Assembly: GCF_003971255.1 (NCBI RefSeq)
Contig: NZ_CP034660.1
Span: 372,001 to 436,000 of the forward strand
Direction: 5' to 3'
DNA: 64,000 bases
Origin: Colwellia sp. Arc7-635
GTDB lineage: Bacteria; Pseudomonadota; Gammaproteobacteria; Enterobacterales; Alteromonadaceae
Shown: positions 1-64,000 of the stretch, in pieces
Layout of the letters: the number at the start of each line of letters is the position of its first letter
Numbering within the stretch: the stretch's first letter is position 1
Made by a program: the position numbers and the translations under genes
Notes under the pieces: generated by a model
What the model saw: only the letters and a program-made list of their open reading frames with translations
Databases searched by the model: none
What the model was told of the DNA's origin: nothing

Positions 1-940
1 TAGTGCTTACTGATCTAGATTTTGCTATATGGGAAGTCGATCTAAGGCCTGTAATTTCATCTTTGTTAATATCTTTAAAATGTAGTGTTTCAAACTTGTC
101 GGTATTATTGGCTAAATATTTACATAATTTTAAAAATCGCTTTAAACAAATTTTATCTAAGCTATGTGTTCCAGTTTTTCTATTGCGTTTAATCCACTCG
201 AAAGAGTGAAGGACAATGACACAGGAATATTGTTCAGCTTGCCAGTTTGATAAAAGAGTATCTTTAATTTCAGAAAAAGAGCAAGCACTCAATTGAAGGT
301 GCCTCTTGTGATGGGGGTAGTCGGTAAAGTTACTAACTGGAACTTCAATAGTATCAAAAACTAACTCTGGTTTCGTTAAAGTCTTGCTAACTACTATATT
401 ACAAGGGTTATTTAAATAAGGCTCATTATAACTAGTATCAAAAGGGATGTTTAATTCATGTAAGGCTTTAAGTGTATTGTTAGATGCACCGTAGTTCCCT
501 GCTCTGAAGCTACAAATATCACTGTCGTGATATTTTAGAATCATAGATCTAGCATGATTAATCAGCTTAATTTGTTCGTTAAGTTCAAAGCTACCAATAT
601 TTCGATGTAGTTTATCGAAAGTGACAGGAAAGTTTTCTGCACCATTCAACCATTCGGTATGTATATGTAAGGAAACTTCTTGACCGGCTCGCTGAATATT
701 TTTAACTGCACTTTCCAAAGGTTCTTGGCCAGAGTGATAAGAAAAAAAAGGTTCAACAAAAAATGATGCATTTAAATTGTATCTTTTAAATGTTTCAAGT
801 TGAAAGTTAAGGCCATATTCCCCTTCGTCCGTTATTCCCCATAAACCACTGGAAACATTCTTTTTTATATCGTGATAAAACTCCCATACCTCAGTATCTA
901 TCGTAAGAAAGACTTTTAATTTTTGCTTTTCGAGTGACAC
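1..940 (-). CDS. Polysaccharide deacetylase (NodB-like), 3'-truncated by window edge
   Basis: An open frame on the minus strand runs from a GTG at 940 off the left end of the window (313 codons without a stop). The GTG is preceded by AAGGA at about 6 nt spacing, which fixes the start. The N-terminus reads VFLTIDTEVW, the Asp-bearing first motif of NodB-type deacetylases. It is followed near residue 95 by HIHTEW, the metal-binding HxxxH-like motif, and later by FRAGNYGA, corresponding to the third motif. Such enzymes remove N- or O-acetyl groups from polysaccharides, and they are common in exosortase/EPS clusters like the one to its right. No signal peptide is visible, so it may act in the cytoplasm. 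It is divergent from the acyltransferase at 1177. The C-terminus lies outside the window. Confidence 0.8.
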   Translation of the reverse strand, partial: MSLEKQKLKVFLTIDTEVWEFYHDIKKNVSSGLWGITDEGEYGLNFQLETFKRYNLNASFFVEPFFSYHSGQEPLESAVKNIQRAGQEVSLHIHTEWLNGAENFPVTFDKLHRNIGSFELNEQIKLINHARSMILKYHDSDICSFRAGNYGASNNTLKALHELNIPFDTSYNEPYLNNPCNIVVSKTLTKPELVFDTIEVPVSNFTDYPHHKRHLQLSACSFSEIKDTLLSNWQAEQYSCVIVLHSFEWIKRNRKTGTHSLDKICLKRFLKLCKYLANNTDKFETLHFKDINKDEITGLRSTSHIAKSRSVST

Positions 941-1176
941 TTATCTTCCTTGCTACTACAGTACGGATGTACGAATAAATATAAAACTAGAGTATAACGA
1001 TATGATTCAATAAATTATATAGTTTAATACTTTATGCATTTCATATGTTCTACTACAAGCGAGTTACTTGCAGGGGTGATAGTCGTTTAATTGCTATGTT
1101 ATAGTATGCTTATTTAAGCTAATTTAAAGCTTTATCAGGCTAGCTCATTTTCGTTGATGTAAACAGGATATTTACA

Positions 1177-2091
1177 GTGAATATAAATTTACCTTTCCAG
1201 AGTCATTTTTTTCTATTACGTTTAGGCTTATTTAAGATTGCTAAAATAAAAAGCAATTGTGTGGCGATTAATCAGAGTAATATTCATCTTTATAAAGACT
1301 ATACTCAATGCCAAATCAATGACTTTTTAAAAAAAACTGATTACTTTAAAATAGATGATATTAACGTAAACCTTAATTTTATTGAAAAATTTGAAACAGG
1401 TAGAAAAGTATACAAAGGTAACAACTCAAACCTTATTAATTACTATATAAACTTAGTTGATGGTTATGATAATTATATAGCTGATATGAAGAGTAAATAC
1501 AAAAAAGAGCTGAGAAGAGAAGTGCGACGTTTCTATGAAGCATTCGAATCAGTTACTATAGTTTATTTCAATAAGTCTGATGAAGTAGATACCTTTATGG
1601 CAGATATGAAAAACATTCATTCTAAAAGCTGGAAAAAAGGTACGTTGAATGAAGTCGCTAAGGCTTCAGTCACTAAGCTTACTAGCCAAGGTGAATGGTT
1701 GGGAGTAGTTTTGTACGCTAATGGTAAACCTATTAGCTATATGCATGGAATATTAAATAGTGATAACGAATATTTATTAATAAATAATGGTTATGATGAT
1801 GATTATAAAAGTTTAAAATCTGGAAAGGTACTCATCTCGAAAATTATCGAGAATCACATGCAGTTTGATATTAAAGCGATTGATTTTGGTTCAGGTAGCT
1901 CAACCTATAAAAAAATATTTTGTAATGACTCTAATAAAATTTATTCATCGTTAATTACAAGTAAAGGCTCTTCATACGCATTTCTTTTTCAAGTCCAAAT
2001 ATGGCTAGATAACTTTTACATGTTTATTAAGCGTATTAGTGAAAAGTTAAATTTTGCTCATAAATTACGAAAAATAGTTCGAAGCCGATAA
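1177..2091 (+). CDS. FemAB/CelD-like GNAT-fold acyltransferase
   Basis: A 304-residue soluble protein with a GTG start and AGGATA upstream. The middle holds a basic stretch (KSKYKKELRREVRRF, about residues 104-118), typical of the CelD/BioF2-like acyltransferase family (Acetyltransf_6). The C-terminal half carries the GNAT-type strand GEWLGVVLYANGKPISYMHG and the IDFGSG motif near residue 245. Related proteins in EPS and exosortase clusters are thought to transfer acyl or aminoacyl groups to sugars. The substrate here is unknown. It lies alone between two minus-strand genes, divergent from the deacetylase. It is one of three acyltransferase-like genes in this cluster. Family assignment is by motif reading and is moderately secure. 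Confidence 0.65.
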   Translation: MNINLPFQSHFFLLRLGLFKIAKIKSNCVAINQSNIHLYKDYTQCQINDFLKKTDYFKIDDINVNLNFIEKFETGRKVYKGNNSNLINYYINLVDGYDNYIADMKSKYKKELRREVRRFYEAFESVTIVYFNKSDEVDTFMADMKNIHSKSWKKGTLNEVAKASVTKLTSQGEWLGVVLYANGKPISYMHGILNSDNEYLLINNGYDDDYKSLKSGKVLISKIIENHMQFDIKAIDFGSGSSTYKKIFCNDSNKIYSSLITSKGSSYAFLFQVQIWLDNFYMFIKRISEKLNFAHKLRKIVRSR

Positions 2092-2106
2092 CTTTAGAAT
2101 TACTGT

Positions 2107-2757
2107 TTAAAAAGTAATGAGATATAATTTCTTTTTATTTTTTTTAATCACAAGTTGTAAAGCAAATTTGTTTAAGAATATAAATGATTTTATCTCCCTA
2201 ACTAAGGAAAAATTAGCTTTTTCTATACCTTTGATAGATGGAGTGTTGTTAGTTGCACAAGAAATAAGTACTTTTTTATATCCAGTTTTAAATAAGGACT
2301 GTGCAGCTAATTGTATTGTTATAGGGTATAAACCTTGCCCACGATATTGGTTATTAGTCCAACAATTTCCAATTAAAGGTGTTTCATCTAATTCATGTAT
2401 AATTCTTTTGTATCTTGATTTGAACTGAACAAAACTAGTATGTATTACTTCCTTCATATCTGTGACAGCAAATAGAATACTGTCTCCTTTAATCCCGCTT
2501 ATATATACTTCAATTTCACCGTTACTTATAGAATCGAGTAAAGAGATGTTTTCTTTATTTTCGTAATTAAGACAGTCTATTCTATGGGTTTTCCAATTAT
2601 GCAAAAGTATGGAGGTTTGAGTGTCAATCTTTTGATGGTAACTCTCTATTTGGTAAATATTTTCATGAGTTATTCTTACTATTCTAGAAATAAGAAAACG
2701 TGTTAAACCAGCAATTCCTCTGCTTAATAATAGTTGCTTAATTTTCTTGTAAATCAT
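2107..2757 (-). CDS. GNAT-like acyltransferase, EPS cluster
   Basis: A protein of about 216 residues read from the ATG at 2757. A longer frame reaches 2838 but would overlap the upstream ligase gene by about 50 nt, so I prefer the internal ATG, which leaves 29 nt after the ligase stop. The C-terminal half contains IGNCWTNNQYRGQGLYPITIQ, which looks like the acetyl-CoA pyrophosphate-binding motif of GNAT enzymes (RGxGxG/Y), followed by VLISCATNNTPSIKGIEKANF, the usual end of a GNAT fold. The function is probably acylation of a sugar or lipid intermediate of the exopolysaccharide. Its position as last gene of the minus-strand cluster supports this but does not define the substrate. Confidence 0.55.
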   Translation of the reverse strand: MIYKKIKQLLLSRGIAGLTRFLISRIVRITHENIYQIESYHQKIDTQTSILLHNWKTHRIDCLNYENKENISLLDSISNGEIEVYISGIKGDSILFAVTDMKEVIHTSFVQFKSRYKRIIHELDETPLIGNCWTNNQYRGQGLYPITIQLAAQSLFKTGYKKVLISCATNNTPSIKGIEKANFSLVREIKSFIFLNKFALQLVIKKNKKKLYLITF

Positions 2758-2786
2758 TTCATTGAATCCATAGTATAGCTGAAATT

Positions 2787-4130
2787 TTATAGGCCTAATT
2801 TTAGTGATACATACACAGCGATGATAACGACCCAGCAATAACCCATTGACTTAAAAGCGAGAGAGTTATTGAAGTACTGTTTATACTCTGACTTGAGCTT
2901 TACTATACGTATATGTGACGCAACTGTCATTCCCATAAAGATAAATAATAGTAATGTAAACATACGACTGATAAAAAATCCGGTGATCATAAAGCCAATC
3001 ATTGAAAAAAATAATGTTTTATTAAGAAGTCGCTCATTTTCAAAGGCTGAGTTTTTTTCTTCAGTTAACTCGTCTGTTTTATCGCTAAGATTATTTTTTA
3101 GTTTACTTGCTTTAATGATTAAATAACCGGTCAATACTGTAAAAATTAAAGCTCCGCCCCATAATGAATAACCTGGAATACCTAACTCTCCTGCTACATG
3201 GATATAGGAGTTATGAGCAACAAGACCATGATGATCAAAAAATTGGCCTTTACCAATACCAAAAATAGGATTATGCATTAGCATCTGTATCCCAGCATAC
3301 CAAGCTTCTAAGCGACCATTTGCTGAAGCATCAATATTACTTTGTAATGATGCAACAATAGTCGCTGCAATTGGTGATAAAATAGCAGTAGTAATAAATA
3401 ATTTAGGACCTGCATTTACTACTAGTAAGTACACACCAAGCAAGCCACCAGCACCCAACATACTGCCTCTTGAGCCTGTTAAATAAATGCCATAGCCCAG
3501 TGCACCTAATGTAGCTAACATAGCTAATTTTAATAAAAATTGGCCTTTATTATAAAAGTAGAATGCAAAAGGTATATTCATGACTAAAAACATACCTAAG
3601 TCGTTAGGATCATTAAAAAAACCAAGGTAAGTTATACGTCTTTCACCTAAATCAATGTAGCCAACAGAATGCGAATTTAATGCCCAACCAAAGCCTTCAA
3701 ATGCTGTTTGTTGTACATGGCCATTATGTACCATCAGTAATGAAGCAATTAAACAAACCGCCATTAATATATGCTGACGTTTGATAGTGGTAATACAAGT
3801 GCTCATTAAAAACAGAGGAATAATCGCGCTAATAAATAGTTTCTTTGCTTCTTCAATACCGAACATACCTGAACCGTTTAAAAAGCCTGACATAACAATC
3901 AAGGGGATTAATGCTAATAGCATCCAGTGTTGCGGGTATAATTTTAGTGGCCTTTGGACCATCAATACTAAACAAAAAGTAATAATTGCAAATGTTTTTA
4001 TAAGTATCCATTCGGTACTTGCTTGAAACATTTCATGGGGGCGTATTAATGTTGATGCGGTATAAAGAAATAAAAAGAAAAATGCTGCGGTAGAGTCTTT
4101 TTCTTCATTTGTAGGAAACTTACGTGCCAT
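2787..4130 (-). CDS. O-antigen ligase/Wzy-like protein, exosortase A system-associated
   Basis: A 447-residue polytopic membrane protein with about 10 hydrophobic segments and a large loop (about residues 130-175) containing FGWALNSHSVGYID and FFNDPNDLGMFL. GSRGSMLG near residue 220 is a hallmark of the Wzy/WaaL O-antigen ligase superfamily. The second loop has the GKGQFFDHHGLVAHNSYIH stretch, which carries the conserved His of these ligases. The combination matches the putative O-glycosylation ligases found with exosortase A. It would polymerise or transfer lipid-linked glycan on the periplasmic side of the inner membrane. A charged tail (about 350-370) separates the last membrane segments. 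It lies between two acyltransferase-like genes in the same direction. Confidence 0.8.
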   Translation of the reverse strand: MARKFPTNEEKDSTAAFFFLFLYTASTLIRPHEMFQASTEWILIKTFAIITFCLVLMVQRPLKLYPQHWMLLALIPLIVMSGFLNGSGMFGIEEAKKLFISAIIPLFLMSTCITTIKRQHILMAVCLIASLLMVHNGHVQQTAFEGFGWALNSHSVGYIDLGERRITYLGFFNDPNDLGMFLVMNIPFAFYFYNKGQFLLKLAMLATLGALGYGIYLTGSRGSMLGAGGLLGVYLLVVNAGPKLFITTAILSPIAATIVASLQSNIDASANGRLEAWYAGIQMLMHNPIFGIGKGQFFDHHGLVAHNSYIHVAGELGIPGYSLWGGALIFTVLTGYLIIKASKLKNNLSDKTDELTEEKNSAFENERLLNKTLFFSMIGFMITGFFISRMFTLLLFIFMGMTVASHIRIVKLKSEYKQYFNNSLAFKSMGYCWVVIIAVYVSLKLGL

Positions 4131-4262
4131 TGGAATGCGAGTCCTTTCGATAACTTAAAATATCGTATTGATGAGAAGGAGGCTAGAGTAATCAAGGTTA
4201 TTATCTATTAAACAGATTAAATGTCTATCATGTTTTTTTCTATCTTTAATATTACTCAATGC

Positions 4263-5375
4263 TTATGCTGTTAAAGAAAAAACTTTATGTACTAATTTAT
4301 GTAGAAAGACTTTTTTAGGGTTTACCTTAATCTCTAGATTGGCCATAGGCTCCCGATGAGCATCAAATTTTTCTTTATAACTATTTTTTAGCTCTCCCAT
4401 CATAAAATCATAATACTCGTAATCGCAATTTTCGATACTCCACAGGTGTAAAGATAAACCTAATGAAAAATTTGCATAGCCCTCACTGTCCCAACCACAT
4501 TGATAGAAATACAGCGTAGTATCATCGAAAAAATAATAGTTAATCGCAATTGGCGTATTAGCAACGGTAATGGCGCTTATTTTTATGGTGCTTTTAGTTC
4601 TGTATTTCTCATGAAAACGCTTAAAGTCTTCGTGCGCGAAGGCACCCTTGTTACCTCTGCTTTTCCACAGGCTTTGATGATATTCAATAAGTAAATTGGT
4701 ATAACGTTCGTGCTCTTTCTCATCAACCCAATGATAAGTCGCATTGATTTTTTTTAATTGATTATTTGATCGTTTATATCGAGCACGGGTATTCTTGCTT
4801 AAGCTTTGTAGTGTCCACTTTGAGCGTTCAATACAATATCGGCTATGGGTTGTCACTGCGGTATATTTGAAAACTGTTTCTAATAGCCCTTTAATGTGAC
4901 TACTTTGTAAAGCAGCACCCCAAAGAATTTTATCTATATCGAGTGCTGCTAATTTCTTTTGCAGTTCGGGTAAAACTGTTGCTTCAAATCTTTTTGCTAT
5001 TATAGCGTCACAATATTCTGATGAAACTTCTGCTTCTTCTACTTCCCCTTGCCCTAAAGGGTGCAGCACTTTCAAGTGCGGCCACTGTAATGAATTTTGG
5101 ACGTAACAAGGCAATATAGCGACTAAGTTGTTGTCAATGTAACCCGCTAACGTCATTAACTTCCAATTACTTTGCCAATAAGTACGGTACCAAGTTAACA
5201 GCCATTGAGGAGAAGAGAATGGAGTCGCGGTTGAAGACTGCTGCGCTAATGTTTGCCACTGCTGCGCAAGGGCACTTAAGTCATCAAAAGTCGTAATTAA
5301 TTGCCACTGAATATTGCTAGTCACTTGTTCATTGTCTTTCATCAAAGTCATTGTGTGTTGTCTGAACTCAACCAT
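4263..5375 (-). CDS. CelD/BcsL-like GNAT acyltransferase
   Basis: About 370 residues. A TTG start at 5387, this ATG at 5375, and ATGs at 5354 and 5342 are all possible; none has a strong ribosome site. The start overlaps the end of the upstream exported-protein gene, suggesting translational coupling. The N-terminal part has FSSPQWLLTWYRTYW, typical of the CelD family (cellulose-biosynthesis-associated GNAT). The central part has the basic KNTRARYKRSNNQLKK segment. The C-terminal GNAT core includes INYYFFDDTTLYFYQCGWD and ends with YYDFMMGELKNSYKEKFDA, the conserved D-x-x-x-G-x-x-x-Y-K block. It probably acylates a sugar intermediate in EPS synthesis. This protein and the one at 1177 belong to the same broad family but are not close copies. 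Confidence 0.7.
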   Translation of the reverse strand: MVEFRQHTMTLMKDNEQVTSNIQWQLITTFDDLSALAQQWQTLAQQSSTATPFSSPQWLLTWYRTYWQSNWKLMTLAGYIDNNLVAILPCYVQNSLQWPHLKVLHPLGQGEVEEAEVSSEYCDAIIAKRFEATVLPELQKKLAALDIDKILWGAALQSSHIKGLLETVFKYTAVTTHSRYCIERSKWTLQSLSKNTRARYKRSNNQLKKINATYHWVDEKEHERYTNLLIEYHQSLWKSRGNKGAFAHEDFKRFHEKYRTKSTIKISAITVANTPIAINYYFFDDTTLYFYQCGWDSEGYANFSLGLSLHLWSIENCDYEYYDFMMGELKNSYKEKFDAHREPMANLEIKVNPKKVFLHKLVHKVFSLTA

Positions 5376-6880
5376 GATTCTAACCAAGGTAAATCGCTGG
5401 TGGTTGAGTATGTCCAGCCAAAACGTCTTGGCGGTAACATAGGTAAATAGTCATGTTTTTTGTTTTGATATTTTTTGTTAATATCTTTGCACTGCTGAAC
5501 AAATACGTTAAAAAGCTCTTGTAGTATATAAGTATCTTCAGTTGTTTTTTTCTTTATATATAAAGACTTTCCAATGAGACTAGCTACATCGCATGCATGT
5601 TGACCATCAGTATATGGATTTTTTATTTCCAAAAGTTTATTATCCATAGCTGCAAGGTAAAGTGGCAGTACTTTGTTGTCAAACCTTTCATTGGTGAAGT
5701 GAATGCCATAATGGGGCATGAAATCACCGAAAGCACTAAGTAATGCTGCGGAGTTTGTATCATTGCTAAGTCGATAATAACGCCATAAACTATCGCTTAA
5801 TAAAGCCATCATCCATGGCGAACATACGGGAGAGTTGCCTGCCTTACCTTCATGTGACTTATAAGTGTGCTGAGGGCAGCCCCTTAATGGCCAGTCATCT
5901 TTAGGGTTGAATACCATTTGTACCGTAGCTTCAATGATCTCGTCTATTCTATTTTTAGCAGCAATGCTACCGGTTACTTCCCAATAGGCAATCGCAATAT
6001 TTAATGCTGCTGCCTGGTGACGTTCAGTCCAGAACCTATGCTCACCATCGTATGTGGGATTCCAACTTAATGCTCTGTCATAAAAAGCTTTTAATACATT
6101 TATTACTTCTTTGTCACCGGTTAGCAAGTAGTAATAAAGTAATCCATTGGGCATTAAGTACTTTAAGTCGTAGCTGTCTTTTAATTTAAATTGACCGGTA
6201 TCGTCTATGTTCGCTAAGTAAAATTTTGCTAACTTTGTGCCTTCTTTAAGCCACTTAGGATCTTCCGTGAGTATATATAGTTGGTATATTGCCCTAGGTC
6301 GGTCAAATAACCATTGTGAAAATTTATTTTTTGGGTAACCCTTTTCATTAAGCAGTGCTTCATTAGTCACAAAGTTGGCATAAAGTGATTGTGGTTTAGT
6401 ATACCAATCCGTGTTTATCTTATTCGTTTTAGGATGCAATAGAATGCTTTGAGCTAACCATGACTTATCTGGGTAAATCAAATAGGGCAGTGTCTTGTTT
6501 GCTAAACTTGCTAGCTTAATATTTTTGCCTGTTGTATCCGTTGTGCTCCAGCTTAAGGTGTAATTTAGACTCTCTCCTTTTGCTGTATTGTTTTCGTCAT
6601 TGAGCTCTATTATTAATAATCTAATGAATTTTTGCGTGTTTTCTGTATTCCATGTATTGAGAGCCATAAAATTGGTGTCAATTTTTCGCCCCCACAATGT
6701 AAGCTTTACTGTTGAATTTAATGCTATCTTGGCATTTGGTACTGGCAGTAGTAATGTTTTTTGATTACTAGGTATACTCAGCTTTATTGAGTGATCTTGC
6801 GCTGTGCTGTGCAATGAACAAAGGCATAGCGTTAAAAAAATAATAGGTAAGTACCATTTTGTATATTTAATCATTATCAA
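5348..6880 (-). CDS. Exported protein of unknown function, alpha-toroid-like, EPS/exosortase cluster
   Basis: A 510-residue protein with a clear Sec signal peptide (hydrophobic residues 9-27, predicted cut after HSTAQ). I do not recognise the family. An N-terminal beta-rich part (about 30-130) precedes an alpha-helical region (about 170-500) with regularly spaced aromatic-rich helices, for example FWTERHQAAALNIAIAYWEV and PVCSPWMMALLSDSLWRYYRL. This pattern recalls (alpha/alpha) toroid glycan-active enzymes such as lyases and unsaturated glycan hydrolases. No catalytic motif can be named, so glycan processing is only an inference. The ATG overlaps the TGA of the EEP-family gene upstream (ATGA), so the two are translationally coupled. 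It sits between that gene and a CelD-like acyltransferase. Confidence 0.7.
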   Translation of the reverse strand: MIMIKYTKWYLPIIFLTLCLCSLHSTAQDHSIKLSIPSNQKTLLLPVPNAKIALNSTVKLTLWGRKIDTNFMALNTWNTENTQKFIRLLIIELNDENNTAKGESLNYTLSWSTTDTTGKNIKLASLANKTLPYLIYPDKSWLAQSILLHPKTNKINTDWYTKPQSLYANFVTNEALLNEKGYPKNKFSQWLFDRPRAIYQLYILTEDPKWLKEGTKLAKFYLANIDDTGQFKLKDSYDLKYLMPNGLLYYYLLTGDKEVINVLKAFYDRALSWNPTYDGEHRFWTERHQAAALNIAIAYWEVTGSIAAKNRIDEIIEATVQMVFNPKDDWPLRGCPQHTYKSHEGKAGNSPVCSPWMMALLSDSLWRYYRLSNDTNSAALLSAFGDFMPHYGIHFTNERFDNKVLPLYLAAMDNKLLEIKNPYTDGQHACDVASLIGKSLYIKKKTTEDTYILQELFNVFVQQCKDINKKYQNKKHDYLPMLPPRRFGWTYSTTSDLPWLESWLSSDNTQ

Positions 6881-7839
6881 TGTCCGTTGAATGATACTTT
6901 TGATAAAACAGGGTAATGATCGCCGCCCAATGTTTCTAATACTCTTGCCTTTTCGATATTAAATTCTTTCGACAGTAATATATGATCAACTCTAATGCCA
7001 GGCACACTAAAGCCTCTATATTTATAGTCAACCGTCGTATTAAAGCCATGACCAACGCTAGAAATAGCATTTTTATATGATGAAAACTTTTGTCTATATA
7101 AACTATCAGAAACACTCATGTTAAAGTCACCTGCAATAATTACGTTGCTTTTAGTTGATGCCCAATCATTAATTATACCTGCTGCAATAATGCGATTTTC
7201 ATGAACATTATTTACTTCATTAAAGTTGTTAAAAACTTTTCTGACTGATGGAAAATGGATATTGGCAATGTTCACTTTTGTCTTATTTAGCTCTATTTCA
7301 TAAAAAGCGGCCCATTTTCCATAGCCACTGAACATAGCACTATCCAAGTATTCTTTATTGGTGAATTTATATTTACTAATAAAGCACAAGTTACCTTTGC
7401 AATCTCTAAAGGGATATTCTTTAAATACTTTGAGTGCCGCTAAATGTCCTGCTTCTTGTAATAAAAGTATATCTGGATTGTAAAATTTTATTAAGGCTTC
7501 AATTTTTGGCTGTTTAGAGCCTTCACCAAGGTTAGCGGTCACCAGTGTTATCGCATTTTTATCGTCAAGAGTACCTTCGCTGAAATTGATTTGAATATCG
7601 ATATAGAAGTAACCGACTAGAAAGAACAAAGGTAAAGAATAGCGCTGGATTTTTGATAGTTTGTGCGAAACTGCTAGTAAAAATAAACATAGGAATAAAT
7701 AGCTGTATCGCGGTGAAAACAAAATAACATATTGCCATAATATTAAATGTTCGGTTTTAGGCGCAAAAATTGTAATAGCAACGGCAAGCGTTATGAATAA
7801 AGCAACCCAGTACAGTAATTTAATTACTTTATTTATCAT
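6877..7839 (-). CDS. Membrane-anchored endonuclease/exonuclease/phosphatase (EEP) family protein
   Basis: A 320-residue protein. Three hydrophobic segments occupy residues 1-85, then an EEP domain follows. Its catalytic motifs are visible in order: TANLGEG (about 101), LLLQEAG with Glu129, IIAGDFNMS with Asp238 and Asn240, IRVDHILLS with Asp285/His286, and GGDHYPVLS with Asp307/His308. All key metal-binding and catalytic residues are present, so the enzyme should be active, and its topology probably puts the domain in the periplasm. Family members cleave phosphodiester or phosphomonoester bonds in nucleic acids, lipids or inositol phosphates. In an EPS cluster a lipid-phosphate or glycan-phosphate substrate is an inference. 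It is coupled by ATGA overlap to the downstream exported-protein gene. Confidence 0.8.
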   Translation of the reverse strand: MINKVIKLLYWVALFITLAVAITIFAPKTEHLILWQYVILFSPRYSYLFLCLFLLAVSHKLSKIQRYSLPLFFLVGYFYIDIQINFSEGTLDDKNAITLVTANLGEGSKQPKIEALIKFYNPDILLLQEAGHLAALKVFKEYPFRDCKGNLCFISKYKFTNKEYLDSAMFSGYGKWAAFYEIELNKTKVNIANIHFPSVRKVFNNFNEVNNVHENRIIAAGIINDWASTKSNVIIAGDFNMSVSDSLYRQKFSSYKNAISSVGHGFNTTVDYKYRGFSVPGIRVDHILLSKEFNIEKARVLETLGGDHYPVLSKVSFNGH

Positions 7840-7961
7840 ATTCTTAATTTCTCACGCTAATGCTAGCACGGAGTGACTGCACAAAAGCAACAACGTCTAC
7901 TTGTACTTAAATTTTATGCTCTAAATACAAGCAATAAACATTGTTTTTGACGATGATGTTT

Positions 7962-9359
7962 TTAGTTATTTATCAGCTTGTTGAATCGTAATTTTTCTGA
8001 AATACAATTATTTGAGCAATGACTATATTGCCAGTGTAAATACGTTTCACTCTGACCAGATAATGCTGCTTTAATACGTTGTTTTTTAAAGGCCCCAGCA
8101 TAAGCGGTTTTTTGATTATTAATATCAAAACTGTAGCGTATTAATGCAACTCTATTTTGTTTTGCGATAGTGATGTAGTTCCAATCACCTATAATTTCTT
8201 CACCAATCTCATGCCAGCCGAGTGGTATATAAATATTGTCATGAGCCGTTGGTTTACCATTACCTAACGTACCATTGAAAAAGTACTTTAAGTAAATGTC
8301 AGGCGTGTTAGCGGTGTTCGATGATATTTGCTCTACAGTGGTATAGCGTTTAATGATCGGTTTAATTTCCGATATTTCACCGCTTGATGGTAAGTCGTTT
8401 AGAAATAATGATTTTAGTGCTGTTGATGAAATGATAATAGCGACGAATAAGATCACAGTATTCACTCGTGCAGGATAAACACTGCTTGGCGATGCTACAT
8501 TAATAACCGTGTCTGACAACAAGTCGTGATCAGCTAATTTATTACCCCACATAAACAATAAAAACATAAAGGGAATATATAAATACCATCCGAAAACATT
8601 ATGATCAGTCATTAAGTCACTTTGCATGTCGGTATATTCACCAATAAGGATTAATGCGGTAATTCTGATCCAATTAGTAAGTAAAGCGCCTAAGATAGCA
8701 ACAGTAAAAAACAGCAATGCTTTTTTGGTGTTCTTAATATAAAGAAAACTGAATAATGAGCTAATGGCGAGCGAAACTATTAAGTACCTTAGGCCACTGC
8801 AGCCGCCTGCAATTTCAAAAACTCCTGCAGGAATAGTGACAAAGTTACCTTCTACAAAAGTGGGTATGCCGCTATAGCTCATTAAAAAAGTTACTGCACT
8901 TGTTGAAACTTTTTGTAATGTGGCGGTTAGCAGCCCCCAGCCTGGCATTAGGAAGGCAAGGAACAGCGTCGGAAATATTAGCTGCCAATTTGTACGGTAT
9001 ATCAGCATGATACTTGATAATAAAATAGCTAATGTTGCCGCCCAATAACCGAGACTAATTTGTGCAGACGACATAATAAAGAGCAACGCAGCACTAGCAA
9101 TCATGAGTATTACGGTTAGCACTGATACCTGCTCGCGATATCTCAGTTGACCAATCTTAGCCAAATTATAATATAAATATATTGAGATAATAGGGATAAG
9201 GTATGCGTGTGAATAGGTGCCGTCGTCGAAACTGTTTTCCCATATTGTTTTTAAAACAGGGATGTTCAAAAAAGCAAACAATACAAAAATAAGCATGAGT
9301 CCAAAAGTGGGCTTAAGTGTGTTTTTTTCTAAAGAAAGTGTATCAGTATTATTCGTCAT
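7962..9359 (-). CDS. xrtA: Exosortase A with C-terminal EpsI-like domain
   Basis: A 465-residue protein. The first 275 residues form an eight-segment membrane exosortase domain with the three catalytic residues visible: Cys187 in EIAGGCSGLRYL, Arg232 in LTNWIRITAL and His253 in MTDHNVFGWYLY. After a further membrane segment (about 298-315), the region 320-460 resembles the EpsI/DUF3485 domain (for example YIPLGWHEIGEE), which is often fused to exosortase A. The enzyme is a cysteine transpeptidase of the inner membrane that cuts PEP-CTERM proteins after the PEP motif and releases or attaches them at the surface. Its likely substrate is encoded at 18004. It is the first gene of the minus-strand EPS cluster and is divergent from the wecB-wecC fusion. 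Confidence 0.92.
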   Translation of the reverse strand: MTNNTDTLSLEKNTLKPTFGLMLIFVLFAFLNIPVLKTIWENSFDDGTYSHAYLIPIISIYLYYNLAKIGQLRYREQVSVLTVILMIASAALLFIMSSAQISLGYWAATLAILLSSIMLIYRTNWQLIFPTLFLAFLMPGWGLLTATLQKVSTSAVTFLMSYSGIPTFVEGNFVTIPAGVFEIAGGCSGLRYLIVSLAISSLFSFLYIKNTKKALLFFTVAILGALLTNWIRITALILIGEYTDMQSDLMTDHNVFGWYLYIPFMFLLFMWGNKLADHDLLSDTVINVASPSSVYPARVNTVILFVAIIISSTALKSLFLNDLPSSGEISEIKPIIKRYTTVEQISSNTANTPDIYLKYFFNGTLGNGKPTAHDNIYIPLGWHEIGEEIIGDWNYITIAKQNRVALIRYSFDINNQKTAYAGAFKKQRIKAALSGQSETYLHWQYSHCSNNCISEKLRFNKLINN

Positions 9360-9634
9360 TATTAGCTAATTGATTTATTGTTAGTGAAAAAGGCTTTGGC
9401 TATTATTGATTTAAGTTAGCATCATTCCATTTATAGTCTTATTACTGTAACAACACTTTGATTGTCACGCTATTGCTTTATGAAACTGTTAATACTGAAA
9501 TGGCCCCCCGTTAATGTGTATAGAATGAAGTCCATATTATTGACTTGCTTTTCGTCTTAGTACTTTTAAAAGTTTTTTTAACAGGTAAACTGGGTATATT
9601 AAATTAATATCATTATCATCGTAGGGAAATTTAA
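9360..9634. promoter_or_regulatory. Divergent intergenic region between xrtA and wecB-wecC
   Basis: This 275 bp gap must hold the promoters for both divergent operons. I see AT-rich tracts and a GTAGGGAAATTTA ribosome-site region just before the wecB ATG. No convincing -35/-10 pair could be fixed by eye. A TGGCCCCCC block near 9501 resembles half of a sigma-54 site but lacks the GC at the required spacing. No small gene was seen. Confidence 0.4.
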
Positions 9635-11899
9635 ATGAAAATTGGCATCATCGTTGGAACACGGCCTGAAATTATAAAAATGGCGCCAGTGATCAGGGAA
9701 TGTGAAAAAAGAAACATTCCATTCTTTATCATTCATTCAAATCAGCATTATTCAAAAGAGATGGATAGTATCTTTTTTGATGAATTACACCTTCCAGCTC
9801 CACATTATAACTTAGGTGTCGGCTCAGGATTACACAGTAATCAAACGGGCAATATCCTTATTAAGATGGAACCTATCTTATTAGCCGAGCAACCTGATGT
9901 TGTGTTAGTACAAGGTGATACTAATACGGTGTTAGCTGGCGCATTAGCTGCCTCAAAATTAAATATTAAAGTAGGGCATATTGAAGCGGGCTTAAGAAGT
10001 TACGACCGCACTATGCCAGAAGAAACTAACCGTATAATGACGGATCATATTAGTGAATATTTATTTGCGGTAGGCCCTAACCAAGAAAACATTCTAAAAT
10101 CTGAAGGCATTGATAAAGATAAAATACACACTGTCGGCAATACGGTTTCTGATTCTTTATATCAGCATTTAGAAATTTCCGCTCAAACAAGTAAAATATT
10201 AACCGAGCTTAAATTAACGAAAGGTGAATACTTTTTAGTTACCGCCCACCGTGCATCAAATGTTGATATTTCGTCGAACTTACTAGAACTGCTGCATTTA
10301 TTCGATGAAATGCATAAAAATTATACGGGCACTATTGTTTGGCCTATTCATCCTAGAACTCAATCTAAACTGAAAGAGTTTAAGATTGAGCTGCCAAGTT
10401 ATTTACAATTGATCCCGCCAGTGGGTTATTTAGATTTTATTCAGTTACAAAAACACGCTAAGTTGATTTTAACTGATTCTGGCGGTATTCAAGAAGAAGC
10501 CTGTTTATTAGGTGTGCCTAGTCTGACATTACGTGAAAATACGGAACGACCTGAAGCCGTAGAAGTTGGCGCGAGTGAGTTGGTTGGACGTGATGCTGTT
10601 AAAGCGGTGAAAGCAGCTAAACAGTGGCTAAGTCGAGATGACTATTCTTGGGCTAACCCTTTTGGTGATGGCCATGTCGCTGAATATATCATAGACGTTA
10701 TTGTTAAAGATTTAACACAAACTGATAGCTCTGTAATTGTTGCTAACAACGAAACGATAGCTGTTATTGGTATGGGCTATATGGGCTTACCTATTTCAAG
10801 CTTAATCGCTCAAGCGGGTTATTCTGTGACGGGTGTTGATTTAAGCCAAGAAAAAGTTGATTCCATTAATCGTGGAGAATGTCCGTTTGACGAACTTGGT
10901 ATGCCAGAACTGATTAAAAAAGTTGTCAGCCAAGGATTCTTAAAAGCATCAACAGTTATTCCTTCAAGTCAGACATATTTAGTTGCTGTACCAACACCGC
11001 ATAAAGATAGTCGATGTGATCGTAGTTACGTTTTTGCAGCTGCAGACGCAATCGCCAAGGTTGCTAAAGATGGTCAAATCGTCATTATTGAATCAACCAT
11101 TTCACCACAAACCAGTTTAGCGGTAGCACAACGCTTTGCTGATGCCGGTGTTAATGTTGATGTTGTTCATTGCCCTGAACGTGCTATTCCTGGCGAGACC
11201 TTGAATGAATTGGTGAACAATGATCGTATTATTGGCGCTTCAAGCAAATTAGCTCAACAAAAAGTAAAAGATATTTATCAGAGCTTTGTTAATGGCGAAG
11301 TTTTCTTAACGGATTTAACAACCGCAGAATGTATAAAACTAGTTGAAAATACATCAAGAGATGTCGGCATTGCTTTTGCTAATGAGTTAGCACAGGTTTG
11401 TGAAGAGCTTGAAGTTGATGTGCATGAGGTTATTCGTCTTGCCAACAGACATCCTCGAGTTAATGTATTAAGCCCTGGACCTGGCGTTGGTGGTCACTGT
11501 ATCCCAATTGACCCATGGTTTTTAGTTGAGAACACTAAAGCTGGTGAGTTTATTCGATTAGCTCGTAAAATTAATGATGACAGACCGAATATTGTCGCTG
11601 AAAAAGCACTTGAATTATTAGCATCTGTAAAGGGCACTAAAATAGGTATTTTGGGTGTGGCTTATAAAGCTAATGTTGATGATTGTCGAGAAACACCAGC
11701 GGATGCAATATTAGCCTATTTTAATAAAGCAGGCGTTGAAGTCAGTTACCATGACCCTTACGTACCATCTTGGGACTGTAATAATATCAGTGCACTCGAT
11801 GACATGGATAAATGGGCTGATGTCCTTATTCTCGTGACAGATCATAGCTGTTATAAAGGGCTGAAATTCGAAAGCCCATTATTGAATACAAGATCGTAG
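9635..11899 (+). CDS. Fused UDP-GlcNAc 2-epimerase / UDP-ManNAc dehydrogenase
   Basis: A 754-residue bifunctional protein. Residues 1 to about 365 are a WecB-type non-hydrolysing UDP-GlcNAc 2-epimerase (GTRPEIIKMAPV, GHIEAGLRSYDRTMPEETNR, TDSGGIQEEACLLGVPSL, ENTERPEAVEVG). After a short linker, residues from about 372 are a WecC-type dehydrogenase with the Rossmann motif VIGMGYMGLP, the KLVENTSRD helix, catalytic Cys622 in GVGGHCIPIDPWF, and the C-terminal ADVLILVTDHSCYK block. The pair should convert UDP-GlcNAc to UDP-ManNAc and then UDP-ManNAcA, a precursor of acidic polysaccharides. These are separate genes in enterobacteria. The end (PLLNTRS) is a few residues shorter than usual but matches the family's terminal DTR block. 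A strong terminator follows. Confidence 0.9.
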   Translation: MKIGIIVGTRPEIIKMAPVIRECEKRNIPFFIIHSNQHYSKEMDSIFFDELHLPAPHYNLGVGSGLHSNQTGNILIKMEPILLAEQPDVVLVQGDTNTVLAGALAASKLNIKVGHIEAGLRSYDRTMPEETNRIMTDHISEYLFAVGPNQENILKSEGIDKDKIHTVGNTVSDSLYQHLEISAQTSKILTELKLTKGEYFLVTAHRASNVDISSNLLELLHLFDEMHKNYTGTIVWPIHPRTQSKLKEFKIELPSYLQLIPPVGYLDFIQLQKHAKLILTDSGGIQEEACLLGVPSLTLRENTERPEAVEVGASELVGRDAVKAVKAAKQWLSRDDYSWANPFGDGHVAEYIIDVIVKDLTQTDSSVIVANNETIAVIGMGYMGLPISSLIAQAGYSVTGVDLSQEKVDSINRGECPFDELGMPELIKKVVSQGFLKASTVIPSSQTYLVAVPTPHKDSRCDRSYVFAAADAIAKVAKDGQIVIIESTISPQTSLAVAQRFADAGVNVDVVHCPERAIPGETLNELVNNDRIIGASSKLAQQKVKDIYQSFVNGEVFLTDLTTAECIKLVENTSRDVGIAFANELAQVCEELEVDVHEVIRLANRHPRVNVLSPGPGVGGHCIPIDPWFLVENTKAGEFIRLARKINDDRPNIVAEKALELLASVKGTKIGILGVAYKANVDDCRETPADAILAYFNKAGVEVSYHDPYVPSWDCNNISALDDMDKWADVLILVTDHSCYKGLKFESPLLNTRS

Positions 11900-11905
11900 T
11901 TAATA

Positions 11906-11932
11906 AAAGCCTGCCAATTTGGCAGGCTTTTT
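11906..11932 (+). terminator. Rho-independent terminator of wecB-wecC
   Basis: A perfect 10-bp stem, AAAGCCTGCC / GGCAGGCTTT, with a 5-nt AATTT loop and a short T run, 6 nt after the stop codon of the wecB-wecC fusion. Confidence 0.9.
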
Positions 11933-11942
11933 ATCTAACATG

Positions 11943-12210
11943 TATACCCGCTCAACTTCAACCTGCAGATTTCAGCAAGTCGATAACGGGTTAGCGCCAA
12001 GGCATTGATTGAAGAGAATAGTTATTCTATTGTCGAAATCAATAATGCTGGAGATGACCCATTATCGGCTTGCCCGCAGGGAGCTATGCTAGAAAATCAG
12101 TTCTGCGTTGCAATACTTGATAAGGGAATGACCATTATCGGCGTATCGCGCCTTGGCCTGAATTCCTAGCTTAGCTCTGAAACTGCATCTTGAAGTGGAA
12201 CGGATATATA
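11943..12210 (+). repeat. MITE-like repeat, copy 1 (268 bp)
   Basis: This 268-bp element begins TATACCCGCTCAACTTCAA and ends with the imperfect inverse of that sequence (TTGAAGTGGAACGGATATATA). The ends therefore form inverted repeats of about 28 bp. A second copy lies in the opposite orientation at 19041-19356 and matches over nearly its whole length. Shared blocks include CGATAACGGGTTAGC/GATAACGGGTTAGC, CCAAGGCATTGATTGAAG, ATGACCCATTATCGGCTTG and ACCATTATCGGCGTAT. This copy lacks an internal stretch of about 48 bp that is present in copy 2. It encodes no credible protein. It fills the gap between the wecB-wecC terminator and the prsT promoter region. Confidence 0.85.
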
Positions 12211-12249
12211 AGATAAAAATTTTGTATGGATACTTAAAAGGTTTAATCA

Positions 12250-15014
12250 ATGAAATTGTTAAAATTATTAGTTGTTGTTGGCTTGTTGAATGGATTGGTT
12301 GCATGCAGCGAAAGTGAAACTGCAGATGTTTACCTTGAGAAAGCAAAATCTTATATTAAAGAAAACAAAGTTGATGAGAGCATTATTGAGTTAAAAAATG
12401 CTATTAAGAAAGCGCCTAAAAATAATGAAGCGCGATTTTTGTTAGGTAAACTTTATTTACAACAAGGCAGTGGTTTTGATGCTGTAAAAGAATTAGAAAA
12501 AGCACACGACCTAAATTATTTGAGTAATAAAGTTATTCCTTTGCTTGCTAGAGCATATTTAATGGTTAACTCTGATGAAGATGTGATTTCGCTGAGTGAG
12601 CAAGCTATTGCATTACCAGATGAAGTGAAATCTCAATATCTAGCTTATAACACGTTAGCTAATATTCGCTTGCAGGATAATGAGTCAGCGAAAGAATCAG
12701 TAGAATTAGCAAATAAATTAGCGACTCCAACATCTTATTCCTACCTTGCTTCAGCTTTTCTTTTACTGTCGGAAAACCAAGTTGACAGTGCAAAAGTGAA
12801 AGTGACTAGATCTCTTGAACTTGCACCAGAAGACCCTGAAGCTATTATGCTATTAGGGCAAATTAATACCACTTTAGGGCTTTTTAGCGATGCGACTGAA
12901 AATTATCTGTCATACGCCAAACTACAGCCAAGATCTAGCATGGTTATTTTATTGCTAGCAGACTCTTCTCTTAAGGATAAAGATTATAAAAACGCTGAAA
13001 AATACGCTGATCTAATTCTGAGTAAAATCCCGAATCAGCCTATTGCTCATTACGTAAAGTCTGTTGCAAAATTTGAAGTTAAAGATTACAAAAACGCTAG
13101 CATGCATGCTGAACAAGCTGAATTATTTGGCTTGAATTCACCTCAACTTAAGCTTGTTGCTGGCGCCAGTGCATATTATTTATCAAATTTCGAACAAAGT
13201 TACCGTTACTTAAATTCTATTGCTGATTCTTTACCTGCAGATCACCCCGCAATGAAAATGTTTGCAATTAGCCAGCTACAGTTAGGTTTAATTAGTGATA
13301 TTACCGATACCCTGAGTGACTTCACAGTGACAAATAAAGCTGATGCAAAGTTTTTATCGACACTCAGCATACAGTTAGCAGAGATTGGCGCAGTAGATGA
13401 TGCAAAACAGATAGCTGCTAAGGTAACAAGTAAAGCACCTGAGAATGCAGAAGAAAGCGTGCGTACAGGTATATTGAAGTTGATGCTAAATGATCCTTCA
13501 GGCATGACAAATTTACAGGATGCTGTGACCTTAAAACCGGACATGATTTCAGCTGAACTCGCATTAGTTTCCGCTGCTATTCAAGTTAATGATTTTGATA
13601 AAGCTTTAGAAATATCAAAAGACTGGCAAGAAAGATATCCCAATAAACCTGCTGCTTTTAATGTGTTAGCTACGGTGTATTTAAAACAAGGAAAGTTGGA
13701 TTCAGCTGAAAAAGCGCTAAATAGTAGTTTAAAACTTTTACCTCAAAACCAGTTTGCTCTTACTAATTTGATTAATATCGCGATGAAACGTGACGATACC
13801 GATGAAGCTGCTCGGTTGTCTGAGCTAGGTTTAGGTTACTTCCCTGATAATGAAAAAATGTTAAAGCAGTATTACGCTGTTTATAGAGGAGACGATCAAA
13901 AAAGGGCATTGGCTTCAGAAAAAGTTAAAGTAGCGCATGAAGCAAAACAAGATGATATGGCATTGGGACTTTTATACGCTGAAGTTCTTCTCGATCAGAA
14001 AGAATTTAAGCAGGCACTAGCAGTACTGGAATCTTTTGAACCGACAATTCATTCACCAAACAAATTTTGGAAATTGAAAATATTTGCCCTACGCAATGTT
14101 GATAAAGCTGCGGGAATGGTCACCGCTCTCGAAAGTTGGATGAAAACCAACCCTTATGCGATAGAACCAGCATTATTGCTTGTTGATAGTCAGTTAAGAG
14201 CTAAAGACGTAACATCAGCTCTGCGCACAGTTGATAGAGCACTTACAAGTGGTAACAAAAATAATGAAATGCTGAAAATAGCTAAAATGCAAATTTTACT
14301 TGATAGTCGAGAGTTGAACAAAGCAAAGTATTATCTTCCTGAGTTCTCAAGTAATGAAATGAATGTAAAGGTGGTTCGAGGGCTGAAGGTCGCATTCATC
14401 TTTTAGAAAAAAACTATGTACAAGCGATACCATTGTTGTCTGAATTCTATAGTGACTTCCCAACAAGTAAAAATGCCTTATTACTTGCAGTATCACAAAA
14501 TAGAGCAAAGAAATCAGATGCCGCTATTAATACTTTAAAAGCTCATCTTGAAAAGAATGATTCGGATACTCAGGTTAGATCTTTATTAGCGAATTTGTAT
14601 CTTGAAAATTATCCTGAGAAATCTATACCTCTTTATGAAAAAATGTTGATAGAAAAACCAGAGAATATTGTCTTTCTAAATAACTTAGCTTGGTTAAATC
14701 TAGAAAATAATAATTTAGAATTAGCGATGAAATACTCTGCAGAAGCGGTTAAGTTGGCTTCTAAAAACCCTAATGTACTTGATACTCGAGGTATGGTGTT
14801 ACTTAAAGCCGGAGAAACAGCTGTTGCTTTAAAAGCTTTAGAAAACGCTTATGAATTGTCAAATGGGAATGACGTAAGTATTGCGCTTAATTATGCAGAA
14901 GCGCTTATTGCAAATAAAAAAAATAAAGAAGCACTTTCTCTTTTAAAAGCACTCAATGGTCGTGACTCAAAACAAACGCAAAGAATCAACTCGCTAATAG
15001 CATTAGCGAGTTAA
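12250..15014 (+). pseudogene. prsT: PrsT-type TPR lipoprotein (XrtA/PEP-CTERM system), frameshifted
   Basis: The gene is read as two frames: 12250-14406 (718 aa) and a second frame, open from before 14370 to 15014 (its own first ATG is at 14433). The first frame ends MNVKVVRGLKVAFIF. The second continues the family sequence as EGRIHLLEKNYVQAIPLL from about 14385. Adding one base at 14380-14385 (for example in the GGG run) rejoins them into about 921 residues, the length expected for PrsT and close to its neighbour (906 aa). The N-terminus is a lipoprotein signal (LNGLVAC, Cys19), followed by tandem TPR repeats. PrsT proteins are periplasmic or outer-membrane scaffolds of exosortase-linked EPS systems. 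The cause is either a real mutation or an assembly error. The protein is probably non-functional if the frameshift is real. Confidence 0.85.
14988..15012 (+). terminator. Hairpin over the prsT stop codon
   Basis: A perfect 10-bp stem AACTCGCTAA / TTAGCGAGTT with a 5-nt loop spans the last codons and stop of the frameshifted prsT. There is no T run after it, so it is a weak terminator or an mRNA-stability hairpin between the two TPR genes. Confidence 0.4.
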
Positions 15015-15113
15015 AATCTTCTTATTGCTGCAGTGATGTTTATTTGACTTGGTGTGGATTATTTAAAAGTAAAAGACCGGACGTTTGCGCAATCAAAAAA
15101 TTAAGGAATTTAT

Positions 15114-17834
15114 ATGTATATTGGTCATAAATCTAAATTAACTATTCCAGCTTTGCTATTAGCGACAATGTTATATGGTTGTGGTGATGATAAAACATCA
15201 GCGGAATATATTGCAGAAGCAAAGGTTGCACTTGATAGTGGTAAAAGTGGCGCTGCCATTGTCAGCTTGAAAAATGTCTTAAAAGCTGAAATAGACAACG
15301 CTGAAGCTAGATTTTTACTCGGTTCGGTATATGCACAGCAAGGTTTATGGTTAGATGCAGAGAAAGAGCTGAGAAAAGCCCAAAATCTTGGTTTTGATGA
15401 GAGCGGTATGAAGCTGTTACTCCTTAAAGTTAACTACCGCCTTGATAATTTAGAGTATTTAACTTTAATAGAAGATAATGATATTTATAGTGATTTATCG
15501 AAAGTATATCTTGCACTTATAAGCCTTAAAGAAGGTGACCTAGAAAAAGGTAAAGCTATATTTGACGAAGCTATTCTAACGAGTAATACAAAAGCTATAA
15601 CCGAATTTGCTATGGCGTGGGACTCTTTTTTGAATGATAAATATACGGAGTCTTTGGGGCTACTCGACAATATTGTCGAGTCGTCTGACATTAGTGAAGA
15701 CATTATAGAATTGCGTATTGCAAATTTAACTGCACAAAAGAAACATGAAGCAGCAGCTGAACAATTAGAAATGTTTTTATCACTACACCCTCAGTCTCAT
15801 TTGCATCGTCTGCAATTAGCCGATCAGTATGTCAAAAGTAGAAATTACATTAAAGCAGAAGAGAATGCCGACCTACTTTTAACGCTATACAAAAATAACG
15901 TTGTTTTAAATAGAATCAAGGCTGAAGTTAAGTTTAATGCGAAAGACTATTCTGCGGCAAAAGAATTTTCGGAAATAGCCTTACGTAGTAATAATGATGT
16001 TCTGTCTAAAGTAATTGCTGGCATAAGTGCATATCAATTGGGGCAATATGAGTCTTCGTATAACTATCTAACTCCTGTTAGTTCTTATTTTCCTGACAAT
16101 CATCCTGTGAATCAGGTAATAAAATCATTATCGAATCAATTAAGCTTTGGTGGCGTGGGAAGTGAACAATTATTATCAGACACGGTAATTTCACTCATTA
16201 AAAGTGGTAATTACCAACAAACTAGACAGGAGTTAAATAAGGTTCCTGAGTCTACAACATTAAGTGATGGTGTTTTGGATTTCAGATTGGGATTGTTAAA
16301 AGTGATAGAGGGTGACTCTTCATTTACTGATGATTTTGAACGGGCTATTTCCAATGGCTTCGATGGTATAGAGCCTCAAGTACTTTTAGCACAAAAGCAT
16401 TTACAAGATAAAGAGTACGCTAAAGTTTTTGAGATAGCTGACTCTTTAATTTTGACTCATAAAACAACCGCTTTATTACTTAAAGCTGGTGTTTATATGG
16501 CTAAAGACGAGCTAAATGAAGCTATTGCTACCTATGAGAATATTCTTATTAGTGAGCCTAAGCATACTGGAGCAATGTTTAAGTTAAGTGAGGCTTATTT
16601 TAAAGCCGGGAATACAGCTAAGTCGATAGAGTATCTTGAAGGAATTTATTCGTTCTCATCAGCTAATTTTTATGCTGTTAGGCAGTTATTTACCTTTTCT
16701 TTAGATCCCGTTAATAAAGATAAATTGGAACAGTTTTTTGTTGATCAGGTTTCTACAGATAAGAATAATATTAACAAATACATTGTCCTAGCTGAGTTCT
16801 ATTTGTTACACAAAAAATTAGATCAGGCATTATCTATTACCTCGCGTTATTTATTAAAATCACCTGGGCAATTAGATATTTCGTTGCTTAAAATTAAGGC
16901 TCTTTTATCTTCGAATAAAATTAAGGAGGCAAAAGAAGTCTTAGTTATCCTTGAAAAAACGAGTCCTCTAAATGCCGATGTAATAAGAAATAAAGCTATC
17001 ATTTTGAATGCGAATGGAGACAAAGTTGCAGCAATTAAGTCTATTGAAGACTTTGCTAATATAAATGGTGATGGCTTAAATGACGACTTACTATTGCTAG
17101 CTAGTAGATTGTATATAGAAAACATGCAAATACTAAAAGCAGAACAAATGCTAACCAACATCAAAAATAAGGGTAGCATTAAGTACATGCGCTTAGCGGG
17201 TAGAATGGCCTTATTAAAAGGCGATAACCAACGAGCAATAGTATTGTTAGGTAAAGTTTACCAAGCACAGCCAATACAAATTGTAGCTTTAGAGCTTTCA
17301 CAAGCGTTACAAAATGTAAGTGAGTTTGATGAAGCTATTCAACTGCTAGAAAACTATATTGTCAAAGCTGAAGTAAGCAATCTGATTTTGGTTAAGTACA
17401 AGTTGGCAGAGCTATCTGAGCAAAGATATCCTCTAAAAGCAGAAAGCTATTATAAGCAACTTTTGTCAGAAACGAATAATAGCGTTGCTACATTAAATAA
17501 CTTAGCTTGGTTTTATTATACCCAGCAGCGTTATTCTGAAGCTAAAGGTTTTGCTAGTAGAGGTGTTGAAAAAGCGCCTGAACTAGGGGCAGTACATAAT
17601 ACTTTAGGCGTTATACTGCTTGAACTTGGCGAGTTAGCTGAGGCAAATAAACATTTAAAAATGTCAGTTGATTTAGAGCCGATGAATGATAAATATAAAA
17701 TTTGGTTAGCGAAAGGTTATATCTTAAGTGGAGATTCAAAATTATCGGAAGAGTTACGTGAATCTATTGGTTTTGAAGCACTGAAGCCTGAAACCCAAAC
17801 GTTGTTTAATGAAGTTTTTCTTACCGATAACTAA
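15114..17834 (+). CDS. prsT: PrsT-type TPR lipoprotein, second copy
   Basis: 906 residues. A lipoprotein signal (ALLLATMLYGC, Cys23) is followed by TPR repeats along the entire length, such as EARFLLGSVYAQQGLWLDAEKELRKA (about 62-87) and NNLAWFYYTQQRYSEAKGFASRGVEKAPELGAVHNTLGVILLELGELAEANKHL near the C-terminus. It is intact and clearly paralogous to the frameshifted gene directly upstream: both share the same N-terminal layout with the SAEYIAEAK / ADVYLEKAK repeat start. It is predicted to be lipid-anchored in the periplasm and to act as a protein-protein scaffold in EPS export in exosortase A systems. AAGGAATTT precedes the ATG. The 99-nt gap to the upstream copy suggests a common transcript. 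Confidence 0.85.
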   Translation: MYIGHKSKLTIPALLLATMLYGCGDDKTSAEYIAEAKVALDSGKSGAAIVSLKNVLKAEIDNAEARFLLGSVYAQQGLWLDAEKELRKAQNLGFDESGMKLLLLKVNYRLDNLEYLTLIEDNDIYSDLSKVYLALISLKEGDLEKGKAIFDEAILTSNTKAITEFAMAWDSFLNDKYTESLGLLDNIVESSDISEDIIELRIANLTAQKKHEAAAEQLEMFLSLHPQSHLHRLQLADQYVKSRNYIKAEENADLLLTLYKNNVVLNRIKAEVKFNAKDYSAAKEFSEIALRSNNDVLSKVIAGISAYQLGQYESSYNYLTPVSSYFPDNHPVNQVIKSLSNQLSFGGVGSEQLLSDTVISLIKSGNYQQTRQELNKVPESTTLSDGVLDFRLGLLKVIEGDSSFTDDFERAISNGFDGIEPQVLLAQKHLQDKEYAKVFEIADSLILTHKTTALLLKAGVYMAKDELNEAIATYENILISEPKHTGAMFKLSEAYFKAGNTAKSIEYLEGIYSFSSANFYAVRQLFTFSLDPVNKDKLEQFFVDQVSTDKNNINKYIVLAEFYLLHKKLDQALSITSRYLLKSPGQLDISLLKIKALLSSNKIKEAKEVLVILEKTSPLNADVIRNKAIILNANGDKVAAIKSIEDFANINGDGLNDDLLLLASRLYIENMQILKAEQMLTNIKNKGSIKYMRLAGRMALLKGDNQRAIVLLGKVYQAQPIQIVALELSQALQNVSEFDEAIQLLENYIVKAEVSNLILVKYKLAELSEQRYPLKAESYYKQLLSETNNSVATLNNLAWFYYTQQRYSEAKGFASRGVEKAPELGAVHNTLGVILLELGELAEANKHLKMSVDLEPMNDKYKIWLAKGYILSGDSKLSEELRESIGFEALKPETQTLFNEVFLTDN

Positions 17835-17844
17835 AAGGGGATTT

Positions 17845-17871
17845 ATGATTGTCAGTATTTTTTACAATCAT
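17845..17871 (+). terminator. Hairpin after second prsT gene
   Basis: An 8-bp stem ATGATTGT / ACAATCAT encloses an 11-nt T-rich loop, 10 nt after the stop. There is no T run after the stem, so this is at best a weak terminator or processing hairpin. Confidence 0.35.
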
Positions 17872-17927
17872 TATTTGCTGTAACGTCACGTCGAAGTAAA
17901 GTGGTTTTGAAACAGTGGCTTAGATAG

Positions 17928-17944
17928 TTGGCCTGTTATGTGCA
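17928..17944 (+). promoter_or_regulatory. Sigma-54-type promoter of the PEP-CTERM gene
   Basis: TTGGCCTGTTATGTGCA has the invariant GG (17930-17931) and GC (17942-17943) with exactly 10 nt between them, the -24/-12 spacing required by RpoN. The -24 box TTGGC is perfect and the -12 box TGTGCA is near consensus TTGCA. Transcription would start near 17955, giving a 5' UTR of about 49 nt that ends in the AAGGGA ribosome site of the PEP-CTERM gene. RpoN control through the PrsK/PrsR two-component system is known for PEP-CTERM genes. Those regulators are not in this window. Confidence 0.7.
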
Positions 17945-18003
17945 TAGTATTAATCAACAAGCAGGTAAGTTAACATTTTGATTATACAAAAAAGGGAACA
18001 CTC

Positions 18004-18855
18004 ATGAAATTTAATATATTAAAAGCAGCTACAGTTGCTAGCGTTTTAGCTTTCGGTTCAGCACATGCAGATTCAATCCAAGTTGACTTAAATGCTGACT
18101 TAACATTATCTTCAGCATTTGATGAACTTTCAGTAGATTATAATTCACACACAATAGTGAATACAACTACTGGCGTTGTACAAACATTTGCTGGCGCAAA
18201 TTTAATTGGTAATAACATCTTAGGTCTTGGCGTTATTAATACTGATTTTAATGACTTAACAGCTTTTGGTGGTGTAAATACTTTTAGCTCTGCTCCTAAT
18301 GATAACTTTCTTCGCATTGAAGAAGGTGGCACTTTAGCTATGAAAGATTCATACCTAACATTTGGTGTTGATTTAATGGGTACATTTAGCAATACAGGTA
18401 TTGTATATAATTCAGGTACATTAGATGTATGGCAGGGTTACACAAACGGTACACCTGCTGTGAAAATCATGACATCAACATTTACATCAGGCGGATTAAC
18501 TGCTGGTAACCAAGATGTATTATCAACTTCAGGTGCAGTTGATGTATTGAAAAATGGTGTATTATATTTTGACGTAAATGGCACACCAGTTTCTTTTGAT
18601 GATTACTTTCTAGCTAACCCACTTGCTGATATTCGTTTGACTATTGATCAAAACGTAACTGGTGGTGCAGCTTCAGTTGTAGCAGCTGTTGGTGGTAGTG
18701 TTGCTGATGGTTTTAAAGGTGCTGTTGGTGATTTGGTATATGTAAGTGCAAACCATAATGCTTCACTTACTTTTGCTGTTCCAGAGCCAACTTCTTTAGC
18801 AATTTTAGGTTTAGGTTTATTAGGTTTTGCTGGCTCACGTCGTCGTAAATCTTAA
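18004..18855 (+). CDS. PEP-CTERM sorting-signal surface protein
   Basis: 283 residues. A Sec signal peptide (residues 1-22, cleavage after SAHA) is followed by a low-Cys, Asn/Thr/Gly-rich beta-type body. The protein closes with the full PEP-CTERM tripartite signal: VPEP at 259-262, a hydrophobic helix (TSLAILGLGLLGFAG) and a basic tail SRRRKS. Exosortase A would cleave at the PEP motif. The body has no recognised domain and no enzymatic motif; surface or matrix proteins of this kind are often glycosylated. It has a strong ribosome site (AAGGGA), its own sigma-54-like promoter and a terminator, so it is a single-gene unit. Being next to xrtA and prsT makes it the probable local substrate. Confidence 0.92.
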   Translation: MKFNILKAATVASVLAFGSAHADSIQVDLNADLTLSSAFDELSVDYNSHTIVNTTTGVVQTFAGANLIGNNILGLGVINTDFNDLTAFGGVNTFSSAPNDNFLRIEEGGTLAMKDSYLTFGVDLMGTFSNTGIVYNSGTLDVWQGYTNGTPAVKIMTSTFTSGGLTAGNQDVLSTSGAVDVLKNGVLYFDVNGTPVSFDDYFLANPLADIRLTIDQNVTGGAASVVAAVGGSVADGFKGAVGDLVYVSANHNASLTFAVPEPTSLAILGLGLLGFAGSRRRKS

Positions 18856-18880
18856 TTAGTTATAACCTTAACTGATATAA

Positions 18881-18906
18881 AAACCGCCGTATGGCGGTTT
18901 TTTTTT
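18881..18906 (+). terminator. Rho-independent terminator of the PEP-CTERM gene
   Basis: An 8-bp stem AAACCGCC / GGCGGTTT with a GTAT loop is followed by six further Ts, 25 nt after the stop codon. Confidence 0.9.
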
Positions 18907-19040
18907 GCCTATAAATATTTATTCTATTGATATAAATAGAGCTTATATTCTTAGGCTGATAACTAAGTTTATTAGGATAGAAAATATTACTGTTTACTCG
19001 ACCCTTATTTAAAGTTGATAGCAAAGTAAATAACTCGATA

Positions 19041-19356
19041 TATATATCCATTCCACTTCAAGATGCAGTTTCAGCGCTAAGCTAGGCATTCAAATCAAGG
19101 CGCAATACGCCGATAATGGTCACTCCCTTATCAAGAACAGCACAGTTTTTTGCTCCAGACAAAGCCTAAGTACATCCATCCATGTATGCAACGCAGGACT
19201 GATTTTTTAGCCTAGCTCCAAACGGGCAAGCCGATAATGGGTCATCTGAGGCGTTATTGATTTCGAGAAAAGAATAACTAGTCCCTTCAATCAATGCCTT
19301 GGTGCTAACCCGTTATCTACTTGCACAAATCTGCATTTTGAAGTTGAGCGAGTATA
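19041..19356 (-). repeat. MITE-like repeat, copy 2 (316 bp, inverted relative to copy 1)
   Basis: The reverse complement of this stretch aligns with the repeat at 11943-12210 from end to end, with scattered mismatches. The same imperfect terminal inverted repeats are present (TATATATCCATTCCACTTCA at the left, GAAGTTGAGCGAGTATA at the right). It contains about 48 bp absent from copy 1, including the small palindrome TACATGGATGGATGTA. TATA at both ends could be a target duplication. No transposase is present, so it is non-autonomous if mobile. Confidence 0.85.
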
Positions 19357-19582
19357 AGGCTAGAGTATTATAAATACGGTTTACAACTGACGAATATAAA
19401 AGAGTAAACGTTTGCTGTTGATGAGCATAAACTAAAAGCTGTTATGTGAAATATGGGGCTGAATTAAAGTTACTGATAAACCTTTCCTGCTGTTAAGCAA
19501 TAATCACATTGAATATTATTATTGTATTAGGCATAAAAAAACCGCTAATGCGGCTTTTAAAAGTATGCTTATCTTGATCGAG
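19357..19582. other. Non-coding stretch between repeat copy 2 and thiF-like gene
   Basis: No gene or further repeat was seen here apart from the minus-strand terminator at 19535-19558. Together with the repeat and the PEP-CTERM terminator it makes up the 727-bp gene-free interval 18856-19582. Confidence 0.6.
19535..19558 (-). terminator. Terminator of the ThiF-like gene
   Basis: Read on the minus strand, AAAAGCCGC ATTA GCGGTTTTTT forms a short GC stem extended by A-T pairs with one unpaired G, and ends in six Ts. It lies 25 nt past the stop of the ThiF-like gene. Confidence 0.75.
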
Positions 19583-20473
19583 CTAGTTATTATCTTTCAA
19601 TAACTCTTTCACCCGCCAAAACATAAAGCGCTGTAGCCAATTTCTATTACCCCAAGGACGCCATGTTTTAATCAAATTGTTTCTGTAGGCATCAAAGTGC
19701 ATGCCATGAGGCGCATGGATTACATCTCCACGTTTTAATAATATTTTTAATACATTGGTACAAAGTGTTCCTGCTGCCAAGGAAATGCCCATACAAGTAG
19801 ATGGAACTTTCTTTTTAAGGAAGTTAACCGATGAGCGATTCACTAGATAATGGCGCTGTTGTACCGAAGGTGAAACTCCGATAACAAACCGTATAATATT
19901 ATCATTGAAAATTTGAGCTTTTTCTTCTTCGCTGGCATTGGCCGCTGCATCGACAATGGCAAAATATTCATCGAAAGACATTTTTCCAGGCATAAATACT
20001 AAAAAAGCAGTGCCCATACCCATAGGAGCTGCTGTAATTGCCGGAATGCCTTTTTCATAACAACGACGAAATACTTTACGTCGGATCTCTAAAACAAAAA
20101 TGTCGAGGCTATCTACATAAATATCAACACCCTCTAAAAAATCATCTAGGTTATCTTCATTGATGCCAGAGTCGAAATTTTTTATAGTTGCTTCAGGATT
20201 GATGCCTCTGATAGTTTCTTCCATCACGGCTGCTTTAGGTTGACCTAAAGTGGACATGTTAGCGCCAGCTTGACGATTAAAGTTAGCAACATCATAGTCA
20301 TCAAGATCAGATATATGGAAATTGCCAATACCTAAACGGGCCAATACAATGGTATGGTCGCCGCCTACGCCACCTAAACCACCAATGGCAACTTTGGTAT
20401 TTCTAAGCTGTTGCTGCTCTTCTTCTGTCACCCAACCAATATTTCGTGAGAATGCTTCTTCATAGTTAAACAT
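19583..20473 (-). CDS. ThiF/MoeB/E1-like adenylyltransferase, exosortase-region associated
   Basis: 296 residues. It has the ATP-binding motif GGLGGVGG (31-38) and the following strand-loop SDLDDYDVANFNRQ (55-68) with the conserved Asp and Arg67 of E1-like enzymes. The CxxC zinc pairs usual in MoeB and ThiF are not evident. No ThiS/MoaD-like small protein is encoded nearby, so thiamin or molybdopterin synthesis is unlikely. Members adenylate a carboxyl group (protein C-terminus or small acid). The gene follows an acyltransferase of the LuxI/FeeM type by 81 nt in the same direction, which suggests joint action on an acyl product. The true substrate is unknown. Confidence 0.8.
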   Translation of the reverse strand: MFNYEEAFSRNIGWVTEEEQQQLRNTKVAIGGLGGVGGDHTIVLARLGIGNFHISDLDDYDVANFNRQAGANMSTLGQPKAAVMEETIRGINPEATIKNFDSGINEDNLDDFLEGVDIYVDSLDIFVLEIRRKVFRRCYEKGIPAITAAPMGMGTAFLVFMPGKMSFDEYFAIVDAAANASEEEKAQIFNDNIIRFVIGVSPSVQQRHYLVNRSSVNFLKKKVPSTCMGISLAAGTLCTNVLKILLKRGDVIHAPHGMHFDAYRNNLIKTWRPWGNRNWLQRFMFWRVKELLKDNN

Positions 20474-20554
20474 GAGGTTCCTTTTATACTAAAGAATTAA
20501 TTACATAGAGCTTACATCTGTTTTTAATATTGCTAAGAAAATTAATGTCAGGTC

Positions 20555-21367
20555 CTAAAATGTCAATTGGCCACTAATTTCTTTTTGTATTTCTTTATAA
20601 AGACACTTAAATCCGGGAGATAAGTTCTCCATAAAAATTGATGAATTAATATAGTAGGGTGCTCTTAAACCATGATAGTCGATAGCTTCACCCAACTGTA
20701 TAAAGTGAATGCCAACAAACTTCATACTACGAGCCAAACGAGGCTCCATCATGACATAAACATGTTTTACACCAGTATCAATACTCATGATACCGGCAGC
20801 CATATAAAGCCCAATAGCAATAAATGGAAAACAGCGTAATTCTGTTTCTGAATAGCTAGATTCACTAATTGCACCAACTGCTGAACCTTTAAACTTATCG
20901 GTTTTACGTCGTCTAAATTCGGCTTTTACTGCTAGGCGGGATATTTCGGCAATTTCGGTACGGGGAAAGTTACTTGGATGTAATTCCTTATTTTGAATAG
21001 CTTCCATACAATATTTTTCTATCGGAAGTAATTCATCATCGTTTGCTGATTTAACTACTCTTACACAGCTAGTATAAGTATTGCTAGGTTTATGCTTGAT
21101 CATAGAAAAAATTGATTGAGCATCAAATTCGTCTTGCTCTTTACCTTCATCTTTAACTTTTTCAAAAGCAAGCTCTTCACAATAAACATTATGACGTATA
21201 CGAAAAACTTCATCACGTAGTTGATCGTTGATTGCTATTTCAGGTTTCAGGAATTGAGTAAAGTGCTCAGCAATATTCATAGCATCATGATTTACTTTTA
21301 TTGATGCTATTCGTTTGGAGACATTTCCAATTATAGGTGCATTTAGCAATTTCTTGCTCCAACTCAT
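20555..21367 (-). CDS. PEP-CTERM/exosortase-associated acyltransferase (LuxI/FeeM-like)
   Basis: 270 residues. Residues 51-68 (RDEVFRIRHNVYCEELAF) match the N-terminal signature of autoinducer synthases and N-acyl amino acid synthases (R-x-x-V-x-x-x-E-x-x). SCVRVV (about 100-105) and EISRLAVKAEFRRR (141-154) are the next conserved blocks of that fold. Such proteins transfer an acyl chain from acyl-ACP or acyl-CoA to an amino group. A subfamily is largely restricted to genomes with exosortases, consistent with the cluster 11 kb away. No LuxR-type receptor is nearby, so a quorum signal is not implied. It is probably co-transcribed with the ThiF-like gene downstream. Confidence 0.75.
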   Translation of the reverse strand: MSWSKKLLNAPIIGNVSKRIASIKVNHDAMNIAEHFTQFLKPEIAINDQLRDEVFRIRHNVYCEELAFEKVKDEGKEQDEFDAQSIFSMIKHKPSNTYTSCVRVVKSANDDELLPIEKYCMEAIQNKELHPSNFPRTEIAEISRLAVKAEFRRRKTDKFKGSAVGAISESSYSETELRCFPFIAIGLYMAAGIMSIDTGVKHVYVMMEPRLARSMKFVGIHFIQLGEAIDYHGLRAPYYINSSIFMENLSPGFKCLYKEIQKEISGQLTF

Positions 21368-21516
21368 TATGACCTCAGCTTTTTAGCGTAATTAAAGGTT
21401 AGGTATAGATACCATTATTACTTTTTTTATTTTAGTTATGTAATTAATTTAGCATGTAATACATAATTATAGAATATATTAGTTAAGTTATTGAACTAAT
21501 ATGACATTTTAATGAT

Positions 21517-22356
21517 TTATTCGACATAAGGTATTCTATTATCAAGTTTAGTTTTAATAGGAACTATCTCCATTGCCGTTTGGTAACCAGTATCAAATAA
21601 GGTCAGCTTTTTTTCTTTACTCATACCAAAGTCAACAGCAGAGCATAGGCCAGTATTGATGATAATCGTATTGTGCCAAAAAGCGTCATTAATATACTCG
21701 CGAGAAATTGTTGTCATAAATGTGCGAATAAGTAAGGTGACGTAGTTAATAATAGGGAACATGCCATTAGTTTTAAGTTCGTCAAATTCATGCTCTCCGC
21801 GCAATCTGAAACATAATACGGGCGTATCATCCATAGCCCAGTCTCGATGCAGAGCATCTTCTGATAATATGCTGCCATCTACCATCAAGTGGTTCCCAAA
21901 CTTTTTAAAACTAAATATTAACGGAATCGACATAGAGAAACGTACGGCTAAAGAAACTTTCATACCGGGTGTTCGTTTACTGTCGAAGATAACCGGACGA
22001 CCAGTTTTTACATCAGTTGCTACTATATGCAGGTTTTTCTCTAGATCGATAAACGTTTTGCCTTGTAAGTGATAGTCGACCCATTGCTCGAAAACATCAC
22101 CTGAACTTAAGCCGCCATTACGAATCAAGCTGATTAATGAAAAGCCTTTAAATTGATTATAATCCGTATTTATCGCTATTTGTTTAATCTCTGAAATCGA
22201 TAAGCCAGATGCGTACAAACTTGCAATTATGCTGCCGCCAGAGACACCAACGATATGAGAAAAATCAATCTGTAAGTCTTTTAATGCTTGTAGCACTCCA
22301 ATATGAGCGGGTAAACGAGTTCCTCCGCCAGCTAAAATAGGCACTATATTTGCCAC
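21517..22356 (-). CDS. Patatin-like phospholipase
   Basis: 279 residues. The oxyanion-hole motif GGGTR (10-14), the nucleophile elbow GVSGG (Ser39) and the catalytic Asp160 in VDGS form the complete Ser-Asp dyad of patatin-like acyl hydrolases. There is no signal peptide and no extra transmembrane domain, so it is probably cytoplasmic or secreted by another route. The substrate would be a phospholipid or other acyl ester. The minus-strand series continues 149 nt downstream with the LuxI/FeeM-like acyltransferase and the ThiF-like gene. A joint role in lipid turnover and acylation is possible but not shown. It is divergent from the S1 protease gene. Confidence 0.85.
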   Translation of the reverse strand: MANIVPILAGGGTRLPAHIGVLQALKDLQIDFSHIVGVSGGSIIASLYASGLSISEIKQIAINTDYNQFKGFSLISLIRNGGLSSGDVFEQWVDYHLQGKTFIDLEKNLHIVATDVKTGRPVIFDSKRTPGMKVSLAVRFSMSIPLIFSFKKFGNHLMVDGSILSEDALHRDWAMDDTPVLCFRLRGEHEFDELKTNGMFPIINYVTLLIRTFMTTISREYINDAFWHNTIIINTGLCSAVDFGMSKEKKLTLFDTGYQTAMEIVPIKTKLDNRIPYVE

Positions 22357-22617
22357 TTACATCTCTCCACATAGTCGATAAATGAACTCGCTCAGTAATT
22401 TTAAAACCTATTACATCGCCAATACCGTTTTCAGCTCAATTAGAATAACTAGTTATTGTTTAACTGATTATTTAGTTAGAAATTTATCATCCTTAATTTC
22501 AGTAACTTTGATTTATTATTGTTCGATTACTTAATTATGGGTAAAAATTTCAAATTCGCTAGCTACAAAATGTGCTAAGTTGACGGATAATGCGAAATTA
22601 CTTAAAAAGGATATATT

Positions 22618-23382
22618 ATGAGTCGCATATTACAGTCGTTAATATTTTTTATGATGCTATTGAGTTTGACTGCTCACAGCAGTTTGGTTGATACCATCAG
22701 TAAGATTAAGCCTTCTGTGGTTGGGATTGGTGTTTATACGCCAACAGGACGACCGAAAAATCAACTATTTGGTAGTGGTTTTGTTATTGGCGATGGGACT
22801 TATATTGTAACGAATAAGCATGTTATTGCTCAGGACCTAGATGATAATTTACTCCAAGAATTGGCTGTATTTGTCGGTAAAGGCCCGGCGGCTAAGGTAA
22901 AAGTAGCTAAGTTAGTGGCTAGTGATGACGAGCATGATATTGCTATTTTGAAAATTGAAGGTCGTCCGCTGCCAGCATTGTCGTTAGCAAAAAGTGACTT
23001 TAAAGCTGAAGGTACTAGCATTGCCTTTACCGGTTTTCCCATCGGCGCGGTATTAGGACTTTATCCTGTAACACATAGAGGTATCATTGCTGCGGTTACA
23101 CCGACTATTATTCCCGTTGATGACTCAAGACAGCTCAGTATAGCGATGCTGAAAAGACTAAGAGATCCTTATTTAGTTTATCAGCTAGATGCTACTGCGT
23201 ATCCAGGTAATAGCGGTAGTGCTATGTATGATGTTAGTACTGGCGAAGTTGTTGGTATTATTAACAAAGTTTTCGTCCAAGGAAGCAAAGAAACCGTGAT
23301 CAGTAAACCCAGTGGTATCACTTATGCTATTCCGGTTAAGTATTTACATAAGCTTTTACAGCAGCACAAAATAAAAATTTAG
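22618..23382 (+). CDS. Secreted trypsin-like (S1C) serine protease without PDZ domain
   Basis: 254 residues. The signal peptide covers about 1-21. The protease domain has the complete triad: His68 in TNKHVI, Asp107 in HDIAIL and Ser199 in PGNSGSAM. This resembles the protease half of DegP/DegS, but the protein ends right after the protease domain, so it lacks the PDZ modules that regulate those enzymes. An AAAAAGGATA ribosome site precedes the ATG. It is predicted to be periplasmic or extracellular. Its divergence from the patatin gene and distance of about 4 kb from the PEP-CTERM gene could link it to surface-protein handling, but that is speculation. Confidence 0.85.
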   Translation: MSRILQSLIFFMMLLSLTAHSSLVDTISKIKPSVVGIGVYTPTGRPKNQLFGSGFVIGDGTYIVTNKHVIAQDLDDNLLQELAVFVGKGPAAKVKVAKLVASDDEHDIAILKIEGRPLPALSLAKSDFKAEGTSIAFTGFPIGAVLGLYPVTHRGIIAAVTPTIIPVDDSRQLSIAMLKRLRDPYLVYQLDATAYPGNSGSAMYDVSTGEVVGIINKVFVQGSKETVISKPSGITYAIPVKYLHKLLQQHKIKI

Positions 23383-23418
23383 TCATTAACCATGAGCTGA
23401 TGAGAAGGCGTTGTACTA

Positions 23419-24174
23419 TTATTCATCGTCAGTGTTAAGTTGTTGCTTATGTTGGATAGTTTTATTCGGCAGTAGTGCTGATATTGGTACTAGCGCTATG
23501 TTGTTTTTTTCAAGTAAGGGTAAAAGTTTACGTAGCGCTGTGATTGTTTCAGGGTGCGGATGCGCAATGGCGACTACGTTATCATAGCGTTTAGCGTCCC
23601 GTATCAACTGTTCAAATTGCTTGCGGATATAAGTGTATTCTTTTTTATTATCGAGAAAAATATTGCGTTGTAAGCTTGGCACGCCAAAATTTAAAGCCGT
23701 TTTTTCTGCCACGCTGTCACTGGTTGTCATACTGTCAATAAAGATCAAGTTCCGTTCATTAAGGAACTGCATTGTCCAAGCCATCGGTTGATAAAGCTCA
23801 GTCAATTTGCTCCCCATATGATTACTAATACCTAAAGCAAAAGGAATCTCTGTAAAAGCATTAGTTAAACTCTGTCTAATACTCGCTTCATTCATGGTAC
23901 TGGTTAGTGCGCCAGGACCTAATTTTTTACCATTCTTTGCTTCCATAGGAATATGTATGATGACATCGTTGTTGCCAGCTTTTGCTTGTAAGGCTAACCT
24001 TTTACCATAAGGTGTGTGAGGGAGAACGGCAAAGCTGATATTACCGGGTAAGCTGAGTGCTTGTACATCCGTTTTTCGATAGCCAATATCGTCGATAATA
24101 ATGGCAACTTTTACGGGTTGTGCAGAAATTAAAAACGAGGTAAGTAAGCTTAATATAAGCAAAAATCGCAACAA
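23419..24174 (-). CDS. yibQ: YibQ-family divergent polysaccharide deacetylase
   Basis: The read frame of 251 residues begins at a TTG. It matches YibQ/DUF610: VAIIIDDIGYRKTD after the signal peptide, then FAVLPHTPYG, IHIPMEAK, LGISNHMGSKLTE, FIDSMTT and VAIAHPHPETI, which retain the His/Asp residues of a NodB-type fold. The order gpmI-envC-yibQ is conserved in gammaproteobacteria. The start is suspicious: an ATG at 24190 lies one base out of frame. Removing one A from the A5 run at 24181-24185 would give MRKLILLRFLLILSLL, a much better signal peptide. The gene may therefore be mis-started or carry an indel. The product is periplasmic, and its role next to envC is not settled. Confidence 0.85.
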   Translation of the reverse strand: MLRFLLILSLLTSFLISAQPVKVAIIIDDIGYRKTDVQALSLPGNISFAVLPHTPYGKRLALQAKAGNNDVIIHIPMEAKNGKKLGPGALTSTMNEASIRQSLTNAFTEIPFALGISNHMGSKLTELYQPMAWTMQFLNERNLIFIDSMTTSDSVAEKTALNFGVPSLQRNIFLDNKKEYTYIRKQFEQLIRDAKRYDNVVAIAHPHPETITALRKLLPLLEKNNIALVPISALLPNKTIQHKQQLNTDDE

Positions 24175-24302
24175 AATAAGTTTTTCTCATGTTAAATAAC
24201 GGCTTTAGAGTAACAGTTCGTTTAAGCAAAATCGATAACACTTAACAAAAACGATGATCGTGACTGACTTACTTTAAAAGTATCGCTTATCTGGAGTTTA
24301 GG

Positions 24303-25496
24303 TTATTTACACCAAAGTTTTGGATTGACGGCTTTACCGATATGTCTAATTTCAAAGTAAAGACCTGACTTAGCTTGGCCACCACTCTGGCCTACCAGTG
24401 CAATAGGTTCACCAGCTTCAACACGATCGCCTACCGATTTAAGTAGCGCTTGGTTATGACCGTATAAACTCATGTAGCCGTCACCATGATCAACCACTGA
24501 GACAAGACCATAACCATTAAGCCAGTCAGAAAATAAAATAGTACCGTTGTGGATGGTTTTTACTTGTCGGCCAATTGGCGCAGAAAGAAATACACCTTTC
24601 CATTTTAAGTAGCCTTGTTTACTTGAGCCAAAACTGTGACTTATACGACCTTTTACTGGCCAGCTTAGCTTGCGCTTTAATTTACTTAAACCTACTAAGT
24701 TTTCAGCCGCTTGTGCATCAGCTGCCATTCTTTTTAGTAAAGCAACGAGCGTTTTTTCTTCTTGCTCTAATTTTGTTAACTTCTGTTTAGCCGTAAGTAA
24801 TTTTTTATTCAGCGCTACTAGCGTTTGTTTTTGCTTTGTTTTTGATAGTTCAAGAATCTGTTTTTGCTGGTTTTGGCTTTCGGTCAGTTGCGCTAATTGT
24901 TCTGCTTGCGATTGATATTGCACTTCGACATCATTTAATTTTGTTATCGTACTTTTAAATTCTTCTATTTCATTGATACGGGCTGCATTGAGGTATTGAT
25001 AATGCGTGATTGTTCGTTGCACATTGCTTGATTTTTTTTGATTGAGAATTAATTTCAAATAATCATGATGACCAGCGGAGTATGCGGCTCTAAGTTGCTT
25101 GGCCAATACTTGCTCTTGCTGTCTTTTCGCTAACTCAAACTGCTGTTTTTCTTGCGTAAGCTGTACGAGCTTTTGACGTACGCTTTTCAAGTTCTTGTCA
25201 GTTTCAACTATACCTTTGATGATGCTGCCAATTGCGACATCATCTTTTTTTAGTTGTTGCTCTAAATCACCTATTTTTACATTGGCATTTGATAAATTTT
25301 GTTTTTGCGCATTTATAGCTCGTTGAATTTCATTGAGTTGCTTGTTTGTTTTTGCACTATTTTTGTCAGTGGTAGAATCAGCTTGAGCTGAAACATTAAA
25401 TGAGCAAAAAAAGATCATTAAGCCAATACAAGTAAAGCCAGTAAAAAACTGACTAACACTTAACATTGGCTGTTTGATATTAAGGCTCAAAAACAC
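24303..25496 (-). CDS. envC: Murein hydrolase activator EnvC (LytM/M23 domain)
   Basis: 397 residues from a GTG at 25496; an internal ATG at 25466 gives a cleaner signal peptide (MLSVSQFFTGFTCIGLMIFF, cut near VSAQA). Residues about 45-255 are two long coiled coils rich in Gln, Lys and Glu. Residues about 275-395 form a degenerate LytM/M23 domain: GRISHSFGSSKQG replaces the catalytic HxxxD with Ser at the metal site, and the late HxH site reads SLYGHN and FEIRHIG. EnvC binds FtsEX and activates the amidases AmiA/AmiB at the septum. An amiB gene lies at 51768. It starts 7 nt after gpmI. Confidence 0.9.
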   Translation of the reverse strand: MFLSLNIKQPMLSVSQFFTGFTCIGLMIFFCSFNVSAQADSTTDKNSAKTNKQLNEIQRAINAQKQNLSNANVKIGDLEQQLKKDDVAIGSIIKGIVETDKNLKSVRQKLVQLTQEKQQFELAKRQQEQVLAKQLRAAYSAGHHDYLKLILNQKKSSNVQRTITHYQYLNAARINEIEEFKSTITKLNDVEVQYQSQAEQLAQLTESQNQQKQILELSKTKQKQTLVALNKKLLTAKQKLTKLEQEEKTLVALLKRMAADAQAAENLVGLSKLKRKLSWPVKGRISHSFGSSKQGYLKWKGVFLSAPIGRQVKTIHNGTILFSDWLNGYGLVSVVDHGDGYMSLYGHNQALLKSVGDRVEAGEPIALVGQSGGQAKSGLYFEIRHIGKAVNPKLWCK

Positions 25497-25503
25497 GATG
25501 AGT

Positions 25504-27045
25504 TTAGCTTAGCGTTAATAAATTACTACCCGTCATTTCTTTTGGTTGAGGCATGTCCATCAATGCTAGTATTGTTGGAGCAATATCACTGAGGGCACCT
25601 GTTTTAGCGGTTACTGCATTTCGGCCAATATAAATTAATGGTACCGGTTCACAAGTATGTGCCGTGTGTGCTTGGCCTGATACATTGTCCACCATTTGCT
25701 CTGCGTTACCGTGATCTGCGGTAATTAAGCACTCGCTGCCCGTGTTTTCTACGGCAAGAAGTACTCTAGCAATGCATTTGTCGACTGCTTCGCAAGCCTT
25801 TACTGCGGCATCAAAATCGCCAGTATGGCCAACCATATCACCATTAGGATAGTTACAAACAATAAAGTCATGTTCACCGCTCTCTATTGCGGCAACCAAT
25901 TTATCAGTCAATAGTGTTGAGTTCATTTCTGGTTGCATGTCATAAGTCGCAACCTGTGGCGAAGGCACTAGTATTCGTTGTTCACCCTCGAAAGTATCTT
26001 CTTTGCCACCACTGAAGAAAAATGTCACGTGAGCGTATTTTTCTGTTTCAGATATTCGTAACTGAGTTTTATGATGTTTCTCTAGCCACTCACCTAGCAC
26101 GTTGTCTAATTTTACTTTGGGAAATGCACAAGGGGCGTCAATATCGGCAGCATATTCTGTCAACATGACAAAGTCAGAAAGTTTAGGCTGTTTTTTACGT
26201 TCGAAACCTGAAAAATCTGCATCGGTAAAGCAACGGGTGAATTGACGCGCACGATCTGCTCGAAAGTTCATAAAGATCATGGCATCACCATCTTGCACCT
26301 CAATGAGTTCACCATCACTGTTGGTGATGGCAGAGGCTTGTACAAACTCATCATTCTCATTACGTTCGTAAGCAGCATCTAAAGCATCAGTCGCCTGGCT
26401 GTACTGAAACTCTGCTTGGCCTGAAACCATTAGGTTATAAGCTAATTCGACACGATCCCAGCGTTGATCTCTATCCATTGCATAGTAACGGCCAATAACT
26501 GACGCTACTTGACCACAGCCTAATTCAGCAAATTTTTCTTGTGCTTTGATCAAAGAAGCTTTTGCGCTGCGCGGTGGAGTATCGCGGCCATCTAGAAAAG
26601 CATGAAGATAAACGGCTTTTGCGCCTTTTTTTACTGCCATTTCTAGCATCGCAAAAATATGGTCTTCGTGGCTGTGAACGCCACCAGGTGATAATAGGCC
26701 AAAAACGTGTACAGCTTTATCATTGTTTACGGCATTCTCTACCGCATTGACTAATGCCGGGTTACTTTGAAATTCTTCATCTTTAATGGCTTTAGTGATG
26801 CGAGTAAAGTCTTGGTAGACAACACGTCCTGCGCCCAAGTTAACATGGCCCACTTCTGAGTTACCCATTTGCCCATCAGGTAAGCCAACAGCCATTCCTG
26901 AGGTTTCAATCAACATATTAGGCTTATTGGCCATTAAATCATCTAGCACAGGGGTATTGGCATGATAAATAGCATTAGACTCTTGGTTTTCTCTATATCC
27001 CCAACCATCTAAAATAATAAGAACTGTCGATTTTTTGTTTGGCAT
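25504..27045 (-). CDS. gpmI: 2,3-bisphosphoglycerate-independent phosphoglycerate mutase
   Basis: 513 residues, the standard length. The N-terminus has the metal-binding [11 protein letters not shown] (Asp13). Catalytic Ser63 lies in [14 protein letters not shown], and the second metal cluster is in [13 protein letters not shown] and [13 protein letters not shown] near the C-terminus. The enzyme interconverts 3- and 2-phosphoglycerate in glycolysis and gluconeogenesis and needs Mn2+. It heads the gpmI-envC-yibQ operon with tight spacing. A hairpin-forming dyad lies 30 nt upstream of the start. E. coli uses the name gpmM for the same gene. Confidence 0.95.
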
Positions 27046-27074
27046 TTAGGCTTCCTTTATACGAGTAAATATAC

Positions 27075-27094
27075 GAGCAAAGATAGTTTTGCTC
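27075..27094 (-). promoter_or_regulatory. Inverted repeat upstream of gpmI
   Basis: GAGCAAA-N6-TTTGCTC is a perfect 7-bp dyad ending 30 nt before the gpmI start codon. It is either a 5' UTR hairpin or an operator; no known regulator motif is recognised. Confidence 0.4.
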
Positions 27095-27533
27095 ATGAGT
27101 ATATCAAGAGACGATACGAATATCTCGTCTGTGTTTAGAGAAAATGTTTCGGCTTTATGATCAATTTTTACTTGGAAGTTGGCAGCACAGAGATCAAAAT
27201 TTATTATCTGCAAGTAAAGCTAAATAAAGCTGATAAATTATGCACTAGCGAGAATTAAAATCTCAATGAGCTAGCCCATTACCTGAGAGGAAACCAAAAT
27301 ACCTGAATTAGTCTTTATATTGATATATGAGCTTACTTTATATCAATGACATGACCGTTAGCGCATTAAAATTGGTGTTGGCAAACATATAGATAACTTT
27401 GCAAAATATAGCTTCATCATCGTTAAGACATTTTGTCTGTTTTAAACTCGATGTAAGCCCCAAAGTCGACGGCTATTATATTGCAATTGCTATAGGATAT
27501 TTTGCTAATATATTTTTCTCTGAAAAGTTCAGT

Positions 27534-27561
27534 TTGGGTTTAGTTTATTAGGCTGTATACT
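27534..27561 (+). promoter_or_regulatory. Probable sigma-70 promoter of yibN operon
   Basis: TTGGGT and TATACT are separated by 16 nt, 36 nt before the yibN ATG. The -10 is close to consensus and the -35 is moderate. Confidence 0.45.
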
Positions 27562-27596
27562 ATGGCAAATTTTTAGTTAATTAGAATATAAAACTT

Positions 27597-28022
27597 ATGG
27601 ATCAACTTATTACTTTCGCAATGAGCCAACCTTTGCTTAGCGGCGCATGGCTTGTCATTGTTTTACTGATTATTATTATGACTATCAAAATTCAAATGTC
27701 ACCGATTAAACAGTTAAGTACACAGGAAATGACTTTTTTAATAAACAGAGAGTCTGGTGTTGTTGTTGATAGCCGCACCGAAAAAGACTTTAAAGCAGGC
27801 CATATTGTTGACTCATTACACCTTAGTAATGAAAAAGTCAGTAAAAATGACTTCGTTAGTCTTGAAAAACATAAAGACAATCCCATCATTGTAGTATGTA
27901 GTGCTGGTATGAGTGCTGGCAAAGTTGCTAGTGAACTAGCAAAAGCAGGCTTCTCTCGAGTAAGTATACTTAAAGGCGGCATGAGTGCTTGGATTAGCGC
28001 AGGTTTACCTGTAACTAAGTAA
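27597..28022 (+). CDS. yibN: YibN-like membrane-anchored rhodanese
   Basis: 141 residues. One N-terminal membrane segment (about 13-32) is followed by a rhodanese domain with VVVDSRTEKDFKAGHI and the active-site loop VCSAGMSAGK containing Cys101. Rhodaneses carry persulfide sulfur on this Cys. The loop here is the six-residue type expected for sulfurtransferases. The gene starts the conserved set yibN-grxC-secB-gpsA (spacings 24, 65 and 3 nt). In that context a link with thiol redox or membrane protein biogenesis is likely, but the acceptor is unknown. Confidence 0.85.
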   Translation: MDQLITFAMSQPLLSGAWLVIVLLIIIMTIKIQMSPIKQLSTQEMTFLINRESGVVVDSRTEKDFKAGHIVDSLHLSNEKVSKNDFVSLEKHKDNPIIVVCSAGMSAGKVASELAKAGFSRVSILKGGMSAWISAGLPVTK

Positions 28023-28046
28023 CACACAACCAAACAACGGATTATC

Positions 28047-28304
28047 ATGATGACAATTGACATATACACTAAAGCAACTTGTTTTTATTGCATGAGAGCG
28101 AAAGCACTCCTTGATGATATGAACATTACATACAATGAAATAAAAATTGACGGTGATGCCGCATTACGTGAAAAGATGATTAAACGTAGTCAGGGTAGTT
28201 CTACCGTGCCACAAATATTTATTAACGACGCGCATATTGGCGGTTGTGATGACTTGCTTGCATTAAATGCGCAAGGCAAATTAGCTTCACTTTTAGCACA
28301 ATAA
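28047..28304 (+). CDS. grxC: Glutaredoxin 3
   Basis: 85 residues, the full length of a class I glutaredoxin. The active site CFYC (Cys12 and Cys15) is a Phe variant of the common CPYC. STVPQIFINDAHIGGCDDL contains the cis-Pro (TVP) and the GG-x-DD glutathione-binding loop. It reduces disulfides and glutathionylated proteins using glutathione in the cytoplasm. It sits between yibN and secB, as in E. coli. Two consecutive ATGs (28047 and 28050) are possible starts. Confidence 0.93.
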   Translation: MMTIDIYTKATCFYCMRAKALLDDMNITYNEIKIDGDAALREKMIKRSQGSSTVPQIFINDAHIGGCDDLLALNAQGKLASLLAQ

Positions 28305-28369
28305 TATCAGTGAAAAACGTAGCATAAAAAGCCATTAGATAATGGCGTAAATATATAGGAAGTAACAGC

Positions 28370-28879
28370 ATGGCTGACGAAAATCAAAACGGCGTAGAAG
28401 CATCAAGCGAACAACAAGCTCCACAATTTGCTATTCAGCGCGTTTACACAAAAGATATCTCATTTGAAACACCAAATTCTCCAGAAGTGTTTCAAAAAGA
28501 ATGGAAGCCAGAAGTACAGTTAGATATAGATACAAAATCTACTAAGCTTGCAGAAAATACTTATGAAGTAACATTGTCTTTAACTGTTACAGCTAAAGTT
28601 GAAGAGCAAACTGCTTTTCTAGCTGAAGTACAACAAGCCGGTATTTTTACTATTGGCAACCTTGCTGAAGCTCAGTTAGCTCATACTATTGGCGCATTTT
28701 GTCCAACAACGTTATTCCCATATGCTCGTGAAGCAGTTGCTAACTTAGTTAGTCGTGGCTCATTCCCACAAATTAACTTAGCGCCAGTTAACTTTGAAGC
28801 ATTATTTGCTAACTATGTACAACAACGTGCAGCACAAGCAAATGTAGAACAAACACAAACAAGCACTGAAACTCACTAG
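28370..28879 (+). CDS. secB: Protein-export chaperone SecB
   Basis: 169 residues. A variable acidic N-terminus (about 1-20) is followed by the conserved [20 protein letters not shown] block (21-40), [12 protein letters not shown], and the C-terminal [33 protein letters not shown] block. SecB forms a tetramer that keeps preproteins unfolded and hands them to SecA. It would serve the many exported proteins here, including the PEP-CTERM protein. AGGAAG precedes the ATG. The gene ends 3 nt before gpsA. Confidence 0.95.
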
Positions 28880-28882
28880 TAT

Positions 28883-29890
28883 ATGAGTGATAATTCTGCA
28901 GCAATTTCGGTTATTGGCGCTGGCTCATACGGTACGGCGCTGGCAATTTGTTTAGCGCGTAACGGTCATGACACCTTATTGTGGGGTCGTGATGCTAAGC
29001 ACGTTACTGAAATGGCCAGCTCTCGCGCTAATGAAAAGTATTTACCGGGCAGTAAGTTTCCTGAGGCATTACAAGTTAGTAATGATTTAGCTCATGTAGT
29101 TGCCGCCAGTAAAAACATTTTATTAGTCGTACCTAGCCATGTATTTGGTGAGGTGTTAACGCAAATTAAGCCATTTATGCGAAAAGATGCCCGCTTAGTT
29201 TGGGCAACTAAAGGTTTAGAGCATGACTCCGGACGCTTATTGCAAGATGTAGCTCGAGAGATTTTAGGTGATGAAATTTCATTAGCAGTGCTTTCGGGTC
29301 CTACTTTTGCGAAAGAAATGGCCGCAGGATTACCAACAGCAATATCTTTGTCTTCGACAGATGAAGTATTTGTTAACGATATTTCTAATTTATTACATTG
29401 CGAGCGAGCTTTCCGTGTCTATAGCAATAGCGACTTTATCGGTGTGCAATTAGGCGGAGCAGTGAAAAATGTGATTGCGATCGGTGCAGGTATGGCCGAT
29501 GGTATTGGTTTTGGTGCTAATGCTAGAACGGCATTAATCACCCGTGGTCTAGCTGAAATGACGCGTTTAGGTTGTGCATTGAATGCCGAGCCTTCAACAT
29601 TTATGGGCATGGCGGGATTAGGCGACTTAGTCTTAACTTGTACCGATAATCAATCACGTAACCGTCGCTTTGGTTTAGCTTTGGGTCGTGGTGCAGACGT
29701 TGAACAAGCAATGGCAGACATTGGCCAAGTGGTTGAAGGTTACCGCAACACCAAAGAAGTATTTATGCTTTCGCAACGTATGGGTGTTGAAATGCCGATT
29801 GTTGAGCAAGTCTACCAAGTGCTTTATCGTGGTAAAGATGCCAAGCTAGCAGCGGCAGATTTATTATCTCGCGAACGTAAATTTGAATAA
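28883..29890 (+). CDS. gpsA: Glycerol-3-phosphate dehydrogenase [NAD(P)+]
   Basis: 335 residues. The Rossmann nucleotide site is [10 protein letters not shown] (about 12-21). Conserved catalytic stretches are [42 protein letters not shown] (catalytic Lys) and [23 protein letters not shown]. The enzyme reduces dihydroxyacetone phosphate to sn-glycerol 3-phosphate, the backbone for phospholipid synthesis. It is the last gene of the yibN-grxC-secB-gpsA operon and is followed by a terminator. The usual cysE neighbour of enterobacteria is missing here. Confidence 0.95.
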
Positions 29891-29911
29891 CGTTTAATAA
29901 AAAATATTGTT

Positions 29912-29960
29912 AAAAAAGGCATATTCCACTTAAATAAACTTAAGTAATATGCCTTTTTTT
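29912..29960 (+). terminator. Terminator of the yibN-gpsA operon
   Basis: AAGGCATATT and AATATGCCTT form the stem around a 20-nt loop that contains a small CTTAA/TTAAG inner pairing. Eight Ts follow. Confidence 0.8.
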
Positions 29961-30090
29961 TATTCAGCCTAAAAGACTAATAAGTCGCGCTTGCTGGCTA
30001 CCCTTTGCTCTTACTACTAAAGCGACAGTAACTACCGGCAGTGAACAATAATAGTAACTACACTTTGACTATGCCATAACTACAACGATA

Positions 30091-30555
30091 TTAAATCGAA
30101 TTTTCGAAGCCTAGTTGACGCCATGCTTCATAGACAATAACTGCAGTGGCATTCGACAAGTTCATGCTACGGCTATCTTTTAGCATTGGGATGCGTATTT
30201 TGTCTTGATCTGGAATTTGCTGGCGCACATCTTCTGGTAACCCACCGGTTTCTGAGCCAAATAAAAGATAATCACCGGCTTGAAAGTTAACATCACCGTA
30301 ATATCCGGTTGATTTTGTTGTTACCGCTAAGATACGCTTAGGTTGTTCAGATTCGATAAAACTTTGATAATTAGCATGACGCTTAAGAGCGGCAAATTCA
30401 TGGTAATCTAAACCGGCTCTTCTCAATTTTTTATCTTCTAGATCAAAGCCTAACGGCTCAATTAAGTGTAATCTAAAGCCGGTATTAGCACATAAACGAA
30501 TGATGTTGCCAGTGTTGGGGGGAATTTGTGGTTGAAATAAAACGACATCTAACAT
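30091..30555 (-). CDS. trmL: tRNA (cytidine(34)-2'-O)-methyltransferase TrmL
   Basis: 154 residues, as expected for this small SPOUT enzyme. The N-terminus reads [22 protein letters not shown], the TrmL signature. The knot region has [13 protein letters not shown] and [31 protein letters not shown], which bind S-adenosylmethionine. It methylates the wobble nucleotide of tRNA-Leu species. The gene is monocistronic and divergent from fieF. In E. coli trmL also lies near gpsA/secB, so the neighbourhood is conserved. Confidence 0.93.
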
Positions 30556-30655
30556 AGTAAGTGCTTAATAAATTATGTAATGTTTTAATTATACAGTGCT
30601 TGATTAAGCTTTGCTTTATCAATTTTAAACCAATATTGCTGTTAGGAGCTCAAGG

Positions 30656-31582
30656 ATGAAAAAACATCTTGATTCAGACCAATATGCTTATCTCGTAAAA
30701 CTAGCGGCATTTGCTGCAACAGCGACAGCACTTATATTGGTATTGCTAAAACTTTATGCCTGGCTTGCTACTGATGCAAGTGCCATGCTTGCCTCAGCAA
30801 CAGATTCTATTTTAGATTTGTTTGCCTCATTGATGAATGTCGTTATCTTACGTTTTGCACTCGCACCCGCTGATAAAGAGCATAAATTTGGTCATGGTAA
30901 AGCGGAAAGCTTAGCAGGGCTTGTACAAGCAGCCTTTGTTCTGGGCTCAGCGCTATTACTGATGTTTAATGGACTTGGCCGTATTATAAATCCACAAGAA
31001 ATTGTGCGCACCGAAGTTGGTATCGTCGTCTCTATTATCGCGATAGTGATGACATTATTGCTGGTAGTATTGCAAAAATACGTTATCAGCCGCACTCGAT
31101 CTGTCGCGATCAGTGCCGATGCTTTGCACTATCAATCAGATTTATTTTTAAATTTAGGTGTGTTGGCGGCATTATTTTTAAGCCAAGGGTACTGGTTACA
31201 AGCCGACGGATTTTTTACGGTAGCTGTTGGTGTGTTCTTGTTGGTTGGTGCGGGTAAAATAATATGGACCAGTGTTCATCACTTGATGGATCATGAGTTG
31301 TCAGAAGAAGACCGAAATATCATTAAAGACATTGTCTTGACGCATGAAGGAACATACGGATTACATGAGTTACGAACACGACAAGCAGGGCAAGACCGCT
31401 TTATTCAATTCCATTTAGAGCTAGATGATGAGCTATCACTACTGGAAGCGCATAGTATTGGCGAAGCGATTGAAGCTGAGATTATTCAAGCACTAGCGCC
31501 CTGTGAGGTCTTTATTCATCACGACCCTCATTCGGTAGGGGCTAGCGCTAGTGAAAGTAATAGCAAGAAACAGGTTGATTAA
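30656..31582 (+). CDS. fieF: Cation-efflux pump FieF (CDF family)
   Basis: 308 residues with six membrane segments. The metal site of CDF exporters is visible as ATDSILD (two Asp, helix 2) and HYQSD (His and Asp, helix 5). The motif KFGHGKAESLAG follows helix 2. The C-terminal cytoplasmic domain (from about 210) has the HHLMDHELSEEDR and FIHHDPH metal-binding stretches. It exports Zn2+ or Fe2+ by proton antiport across the inner membrane. AGGAGCTCAAGG precedes the ATG. It ends 8 nt from the convergent hydrolase gene. Confidence 0.88.
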   Translation: MKKHLDSDQYAYLVKLAAFAATATALILVLLKLYAWLATDASAMLASATDSILDLFASLMNVVILRFALAPADKEHKFGHGKAESLAGLVQAAFVLGSALLLMFNGLGRIINPQEIVRTEVGIVVSIIAIVMTLLLVVLQKYVISRTRSVAISADALHYQSDLFLNLGVLAALFLSQGYWLQADGFFTVAVGVFLLVGAGKIIWTSVHHLMDHELSEEDRNIIKDIVLTHEGTYGLHELRTRQAGQDRFIQFHLELDDELSLLEAHSIGEAIEAEIIQALAPCEVFIHHDPHSVGASASESNSKKQVD

Positions 31583-31590
31583 CGAGGTGT

Positions 31591-32664
31591 TTATTGGTGT
31601 TGAGAAAACCAAGCGATAGCATTATCTATCGCGTTATCTCGATATTCATCAACTTCAAAAAAAAGCTCATGATAAGCACCGGCTATCACGATTGTTTTGC
31701 CCTCGGGACAATAGTCGTTATTGAGCTTATTTAACTGTTGGCAGAAGTTATTTTGCGCTTCGTTATCTACAATATGTTCATCTTCAGCTTGCATCATTTG
31801 TATTGGCAACGACAATTTATCAAGATCGTCGAATAAATTTTGTGAATTTTTTATTGCTTGTGCTAACCAGTTGAATGTTACGCCGCCCAGTTTTAATTCT
31901 GTACGCTCCTCATACAAAGCACGAAAACGTTGAAAGCGCGTCTGTGAATGCATTAAGCGATTATCGGCAAATGAGCTTTTGTTTACATCGCTTTGTCCAA
32001 AGAAATACCAAGGAGTATCGGATAACAAATTGTTTATTGTTGCACCGCTCTTGATTAGCGAAACCGCTAGCCAATTGGGTACTCCACCACTGGCAATAGC
32101 GATCATCGGTGAACTCAAACTTAACGCTTTTACTTTATGTGGGTATAGCTGGAGATATCTCAAAGCGATAGCGCCGCCCATCGAATGCGCTAACATAAAA
32201 GCGTTTTGCGAATGCTGTGGATATTGTGCAGGTAAAACTCGACTGACTAATTGCTGCAAGTCTGCTGCATAATGGTCAAAATCAGCAATGTAGCCCTGTA
32301 AACGATTAGCCGTTAAACGCGTTGACAGGCCTTGTCCGCGATGATCGATGATAACACTGTCGTAACCTTGGTTATCTAAGTCAAAAGCGAGTTCTTGATA
32401 TTTTAGGTAACTTTCTGAACGACCAGGTACAATAATGACGTAAGGTTTTTCAGGACGTTTAAAATTAGCAGCATAGGCAATATCAATATTATCACCTGTT
32501 TTAAACGAAGCTTGATGGACGGATTGCCAAAAAACCTCAATGGCCTCAACCTTTTCTAAAGTAAGCGCTCGCTTACTCGCTACGCTTTTTGCGTTTGCCA
32601 TTGATGAAATTCCTAATAAGAACAAAATAAATAAAACGAAACAATTAATATTTTTATTATGCAT
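31591..32664 (-). CDS. PldB-like alpha/beta hydrolase (lysophospholipase)
   Basis: 357 residues. The signal peptide covers about 1-25 (ending in SSMANAK). The alpha/beta-hydrolase core has VIVPGRSESYLKYQELA, VIIDHRGQGLSTR, the nucleophile elbow AHSMGGAIALRYL with the catalytic Ser, an Asp in MMQAEDEHIVDNE, and the His in GAYHELFFE. This set is typical of monoacylglycerol lipase/lysophospholipase L2 (PldB). It is predicted to be periplasmic, unlike cytoplasmic homologues. It overlaps the end of cpxA by 8 nt, so it is probably the third gene of the cpxRA operon. A role in membrane lipid repair during envelope stress is an inference. Confidence 0.8.
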   Translation of the reverse strand: MHNKNINCFVLFILFLLGISSMANAKSVASKRALTLEKVEAIEVFWQSVHQASFKTGDNIDIAYAANFKRPEKPYVIIVPGRSESYLKYQELAFDLDNQGYDSVIIDHRGQGLSTRLTANRLQGYIADFDHYAADLQQLVSRVLPAQYPQHSQNAFMLAHSMGGAIALRYLQLYPHKVKALSLSSPMIAIASGGVPNWLAVSLIKSGATINNLLSDTPWYFFGQSDVNKSSFADNRLMHSQTRFQRFRALYEERTELKLGGVTFNWLAQAIKNSQNLFDDLDKLSLPIQMMQAEDEHIVDNEAQNNFCQQLNKLNNDYCPEGKTIVIAGAYHELFFEVDEYRDNAIDNAIAWFSQHQ

Positions 32665-34062
32665 GAGTGTTATTTTTACTGATCGTTAAGGGTAATTCAA
32701 TAGTAACAGTTAAGCCATTGTTAATGTTATTTTTGGCACTGATATGGCCATTGTGGGCAGCAATTGCCTGTTTTGCTATTGCCATGCCTAATCCTGTGCC
32801 ACCTGTAGCGCGATCACGTGCTTGAGCAACTCGGTAGAAAGGTTCAAACAATCTAGGTAAGTCGGCAGCAGGCACACCGATACCTTGATCGATAATGTCG
32901 ATAGCAAAGTGTGTGTTAGTCTTGGTTAAGTTAACGCTAAGCTCGTCGCTTTCATGACTATATTTTACCGCATTGATTAGAATATTATTAATGGCGCTAG
33001 ACAATAAATTAGCATCCGCTTGTAGCAACGCAGTGCCTTCGCTATGCAAGGTAATAGTTATTGATTTTTCATTAGCAATATATTGTGCGTCTTCAATACA
33101 TAGAGTGAGTAGCTGGTTAAGATCGACGGCCATTAATTCCATTTGATTGATGGTGTTTTCCATACGTGATAAAGAAAGCACACTGGCAATCATTTCATCT
33201 AGTCGAGTCACCTCAAGTTCACAACGCTGTAAATGTTTGTGTAGTATTTCCGGACTAATATTGTCTTGCTGGGCTAATCCAAGTGCAATTTGTAGTCTGG
33301 TCATGGGGGAGCGTAATTCATGAGAAACATCGGCCATAAGTCGTTGATGTGAACCAATGTTTTGTTCTAATTTTTCAGCCATTAAGTTGAAGCTGACAGC
33401 ACAAGCACCAATTTCATCATTGCGTTGCGCTATTAAAGGCATGCGGGAGCTAAATTCTCCATCACCGAAACGTACAGCCGCTTTTTGCATGGCTATTAAG
33501 GGCTTGGTTAATGAACGAGTCAATAACCACAGTAGAATAGTGCTGATGATAATGGGAATAGCTAAACGTATCCAGTTCGGCATACCACGGATGAAATTGC
33601 CAAAGTGAGGCTTGCGGTCACGACTTGCAAGAAACAACTGATAAGGTGTACCTTTAATATCAACGCTTAAGGGGCCAGTCATTCGATAAAACTCAAACTT
33701 TACTGTAGCCATACTTTCTAAATTATTTTCGACTAAAAATCGCTGTAAACTTTCAATTTGCCATTTGTCTGAAGAGTAGACTTCATTGGTTAGCATATTT
33801 TTTAGCAGTAATTCTCGCTCGGCTCTTCTTGATAGAACGGATAGCACAGCTTTCGGTGTTGAGGGGCATCACGCTTGATGAGTTTGTCAATACGTTCTAT
33901 TTTAACTATATCGCCACGATGGCTAGGTGCAATAAAGCTTTTTGTTCTAAATTGTTCAGACACTAGCCGAGTGATACCGGTGGTCAATACAACAATTAAC
34001 CAAAAGCAGAGAAATAGTTTAGCGCCAATCGAGGAAAACTTACTGGGTATTTTTAGTTTCAA
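32657..34062 (-). pseudogene. cpxA: CpxA-like sensor histidine kinase, frameshifted
   Basis: The frame from 34062 (ATG overlapping the cpxR stop) encodes residues 1-86, with the first membrane segment (about 14-34), and then stops at 33802. A second frame, read from a GTG at 33847 and open upstream of it, encodes the rest: periplasmic region, second membrane segment, HAMP, H-box SHELRSPMTRLQ, N-box, and G-boxes IIDQGIGVP and GGTGLGMAIA. Restoring one base in the three-T run at 33851-33853 (plus strand) joins RDAPQHRK to AVLSVLSRRAERELLLK and gives one protein of about 468 residues, the normal CpxA size. The break is therefore a single-base deletion or sequencing error. CpxA would phosphorylate CpxR in response to envelope stress. 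Confidence 0.85.
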
Positions 34063-34760
34063 TTAAGCTCTCCTGCCAAGAAAATATAACCCGCCCCTCG
34101 GATAGTCTTAAGTTTATCTGTCGGACTAAAAGGTAATAATTTGCGTCTGATATTACTAACATGCATGTCAATACTGCGGTCAAAAGCACTAAGTTTTCGC
34201 TTTAATACTTGCTCAGATATTTCACTTTTGCTGACAATTTCTCCTGGCTTTGACATTAAATGTTCAATTATTTGGTATTCAGTACCAGTAAGTTCGATAA
34301 CTTGCTCATGGCAAGTGACCTGACGTGTAGCATGGTTAAGTAGAACACCGTTTACAGCAAGCGCTGAGCATTGCTCTTTACTATTTTTTACAATATTTAT
34401 ACGGCGAAGAATAGCGTTAATACGAGCAAGTAATTCGCGGTGCTGAAAGGGTTTGGGTAAGTAATCGTCAGCGCCAAGTTCTAAACCTAAAATTCGGTCG
34501 GCGTTGTCACCTTTAGCTGTTAGCATGAGTATGGGGGTTTTGTGATTGCCGCCTAGGGCTTTTAGCACTTCAAAACCTGTTAAACCAGGCATCATTACAT
34601 CCAATAGAATAAGTGAAATGCTATCATCAAAAGCTTTTTCTAATCCGCTTATGCCATCATGACAACAGATCAGCTCGAAACCTTCTGTAGCGAGATAATC
34701 AGATAACAGTTCAGCCAATTCTTTGTCATCATCTATTAATAGAAGTTTATGTTTTTTCAT
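34059..34760 (-). CDS. cpxR: CpxR-like OmpR-family response regulator
   Basis: 233 residues. The receiver domain has the acidic DDD (10-12), phospho-acceptor Asp54 in LLDVMMPG, Thr in LMLTAKG and Lys in PKPF. The C-terminal winged helix (from about 135) has LTGTEYQIIEHLMSKPGEIVS and SIDMHVSNIRRKL...IRGAGYIF, typical of OmpR-type DNA binding. The stop overlaps the cpxA start by ATGA. A CpxR-type box lies 69 nt upstream of the start, shared with the divergent cpxP-like gene, which fits autoregulation. Confidence 0.9.
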   Translation of the reverse strand: MKKHKLLLIDDDKELAELLSDYLATEGFELICCHDGISGLEKAFDDSISLILLDVMMPGLTGFEVLKALGGNHKTPILMLTAKGDNADRILGLELGADDYLPKPFQHRELLARINAILRRINIVKNSKEQCSALAVNGVLLNHATRQVTCHEQVIELTGTEYQIIEHLMSKPGEIVSKSEISEQVLKRKLSAFDRSIDMHVSNIRRKLLPFSPTDKLKTIRGAGYIFLAGELN

Positions 34761-34828
34761 TGTTATTCTCGCTCATCGCTAATGTTTCACCATCATAATA
34801 CCGTATAAATTAATCGCTATTTAGGATC

Positions 34829-34844
34829 TTTACATAACATTTAC
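34829..34844 (-). promoter_or_regulatory. CpxR box between cpxR and cpxP-like gene
   Basis: On the minus strand the site reads GTAAA-TGTTAT-GTAAA, two direct copies of the CpxR half-site separated by 6 nt (the known consensus allows about 4-8). It is 69 nt from the cpxR start and 66 nt from the cpxP-like start, suited to control both. Confidence 0.75.
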
Positions 34845-34909
34845 GTTGGTTTGCGTTTCTTTTCGTTGCACAAATTATACTGATGTTGAATTCATTGAGG
34901 AGCAAAATT

Positions 34910-35401
34910 ATGAAAACAAACAAATTAAATTTTAGCGTAAAGCCATTGGTAGCAATGAGTGTGATTGTTCTTGCTATAACGAGTATTACCGTCAGTGCTT
35001 TGGGCCATAAAGATGATGACCATAACCATAAAAGTAAAATGGATTACCAACAAGGTGAAAGTAATGAATATCATCGCAAAGGTAAAAATCGCTTACACCG
35101 TCTAGTTAAAAAACTGGATTTGAGTGATGAACAAAAAGCTCAAGTTAAAGACATTTTTGCCAAGATGTCTGCAAAGCACAAAAATGATTCTGCGGGGCTA
35201 AAAGAGCAAATGCAGTCACTTATGCAAGCAAGCGAGTTTGATGAAAATAAATTTGAAGCTATTCATTTAAAGCGCCAAGAAAATTTTCAAAAAATGGCGA
35301 TGGAAAAAGCCAAAACCCGTCACGCTATTATGCAAGTACTAACAGCTGAGCAACAAGAAGAATTTTTAGCTATGGGTAAGCAGCGCAGAAGATCACGTTA
35401 A
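34910..35401 (+). CDS. CpxP/Spy-like periplasmic LTxxQ protein
   Basis: 163 residues from the ATG at 34910, chosen over an upstream in-frame ATG (34883) because GAGGAG lies 7 nt before it. The signal peptide is about residues 1-32 (LAITSITVSALG). The mature protein is His-rich at first (HKDDDHNHKSK), then basic and helical with two LTxxQ-like motifs, LSDEQ and LTAEQ, as in CpxP and Spy. Such proteins are periplasmic chaperones or inhibitors of CpxA. Divergence from cpxR with a shared CpxR box supports this. It overlaps the convergent M56 gene by 9 nt at its 3' end. Confidence 0.85.
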   Translation: MKTNKLNFSVKPLVAMSVIVLAITSITVSALGHKDDDHNHKSKMDYQQGESNEYHRKGKNRLHRLVKKLDLSDEQKAQVKDIFAKMSAKHKNDSAGLKEQMQSLMQASEFDENKFEAIHLKRQENFQKMAMEKAKTRHAIMQVLTAEQQEEFLAMGKQRRRSR

Positions 35402-37351
35402 TAGGCTAAACGAAAATATTTTCGACATTTTGCTTTCTACCGCACGGCCATTTTCTTTGGCTGGTAGAAAGCGCCATTTTTCCATCGCGTTTCGAATGGT
35501 GTTACGAAAGTAATTTACTTTACTTTTACTTTCAAACTTAAGATCTCTGACACGACCATTCTTATCAATATTAAATTCAACCATTATCTCTAACTCTATC
35601 CCTTTTCTTTTTGCTGAAGAAGGATATTTAGGTTCAACCGAATTAATAAGTTTCGCTGCGATATCAGTGGCCGTCTGCTTTGTGTATTTATAGGTAGTAT
35701 TATTTGCTTTTTTAGGGCTAAAATTTGCAGCGTTCAGTGTGCCATTCACCAAACTTTTTCTATTAGCTTTAGCGTAATGTGCTTTATTCAAGGTGCTAAA
35801 ATGAGGACTCTGTGAAGTGCTGGGCTCAACTAATAAAGATGCAAGCTGTTGAGAATAAGCGTTTGTTTTTTTGCTATTATGTTTAGTTTCGCTAGACTCT
35901 ATGGCCAATTCAGCCGCAGACTTCGCTTTACTCATTTTAATATCTTGTTTAGCTTGGGTTTGAACTTTTAGTTCAGTGTGATGTTTTACTGAATTTTTTG
36001 TGTTGCTCGAACCGGCTATCACAATCGGTAATTCGTTATAATAGTCTGGGTTAGCTTTATGGCTAACAGCATTCGTTTCAATGATTAGTGTGCTAGGTTG
36101 AATGTTAACACTTTGTATTTTTTGTTCCGGCAATGACGCTACTGTTTGTTCTGCAACGCTTGATGTTTTTTCATCTGTATTTAAGCTATCAATGGCCAAC
36201 AGTTGACTCGCAAGCGAGCTATTAGCCTTTAAGTGTTCGAAGGCAAGAGGAACATAAGCAATGGTGTTTTTATTTAACTCTTTAGCTGAGTTATAAATTG
36301 AAATACTACCTGACTGTAAATCTATAACGGGCAATATCAGCATGTGTTTTGAAAATACGAAAACAAAGGTTAATAAAATGGTAAAAGATGCTAACCATTT
36401 TCCTGAATTTGTCGTTTTAGTGCAGTGTTGTTGATCGAGTAAACGCACAACCCGCTGTTTTAAATCTCCGCCAGATGCTGCCATGGCCATATTTGGAATG
36501 GTATGTTGACGGTGCTTTTGGCATAGAGATGCTGTGTCTGCTAGGGTATGCGCATAGGCAACTGAACTACCACTATGTTGTACAGCAATATCATCGCTAC
36601 AGTATTCTCTTTCATTACGCATTTGTTTCGAAACCCAACTAACTGCTGGGTGAAAGAACAATAAAATATCGACAAGTGTTTGTAAAAAATTAACCAAATA
36701 ATCGTGACGTCTAATATGAGCTAGCTCATGCAGTAATAGCATATCTAGCTGTGCTGGCGATAGACCTGATAGCATACTAAATGGGATCAGCACGACTGGC
36801 TTTAACCAACCAATGGCCATAGGCACGTTGGTTTTACTCGACAATAATAAAACAATATTTTTTGATAACCCAACTTTATTAATTAAGGTATCAAAGCGGA
36901 TTTGTAGTGCCTTATCAACCGCAATAGATCCCTGTAAAGGCAATTTATTAACATGATAGAGCTCGATGATAAGCTTAAGTGAAAGTGTTGTAACAATCGC
37001 TAACCAAACCATTGCAATCGCAGGTAAATATTCTAACCACTCCACATACCAAACATTGGCTTGTATTTGTTCTAAATAAAAGTGTTGGTCGAGTAAGGGG
37101 AGGGCATCAACAAAGTTACTTGCTTGGCGATATTCAATATCGTAAACAATAAAAAAAGTGATAAACGGCAGAATTAAATTGGCTAGCATAGCCATGGAGC
37201 TCAAAGCGTAGCGCAATTGAGACTTTTGATATGAAATTAACGACAGTAAAACTTTTAACACCAACGCAACTAAAGCTCCCTGCCACAAAAAGTGGATAAG
37301 AGTTATGGCTAAAGCAGCTAATAATGGATTGTTTATTAAGCTTTCCTGCAT
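35393..37351 (-). CDS. BlaR1/M56-family membrane peptidase with C-terminal TonB domain
   Basis: 652 residues. Four to five membrane segments fall in the first 330 residues, with the zinc-protease motif HELAH (208-212) on the cytoplasmic loop and EREYCSDDIAV following. The central region (about 330-560) is long, low-complexity and predicted periplasmic. The last 90 residues (SVEPKYPSSAKRKGIELEIMVEF, WRFLPA) are a TonB C-terminal domain. M56 peptidases of the BlaR1 type cleave the BlaI-type repressor encoded just upstream. A TonB tail in place of the penicillin-binding sensor is a known variant. What it senses or energises is unknown. It is the second gene of the blaI-M56 pair, with a gap of 41 nt. 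Confidence 0.85.
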   Translation of the reverse strand: MQESLINNPLLAALAITLIHFLWQGALVALVLKVLLSLISYQKSQLRYALSSMAMLANLILPFITFFIVYDIEYRQASNFVDALPLLDQHFYLEQIQANVWYVEWLEYLPAIAMVWLAIVTTLSLKLIIELYHVNKLPLQGSIAVDKALQIRFDTLINKVGLSKNIVLLLSSKTNVPMAIGWLKPVVLIPFSMLSGLSPAQLDMLLLHELAHIRRHDYLVNFLQTLVDILLFFHPAVSWVSKQMRNEREYCSDDIAVQHSGSSVAYAHTLADTASLCQKHRQHTIPNMAMAASGGDLKQRVVRLLDQQHCTKTTNSGKWLASFTILLTFVFVFSKHMLILPVIDLQSGSISIYNSAKELNKNTIAYVPLAFEHLKANSSLASQLLAIDSLNTDEKTSSVAEQTVASLPEQKIQSVNIQPSTLIIETNAVSHKANPDYYNELPIVIAGSSNTKNSVKHHTELKVQTQAKQDIKMSKAKSAAELAIESSETKHNSKKTNAYSQQLASLLVEPSTSQSPHFSTLNKAHYAKANRKSLVNGTLNAANFSPKKANNTTYKYTKQTATDIAAKLINSVEPKYPSSAKRKGIELEIMVEFNIDKNGRVRDLKFESKSKVNYFRNTIRNAMEKWRFLPAKENGRAVESKMSKIFSFSLLT

Positions 37352-37392
37352 AATTTCTAGTTTTAAGTACCTTACTTATAGATGTAAATTTA

Positions 37393-37779
37393 TTAAGACT
37401 GTTGTTCTAGCTCATTGAGTAGCTGTCTTATATCTTCAATTTCTTCTTTGCTTGTAGAGTCATCTAGTGCACGCATAACCAATTTTGATGTTGAACCACC
37501 AAAAGCTTTTAGTACTAAATCCTTCAATAAAGAAGACTGAGTAACCATTTCGCTATTGGCTGGAGCATAAACGTGCGCACGGTTGCTTTCATCACGAATA
37601 ACTAAAGACTTTTCATGCATTATTTGTAGTATTTTTAACACGGTAGTATAGCCAGTCTTTTGAGTTTGGCTAACTGTTTCATGAATCTGTCGGACCGTAG
37701 CAGGTCCCATTTTCCATAAAATATTAAGCAACGAAAGTTCGGCCTCAGTTGGCTTAATATTTGACTTATCTCGTGACAT
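37393..37779 (-). CDS. BlaI/MecI/CopY-family transcriptional repressor
   Basis: 128 residues. The winged-helix domain (about 9-80) reads PTEAELSLLNILWKMGPATVRQIHETVSQTQKTGYTTVLKILQIMHEKSLV, the family signature. A C-terminal helical dimerisation part follows, with the region where the partner M56 protease would cut. It represses its own operon until the membrane protease cleaves it. A 20-bp dyad 34 nt upstream of the start codon is the likely operator. The inducing signal is not known; no beta-lactamase gene is nearby. Confidence 0.9.
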   Translation of the reverse strand: MSRDKSNIKPTEAELSLLNILWKMGPATVRQIHETVSQTQKTGYTTVLKILQIMHEKSLVIRDESNRAHVYAPANSEMVTQSSLLKDLVLKAFGGSTSKLVMRALDDSTSKEEIEDIRQLLNELEQQS

Positions 37780-37813
37780 TGAGATTCCTTAAGGCAAATT
37801 TATTTAGAATTAC

Positions 37814-37833
37814 TATACGAACATGCTCGTATA
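37814..37833 (-). promoter_or_regulatory. Probable operator of the BlaI-type repressor
   Basis: TATACGA-N6-TCGTATA is a perfect 7-bp inverted repeat 34 nt before the blaI-like start codon. A TATAGT -10-like hexamer overlaps its inner edge on the minus strand. Position and symmetry fit autoregulation by the dimeric repressor. Confidence 0.6.
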
Positions 37834-37934
37834 TCATTACACCTATCCTATCTTGCGACGAATAAATGAGCAACAGTAATCCTCTAATTGTTTTAATTTA
37901 TCGTTAATAAAAAATAAAAGCTAACGGTACCGTG

Positions 37935-38687
37935 TCATTTAAGTGATGAAACTATCTGGCGTGATCGTGCGGGGAAATTGGTAAATATACCATCAACTTG
38001 ATACTGTAGACACTGTTGGATTTGTTTAGGATTATCAACAGTATAAACCCATACTTGCAAACCTTTACTGTGGGCGTCATTAATAATTTCAGGGTTAATA
38101 AAGTCGATAGCTAAGTTCAACATTTTAACGTCTAATTTTTTACAAAACTCCGCGTAATCAACAGGGCAACAAACAATCAATGCTGCTGTGGCTAACGCCG
38201 GTAAGTATTTTTTTGTATAGATAAGGGCATGATGATTAAAGGATGAAATTATCAGTTGCTGATAGGTGATTACTTTATTTAACTGTAATTGATTAAGTAA
38301 TGTTTCAAGTTTTTGCATTTCACTAGCAAGCTGAACACCTTGCGTCGCAGATTTTAATTCAATGTTGATCGGGCATTGCTGACTGATACAGTGTAAGGCA
38401 TCAGCTAATTTGCAAAGGCGGTACTTGCCTTTTGTTGATATATCAGTAAGTTCAGCGAGTGACAGTTGATTGAAGTGGACTTTTTCTTTATTACAGTCTT
38501 TTTCATCACCACTTTCTGTAACACGGTCAAGATAGCTATCATGTAAAAGAATAAACTCGCCACTAGGTTGATGGTACTGAATATCAAACTCAATACCATC
38601 GCAGCCTTGTAAGATAGCTTGCTCAAATGCCTGCAGTGAGTTTTCTGGAAACTCACCACTAGCACCTCTATGAGCAATTATTTTCAT
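37935..38687 (-). CDS. Glycerophosphodiester phosphodiesterase
   Basis: 250 residues. GDPD-family motifs are complete: IIAHRGASGEFPENSLQAF (catalytic His and Glu/Asn), GIEFDIQ (metal ligands) with LLHDSYLDR (second His), and NIELK, then late WVYTVD and VDGIFTNFP. It has no signal peptide, so it should act in the cytoplasm like UgpQ, cleaving glycerophosphodiesters to glycerol 3-phosphate and an alcohol. It lies 60 nt after psd in the same direction, which links it to phospholipid turnover. Confidence 0.9.
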   Translation of the reverse strand: MKIIAHRGASGEFPENSLQAFEQAILQGCDGIEFDIQYHQPSGEFILLHDSYLDRVTESGDEKDCNKEKVHFNQLSLAELTDISTKGKYRLCKLADALHCISQQCPINIELKSATQGVQLASEMQKLETLLNQLQLNKVITYQQLIISSFNHHALIYTKKYLPALATAALIVCCPVDYAEFCKKLDVKMLNLAIDFINPEIINDAHSKGLQVWVYTVDNPKQIQQCLQYQVDGIFTNFPARSRQIVSSLK

Positions 38688-38747
38688 TTTTTAGCATGAC
38701 CGATGTTGAGTTTTAATTTGGGATTATACAAACTGGTCATCGCGATT

Positions 38748-39614
38748 TTACTGTAATAGATCTGCATAATGTTCACCAAGGCGAGTGACCGTTTCTGGAC
38801 CTGCTTGTTGGTTAAACTTCACCATATTAGGTGCGAAGGTGGTAACAACAGTAGATCCGAGTTTAAAGCGGCCCATTTCGGCGCCTTTTTCTAATGTTAT
38901 CGCACCAGCACCTTGTGCAGGATACTGCCAACGAAAGACGTCTTTACCAGCAGGAGGCGTTACCGTGCCTGCCCAAATAGTTTCAATACTAGCGACTATT
39001 GTAGCGCCAACAAGCACCATTGCCATTGCGCCATGATCGGTATCAAAAATCGCAACCACACGCTCGTTACGAGCAAATAGGTTAGGAACATTATTGGCAG
39101 TTAAAGGGTTAACTGAAAATAAATCGCCAGGGACATAAATCATTTCACGTAAAGTTCCGGTGACTGGCATATGAATACGGTGATAATCTTTTGGTGCTAA
39201 ATAAATACATGAAAACTCACCGTCTTGAAAAGGATCCGCGGTTGCTTTATCGCCCCCAAGCAAGGTTTCTAAACTGTAATTAAAGCCTTTTGCTTGAATA
39301 AGTTGTCCTTGTTCAATAGGCCCTTGCTGACTAATGGCACCATCGACAGGGTAACAAACAGTATTTGGTGCATCGATAATGGTACGCGCACCTTCTTCAA
39401 GCTCACGAGTAAAAAAATCATTGAAGGTTTTAAAGTCGCTAGCGTTTTTTAATTTAGCTTCAGCCATATTAATATCATAAGCTTTAATAAAAGCGCTGAT
39501 GGCCTTAGTGGTTAGCCATCCGGCTTCTGCCGCTGCAAATTTACCGACAAGTCGAGAAATTCCATGTTTTGGCATCAGATATTGCAAAGCAATTTTTATT
39601 TTATTCACTAACAC
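38748..39614 (-). CDS. psd: Phosphatidylserine decarboxylase proenzyme
   Basis: 288 residues. Ser254 in the LGST motif is the site of self-cleavage and pyruvoyl formation; it falls at the same number as in E. coli Psd. The upstream His motif [12 protein letters not shown] and [14 protein letters not shown] are conserved. The enzyme makes phosphatidylethanolamine at the inner membrane. It starts 22 nt after the rsgA stop, the common rsgA-psd order. Confidence 0.95.
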
Positions 39615-39636
39615 TGTTATTCCTTAATTTTCAATT

Positions 39637-40674
39637 TTAATCGTTAAAGCGCGAGGTCAGGGTATTGTCACCTAAACTGGCTAATATTTTTTGGAAACTG
39701 GCAAGTCGCTCTGGATAAATTTTACCATCTTCTTTTGCCGCAATGAGTGCACAACCCGGATCGTTTTGATGTTTACAGTCGCGAAATTTACAAGCGCCCA
39801 AATATTCGTCAAATTCGATAAAGCCATTGCTCACTTGTGCTGGCGATAAATGCCATAAGCCAAATTCACGTATACCTGGAGAGTCAATTAAATCACCGCC
39901 TTGCTCAAAGTGATATAACCGGGCAACTGTTGTTGTGTGCTGACCAAGCCCTGAATTTTCAGAAACTATTTTAGTAACCACACCTAGTTCAGGCATCAAG
40001 GTGTTAGTAAGTGTTGACTTACCTACGCCAGATTGCCCGACGAATATGCTGGTATGCTGGCTTAACTGTAGTTTTAATTCAGGAATACCTTCGCCAGTTT
40101 CGTTACTAACATAAGTGACTTGGTAGCCAATGTTACGATAAATGTTAAGCTGATTTTCAATTTCATCACGATTGCTGTCATCGAGTAAATCAACTTTATT
40201 TAAAAGAATAACCGGCGTAATACCTGTTTGTTCAGCCGCGACTAAGTAACGGTCGATAATATCGGCATTAAAAGCCGGCAACACTGATGAAACAATGAGT
40301 ATTTGGCTAATATTAGCGGCAATGGGTTTAACACCGTCATAGACATCAGGTCGACTCAGTACAGTATTTCGTTCATGTACCGCTTCTATTACGCCAGAAA
40401 TACTATGTTGCGTTTCTTTGCCTTTGCGCCAAAGTACTTTGTCGCCACACACCAAAGAGGAAATGCTACGACGCAAGTTACAACGAAATATTTCACCGTC
40501 ACTGCCTTCTACATCGGCATGTTGACCAAAGCGACTGATAACTGTACCGTTTTCAGCTGCAGCTAGCTCATCATCTTGCCACTGCACTTTCTCAGTAGAC
40601 TTACGTAACTTCTTGCTTTGGTTAGCTTTGATCTGTCGCGCTTGACCTTTAGTTATTTTTTTGGCTTTAGCCAC
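39637..40674 (-). CDS. rsgA: Ribosome small-subunit biogenesis GTPase RsgA
   Basis: 345 residues. A basic N-terminus (KKITKGQARQIKANQSKK) is followed by an OB fold. The circularly permuted GTPase has NKVDLL (G4) before GQSGVGKSTL (G1, P-loop) and DSPGIREFGL (G3). The zinc finger has CKFRDCKHQNDPGC near residue 300. RsgA checks the decoding centre of the maturing 30S subunit. The gene is first of the rsgA-psd-GDPD minus-strand series and divergent from orn, as in many gammaproteobacteria. Confidence 0.95.
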   Translation of the reverse strand: MAKAKKITKGQARQIKANQSKKLRKSTEKVQWQDDELAAAENGTVISRFGQHADVEGSDGEIFRCNLRRSISSLVCGDKVLWRKGKETQHSISGVIEAVHERNTVLSRPDVYDGVKPIAANISQILIVSSVLPAFNADIIDRYLVAAEQTGITPVILLNKVDLLDDSNRDEIENQLNIYRNIGYQVTYVSNETGEGIPELKLQLSQHTSIFVGQSGVGKSTLTNTLMPELGVVTKIVSENSGLGQHTTTVARLYHFEQGGDLIDSPGIREFGLWHLSPAQVSNGFIEFDEYLGACKFRDCKHQNDPGCALIAAKEDGKIYPERLASFQKILASLGDNTLTSRFND

Positions 40675-40886
40675 AAATTACTCTCATTTTATTTCAACTC
40701 TACATTGCGGTGTTAACTTGCCTGAGCAAACTACAAATAAATTTAATCATGCTACATTCTGACGTATTATATACTCAAGCAACGCATAAATGCATGCGTA
40801 ATCGCGCCTTTTACCGACACTAGGCTACATGGCCAGTGTGTTGAAAGCGCCTAATTTGATGAAAAGTAATAAACGTAGGAATGACA

Positions 40887-41432
40887 ATGAACGCTAACGA
40901 TAGCAATTTAATTTGGTTAGATTTAGAAATGACCGGCCTTGAACCGAGTACAGATGTGATCTTAGAAATTGCGACGATAATTACTGATAGTCAATTGAAT
41001 ATTTTAGCTGAAGGGCCTGTTTTTGCTATTCATCAAAGCGATGAAGTATTAAATACCATGAATCCATGGTGTATCGATCATCATGGCAAGTCAGGCTTAA
41101 CGCAAAGATGTCGCCAAAGCAGTACGACTTTAGAGCAAGCTAGCGCAGAAACACTAGCGTTTTTTCAGCAGCATGTTACTAAAGGTAAATCACCAATGTG
41201 TGGCAATAGCATTGGCCAAGACCGACGTTTTATTAATAAATATATGCCGACATTTGAAGATTACTTTCATTATCGCAATGTTGATGTCAGTACGATAAAA
41301 GAACTAGCACGTCGTTGGAAACCAGAAGTATTGAAAAAAGTCGTGAAAACGGGAGCACATTTAGCCATGGATGATATTCGTGAATCAATTGCAGAATTAA
41401 AAATTTATCAGGAACACTTTTTTAAGCTTTAG
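40887..41432 (+). CDS. orn: Oligoribonuclease
   Basis: 181 residues from the second of two nearby ATGs. AGGA directly abuts the first ATG (40881) but sits 6 nt from this one, and the length and N-terminus ([17 protein letters not shown]) then match E. coli Orn exactly in size. DEDDh exonuclease residues are visible in [19 protein letters not shown], and [10 protein letters not shown]. It degrades 2-5 nt RNAs, including pGpG, in the cytoplasm. A terminator follows. Confidence 0.95.
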
Positions 41433-41460
41433 TATCTACACTGAATATACCGATAAATTA

Positions 41461-41485
41461 AAAGACGCATTAGCGTCTTTTTTTA
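41461..41485 (+). terminator. Terminator of orn
   Basis: AAAGACGC / GCGTCTTT stem (8 bp) with ATTA loop followed by a run of Ts, 28 nt after the stop. Confidence 0.9.
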
Positions 41486-41570
41486 TAAAAAACTTGCAGG
41501 TCAGACCAGTTTGTTTGACAATAAATTAGTTCGATAAAATTTATATACAAAACCGCCATCAAGGATATTT

Positions 41571-42059
41571 ATGACCAATCGCTTTAGTAGAATCATTAAA
41601 AAAATAAAAATGTTACCAAAAGCAACGCATTCGTTTTTACTGACGAAATTGTTCTGCTCGCAAGTAAAATATGCGCGTACCTCTAGAATTATCCTTCTTG
41701 AGGTTGAACAAAATAAAGTTAAATTACTGATAAAGAATAAAAAAAGAGTTCAGAATCATATCGGGGGCGTGCATGCAATTGCGGTGGCATTGTTGGCAGA
41801 ATCAGCAACAGGTATCGTTTTTGGCATGAATTTACCCGATAGCTGCCTGCCTTTATTAAAATCGATGACCATGAATTTCCAACGCAGAATGCAAGGTGAC
41901 TTAACCGCTATTGCTACCATTAGTGATGAACAAATATCATTATTGAACCAAGAGAAAGGTAATATGGAAATTGCTGTTAGTATTACTGATGAATCAGGTG
42001 AGCAACCGATCGAGTGCTTTATGACATGGGCGTGGGTAACAAAAAAAGCAAAGAAATAA
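41571..42059 (+). CDS. DUF4442 hotdog-fold protein, possible thioesterase
   Basis: 162 residues, no signal peptide. KKRVQNHIGGVHAIAVALLAESATGIVFGM (about 57-86) is the hotdog-fold helix motif with NHIGGVHA, resembling the active-site region of PaaI-like thioesterases. KSMTMNFQRRMQGDLTAIATI follows as the next strand pair. The architecture matches DUF4442. It probably hydrolyses or binds acyl-CoA, but the substrate is unknown. AAGGATATTT gives a good ribosome site. It is monocistronic between orn and the large membrane protein. Confidence 0.7.
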   Translation: MTNRFSRIIKKIKMLPKATHSFLLTKLFCSQVKYARTSRIILLEVEQNKVKLLIKNKKRVQNHIGGVHAIAVALLAESATGIVFGMNLPDSCLPLLKSMTMNFQRRMQGDLTAIATISDEQISLLNQEKGNMEIAVSITDESGEQPIECFMTWAWVTKKAKK

Positions 42060-42389
42060 GCTCCACAAGCAATAAAGCAATGGCAGTTAAATGAGCACTG
42101 AAATGATTAAGGCTGACTTATCTTACCGATGATTCATTTTAGTTCAAAGTGGTTGATATGTTGAGCTTACTTGTCATAAGTCACATCGTTAGCGTTAACT
42201 AGGGATGTTTATCAGGCTTGAGGTAAATTGATTTTCGTTGGGATTAATCGTTGCTAATTGAGGTTAAATCCATACACTGTGCATTGTATAGCTATACCTT
42301 CAGAAGGTGCACTAACGATGCACTATTTTGTAGTTTAACTATATAATCAACATATTATGTATTTGACTTCTTAGGATAAGACCTCGTTC
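42060..42389. other. 330-bp intergenic region
   Basis: No gene, terminator or clear promoter was seen. A GTGCATTGTAT...GGTGCACTAACGATGCAC stretch (about 42277-42322) holds short GTGCA/TGCAC inverted pieces but no convincing hairpin. Confidence 0.5.
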
Positions 42390-45300
42390 ATGGATTCAAC
42401 ACTGCCGCTACATCGTCAACTCTCAAGCCGTTTTTTACTCTTGGCTTTGAGCTTTATCTCGCTCTGTTTTTTGGCCTCAGTGCTGTACTTTCAGCATGAA
42501 CAAGATTTAGCCGTACTGAAATATCAGCAGTTACCCAGCATTGAAAAATATAATCAGCGACAATTATTATTGATCAAAAATGATCGTTTGATTAATGAAG
42601 TTCTAAACAGCAAATATGCAGCAAAATTTGGCGATTATTATCACACCATAAATGAAGATTTAACCAAGATATCAGCCTTAAGTCGTAATAACAGACAAGT
42701 GCTAAAACAGTTAACGCTGCAATGGCAGCAACAAGCTGATAATGCAAAGCGCTTAAGTGAAAGTTACCGCCGAAATATTCAACTTAAAGATAATGTCATC
42801 ATACAGCTGACCTTAGTGGCAGATAGCTTATCAAGTTTGATTGCGGCACAAGCTCTGCAACAGAACGACTTGTATCGACAGATCACTAAAGACAAGTTAA
42901 GCGCCCGCATTACCGCCACCAAAGCAAAAGTACTCAGTCATCTGGTTAATGACCTCAATATTAATCGTGAATTTCATCGTGCTTTAATTGATAGTTTAGT
43001 TATGTTCAGTCAACTGGACTTACACTATGACTTAATCAATTTTGATTATATTCAACAAAAAACACATCACGAGATCACGCATTGGCTGGCGAGTGCGACA
43101 AATATAGTGACTGAGGATAGCAATGAAAATGTGTTATTTGAACAAATTACGGTGCTTAATGATTTACTCTTTAGTGAACAAAATACTTTCGAAAAATGGC
43201 GAGAGCAACTACGCAGAGCAAACGCGTTCCAAGCACAGTTAGCCAAACAAAAAAACGAGCTCATGCCACTACTTGATAAAGCGCTTGTGGTTCAGCCGAT
43301 TAAATCTTCAATGCTGGAACAGCAGCTTATTAACTTGATGGAGAAGGCTAATGTTGGCTTGCAAGCTAAGCACTATATTTGGCTAGTTGCCGCAATTTTT
43401 TCTTTGCTGACTATTATCTTTATCAGTGCGCTATTTAGCTTACAGAGAAAAATAAAAAATTTTGGAGCACAAAGTACCGCAGTGGTCGAAGAGTGGGTTG
43501 CTAATGGCGAGGTGACAGGACTAGTTCCAGGACTTGAGATAGCTACCATCATTAATAGCGTTGAGCAGCTATCTCGCCCTGAACATAGTGAAGCCGACTT
43601 CAGAAAACAACAGCAACGCCATCAAACACAAATTGCTGCTATGTCTCGTCATAGTGGTCATGTCTTTTGGCAGTTTCCTGCGCTATCCAAACAAAAACAG
43701 CAGCAGTTACGTGCTTTATTGGGCAGCAAGCTGACTTATCAACATTGGCGTCAGTACTTTAGCCGCATAGATGTGCGCGCTATTTTATCTATAGCTAAGC
43801 AAGCAAAAAATAATAATAGCGTTGAAAAAATTGCTTTAGTAAGCCTTCAGGGAAAAGCTATTGTGCTGACCATTGAACACCTTGATGGTTTATGGTGTGG
43901 TAGTTTATGTAATGCAGAAGAATACCGTCGATTAGAAGATAGTAATACACAATTAAAGCAAGAGCTTAAACAGCAAAGTCAGACCGATAAAGTTGCCACT
44001 ATTGCTAGCAGTGATGACCTTGCTTTGTTGATAAGCAGCACAATGCAGCAAAGGCAAATGCTTTCGTTAGCACAAGGTAATGAACAAATTGCTTATCAGC
44101 AATTAAGCGCTTTAATGTCTTGGAGCGAGCAACAAAAAACCAGCGCTCAGCTACGTTGTGATGATTTCGTTTTGAGCTTATCGACAGTCAATATAGCTAA
44201 TGAAATAGATACAGCATTAGCTAATGTTGGCTTATATCAAGCGTCAAATAACAACGCTATTTACTTAAATATGGCAGGTGAATTAAATTCGCCTGTCGCG
44301 CTTGAAAGTGAGTTGTTTCAAGCAATGATAAATGTTATTTGTCAGAGAATGCTCAGTGACCAACAAGGGGTGGTGCTTGATGTTAATGTGCAGGCGCTTG
44401 AACCAAGTGTGACTCAGCAGATATTAAGAATGAGCTTTCAAGTTAATCAGCCAATAAATACAGATAAACTATCTCAGGTGATTAATGAATTGGTTACGGA
44501 TGATGAAATAGGTACGCATGCTAGCCAACATTACTTGAGAGATTTACAGCTGATATTTAATGTTAGCAATAAAACCGCTCAGCAATTAGAAGCAGTAGAA
44601 GAGTTTTCTTTCGAATTACCCTTAGTGCTTGCGGAAAGTGCGACGAGCTCAAGCCAGCTAAAAGCAATAAATCAAGCCCAAACAGCCAAATTAGCTAAAT
44701 CTACATTATTAGTGATTGCTACGGATAAAAGCAGCCGTGAAAGAATTTGTCAGCAATTTACCGATAGTAAAGCTGTGGTTGAAACCATGCAGGATTTATT
44801 GTTATTTACACGACAGTACAGTGTTAAGCGCTTAACTAAAAATCGTTTAGATGTTGTTATTTTATCGCCTGAAGTTTATCTCTCAGACTATGATTTAATT
44901 ACGCAGCACTTAGCAAGTTTACCAACTAAGATTCAGCCAAAAATAATGGTAATTCAGCCATTTAATTGTACAACATTGCAACGAACAGGACTATTCTCTG
45001 TTAGCAACCTTCCCTGGTTCGCTGGTGAGTTAGCCGCAAATGTTGCACAGCTTATAAGTGGCAGTGACAATACAAATTTATTAGCTGCGAAAGAGATTTT
45101 TACGCCTTATCGCTTTATGCCAACACAAGTGGAAGTACTTTTGGCGGTAGCTGAGTCGCGAGCACATCAAGACTTACTGCGAGTATTGTCTTGGTTTGGC
45201 CTACAAGTTACGGTTGTCTCTCAACAAGAATCGCTTGAACGACTATGGTACTCAGGACGTTATTTGATTGTAATTACTGAGTTTTTACCGTTTGAAATTG

Positions 45301-46067
45301 ATGTAGCCGTACCTTCAACGCTGGTTCGTGGTGTTTTTGCCCTAACAAGCGAAGAAAATAGCACCATCGATTCTTTCTGTAAGCTAAACCTCGATGCGTC
45401 TTGGCAGGGAGAGAATTTAGCGCCAACGTTGGACATAGAACAATTATCGCACCAACTTGCGCCTTGGTTAATGCCTGAAACCGATAACAATATGAGTGAT
45501 ACCGTAGCCATACCATTAGTTGATAAAAGTGAAGTGAGTGAAGATAAGACTATTATTAGCACACTTGAAGTTGATCAAACCGATATTGCGCTTGAACCAG
45601 AAATAAGTATGGCAGATCTCGAGCAGTCACTGGATTTTAGTCTAATGCTCGAACATTATGGTGATAAACAAACTGAGTATGAGCATGTAGGTAAAGCGCA
45701 AGATGAGGTTTTTGACTTAGCCGCTTTTGCTGAAAATCAAGGAGCAGCCGATTTAGCTGCGTTTATGTTGGATGATTATATCGCTGACATTGCTATTAAC
45801 ATTTCAGGTTTAGATGCGGCATTGCAACAACATGATGCTAATTTGGCTTTATCGCACTTAAAGCTTTTGATTAGATTAGCAAAAATTATTGCAGCACAGC
45901 CTTTGTTGAAGGAATGTTTAGCGCTGAATGACTTTCTTAATCAGAACATTAATGAGCAACATGCTGACAGCGAGTTTTCGTTACAGCAAAAAGAACAATT
46001 GCAACAACAGTTAAATCATCTCAAACTATGTCTAGAACAATTAACTGAGTTTGCAGAATCGCTATGA
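42390..46067 (+). CDS. Membrane protein with degenerate hybrid sensor-kinase layout
   Basis: 1225 residues. It has membrane segments at about 15-34 and 330-352 flanking a helical periplasmic sensor region, then a cytoplasmic part. Region about 540-760 follows the order of a histidine-kinase core (helical pair, then LESELFQAMINVICQRMLSDQQGVVLDVNV, like the N-box helix), but the H-box, N-box Asn and G-boxes are absent. Two receiver-like units follow (about 770-860 and 905-985), and both lack an acidic phospho site in the expected place. The last 110 residues resemble an Hpt helix bundle, with LSHLKLL where HxLKG would be. I therefore read it as a catalytically dead hybrid-kinase relative, possibly a scaffold. 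Domain calls are inferences from pattern, not search results. Confidence 0.6.
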   Translation: MDSTLPLHRQLSSRFLLLALSFISLCFLASVLYFQHEQDLAVLKYQQLPSIEKYNQRQLLLIKNDRLINEVLNSKYAAKFGDYYHTINEDLTKISALSRNNRQVLKQLTLQWQQQADNAKRLSESYRRNIQLKDNVIIQLTLVADSLSSLIAAQALQQNDLYRQITKDKLSARITATKAKVLSHLVNDLNINREFHRALIDSLVMFSQLDLHYDLINFDYIQQKTHHEITHWLASATNIVTEDSNENVLFEQITVLNDLLFSEQNTFEKWREQLRRANAFQAQLAKQKNELMPLLDKALVVQPIKSSMLEQQLINLMEKANVGLQAKHYIWLVAAIFSLLTIIFISALFSLQRKIKNFGAQSTAVVEEWVANGEVTGLVPGLEIATIINSVEQLSRPEHSEADFRKQQQRHQTQIAAMSRHSGHVFWQFPALSKQKQQQLRALLGSKLTYQHWRQYFSRIDVRAILSIAKQAKNNNSVEKIALVSLQGKAIVLTIEHLDGLWCGSLCNAEEYRRLEDSNTQLKQELKQQSQTDKVATIASSDDLALLISSTMQQRQMLSLAQGNEQIAYQQLSALMSWSEQQKTSAQLRCDDFVLSLSTVNIANEIDTALANVGLYQASNNNAIYLNMAGELNSPVALESELFQAMINVICQRMLSDQQGVVLDVNVQALEPSVTQQILRMSFQVNQPINTDKLSQVINELVTDDEIGTHASQHYLRDLQLIFNVSNKTAQQLEAVEEFSFELPLVLAESATSSSQLKAINQAQTAKLAKSTLLVIATDKSSRERICQQFTDSKAVVETMQDLLLFTRQYSVKRLTKNRLDVVILSPEVYLSDYDLITQHLASLPTKIQPKIMVIQPFNCTTLQRTGLFSVSNLPWFAGELAANVAQLISGSDNTNLLAAKEIFTPYRFMPTQVEVLLAVAESRAHQDLLRVLSWFGLQVTVVSQQESLERLWYSGRYLIVITEFLPFEIDVAVPSTLVRGVFALTSEENSTIDSFCKLNLDASWQGENLAPTLDIEQLSHQLAPWLMPETDNNMSDTVAIPLVDKSEVSEDKTIISTLEVDQTDIALEPEISMADLEQSLDFSLMLEHYGDKQTEYEHVGKAQDEVFDLAAFAENQGAADLAAFMLDDYIADIAINISGLDAALQQHDANLALSHLKLLIRLAKIIAAQPLLKECLALNDFLNQNINEQHADSEFSLQQKEQLQQQLNHLKLCLEQLTEFAESL

Positions 46068-46267
46068 GTGTTGAATACCACGAACCAAAAGGCAGTGCTG
46101 AAGATGTCGCTAGTCCTTGCGTCCGTAATTGTTGTTTAAATGAGCAGGATATTTGCTTAGGCTGTTTCCGTCATATTGATGAAATTATGGCATGGCGCAA
46201 GCTTGATACTTCGGCGAAAAATGCAGTGCTTAGTCAATGTCTGCAACGTCAAAAACAGCTTAAATAA
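46064..46267 (+). CDS. DUF1289 small Cys-rich protein
   Basis: 67 residues. SPCVRNCCLNEQDICLGCFRHIDEIMAWRKL has the CxxxC...CxxC spacing and the trailing MAWRKL of DUF1289 proteins, which probably bind zinc or an iron-sulfur cluster. Its ATG overlaps the stop of the large membrane protein (ATGA), so the two are translated together. The biochemical role is not known. Confidence 0.85.
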   Translation: MSVEYHEPKGSAEDVASPCVRNCCLNEQDICLGCFRHIDEIMAWRKLDTSAKNAVLSQCLQRQKQLK

Positions 46268-46548
46268 TAAATATCAATAGTAATCAAGCCAGAGTAAAGT
46301 TATTAGCACCGCTACGTGCGCTGACACTTGCTATAGTAACTCCCGTTAAAAACAATGGCTAAGCCACTTTAAGTTAAATAAAGCAGCTTGAATTTGGAAT
46401 TATTATTGAGTAATAGTATAGGCTGATAAGCATTAACGTGTGCTTTATATCCGTCATTTTCGACGTTTTCATTAATCTGTTTGATATCACTGCATGGAAT
46501 TAGCCCGAATGATCAAAACACTTAATATTATCGACATTATCAAGGTAG

Positions 46549-48192
46549 ATGATGGACGCAGCTAAAAACGATGGACTAGCACAACTCGATGAACTCAATG
46601 TTTTAATTATTGATGATAATCTGTTGGTGCATAGTGTGCTTAAAGAAAGCTTATTTTCTTTGGGCATTAAAGAAGTGCGCTGTGTGCAGAATGCTTATTA
46701 TGGCCTGAGACTATGTGATGAAATGCATTTTCATATTGTTATTTGTGCTTTTAACGTTAAGAGTGACAAAGATGGCTTTCATTTATTAGAAGAGCTGAAG
46801 TTTAAAGGTCATGTTACTAAAACCACGGTGTTAATTTTTCTCAGTACAGAGACGGATGAATCATTAGTAAACTCAATTATTGAGTTACAACCTGATGATT
46901 TTTGGACCAAACCGCTGGCCGTAAATAAAGTAAGAACACGTCTAATCTCGATCTTAAAAATCAAACAAGTATTGTTTAATATCAATAATGCGATAGAGAA
47001 AAAGTCTTTTTCTAAAGCACTCTACTTTGCTGATCGTCACCTACAAAGTGAAATACTCGCACATTACCATCCTTATATTAACCGTATTAAAGGTGAGTCT
47101 TATCTTGCTTTACTTGAGTTTGAAGAAGCGGAAAATTTCTATCGACAATTATTGAGTCAATATCAATATTCTTGGGTTTATTTAGGCTATGCGAAAGCTT
47201 TACTTAAGCAAGGTCGCTTAGATGAAATTCGCGATATGATAAAAACCTTGATTACTAAACCTGACACTCGTTTCGGTGCCCACGACATGATGGCTCAGTA
47301 TTTTATCGAGCAAGAACAATACCAGCAAGCTTACGAAGAAATTCAAAAAGCGATGGCATTAGCGCCAAGAAATATCGAGCGCAATAAAAAATCTTGGGAT
47401 TTAGCCCGTTTAACTCAAGATCACAAAGGCCAATATCTAGCGACACGAAATATCGCGCAACAAGCAAAGAACTCTATTCATGACTCTCCTGAGCTGCTGC
47501 TGAATGTTATACGTTCTGGCATCGACTTAGTTTGTGCAACACCAGATGAAAGTGCCAATGCAATATTACAACAAACTGATCGAGATATCAGGCAGTTCGA
47601 ATATGACTGTAAAGATGCAAGTCTTTTTAAACACCAACTGTTAGTGGTGAAAGCGCGGCTACACAATGTTCGAAACGAACGAGACAAAGCGGTTAAATTG
47701 GTCGAAAATTATATGTCACTTAAACCGAGTACCGTAATTGAAGACAATTTAGATCGCGTAAAAGTATTGCATGAATTGGGTATGCGTGAAGATGCCGCAC
47801 ATTTGCTTAAAGCCATTAATAACCAAATTGCTGGCGATACATTAAATAGCCAAGTTGTCAGGCGTTACATTGCACAAGAAAGCCAGCAGCGTGAAGATAT
47901 ACATTTTACGGCTAAGGAACTTAATGCTATGGCCGTAGAGCACTTTCAGAAAAATAGACTAACCCCTGCACTCGATGTTATTGATCAGGCGCTGAAACTA
48001 AGTCCCGACAATCTCAGGTTACTGTTCAGTAAATTGAAAATATTGATAAAAATTAAGCAGGAAGATCAAGATACGCCAGCAACGCTAACATCTGCTAAAG
48101 AGATTATTGAGTCACTTTTACAACAAAACCTTGAAGGTAAAAATTTGGCTGTATTTGAAGAGTTAGTCGTGAAATGGCAAAGTTTGGTGTGA
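46549..48192 (+). CDS. TPR response-regulator-like protein with non-phosphorylatable receiver
   Basis: About 547 residues (the ATG at 46552 is better spaced from AAGG). The receiver domain (16-140) has the acidic pair IIDDN (22-23) and Lys121 in WTKPL, but the acceptor position reads VICAFNV, with Ala67 where Asp is expected. The rest (about 150-540) is TPR-type helices (EEAENFYRQLLSQYQYSWVYLGYAKALLKQGRLDE, ALDVIDQALKLSPDNLRLLFSKLKIL). This layout is found in marine gammaproteobacteria as TPR response regulators of unknown pathway. Phosphorylation by the usual route should be impossible. It lies 281 nt after the DUF1289 gene, in the same direction as the degenerate kinase. Confidence 0.8.
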   Translation: MMDAAKNDGLAQLDELNVLIIDDNLLVHSVLKESLFSLGIKEVRCVQNAYYGLRLCDEMHFHIVICAFNVKSDKDGFHLLEELKFKGHVTKTTVLIFLSTETDESLVNSIIELQPDDFWTKPLAVNKVRTRLISILKIKQVLFNINNAIEKKSFSKALYFADRHLQSEILAHYHPYINRIKGESYLALLEFEEAENFYRQLLSQYQYSWVYLGYAKALLKQGRLDEIRDMIKTLITKPDTRFGAHDMMAQYFIEQEQYQQAYEEIQKAMALAPRNIERNKKSWDLARLTQDHKGQYLATRNIAQQAKNSIHDSPELLLNVIRSGIDLVCATPDESANAILQQTDRDIRQFEYDCKDASLFKHQLLVVKARLHNVRNERDKAVKLVENYMSLKPSTVIEDNLDRVKVLHELGMREDAAHLLKAINNQIAGDTLNSQVVRRYIAQESQQREDIHFTAKELNAMAVEHFQKNRLTPALDVIDQALKLSPDNLRLLFSKLKILIKIKQEDQDTPATLTSAKEIIESLLQQNLEGKNLAVFEELVVKWQSLV

Positions 48193-48400
48193 AAATTAAC
48201 TAAAATTGCTGCTATCTTTAAATTTGAGCTCGGCTGTCACTTTTCCGTTGAAGTTCCTTATATGTTCAAGCAAAAATAGAGACGTATAAAATACGATAGA
48301 GCTCCGAATCTCTGAGTTCAAGCAAAGTCTAGCTATTCATTCCCATGTTAGTATGCTGTTGTTTCCATATTATTAATTCTGGACGTTAAAATATAAGTCG

Positions 48401-49546
48401 CTAAGCATCACGTGGCATACCTTTCTCAACCGAGCGAATTAGGCGTGCGGTCAAACGTAAATTTTTATCTTTATCTAACGCTTGTTGTTTTAATGCTTGT
48501 TGAGATAATGCCCATTCAATATGTTCGGCAACCATGGCTTCAGCATGTGTTAGTTTTTCTGTTAACGCTTCGATGTTTCGAGGTGAAAAATCAGCGTTTC
48601 CTAAGGCGATTGAAATATTACGTTGCCAGCATTGAAATCCAATACGGCGAATAGGTGAGCCTTCCGTTTTAGCTAAAAATGTTGCTTCGTCCCAGGAAAA
48701 TAAAGTTAACAAAGTAATATTATCTAGGTTTTGTCTGGGCTTAAAATCGTCTTCGCTGCCAAGTTTCGCAAATTTATTCCATGGGCAAATTAATTGGCAG
48801 TCATCACAACCATAAATTCTATTACCAATTAAAGGTCTAAATTCCACAGGAATTGCATCACGTAACTCTATTGTCAGATAAGAAATGCAACGCCTGGCAT
48901 CAACCACATAAGGTTCAACAATAGCTTGTGTTGGGCAAATTTTGATACAAGCGACACAAGTTCCACAGTCATTTTCTACCTTAGTGTCAGCAATTAAGGG
49001 TAAATCTACCAATAGCTCGCCAAGAAAAAACCAAGAGCCTGCTTGCTTGTTAATGAGTAATGAATGCTTACCCACCCAACCTAAACCAGCCTTTTCAGCT
49101 AATGGTCGTTCAAGTATCGGCGCAGAATCAACAAAAGGGCGATAGTTAAAGTTTTCACAATGACCTTTAATGTTTTCACCTAACTGCTTAAGACGTTTGC
49201 GCATTAACTTGTGGTAATCTCGACCTAATGCGTAACGACTGATATAAGCATGATCTCTATTTTTTAAAATTCGGGCGAACTTAGCATCAGTAGGTAAGTA
49301 ATCCATACGAACACTAATAACATTAAGTGTGCCTTCTACTAGCTCTTTTGCCCGTGCTCGCATTAAACCATGGCGTGCCATGTAATCCATGTTGCCGTGA
49401 TAGTTATTATCTAACCATCGAGTTAACGCTGCTTCATGCTCAGATAAGTCAACATCACTGATGCCGACCTGTGAAAAGCCAAGTTCTTGGCCCCAAAGCT
49501 TGATTTTTTCTGTTAAATCTTGATAGTTAATAGCAGGTGTAGTCAT
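48401..49546 (-). CDS. queG: Epoxyqueuosine reductase
   Basis: 381 residues. The cobalamin-binding N-terminal domain includes DYLPTDAKFARILKNRDHAYISRYALGRDYHKLMR and VDSAPILERPLAEKAGLGWVGKH. Two [4Fe-4S] motifs follow: CGTCVACIKICPTQAI and CDDCQLICPWNKFA. A C-terminal HEAT-like helix region ends the protein. It makes the last step of queuosine synthesis in tRNA (epoxyqueuosine to queuosine). Its ATG shares the CATG palindrome with the start of nnr on the other strand. Confidence 0.95.
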   Translation of the reverse strand: MTTPAINYQDLTEKIKLWGQELGFSQVGISDVDLSEHEAALTRWLDNNYHGNMDYMARHGLMRARAKELVEGTLNVISVRMDYLPTDAKFARILKNRDHAYISRYALGRDYHKLMRKRLKQLGENIKGHCENFNYRPFVDSAPILERPLAEKAGLGWVGKHSLLINKQAGSWFFLGELLVDLPLIADTKVENDCGTCVACIKICPTQAIVEPYVVDARRCISYLTIELRDAIPVEFRPLIGNRIYGCDDCQLICPWNKFAKLGSEDDFKPRQNLDNITLLTLFSWDEATFLAKTEGSPIRRIGFQCWQRNISIALGNADFSPRNIEALTEKLTHAEAMVAEHIEWALSQQALKQQALDKDKNLRLTARLIRSVEKGMPRDA

Positions 49547-51110
49547 GGTGGCCGAATATTCAAACGATAAGGTGGTATTGCAAGTGTCGACAAGTTTAAC
49601 ACATCAAGCTTACAAGGTTAATCAGCTGCAATGCTATGAAGCTGATGCAGCGCAATCGATTGGTATTAATTTATTGCAATTAATGCAACGGGCAGGTGCT
49701 GCAGTATTGCGTCAAATAGTGCAACGTTACCCTAATACTGAGCAATTACTCATTGTTTGTGGCAAAGGTAATAATGGCGGTGATGGTTATGTTATTGCAA
49801 CATTGGCGCATGAAATGGGGATAGCCGTGACGGTTGTTGTCAATGGCGCGCGTGAGGTCATTACCGGAGATGCTAAGCAAGCACTGCAATTACTCGAGGC
49901 ATTACCGGTAAAAATTGATTTTTATCAAGAGGTAGCACAAACACAAGTCGCCGTTAAAAGCTTTCAAGGTGAGCTGTTGGTTGATTGCTTATTTGGTATT
50001 GGTTTTAAGGGCTTATTATCTCCTGCTTTTGTGCAGTTAATTACTGAAATAAATGCGCAGCGATGCCCAATAGTCTCTGTAGATGTGCCGTCAGGGCTCA
50101 ATGCTGACTTAGGCACAGTATCAAGTGTGGCGGTAAAAGCGAATTTAACCGTGACACTAATCGCCTATAAACAGGGACTATTAACCGGGCAAGCGGCTAA
50201 TTATGTCGGAAACTTACAGCTTGAAACCTTAGGTGTTAATCAGGCATTTTCCCAGCTCACTACCGCAGCATGTTTTCGTCAAACTGAGCATAATTTACCT
50301 CCAGTTTTACCACGTCAACCTTGTAGTCACAAAGGTAATATCGGCATGTTGCTAGCCGTAGGTGGCTTCCATGCCTTTACCGGTGCTATCTGTTTAGCGG
50401 CAGAGTCTGCTTTACGTTCTGGGGCAGCGTTGTTAAGTGTCTGCTGTGATGAAAAATCCCGAAATGTACTGCTTACACTACGCCCTGAACTCATGGTAAT
50501 CGCTAATTCGGCTGAAACATTAAAAGATTCAGGCGTAGCTGAAAAGGTAAAAGCCATTATATTGGGTCCAGGCTTAGGAAAAGAACGTTGGTCACGTGAC
50601 TTATTTGACCTAGTGATACAATGGCCTCAACCAAAAGTTATCGATGCCGATGCATTGCGAATGCTAGCTGCAAAACCGATAAAGAATGAACAATGGGTTT
50701 TAACGCCTCATCCTGGGGAAGCTGCCGATCTCCTTGCTTGTTCGATCGCAGAGATTGAAGCTGATCGCTTTTCTGCGGTGAAGAAAATAGCGCAGAAGTA
50801 CGGCGGTATATGTGTGTTAAAGGGCTCAGGTACCTTGGTCTCTGATGGTGAAGTTATCTGGATAAATAGCACTGGTAATCCGGGTATGGCAAGTGGTGGC
50901 ATGGGCGATGTACTCAGTGGTATTATTGGTGCCTTGATTTTACAAAGCAGTGATTTATTTACCGCCGCACGTACAGGTGTCTATATTCATGGGCGCGCAG
51001 CTGATATTATTGCCAAAAAACAGGGTCAAATTGGCATGTTGGCAAGCGACTTATCGCCCGAAATTCAACGGCTAATTAATGGTAATTACACCGAAGATAA
51101 GATACTTTAG
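49545..51110 (+). CDS. nnr: Bifunctional NAD(P)H-hydrate repair enzyme (epimerase + ADP-dependent dehydratase)
   Basis: 521 residues. Residues about 25-230 are the YjeF_N epimerase domain (CGKGNNGGDGYVIATLA, VDCLFGIGFKG, VDVPSGLNAD). Residues about 240-515 are the ribokinase-like dehydratase domain (SHKGNIGMLLAVGG, ILGPGLGKE, VIDADALRML, LTPHPGEAADLL, GNPGMASGGMGDVLSGIIGAL). It repairs hydrated NADH and NADPH. The first about 20 residues are not conserved, so a GTG near 49584 could be the true start. Operon order nnr-tsaE-amiB-mutL-miaA-hfq-hflX is the standard gammaproteobacterial one. Confidence 0.93.
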   Translation: MVAEYSNDKVVLQVSTSLTHQAYKVNQLQCYEADAAQSIGINLLQLMQRAGAAVLRQIVQRYPNTEQLLIVCGKGNNGGDGYVIATLAHEMGIAVTVVVNGAREVITGDAKQALQLLEALPVKIDFYQEVAQTQVAVKSFQGELLVDCLFGIGFKGLLSPAFVQLITEINAQRCPIVSVDVPSGLNADLGTVSSVAVKANLTVTLIAYKQGLLTGQAANYVGNLQLETLGVNQAFSQLTTAACFRQTEHNLPPVLPRQPCSHKGNIGMLLAVGGFHAFTGAICLAAESALRSGAALLSVCCDEKSRNVLLTLRPELMVIANSAETLKDSGVAEKVKAIILGPGLGKERWSRDLFDLVIQWPQPKVIDADALRMLAAKPIKNEQWVLTPHPGEAADLLACSIAEIEADRFSAVKKIAQKYGGICVLKGSGTLVSDGEVIWINSTGNPGMASGGMGDVLSGIIGALILQSSDLFTAARTGVYIHGRAADIIAKKQGQIGMLASDLSPEIQRLINGNYTEDKIL

Positions 51111-51126
51111 AAGTAACAACGATACG

Positions 51127-51609
51127 ATGAATAATATTGTGACAAAACAAACCTTTATATTGATAGATGAATTAGCAACAATTGCCATGGGCAAACAATT
51201 AGCTAATATTGTAAAAACAGAATTGAAACAAGGGATTATTGTTTTTCTAAATGGCGATCTAGGAGCAGGAAAAACCACTCTAACACGTGGCTTTGTCCAA
51301 GGTATGGGGCATGTAGGGCATGTTAAAAGCCCAACTTATACCTTAGTTGAACCGTATGATTTAGCCGATTGGCAAGTTTATCATTTCGATCTTTATCGCT
51401 TATCAGACCCTGAAGAGTTGGAATATATGGGGATTCGAGATTACTTTAATCGTAATAGCTGCAGTTTTATCGAATGGCCTGAAAAAGGTCAAGGCATGCT
51501 ACCGGCGCCAGATATGATTATAGATTTAGCTTATCATGACGAAGAGCGTGAAATATCACTGCGAGCTGAAACAATTTTAGGCGAAAAAATCTTGGCATTA
51601 CTAGTTTAA
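51127..51609 (+). CDS. tsaE: tRNA threonylcarbamoyladenosine biosynthesis ATPase TsaE
   Basis: 160 residues from the ATG at 51127. The frame extends upstream to 51079 inside nnr, but the shorter form fits the family length (about 153). Walker A is GDLGAGKTTL and the Walker B-type region is VYHFDLYRLSDPEELEYMGI. KSPTYTLVEPY and FIEWPEKG are also conserved. It is the ATPase partner of TsaB-TsaD in t6A37 tRNA modification. The gap from nnr is 16 nt. Confidence 0.95.
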   Translation: MNNIVTKQTFILIDELATIAMGKQLANIVKTELKQGIIVFLNGDLGAGKTTLTRGFVQGMGHVGHVKSPTYTLVEPYDLADWQVYHFDLYRLSDPEELEYMGIRDYFNRNSCSFIEWPEKGQGMLPAPDMIIDLAYHDEEREISLRAETILGEKILALLV

Positions 51610-51767
51610 GAACGTCTTTAAAAGGTGTTTAAAGCAGCAAGCTGTAGAGAAAGTTAGCGTGATATTTTAAAGAAAAAAACATCACAATATTAAAATAAAC
51701 AGCAAAATAACAAATATAATAAGAAAAATAACAAATACAACAAGTTATTATAGAGGTAATACATTCA

Positions 51768-53087
51768 ATGCGTTTAGCAAGCTTTACAAAAAAAATCTCG
51801 ACGGCATTCATGCTTTGGTTGAGCTTAGCTACGACTGTGTATGCAAGTAACAGCATTGACAGTGTGCGAATATGGCCTGCGCCTGAAAACACCCGCATTG
51901 TTTTTGATCTCAGTGAAAAAGCCGATTTCAAATATTTCTCATTAAACTCACCTCAGCGTTTAGTTATTGATTTTAAAAATAGCGTAAATAAAGCGTCATT
52001 GATGTCAGTAATCAATGACGACCGTCGAGTAAAAAGAATTCGAACCAGTACGGCAAAAGAAAAAGGCAGTACGCGCTTGGTACTAGAGTTGGCCGAAGAT
52101 TATCGAGTTTCCGTATTTTCATTAGCACCGGCAGGACAGTATAGCGATCGGCTTGTTATCGATCTGTATGATAAAAAAAGTCAAGCAATAGAAATACATG
52201 ATACCAGCAAAGATAAACGCGATATCGTGATCGCTATTGTTGCTGGACATGGTGGGGAAGATCCCGGTTCAATCGGTGCTGCAGGTAGCTATGAAAAACG
52301 TATCACCTTGAAAATATCACAGAAACTAGCTAATTTAATTAATAAAAAACAAGGGCTAAAAGCGGTAATGATCCGCAGTGGTGATTACTATGTTGACCAC
52401 AATCGTAAAACAGAGCTAGCCAGGAAGTCCAAAGCGGATCTATTGATTTCCATCCATGCCGATGCGTTCACGTCCTCACAACCTAATGGTGCTTCTGTAC
52501 TCGTACAAGCAACGCGACGTGCTGATTCAGAATTTACTCGTTGGATTGAAAATAGAGAAAAAAATTCTGAGTTGTTAGGCGGCGCAGGCGAAACGATTAG
52601 AAGTACTAAAGATAATAATCTCGCAATAGCGCTGGGCGATATGAAAAAAGAATACACGATGTCGAGCAGTTATGATTTTGCTGAACATGTCGTTAGACAG
52701 CTCAAAAAGGTGACAAAATTACATAAACATAAACCGGAGCGTTTAAGTTTAGCAGTATTGAAATCTTCAGATATCCCGTCAGTACTTATTGAAACAGGCT
52801 TTATCTCAAATCCGCAAGAAGAAAGGCGTTTGAACGATGCCAAGCATCAACAGAAATTAGCCAAAGCTATATATATCGCGATTGATGATTATTTTGCCAG
52901 TAACCCACTAGATGGCACCTTGCTAGCAGCAACACGTGTGCGTGAGCACAAAATAAGTCGTGGTGAATCGCTTTCTGTTGTTGCACAACGCTACAAAATT
53001 TCAGTGAGACAATTGAAATCAGCTAATAATCTGAAATCAAATGTTGTCAGAATTGGCCAAACACTAAAAATACCACAGGCAGATTAA
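51768..53087 (+). CDS. amiB: N-acetylmuramoyl-L-alanine amidase AmiB
   Basis: 439 residues. Signal peptide to about residue 27 (TTVYAS). The AMIN domain (about 30-125) targets the septum. The Amidase_3 zinc domain (about 148-370) has [21 protein letters not shown] (first His and Glu), SIHADAF (second His) and [16 protein letters not shown] (catalytic Glu). LysM is at about 393-437. It splits septal peptidoglycan during daughter-cell separation and is activated by EnvC-type LytM factors; envC is at 24303. The 158-nt upstream gap is extremely A-rich. mutL starts 7 nt after the stop. Confidence 0.95.
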
Positions 53088-53094
53088 CCCGCGC

Positions 53095-55089
53095 ATGACC
53101 ATTGCAATATTACCCGCTCGCCTCGCTAACCAAATTGCCGCAGGTGAAGTGGTAGAACGCCCAGCTTCCGTCGTTAAAGAGCTAGTAGAAAATAGTATTG
53201 ATGCTGGCGCAACAACCATTAAAATTGATATTGAAAAGGGCGGCGCTAAACGTATTCGTATTAGCGACAACGGTAAGGGCATTGCTAAAGATGAATTAGC
53301 TTTAGCGCTAAGTCGGCATGCTACCAGTAAAATTAAGGATCTTGATGATCTTGAAGCCATTAGCAGTTTGGGTTTTCGCGGTGAAGCATTAGCCAGTATT
53401 AGCTCTGTTGCGCGTTTAAGTCTAACGTCTAAACCTGAACAACAAGAATCAGCATGGCAAGCTTGTGCTGAAGGTCGTGATATGGCGGTATCGGTTAAAC
53501 CTGCCGCTCACCCTAACGGCACCACCATTGATGTTTGCGATTTATTTTTTAATACCCCCGCAAGAAGAAAATTTTTACGCACTGAGAAAACTGAATTTGC
53601 GCATATTGAAGAAGTCGTTAAGCGCATTGCTTTAGCGCATTTTGATATTACCTTTGTGCTTACGCATAACCATAAAGTGGTTAAGCAGTTTCGTGTGGCG
53701 AATTCATCTATACAGCGAAGTAAACGTGTTGCACAAGTTTGTGGGCAAAAGTTTATTGATAATGCAGTCGAAGTTGATTGTGAACATGACGGTTTACATT
53801 TGCATGGATGGATTGCCCAGCCGAGTTTTTATCGTAACCAAAATGATCTCTGCTATAGCTATGTAAATGAGCGCATGATGCGTGATAAATTAATTAATCA
53901 CGCTATTCGCCAAGCGTATGCTGATTTATTACCTCGTGATAGCTACCCCGCGTTTGTCTTATTTTTAAAACTCGACTTTCGTGAAGTTGATGTCAATGTG
54001 CATCCGGCTAAGCATGAAGTACGCTTTCATCAAGGACGTTATGTACACGACTTTATTTACTCTGTGTGCAGTAAAGCCCTGCGAAGCGAGTTAGCACTTA
54101 ATATCGACAGCAGCACCGGTGAAATTTTTACACCAGCAAGTGATGAACAAGTTCTTTTGCAATCAGGGCTACAGACAGAGTTAGCTACTAAATCTAGATC
54201 TGATCAACAAGCGGCAGACAATAGCTTCGTGACACCTTTACGCCAGACAACAGAACAAGCAGCAGAAGTTAGTTTTGGCTCATCAAACAGCATGACAGAG
54301 TCAAACTACGGTAATAGAGAGCACGCCTCCGCTGGATTTTCCGCTCAAGCGAATACGCGGCATTATGGCGAAAGACCTTCAGCAAAAGTTAATCCTCAAG
54401 CCAGCAAGGCTTATAGCGATTTAATGACTCCGCTAGCACTTGATTCTCAGGTAGCTGAGTCATCTGTCGTAGCAACACCAGATCATGTTTTATCAACGTC
54501 GGTACCTATAACGTCAGACGAACAGGACGTTGCAATTGATGAAACAAAAATACTGTACTGGCAAGCTCCGCATTATCTTGTCTTTCAGCAGCAGCAAACA
54601 TTACGTTTATTGTCAGTTAGAAAAATAGATCTGTTACTGCGGTTGCAAACTATTAAACAACGCTGGCATGAAAAGTTGGTTAGTCAGCCGTTATTACTAC
54701 CAATAAAAGTGACGGTAAGTGAAAAAGTCGCTAATTTTGTGCAAATAAATACGAATCAATTTCAACATATTGGTATGGAGATTCGTCAGCTTGGTAGCAC
54801 AAAACTACAAATTCGACAATTTCCGGCTTTACTGAGAAATAAAGATATCGCCAATAGTTTTAATAGATTAATTAAACAGTTAGATGTCGAGAATCATAAT
54901 GATGTACACTCAGAAATAGATTGGCAAATGGCATTAGCAGAACTAATGCTCAGTGAAGAAATCAGTCAAGCGCAGGCATTTCAGATTTGGCGAAATGCCG
55001 AAAGTCATTTTAATTGTCAGTTTGAACAGCAACTACGCTTGAATTCTGTAGTGGTAGACCTCACATCTTCTATAAATCAGTTGAAGTAA
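53095..55089 (+). CDS. mutL: DNA mismatch repair protein MutL
   Basis: 664 residues. The GHKL ATPase N-terminus is complete: [46 protein letters not shown] and TPARRKFL. The linker (about 340-480) is polar and unconserved. The C-terminal dimerisation domain (about 480-660) lacks the DQHAxxE endonuclease motif, as in other organisms that use a MutH-type or methyl-directed pathway. MutL links MutS to downstream nuclease and helicase steps. It lies directly between amiB and miaA. Confidence 0.95.
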
Positions 55090-55101
55090 AAATTAGCCTT
55101 A

Positions 55102-56058
55102 ATGACTAACGTAGTAAGTAAACAAGACATCGACGTGAAAGAGCCACCCGTTATTTGTTTGATGGGGCCTACAGCGTCAGGAAAAACTGCGTTAGCGATG
55201 GCACTATACGACGCATTACCGTGCGATATTATTAGTGTTGATTCAGCGCTAGTTTTTAAAGGTATGGATATAGGCACAGCTAAACCGACAGCTGAGGAAT
55301 TAGCGGCATATCCACATCAACTGATCAATATACGAGATGCCAGCGAAAGCTATTCGGCAGCTGACTTTTGCAAAGATGCCCTTAAGGCGATAGCAAAAAG
55401 TCGAGAAAATGGCCGCATACCTTTATTGGTGGGTGGCACTATGATGTATTTTAAAAGCTTGATTGATGGTATTTCACCGTTACCTGAAGCAGATAAAAAT
55501 ATTCGAAAAGCCATAGAGCTTGAAGCCGGCGAAAAAGGTTGGCTTGCAATGCATGAGCAATTGCAGAGTTTTGATCCAGTGTCGGCAGAACGTATTCATC
55601 ATAATGATCCGCAGCGAATTGCTCGGGCAATTGAAGTTTATCGCATCACTGGTAATACTTTGACACAATTGACTGCAATAAAAGGTGATAGACTGAGCGG
55701 AAATGTTTTACAGTTCGCTATAGCACCGAAAGAACGCAGTGATTTGCATGCGCGTATCGAATTACGTTTTAAGCAAATGATAGAGCAAGACTTTAAACAA
55801 GAAGTTATTGCACTAAAAGCACGAGAAGACTTAAATCAAGATTTACCGTCAATTCGTTGTGTCGGTTATCGACAAATGTGGCAACATTTGCAAGGTGATT
55901 ATGATCATGATGAAATGGTTTTCAAAGGCATTTGTGCGACGCGCCAATTGGCAAAGCGACAATTAACTTGGTTACGAAGTTGGCAAAATTTACAGTGGTT
56001 GCATATGGAAGATGAAAATAATTTACAAGTTATTTTATCGGCAGTAAGCAAACTTTAA
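55102..56058 (+). CDS. miaA: tRNA dimethylallyltransferase MiaA
   Basis: 318 residues. The P-loop is [11 protein letters not shown] (about 22-32). [16 protein letters not shown], a DMAPP/tRNA binding variant of DSx[23 protein letters not shown] and the late CVGYRQMWQ and [13 protein letters not shown] blocks are all present. It prenylates A37 of tRNAs that read UNN codons. It starts 12 nt after mutL and precedes hfq, as in E. coli. Confidence 0.95.
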
Positions 56059-56175
56059 ACATTGATGTATAATTAAAATAGTTGTGCATTAAGCGACTAG
56101 TTTTATTGAATAATTTTAATAAAAAATTGAAGCAAATAATTTACTTTTACTAAAAATAACAAAAGGGGCCAAATA

Positions 56176-56424
56176 ATGGCAAAGGGGCAATCTTTACAAG
56201 ACCCATTTTTGAATGCGTTACGTCGTGATCGTATTCCGGTAGCAATATACTTAGTCAATGGCATCAAACTACAAGGGCAAGTAGAGTCATTTGATCAATT
56301 TGTAATTTTACTAAAAAATACTGTTAGCCAAATGGTATATAAGCACGCTATTTCTACAGTAGTGCCAGCGCGAGCAGTATCTACTATGCCTGCCCCACAA
56401 GCCAATCAGGATTCTGAAGATTAA
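56176..56424 (+). CDS. hfq: RNA chaperone Hfq
   Basis: 82 residues. The Sm1 motif is [32 protein letters not shown] and the Sm2 motif is [12 protein letters not shown] (Hfq-typical YKHAIST). The rim arginines RRDR are present. The C-terminal tail is short and acidic (NQDSED), shorter than in E. coli (102 aa). Hexamers mediate sRNA-mRNA pairing. AAAAGGGGCC gives a strong ribosome site. The 117-nt upstream gap probably holds its own promoter. Confidence 0.96.
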
Positions 56425-56457
56425 TGGAAAAAGCTAGTATTGTATGGAGTCGCTCAT

Positions 56458-57744
56458 TTGTTTGATAGATATCAAGCAGGTGAGCAGGCGATACTTGTCC
56501 ATTTAGATTTCCCTGATGACAATACCCGCGAAGATCTACAAGAGTTTGAAATGCTTGTGGACTCTGCTGGTATAACGGCGTTAAATACGGTTACTGGTAA
56601 ACGCACTACTCCGCACACGAAATATTTTGTAGGTACAGGCAAAGCAGAAGAAGTTGCTGATGCTGTACGTATGTTCGATGCGAATATTGTCTTATTTAAT
56701 CATAGTTTATCTCCATCGCAGGAAAAGAATATTGAAGCTTTGTGTGAATGCAGAGTGGTTGATCGCACAACCTTAATTTTAGATATTTTTGCTCAACGCG
56801 CTAGAACTCACGAAGGTAAGTTACAAGTAGAGTTAGCGCAACTGCGTCATATGAGCACAAGACTAATACGCGGTTGGACTCATTTAGAGCGCCAAAAAGG
56901 CGGCATTGGTTTGCGTGGGCCTGGCGAAACTCAGCTTGAAACAGATAGGCGATTATTACGTGAGCGTATGGTTAGCATTCGGAAGCGTTTAGCTAAAGTT
57001 GAAAAGCAAAGACAGCAAGGCCGTCGAGCTAGAAATAGAGCTGAAATCCCAACGGTTTCCTTAGTCGGTTATACCAATGCTGGTAAATCCACCCTATTTA
57101 ATAAAATAACGCAGGCGGGTGTATACGCAGCAGATCAACTGTTTGCTACCTTGGACCCGACCTTACGTAAAATTGAAGTCGATGAGGTTGGTCGAGTTAT
57201 CCTTGCTGATACAGTTGGGTTTATTCGTCATTTACCTCATGATTTAGTTGCGGCATTTAAAGCGACGTTAACAGAAACAAGAGAAGCAGAGTTGTTGCTT
57301 CATGTTATTGATATCTCAGATGAACGCCGTAATGAAAATGTTGAGCAAGTAGAAGAAGTTTTACAAGAGATAGAAGCAGGTGATGTTCCACAATTACTTG
57401 TTTGTAATAAAATCGACCTACTAGATGATATTGAGCCGAGAATTGATCGTGACGATCAAGGGCTACCTATTCGTGTTTGGCTGTCAGCGCAGCAAGGCAT
57501 TGGTATTGAGCTTTTATTTGAAGCACTTGCTGAACGTTTGGGTAAACAAATCATCAAACATTTACTCTGTTTACCCCCTAGTGCGGGTAAACTTCGTGGT
57601 CAGCTTTATCATTTAAATTGTATTACTGATGAGCGCTACGACGAGCAAGGTAACTGCTTATTAGCTATAAAGTTACCGGTGAGAGAATGGAATCAGTTAC
57701 TAAAACAAGATGAAGCAGAAATAGAGCACTTTATTCAAACTTAA
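56458..57744 (+). CDS. hflX: Ribosome-associated GTPase HflX
   Basis: 428 residues from a TTG at 56458. GGAG lies 8 nt upstream, and the protein then begins (M)FDRYQAGEQAILVHLDF, aligning with MFDRYDAGEQ of E. coli HflX (426 aa). The frame also opens at a TTG at 56440, but with no ribosome site. HflX-domain motifs are KYFVGTGKAEEVA, FAQRARTHEGKLQVELAQL and GGIGLRGPGETQLETDRR. The GTPase motifs are GYTNAGKSTLFN, DTVGFIRHLPH and NKIDLL. It rescues or splits stalled ribosomes under stress. It follows hfq by 33 nt. Confidence 0.93.
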   Translation: MFDRYQAGEQAILVHLDFPDDNTREDLQEFEMLVDSAGITALNTVTGKRTTPHTKYFVGTGKAEEVADAVRMFDANIVLFNHSLSPSQEKNIEALCECRVVDRTTLILDIFAQRARTHEGKLQVELAQLRHMSTRLIRGWTHLERQKGGIGLRGPGETQLETDRRLLRERMVSIRKRLAKVEKQRQQGRRARNRAEIPTVSLVGYTNAGKSTLFNKITQAGVYAADQLFATLDPTLRKIEVDEVGRVILADTVGFIRHLPHDLVAAFKATLTETREAELLLHVIDISDERRNENVEQVEEVLQEIEAGDVPQLLVCNKIDLLDDIEPRIDRDDQGLPIRVWLSAQQGIGIELLFEALAERLGKQIIKHLLCLPPSAGKLRGQLYHLNCITDERYDEQGNCLLAIKLPVREWNQLLKQDEAEIEHFIQT

Positions 57745-57819
57745 CAGACTGATATATTAGACAGTGTTTTATCGTTTTTATAGCAGTTAGCGCATTAATT
57801 TTTTATAGCGGAGAGTACC

Positions 57820-58968
57820 ATGGCTTGGAATGAACCGGGGAATAGTGATAAAGATCCCTGGAAAAATAAAGGTGGCAAGAACCAAGGCCCACCTGACTTA
57901 GATGATTTATTAAAAGATATCGGCAACAAGTTTGGCGGTATTTTCGGTGGCAAAAAATCAGGAGGCGACTCTGGAAAGAACTTTTCTAGTATCGGCATCA
58001 TGATATTGCTTGTTGTCGCAATTTTGGTTTACGCCTTTAATGGCTTCTACACCATTAAAGAGGCTGAAAAAGGTATCGTTTTACGCTTTGGTCAATACGC
58101 CGGTATGGTTGAACCTGGCTTAAGCTGGAAATGGACTTTTGTCGATCGTATTATTCCCGTTGATATGCAAACGACACGTAACCTTCCTTCGTCAGGCTTT
58201 ATGCTAACGAAAGATGAGAACGTTGTACGTGTTGAAATGGAAATTCAATACCGTGTTGTTGATGCGCGTAACTACGTTTTTAGTGTTACTAATGCCGATG
58301 AAAGTTTAAGTGAATCACTTGATAGTGCTTTACGTTACGTTGTTGGTCACGCAAAAATGGATGACATTTTGACTAGCGGTCGTGAAGAAGTGCGTCAATC
58401 TGTATGGCAAGAGCTAGAAAAAATCATTGAACCTTACAAGTTAGGTTTAATCATTACCGATGTCAACTTTAAAGATGCTCGTCCTCCTGAAGAAGTAAAA
58501 GACGCTTTTGATGACGCTATTGCTGCACAAGAAGATGAAGTACGTTTCTTACGTGAAGCTGAAGCTTATGCCAGAGGTATTGAACCTCGTGCTCGTGGTC
58601 GTGTTAAGCGTTTAGAACAAGAAGCATTAGCTTATAAAGCACAAGTTTTACTTGATGCTGAAGGTGATGTTGCTCGTTTTAACAAGTTGCTACCTGAGTA
58701 TCAAGCGGCACCAGAAGTGACTCGTCAGCGTATGTATTTAACGTCGATGGAAAAAGTCTACAGTAATACCAGTAAAGTTATGGTTGATGTTGATGGTGGT
58801 AATAACATGATTTACTTACCATTAGATAAAATTATGCAACAGCAATCTGACGGTCAACGTGTTATTCAGCAGACAGCTCCGGCAGTAAACCAATCGTCAA
58901 ATAGCGGTAATAACAGTGCACCAACATTATCCGGTCGAAATGATCGTTTCAATAATGGGAGAGGCTAA
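57820..58968 (+). CDS. hflK: FtsH protease modulator HflK
   Basis: 382 residues. The Gly/Asp/Lys-rich cytoplasmic N-terminus (about 1-60) is followed by one membrane segment (about 62-82) and an SPFH/Band-7 domain (EKGIVLRFGQYAGMVEPGLSWKW, VDMQTTRNLPSSGFMLTKDENVV, ARNYVFSVTNADESL). A coiled-coil helical region follows, then a Gln/Asn/Ser-rich tail (345-382). HflK and HflC assemble into a membrane cage around FtsH. It lies 3 nt before hflC, so they are cotranslated. Confidence 0.95.
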   Translation: MAWNEPGNSDKDPWKNKGGKNQGPPDLDDLLKDIGNKFGGIFGGKKSGGDSGKNFSSIGIMILLVVAILVYAFNGFYTIKEAEKGIVLRFGQYAGMVEPGLSWKWTFVDRIIPVDMQTTRNLPSSGFMLTKDENVVRVEMEIQYRVVDARNYVFSVTNADESLSESLDSALRYVVGHAKMDDILTSGREEVRQSVWQELEKIIEPYKLGLIITDVNFKDARPPEEVKDAFDDAIAAQEDEVRFLREAEAYARGIEPRARGRVKRLEQEALAYKAQVLLDAEGDVARFNKLLPEYQAAPEVTRQRMYLTSMEKVYSNTSKVMVDVDGGNNMIYLPLDKIMQQQSDGQRVIQQTAPAVNQSSNSGNNSAPTLSGRNDRFNNGRG

Positions 58969-58971
58969 GTC

Positions 58972-59856
58972 ATGAAGAATTTTTTATTGGCCATAGTTGC
59001 CTTGATATTTGTGCTGACGGTTTCTTCTGTATTTGTTATTTCTGAAGGCCAACGCGGTATAGTTTTCCAGTTCTCGAAAATTAAGCGTGACGGTGATTCT
59101 GGTGATATGAAAGTATATGAACCCGGTCTGCACTTTAAATTTCCATTTATTAACACGGTACGCAGAATTGATGCACGTATCCAAACACTAGATGAAGCTC
59201 CAGATCGTTTCGTAACATCTGAGAAGAAAGATTTAATGGTCGATTCATTTGTTAAATGGCGTATCGCTGATTTTTCTACTTACTATTTACGTACCTCAGG
59301 ATCAATTGAGAATGCTCGTGCGTTATTGAAACAGAAAGTAAATAATGGTTTGCGTACTGAAATTGGTACACGAACTATTAAAGAAATCGTTTCTGGTGAT
59401 CGTGACGACATCATGGCAAAAGCATTAGAAAGTGCTGAAAGTAGCCGTGAAGACTTAGGTATCGAAGTTATCGATGTTCGTATTAAAGCAATTAACCTTC
59501 CTACAGAAGTGAGTAATTCGATATACGAACGTATGCGCGCTGAACGTACTGCTGTGGCCACAGAGCATCGCTCACAAGGTCAAGAACAGAAAGAAATCAT
59601 CCGTGCAACGATTGATGCTAAAGTTACTGTTATGTTAGCGACAGCACAAAAGAACGCACAAGAAATTCGTGGTGAAGGTGATGCCTTAGCAGCGAAAGTT
59701 TATGCTGACTCATACAGCAAAGACGCTGAGTTCTATAACTTCTTCCGTAGCTTAGAAGCATACGAAAGCAGCTTTAGTTCTAAAAGCGATATCTTAGTTG
59801 TTAAACCTGATAGTGACTTCTTTAATTACCTAAAAGATGGTAAAAAAGCGAAGTAA
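58972..59856 (+). CDS. hflC: FtsH protease modulator HflC
   Basis: 294 residues. The N-terminal membrane anchor is about 3-22. The SPFH domain starts at SEGQRGIVFQFSKIK and includes VYEPGLHFKFPFINTVRRIDAR and RFVTSEKKDLMVDSFVKWRI. The helical region contains EIIRATIDAKVTVMLATAQKNAQEIRGEGDA, and the C-terminal LVVKPDSDFFNYLK is conserved. It is the partner of HflK in the FtsH-HflKC complex. A terminator follows. Confidence 0.95.
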   Translation: MKNFLLAIVALIFVLTVSSVFVISEGQRGIVFQFSKIKRDGDSGDMKVYEPGLHFKFPFINTVRRIDARIQTLDEAPDRFVTSEKKDLMVDSFVKWRIADFSTYYLRTSGSIENARALLKQKVNNGLRTEIGTRTIKEIVSGDRDDIMAKALESAESSREDLGIEVIDVRIKAINLPTEVSNSIYERMRAERTAVATEHRSQGQEQKEIIRATIDAKVTVMLATAQKNAQEIRGEGDALAAKVYADSYSKDAEFYNFFRSLEAYESSFSSKSDILVVKPDSDFFNYLKDGKKAK

Positions 59857-59879
59857 TACTACACGTTAAACTGTTACTG

Positions 59880-59907
59880 AAAAGCCATGACATTGTCATG
59901 GCTTTTT
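59880..59907 (+). terminator. Terminator after hflC
   Basis: An 11-bp stem AAAAGCCATGA / TCATGGCTTTT with a 5-nt loop is followed by a T-rich tract, 23 nt past the hflC stop. It may give partial readthrough into the small DUF2065 gene. Confidence 0.88.
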
Positions 59908-59927
59908 TATTTTTATAAGGAAGATAA

Positions 59928-60113
59928 ATGCTATCAACATTATTGCTAGCGCTTGCGATTGCGCTGATTATTGAGGGGCTTATTCCGGCACTTTTTCCTA
60001 ATAAGTGGCGTGCTTATGTACTAAAAATAGCCAACGAACCAGTAGCTGTTATTCGCCAAATTGGCATTTTCTTAGTATTAATCGGCTTAATAGTCTTTTG
60101 GTTGGCAAATTAA
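59928..60113 (+). CDS. DUF2065 (YjeT-type) small inner-membrane protein
   Basis: 61 residues with two membrane segments (about 3-20 and 40-59) joined by FPNKWRAYVLKIANEPVAVIRQIG. This matches the YjeT/DUF2065 family, which lies between hflC and purA in many gammaproteobacteria. ATAAGGAAG precedes the ATG. The function is unknown; position suggests a link with HflKC or the membrane. Confidence 0.85.
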   Translation: MLSTLLLALAIALIIEGLIPALFPNKWRAYVLKIANEPVAVIRQIGIFLVLIGLIVFWLAN

Positions 60114-60218
60114 TTACTTTGCTAACTCTGCACTACCAATAGCTTTTTTTTTATCGCGCTAAAAATCGACAATTATTGCTTGGACTCAATATTGATATTT
60201 GATAGAATCCCCGCCTAA

Positions 60219-61538
<1,320 letters not shown>

Positions 61539-61569
61539 TTAAATCTTCACTGTTTTAATTTCTTTTTAA

Positions 61570-61594
61570 AAACCACCTCCTAGGTGGTTTTTTT
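61570..61594 (+). terminator. Terminator of purA
   Basis: A 9-bp stem AAACCACCT / AGGTGGTTT with a 3-nt loop, then four more Ts. Confidence 0.9.
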
Positions 61595-62097
61595 ATGTCT
61601 AAAATTGTTTGATTATTCAAGACCAGGCAAATCCAAACTTATCAACAATGCCCCAATAAAACCGACACGATCCGTGTTTGCACTAATGTAACCTTTAATC
61701 TTGTTATAAATAATATTAGCTGAACAGCGGCTAAATTCTGCTATCTGCGATGAAATGATCCAAAGATGAATAGTTTTATAAGTAAAACAGTCGTTTTAAA
61801 CTAAAGTTTTATAGTTAAACATGGCAAGGGGCAATAATCGCTCTCAATGCTTATTTTTCAATGAATACTTAACGCATTATGCTGAATATTCAGCTAAGTA
61901 ATGTGATATATGAAACTGCTAAGGCTATATTATTTATAGCTTGTAGCGAATTAATATATACAAAACAGCTTGAAATTAGCAGCCGCATTGCAATAACATA
62001 TAAAACAATGATAATGAATATAAACACCATGAATTGTTGCAGGTGCAACATTTAGTACAACTAACTCTCGTATTACACTCACCGATTAGGAACAGAT
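61595..62097. other. 503-bp intergenic region before malic enzyme gene
   Basis: No gene was seen on either strand. The only clear structure is the 16-bp palindrome at 62035-62050 and the AGGAACAG ribosome site before the malic enzyme ATG. The length leaves room for a long leader or a small RNA, but nothing specific can be supported. Confidence 0.5.
62035..62050. promoter_or_regulatory. Palindrome upstream of malic enzyme gene
   Basis: TGTTGCAGGTGCAACA, a 7-bp perfect dyad with a GG centre, 47 nt before the start codon. Size and position fit an operator for a dimeric regulator. No known regulon motif is assigned. Confidence 0.5.
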
Positions 62098-63339
62098 ATG
62101 ACAGATTTTCGCCAACAAGCACTTGATTATCACGCTTACCCGACTCCAGGGAAAATAAGTGTTGAACTAACTACCCCAGCTGAAACGAGTGAAGATCTCT
62201 CATTGGCTTATAGCCCAGGTGTTGCTGAGCCTGTTCGTGCTATTGCTGAAAATCCTGATGATGTTTACAAATATACTGGCAAAGGTAATACCGTAGCGGT
62301 GATCACCAATGGTACGGCTATTTTAGGCTTAGGTAATTTAGGGCCAATGGCCGCTAAACCGGTAATGGAAGGTAAAGCTTTATTATTCAAACGCTTTGCT
62401 GGTATTAACTCTTTTGATATTGAAGTTAAACATAAAACTGTTGAAGACTTTGTTAATACCGTAGCCAATATTGCGGATAGTTTTGGTGGTATTAACTTAG
62501 AAGATATTAAAGCTCCTGAATGTTTTGCTATTGAAAAAGCCTTGATTGAACGCTGTAAAGTACCGGTATTTCATGATGATCAACACGGTACCGCTATTGT
62601 TACAGCTGCAGGTATGATTAATGCGCTAGAAATTCAAGGTAAAGAACTTCGTCATGCCAATATCGTATGCATGGGCGCAGGTGCCGCGGCAATTGCTTGT
62701 ATGGAGTTGTTGATTAAATGTGGCGCGCAGCGTGAAAAAATTTACATGCTCGACACTAAGGGTATTATTCACACCCGCCGTGATGATCTTAATGAATACA
62801 AAAAATTATTCGCGAACAACACCGATAAACGTACATTAGAAGAAGCTATTGATGGCGCTGACGTGTTTGTTGGTGTTTCTGGACCTAATGTACTATCAGC
62901 AGCAAATGTAAAACTGATGGCTCCTAAGCCAGTCATTTTTGCTTGTTCAAACCCAGATCCAGAAATTAAACCAGAACTCGCACTGGCAACACGCGATGAC
63001 TTAATCATTGCCACTGGCCGTTCTGACTACCCGAACCAAGTCAATAACGTACTGTGTTTCCCATTTATTTTCCGTGGTGCTCTAGATGTACGTGCGCGCA
63101 CGATTAATGACGAAATGAAAATTGCCGCAGTACATGCCATTCGTACTTTAGCAAAAGAAAAAGTGCCTGCTGAAGTGCTAGCGGCCAGTGGCAGTAACAG
63201 CTTAAGCTTTGGTAGAGATTATATTATTCCTAAGCCAATGGATTCACGTTTACGCTCAGCTGTCGCTATTGCCGTAGCTCAAGCCGCGGTTGACTCAGGC
63301 GTTGCAGCATTACCTATGCCAGAGAATTACCAGGGCTAG
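62098..63339 (+). CDS. Malic enzyme, short form without phosphotransacetylase domain
   Basis: 413 residues. The N-terminal malic domain has YHAYPTPGKISVE, LAYSPGVAEPVRAIAENP, NGTAILGLGNLGPMAAKPVMEGKALLFKRFAGI and INLEDIKAPECFAIE. The NAD(P)-binding part has FHDDQHGTAIVTAAG, VCMGAGAAAIACMEL and FACSNPDPEI. It decarboxylates malate to pyruvate. E. coli MaeB (about 760 aa) carries an extra C-terminal PTA-like domain that is absent here. Cofactor preference (NAD or NADP) cannot be fixed by eye. It is monocistronic with its own terminator. Confidence 0.9.
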   Translation: MTDFRQQALDYHAYPTPGKISVELTTPAETSEDLSLAYSPGVAEPVRAIAENPDDVYKYTGKGNTVAVITNGTAILGLGNLGPMAAKPVMEGKALLFKRFAGINSFDIEVKHKTVEDFVNTVANIADSFGGINLEDIKAPECFAIEKALIERCKVPVFHDDQHGTAIVTAAGMINALEIQGKELRHANIVCMGAGAAAIACMELLIKCGAQREKIYMLDTKGIIHTRRDDLNEYKKLFANNTDKRTLEEAIDGADVFVGVSGPNVLSAANVKLMAPKPVIFACSNPDPEIKPELALATRDDLIIATGRSDYPNQVNNVLCFPFIFRGALDVRARTINDEMKIAAVHAIRTLAKEKVPAEVLAASGSNSLSFGRDYIIPKPMDSRLRSAVAIAVAQAAVDSGVAALPMPENYQG

Positions 63340-63391
63340 TATGAGGCTAAATCTTGTATTTTAAGCGGCAGTAGTCGTACGTGAAAATTAT

Positions 63392-63421
63392 AAAAAGGGA
63401 AGCTAACAGCTTCCCTTTTTT
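63392..63421 (+). terminator. Terminator of malic enzyme gene
   Basis: A 12-bp stem AAAAAGGGAAGC / GCTTCCCTTTTT with a 5-nt loop and terminal Ts. Confidence 0.92.
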
Positions 63422-63623
63422 GTAGGATTAAATTAATACCTGCCTCTCATGGTTTTCTGTCTAATCTTTTGAAAATAAATGATATTTTATGTTACCTTGT
63501 GCTGTGTTTAATTTTATCTCAGAGTTTCGAGCTGAGCATAGTCAAAACTGCATAAGTTAAAATTCATTGAAATTGCCCGCTTAAGCGAGATAAAGCTATA
63601 TTATTTGCGATTAAGGATATGCG

Positions 63624-64000
63624 GTGAAAGTATCACTTCAACAGATTACAAAAGAAAACTACGAAGCAGTGTGTGAACTCGATGTTACAAAAGCACAAGA
63701 AGATCATGTTGCGTGCAATATGTGGTCATTAGTTGAATCAACCTACAATGAAGGTTATGAAACAAGAGCTATCTACAGCAATGAAGAGCCTGTCGGCTTT
63801 TTTATGTGGGTAAAAGAATCGACCAGTAAAATGTCTATTTGGCGTTTTATGATTGATCAAAAACATCAACAAAAATCCATTGGCCGTACTGCACTCGACT
63901 TAGCTTTGCTAGAAATAAAGCAAGTCGCGGGTATAAAAGAAATTGAAATTTGTTACAACCCGATCAATCCGGTAGCCAAAAACTTTTATTCTAGTTTTGG
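63624..64000 (+). CDS. GNAT N-acetyltransferase, 3'-truncated by window edge
   Basis: The frame is open from a GTG at 63624 to the window end (125 complete codons). AAGGAT lies 6 nt upstream of the GTG, supporting the start. The sequence contains EPVGFFMWVKES, then WRFMIDQKHQQKSIGRTALDLALLEIK, the acetyl-CoA-binding motif A (Q-x-x-x-x-G-x-x-A), and the NPINPVAKNFYSSFG motif B. It resembles spermidine/diamine N-acetyltransferases of the BltD/PaiA kind. Substrate is inferred only. The C-terminus is outside the window. Confidence 0.8.
   Translation, partial: MKVSLQQITKENYEAVCELDVTKAQEDHVACNMWSLVESTYNEGYETRAIYSNEEPVGFFMWVKESTSKMSIWRFMIDQKHQQKSIGRTALDLALLEIKQVAGIKEIEICYNPINPVAKNFYSSF

Follow-up and report, generated by a model that had tools for sequence, protein, structure and literature searches.

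The closest described relatives of the locus presented here contain ThiF proteins that, at the expense of ATP, convert N-acyl amino acids into oxazolones by cyclisation. In the accessible parts of two papers (PMC10404671, PMC12856293), this is reported for OxzB, TyzB and TrzS: TyzB, a ThiF homologue, performs ATP-dependent cyclisation, and TrzS cyclises its substrate before desaturation, a cyclised non-oxidised intermediate being accumulated under O2 limitation. A desaturase (nitroreductase) is part of each characterised oxazolone pathway covered there, and the activated carboxyl cyclises intramolecularly rather than being conjugated to a partner. Oxazolones undergo hydrolysis under acid conditions and also react with alcohols (PMC12856293).

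Clusters for thalassotalic and kyonggic acids combine N-acyl amino acid synthase (NAS), ThiF and nitroreductase (PMC12479983). According to the accessible text of this source, none of the stieleriacines, kyonggic acids and thalassotalic acids came with an observed oxazolone, and M. umbonata, which is without ThiF and nitroreductase, makes only saturated kyonggic acids; saturated N-acyl tyrosines thus do not need ThiF. UBA/ThiF-type genes also occur, together with peptidase S1, inside the PEP-CTERM EPS cluster of Rubrivivax gelatinosus, where the part of the paper at hand lists them without function (PMC3684757). In a methanotroph NAS mutant, a polysaccharide band fails to form and complementation restores it, as stated in the accessible text (PMC11072679).

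We analysed a stretch of 64,000 nucleotides from Colwellia sp. Arc7-635 (hereafter the window), in which genes for a patatin-like protein, a NAS and a ThiF-type protein lie on the minus strand (Table 1). All three reading frames are found where the original prediction had placed them, with intergenic gaps of 81 nt (ThiF/NAS) and 149 nt (NAS/patatin), and they likely constitute a three-gene operon. Exosortase, PrsT and PEP-CTERM genes, overlooked in that prediction, are all located on the ThiF side of the trio; the prediction likewise passed over the lack of the usual nitroreductase partner.

Table 1. Features of the locus (positions within the window)
Feature	Position	Strand	Remarks
E1-like (ThiF-type) acyl-amino-acid carboxylate adenylyltransferase / oxazolone cyclase (predicted), desaturase-free clade	19583..20473	-	296 aa; NF006077
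N-acyl amino acid synthase (NAS), exosortase-associated acyltransferase	20555..21367	-	270 aa; TIGR03694
Patatin-like phospholipase, NAS companion	21517..22356	-	279 aa, GTG start; PF01734
Trypsin-like serine protease, likely signal peptide (by eye), divergent neighbour	22618..23382	+	PF13365 87.9 bits
PepA-like PEP-CTERM protein	18004..18855	+	PEP-CTERM 31.1 bits
PrsT (PEP-CTERM TPR lipoprotein), first copy, larger N-terminal part	12250..14406	+	TIGR02917 510 bits
PrsT-like piece, separate ORF, probably C-terminal part of first PrsT copy	14433..15014	+	clusters with PrsT; TTG start
PrsT, second copy	15114..17834	+	TIGR02917 364 bits
Exosortase (matched range of PF09721)	about 8541..9284 (contig 380541-381284)	-	E 3.8e-45

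As in oxazolone pathways, the acyltransferase gene stands beside ThiF on the same strand, in an arrangement that is conserved; the flavin desaturase, fused or adjacent in oxazolone and N-acyl dehydrotyrosine pathways, is missing. OxzAB of Pseudoalteromonas rubra is likewise a NAS plus ThiF-type cyclase of a gammaproteobacterium, but OxzB is a ThiF-nitroreductase fusion, whereas searches of the host genome revealed no such nitroreductase and patatin precedes NAS (PMC10404671, PMC12856293, accessible text). Mycobacterial TyzABC and TrzAS also pair an N-acyltransferase with a ThiF cyclase whose target is the carboxyl of the N-acyl amino acid; unlike the window locus they include a desaturase, exosortase is unmentioned in the accessible parts of both papers, and TyzA is described as having few homologues, mostly mycobacterial (PMC10404671). 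In thalassotalic acid, kyonggic acid and stieleriacine clusters NAS adjoins a ThiF family gene as in the window, and Thalassotalea, the source of thalassotalic acids, is among the named relatives of our locus (L218, L222). These clusters however contain a nitroreductase, to which the 2,3-double bond is tentatively attributed, and the accessible text makes no mention of patatin, exosortase or PEP-CTERM (PMC12479983). The original prediction of an undescribed acyl-conjugation locus thus has to be reduced: NAS with ThiF (and nitroreductase) is a known oxazolone or N-acyl dehydrotyrosine cluster type (PMC10404671, PMC12856293, PMC12479983, as far as accessible), and the proposed chemistry is mostly known. 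New here is a ThiF without its usual desaturase that travels with patatin and the exosortase system, while the underlying chemistry is known from relatives. The literature searched, with most subscription journals outside its coverage and some sources available in part, yielded no description of a desaturase-free NAS-ThiF pair or of a patatin partner.

The ThiF protein matches PF00899 in a Pfam profile search (138.7 bits) and NCBIfam model NF006077 (PRK08223) with 395 bits, above the curated cut-off of 266, which bears out its assignment to the E1-like/ThiF family. The GxGGVG loop (residues 32-37), R67, K80, D124 and R131 are invariant in 11 aligned rows and are likely adenylation residues. 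Also the traits said to be lacking were not found: the sequence has no CxxC and hence no zinc Cys pairs, no ubiquitin-like protein was seen among open reading frames of at least 40 aa within 18.85-22.62 kb, no frame of at least 40 aa between 12 and 30 kb ends in Gly-Gly, and inspection by eye of open reading frames of at least 80 aa at 14-28 kb revealed no thiamin or Moco genes. The window's ThiF is thus without the zinc Cys pairs and ubiquitin-like partner of MoeB/ThiF sulfur-carrier systems.

The acyltransferase scores 256 bits with TIGR03694 (curated cut-off 112) and 45 bits with Acetyltransf_5, while matches to LuxI (21.9) and FeeM (21.7) are both under cut-offs, so that its predicted exosortase-associated type stands. 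Judged by sequence it is an exosortase-linked NAS, with 82-87% amino acid identity to three same-genus loci. PEP-CTERM-linked NAS (TIGR03694) was reportedly described by Craig et al. in 2011 (as cited in PMC11072679); to our knowledge, ThiF and patatin partners are absent from that description.

The link between NAS and ThiF exceeds chance. NAS was found near ThiF, i.e. within six called genes (one locus, L143, is just 4 kb long), in 60 of 61 host-family genomes carrying this ThiF, and in 48 of the 61 it immediately precedes ThiF in the same orientation, less than 400 nt away (median gap 15.5 nt). In the class sample, comprising the 26 near-full-length rows among the matches listed, six ThiF genomes gave no TIGR03694 match over cut-off. 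Exosortase co-occurs with ThiF in all 61 family genomes and in 25 of these 26 class genomes. Within the stretches examined around the 28 best-ranked named loci, labelled with profiles built on family and class loci that could miss divergent NAS or nitroreductases, NAS was unlabelled in seven (L188-L191, L194, L197, L200; two stretches are short). Since ThiF stands beside a PEP-CTERM gene in five of these seven, its substrate source may not be limited to NAS.

The patatin (PF01734, 112.3 bits; closest solved relative by sequence PlpD) carries the GxSxG serine, the DG[G/S] aspartate and the oxyanion GGGxR. The predicted intact dyad is well founded, as all seven aligned orthologues share Ser39, Asp160 and GGGTR without variation. 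Patatin tracks NAS rather than ThiF. Its orthologue was detected in 68 of 118 host-family genomes, 65 of which possess NAS and 50 ThiF. It lies at most 10 kb from NAS in at least 57 of the 68, and in at least 13 of the 18 that have no ThiF; these are lower bounds because 85 of 105 NAS places (best per genome plus one) entered the distances. The original prediction would have fallen had the three families rarely co-occurred; since ThiF is accompanied by NAS in 60 of 61 of these family genomes, patatin by NAS in 65 of 68 and patatin by ThiF in 50 of 68, the genes belong together. They form a conserved module.

A nitroreductase desaturase of the type in question is absent from the host's own genome, as searched with a single protein and with a profile of 17 sequences, which a very divergent desaturase could escape. 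Of the 61 sampled family genomes that carry ThiF, 44 have no nitroreductase beside it. Elsewhere, ThiF relatives are fused to or adjoin a nitroreductase-family domain (PF00881), the best NCBIfam matches of such domains being the Rv1355c (TrzS) and Acg families, both below cut-offs. A ThiF tree was constructed from 79 of 85 ThiF-bearing loci (61 family, 24 class), with SH-aLRT as sole support measure; L054, L056, L060, L062, L065 and L066 were lost to the simple gene caller or the score filter, and L055 is a long, unsure row. The window's ThiF falls into a clade of 16 rows (SH-aLRT 100), none of which has a nitroreductase. Its amino acid identity to L136, L178 and L179 is 93-96%, whereas agreement at fourfold sites is only 38-41%, which shows that ThiF is under strong constraint. 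Taken together, the supported desaturase-free clade and this constraint make the locus look like a stable variant and not a decayed cluster. Recent horizontal gain of ThiF came into consideration due to its 96% identity to L136 from another genus, as against 56-60% to three same-genus loci. It was not supported, since agreement with L136 at fourfold sites is only 38%; strong constraint, with two ThiF versions long present in the genus, fits better.

We consider it probable that the neighbouring cell-surface matrix system receives an activated N-acyl amino acid from the patatin-NAS-ThiF operon. NAS would move an acyl chain from acyl-ACP or acyl-CoA onto the amino group of an amino acid, an activity known for NAS enzymes; the substrate is here probably aromatic. 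ThiF would then bind ATP and adenylate the free carboxyl, and closure of the ring by the amide oxygen would give a saturated oxazolone, as with the TyzB and TrzS relatives, or else the product may be an activated acyl-aminoacyl donor. With nitroreductase missing, the product would stay undesaturated, and a reactive saturated oxazolone could hydrolyse or hand its acyl-aminoacyl group to a nucleophile. Patatin, as its linkage suggests, may supply, free or edit acyl chains for or from the pathway. The module is associated with the exosortase/PEP-CTERM/exopolysaccharide system and may serve it.

Several other explanations have to be weighed. That the E1-like protein is a housekeeping MoeB/ThiF/TcdA-type enzyme located here by chance is barely credible: superfamily PF00899 is common to all of them, but ThiF, MoeB and TcdA models score far under their cut-offs, a MoeB-like protein with Cys pairs (CYQC...CPIC) and a third PF00899 protein (TcdA-like by eye) are encoded elsewhere in the genome, and NAS linkage is nearly universal. 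We therefore rejected this identity. It is only slightly less improbable that the locus is a degraded thalassotalic-acid-type cluster which lost its nitroreductase and retains ThiF as a leftover. A repeated element of about 315 bp is indeed found directly 3' of ThiF, and G139, a genome of the same family, retains nitroreductase at that place. On the contrary, the 16-row clade is wholly free of nitroreductase, none was found within the stretches examined around the 28 best-ranked named loci, tblastn in the window gave only chance-level pieces instead of a remnant (best E 1.6-2), and the fourfold-site comparison points to strong selection. More room is left for the view, possible though on balance doubtful, that patatin is an unrelated neighbour and the pathway consists of NAS and ThiF alone: across the 24 class loci from beyond the host family (20 with own gene calls, four re-annotated) not one carries a patatin label, and in 11 of 68 family genomes patatin is distant from NAS, on another contig, or no NAS was found (85 of 105 NAS places used). 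Yet nearly all patatin genomes carry NAS, and in at least 55 patatin precedes NAS in the same orientation at a distance of up to 10 kb, genomes without ThiF included.

The remaining question is the fate of the activated carboxyl. The E1-like protein might ligate acyl-aminoacyl-AMP to an amine (amino lipid, exopolysaccharide amino sugar or protein amine) without releasing oxazolone, i.e. perform true conjugation, which we regard as unlikely. Lack of desaturase across a constrained clade calls for some other fate of the carboxyl, and PEP-CTERM and exosortase genes are alongside. In Foldseek comparison with the PDB, MccB, which creates a new N-linked bond at the carboxyl of a peptide, ranks first, and structures described as AclA and PaaA are within the best 50 matches. 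But MoeB, ThiF and UBA5 have similar TM-scores, and their E-values differ from that of MccB by less than two orders of magnitude, so the fold match of this moderate model (mean pLDDT 77.9) is generic E1-like; the operon, moreover, has no conserved dedicated acceptor or ligase partner. Characterised relatives, as far as covered by the accessible sources, cyclise; of the original proposal, carboxyl activation was right in kind, conjugation was not what these relatives do. Alongside the favoured synthesis of an activated N-acyl amino acid, a bolder and rather improbable version is that the desaturase-free ThiF branch activates lipidated amino acids as acyl-aminoacyl donors, via saturated oxazolone or adenylate, which modify the surface matrix of the exosortase system. 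Conceivable acceptors include PEP-CTERM proteins of the PepA type, amino groups on exopolysaccharide and the exosortase's own acceptor.

If the latter were true, it would represent a bacterial surface-lipidation route that starts from an E1-like enzyme and a small molecule, not a ubiquitin-like protein. PMC12856293 regards the physiological function of oxazolones in bacteria as a major unresolved question. The locus offers a tractable test case: a conserved operon that includes the companion patatin, with a ThiF that would work without desaturase and with exosortase and PepA-like genes nearby. A product different from those of known pathways and tied to matrix assembly is predicted.

Further, we examined other neighbours. 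Exporters (MMPL/RND, LolA-like, DUF1302 outer-membrane and MacB-type ABC) recur near ThiF outside the host family; they were rejected as module parts, MMPL being near three of 61 host-family loci and the other types near none, with none adjoining the genes here. ThiF is often near a PepA-like PEP-CTERM protein. The one in the window scores 52.5 bits with NF033554 (floc_PepA), under the cut-off of 80, and is thus PepA-like only; it belongs to a cluster of 37 PEP-CTERM proteins from ThiF neighbourhoods. The trypsin-like protease is within six genes of ThiF in 52 of 61 host-family loci, the next gene, for a polysaccharide deacetylase, in 21.

Three genes coding for a patatin-like phospholipase, an exosortase-associated N-acyl amino acid synthase (NAS) and an E1-like protein (ThiF) follow one another in this order, separated by gaps of 149 and 81 nt. 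NAS matches TIGR03694 with 256 bits (cut-off 112) and ThiF matches NF006077 with 395 bits (cut-off 266). In a sample of 274 gammaproteobacterial genomes, 26 exceeded the cut-off for NF006077, 33 for TIGR03694 and 20 for both; judged by the listed positions, NAS and ThiF are separated by no more than 11 kb in 19 of the genomes with both, and in the remaining one (G247) the distance is about 22 kb. Among 118 Alteromonadaceae genomes, ThiF was found over cut-off in 61, NAS in 84, a patatin orthologue in 68 and exosortase in 92. NAS accompanies ThiF in 60 of 61 genomes; in the sole exception, G312, ThiF adjoins an incomplete NAS on a short contig. Of the 68 patatin-bearing genomes, 65 also have NAS. 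The families joined in the original prediction do co-occur, and patatin-NAS-ThiF is a conserved module. NAS lies directly 5' of ThiF on the same strand, with a gap below 400 nt, in 48/61 family loci (median gap 15.5 nt).

Features of the patatin-NAS-ThiF region (window coordinates)
Feature	Position	Strand	Remark
Exosortase	8541-9284		matched range
PrsT, first copy	12250-15014		ORFs of 718 and 193 aa, short gap
Repeat, ~315 bp	19041-19357		directly downstream of ThiF
Possible GC stem, then T's	~19532-19556	-	3' of ThiF
ThiF	19583-20473	-	296 aa
NAS	20555-21367	-	270 aa
Patatin	21517-22356	-	279 aa
Trypsin-like protease	22618-23382		divergent neighbour

Patatin lies within 10 kb of NAS in at least 57 of the 68 genomes, upstream and on the same strand in at least 55. 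Since this linkage persists in genomes without ThiF (10 kb or less in at least 13/18), patatin pairs with NAS and not with ThiF. Its catalytic S39 and D160 are unchanged in an alignment of seven orthologues, and linkage suggests that it might supply or remove acyl chains. Patatin was labelled in 28 of 80 ranked loci of relatives, one of which (L241, Motiliproteus) probably comes from a different bacterial family, and in 0/24 class loci outside the family.

Eleven aligned ThiF rows show no variation in the nucleotide-binding loop or the probable adenylation residues, and by motif we match D124 to the aspartate mutated in TrzS. No open frame of at least 40 aa ending in Gly-Gly occurs between positions 12 and 30 kb in the window; a ubiquitin-like partner is therefore not encoded there, as originally predicted. 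AlphaFold2 modelled ThiF with a mean pLDDT of 77.9, a moderate quality; MccB, AclA, MoeB and ThiF are among the best PDB matches, and these do not discriminate between cyclisation and conjugation.

In relatives, a protein of the nitroreductase family, about 350-380 aa long, is fused to ThiF or encoded close by (17/61 family loci; 15/24 class loci outside the family, 12 + 3 in separate labelling). Examples match PF00881, and the Rv1355c and Acg models were matched below their cut-offs. This pairing is explained by published pathways. In Mycobacterium tuberculosis, TyzA forms N-acyl-Tyr, which is desaturated by TyzC (nitroreductase), and TyzB (ThiF) performs ATP-dependent cyclisation to an oxazolone (PMC10404671). 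The TrzS fusion cyclises first, and a cyclised, non-oxidised intermediate builds up when O2 is limiting (PMC12856293). Thalassotalea sp., which produces thalassotalic acid, and a producer of kyonggic acid each combine NAS, ThiF and nitroreductase (PMC12479983). The carboxyl activation originally proposed is therefore of the correct type, and its outline had already been published.

We consider it fairly probable that an N-acyl amino acid is formed by NAS and activated at its carboxyl by ThiF, with ring closure to a saturated oxazolone as the likeliest outcome. In the absence of a desaturase this product would stay reactive and, we infer, may hydrolyse or acylate a nucleophile. Against this reading, the stretch examined contains no labelled NAS in 7 of the 28 best-ranked loci, in five of which ThiF adjoins a PEP-CTERM gene. 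PMC12479983 likewise reports that no oxazolone was observed with stieleriacines or with thalassotalic or kyonggic acids, and that saturated N-acyl tyrosines can arise elsewhere in the absence of ThiF.

A genome search detected no nitroreductase of the ThiF-partner type in Colwellia sp. Arc7-635. All 17 strong matches in family genomes lie beside ThiF; the other 44 ThiF-bearing family genomes have none, apart from G286 and G366, each with weak matches that are distant. On the ThiF tree, the window protein falls within a group of 16 rows (SH-aLRT 100), all without nitroreductase and three of them from other families. The nitroreductase label requires 7 changes on this tree, whereas shuffled labels require 22.7 on average; 3 changes are imposed by the starred branches by themselves. 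Within the stretches examined, nitroreductase is present in 27/80 ranked loci but in 0/28 of the best-ranked, which include Cognaticolwellia, Colwellia, Rheinheimera, Alteromonas, Thiobacillus, Azoarcus and Thiohalophilus. Compared with L136, L178 and L179, which come from other species, ThiF retains 93-96% amino acid identity despite only 38-41% matching fourfold sites, and is thus tightly constrained, more so than NAS (70-87%) or patatin (69-89%) of the same loci. The supported nitroreductase-free group and this constraint argue against a decayed cluster; the desaturase-free locus looks like a maintained variant. In three loci from the same genus, ThiF is of another kind that shares 56-60% identity with the window protein, and nitroreductase is likewise absent.

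In the window, exosortase, PrsT genes and a PEP-CTERM protein are located on the ThiF side of the module. Exosortase accompanies ThiF in 61/61 family and 25/26 class genomes (exception G098); its co-occurrence with NAS is looser in the class (23/33). A PEP-CTERM gene lies within six genes of ThiF in 50/61 family loci, and is present in the stretch examined in 24 of the 28 best-ranked loci. The 89 loci examined encode 87 PEP-CTERM-tailed proteins, of which 37, spread over 35 loci, form one homologous group, at a median of 357 bp from ThiF. Among the matches listed, 26 to floc_PepA are near-full-length: 12 within 10 kb of ThiF, 6 in ThiF-bearing genomes but on a different contig, and 8 in genomes that lack ThiF. 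The PEP-CTERM protein of the window scores 52.5 bits, below the PepA cut-off of 80. PepA overexpression in an Aquincola rpoN1 mutant restored flocs and raised bound exopolysaccharide (PMC9850573), and a methanotroph polysaccharide band requires a PEP-CTERM-linked NAS (PMC11072679). Given these mutant data and the PEP-CTERM/exosortase association, a functional link of the ThiF module to the matrix is plausible but indirect.

In five loci (L188, L189, L190, L191, L194), a PEP-CTERM gene adjoins ThiF, and NAS and nitroreductase were not labelled in the stretch examined, which is short in L190 and L194; the ThiF-PEP-CTERM link may be independent of NAS. Four PEP-CTERM genes of 286 aa each stand in a row after ThiF in L136 (10606-14831). 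The first PrsT copy of the window is seemingly split, and the second is one ORF of 906 aa.

The stem 3' of ThiF was noted by eye and not listed by the computed scan. The adjacent repeat is MITE-like, with no coding sequence recognised, and has 52 matching pieces in its genome, itself included. The trypsin-like protease may belong to the module, since it recurs near it in 52/61 family loci versus 21/61 for the adjoining deacetylase gene. In loci outside the family (L051, L053, L060, L063, L074), ThiF is repeatedly neighboured by genes for an MMPL/RND transporter, a DUF1302-type outer-membrane protein and a LolA-like protein, which together resemble a pathway for exporting the product.
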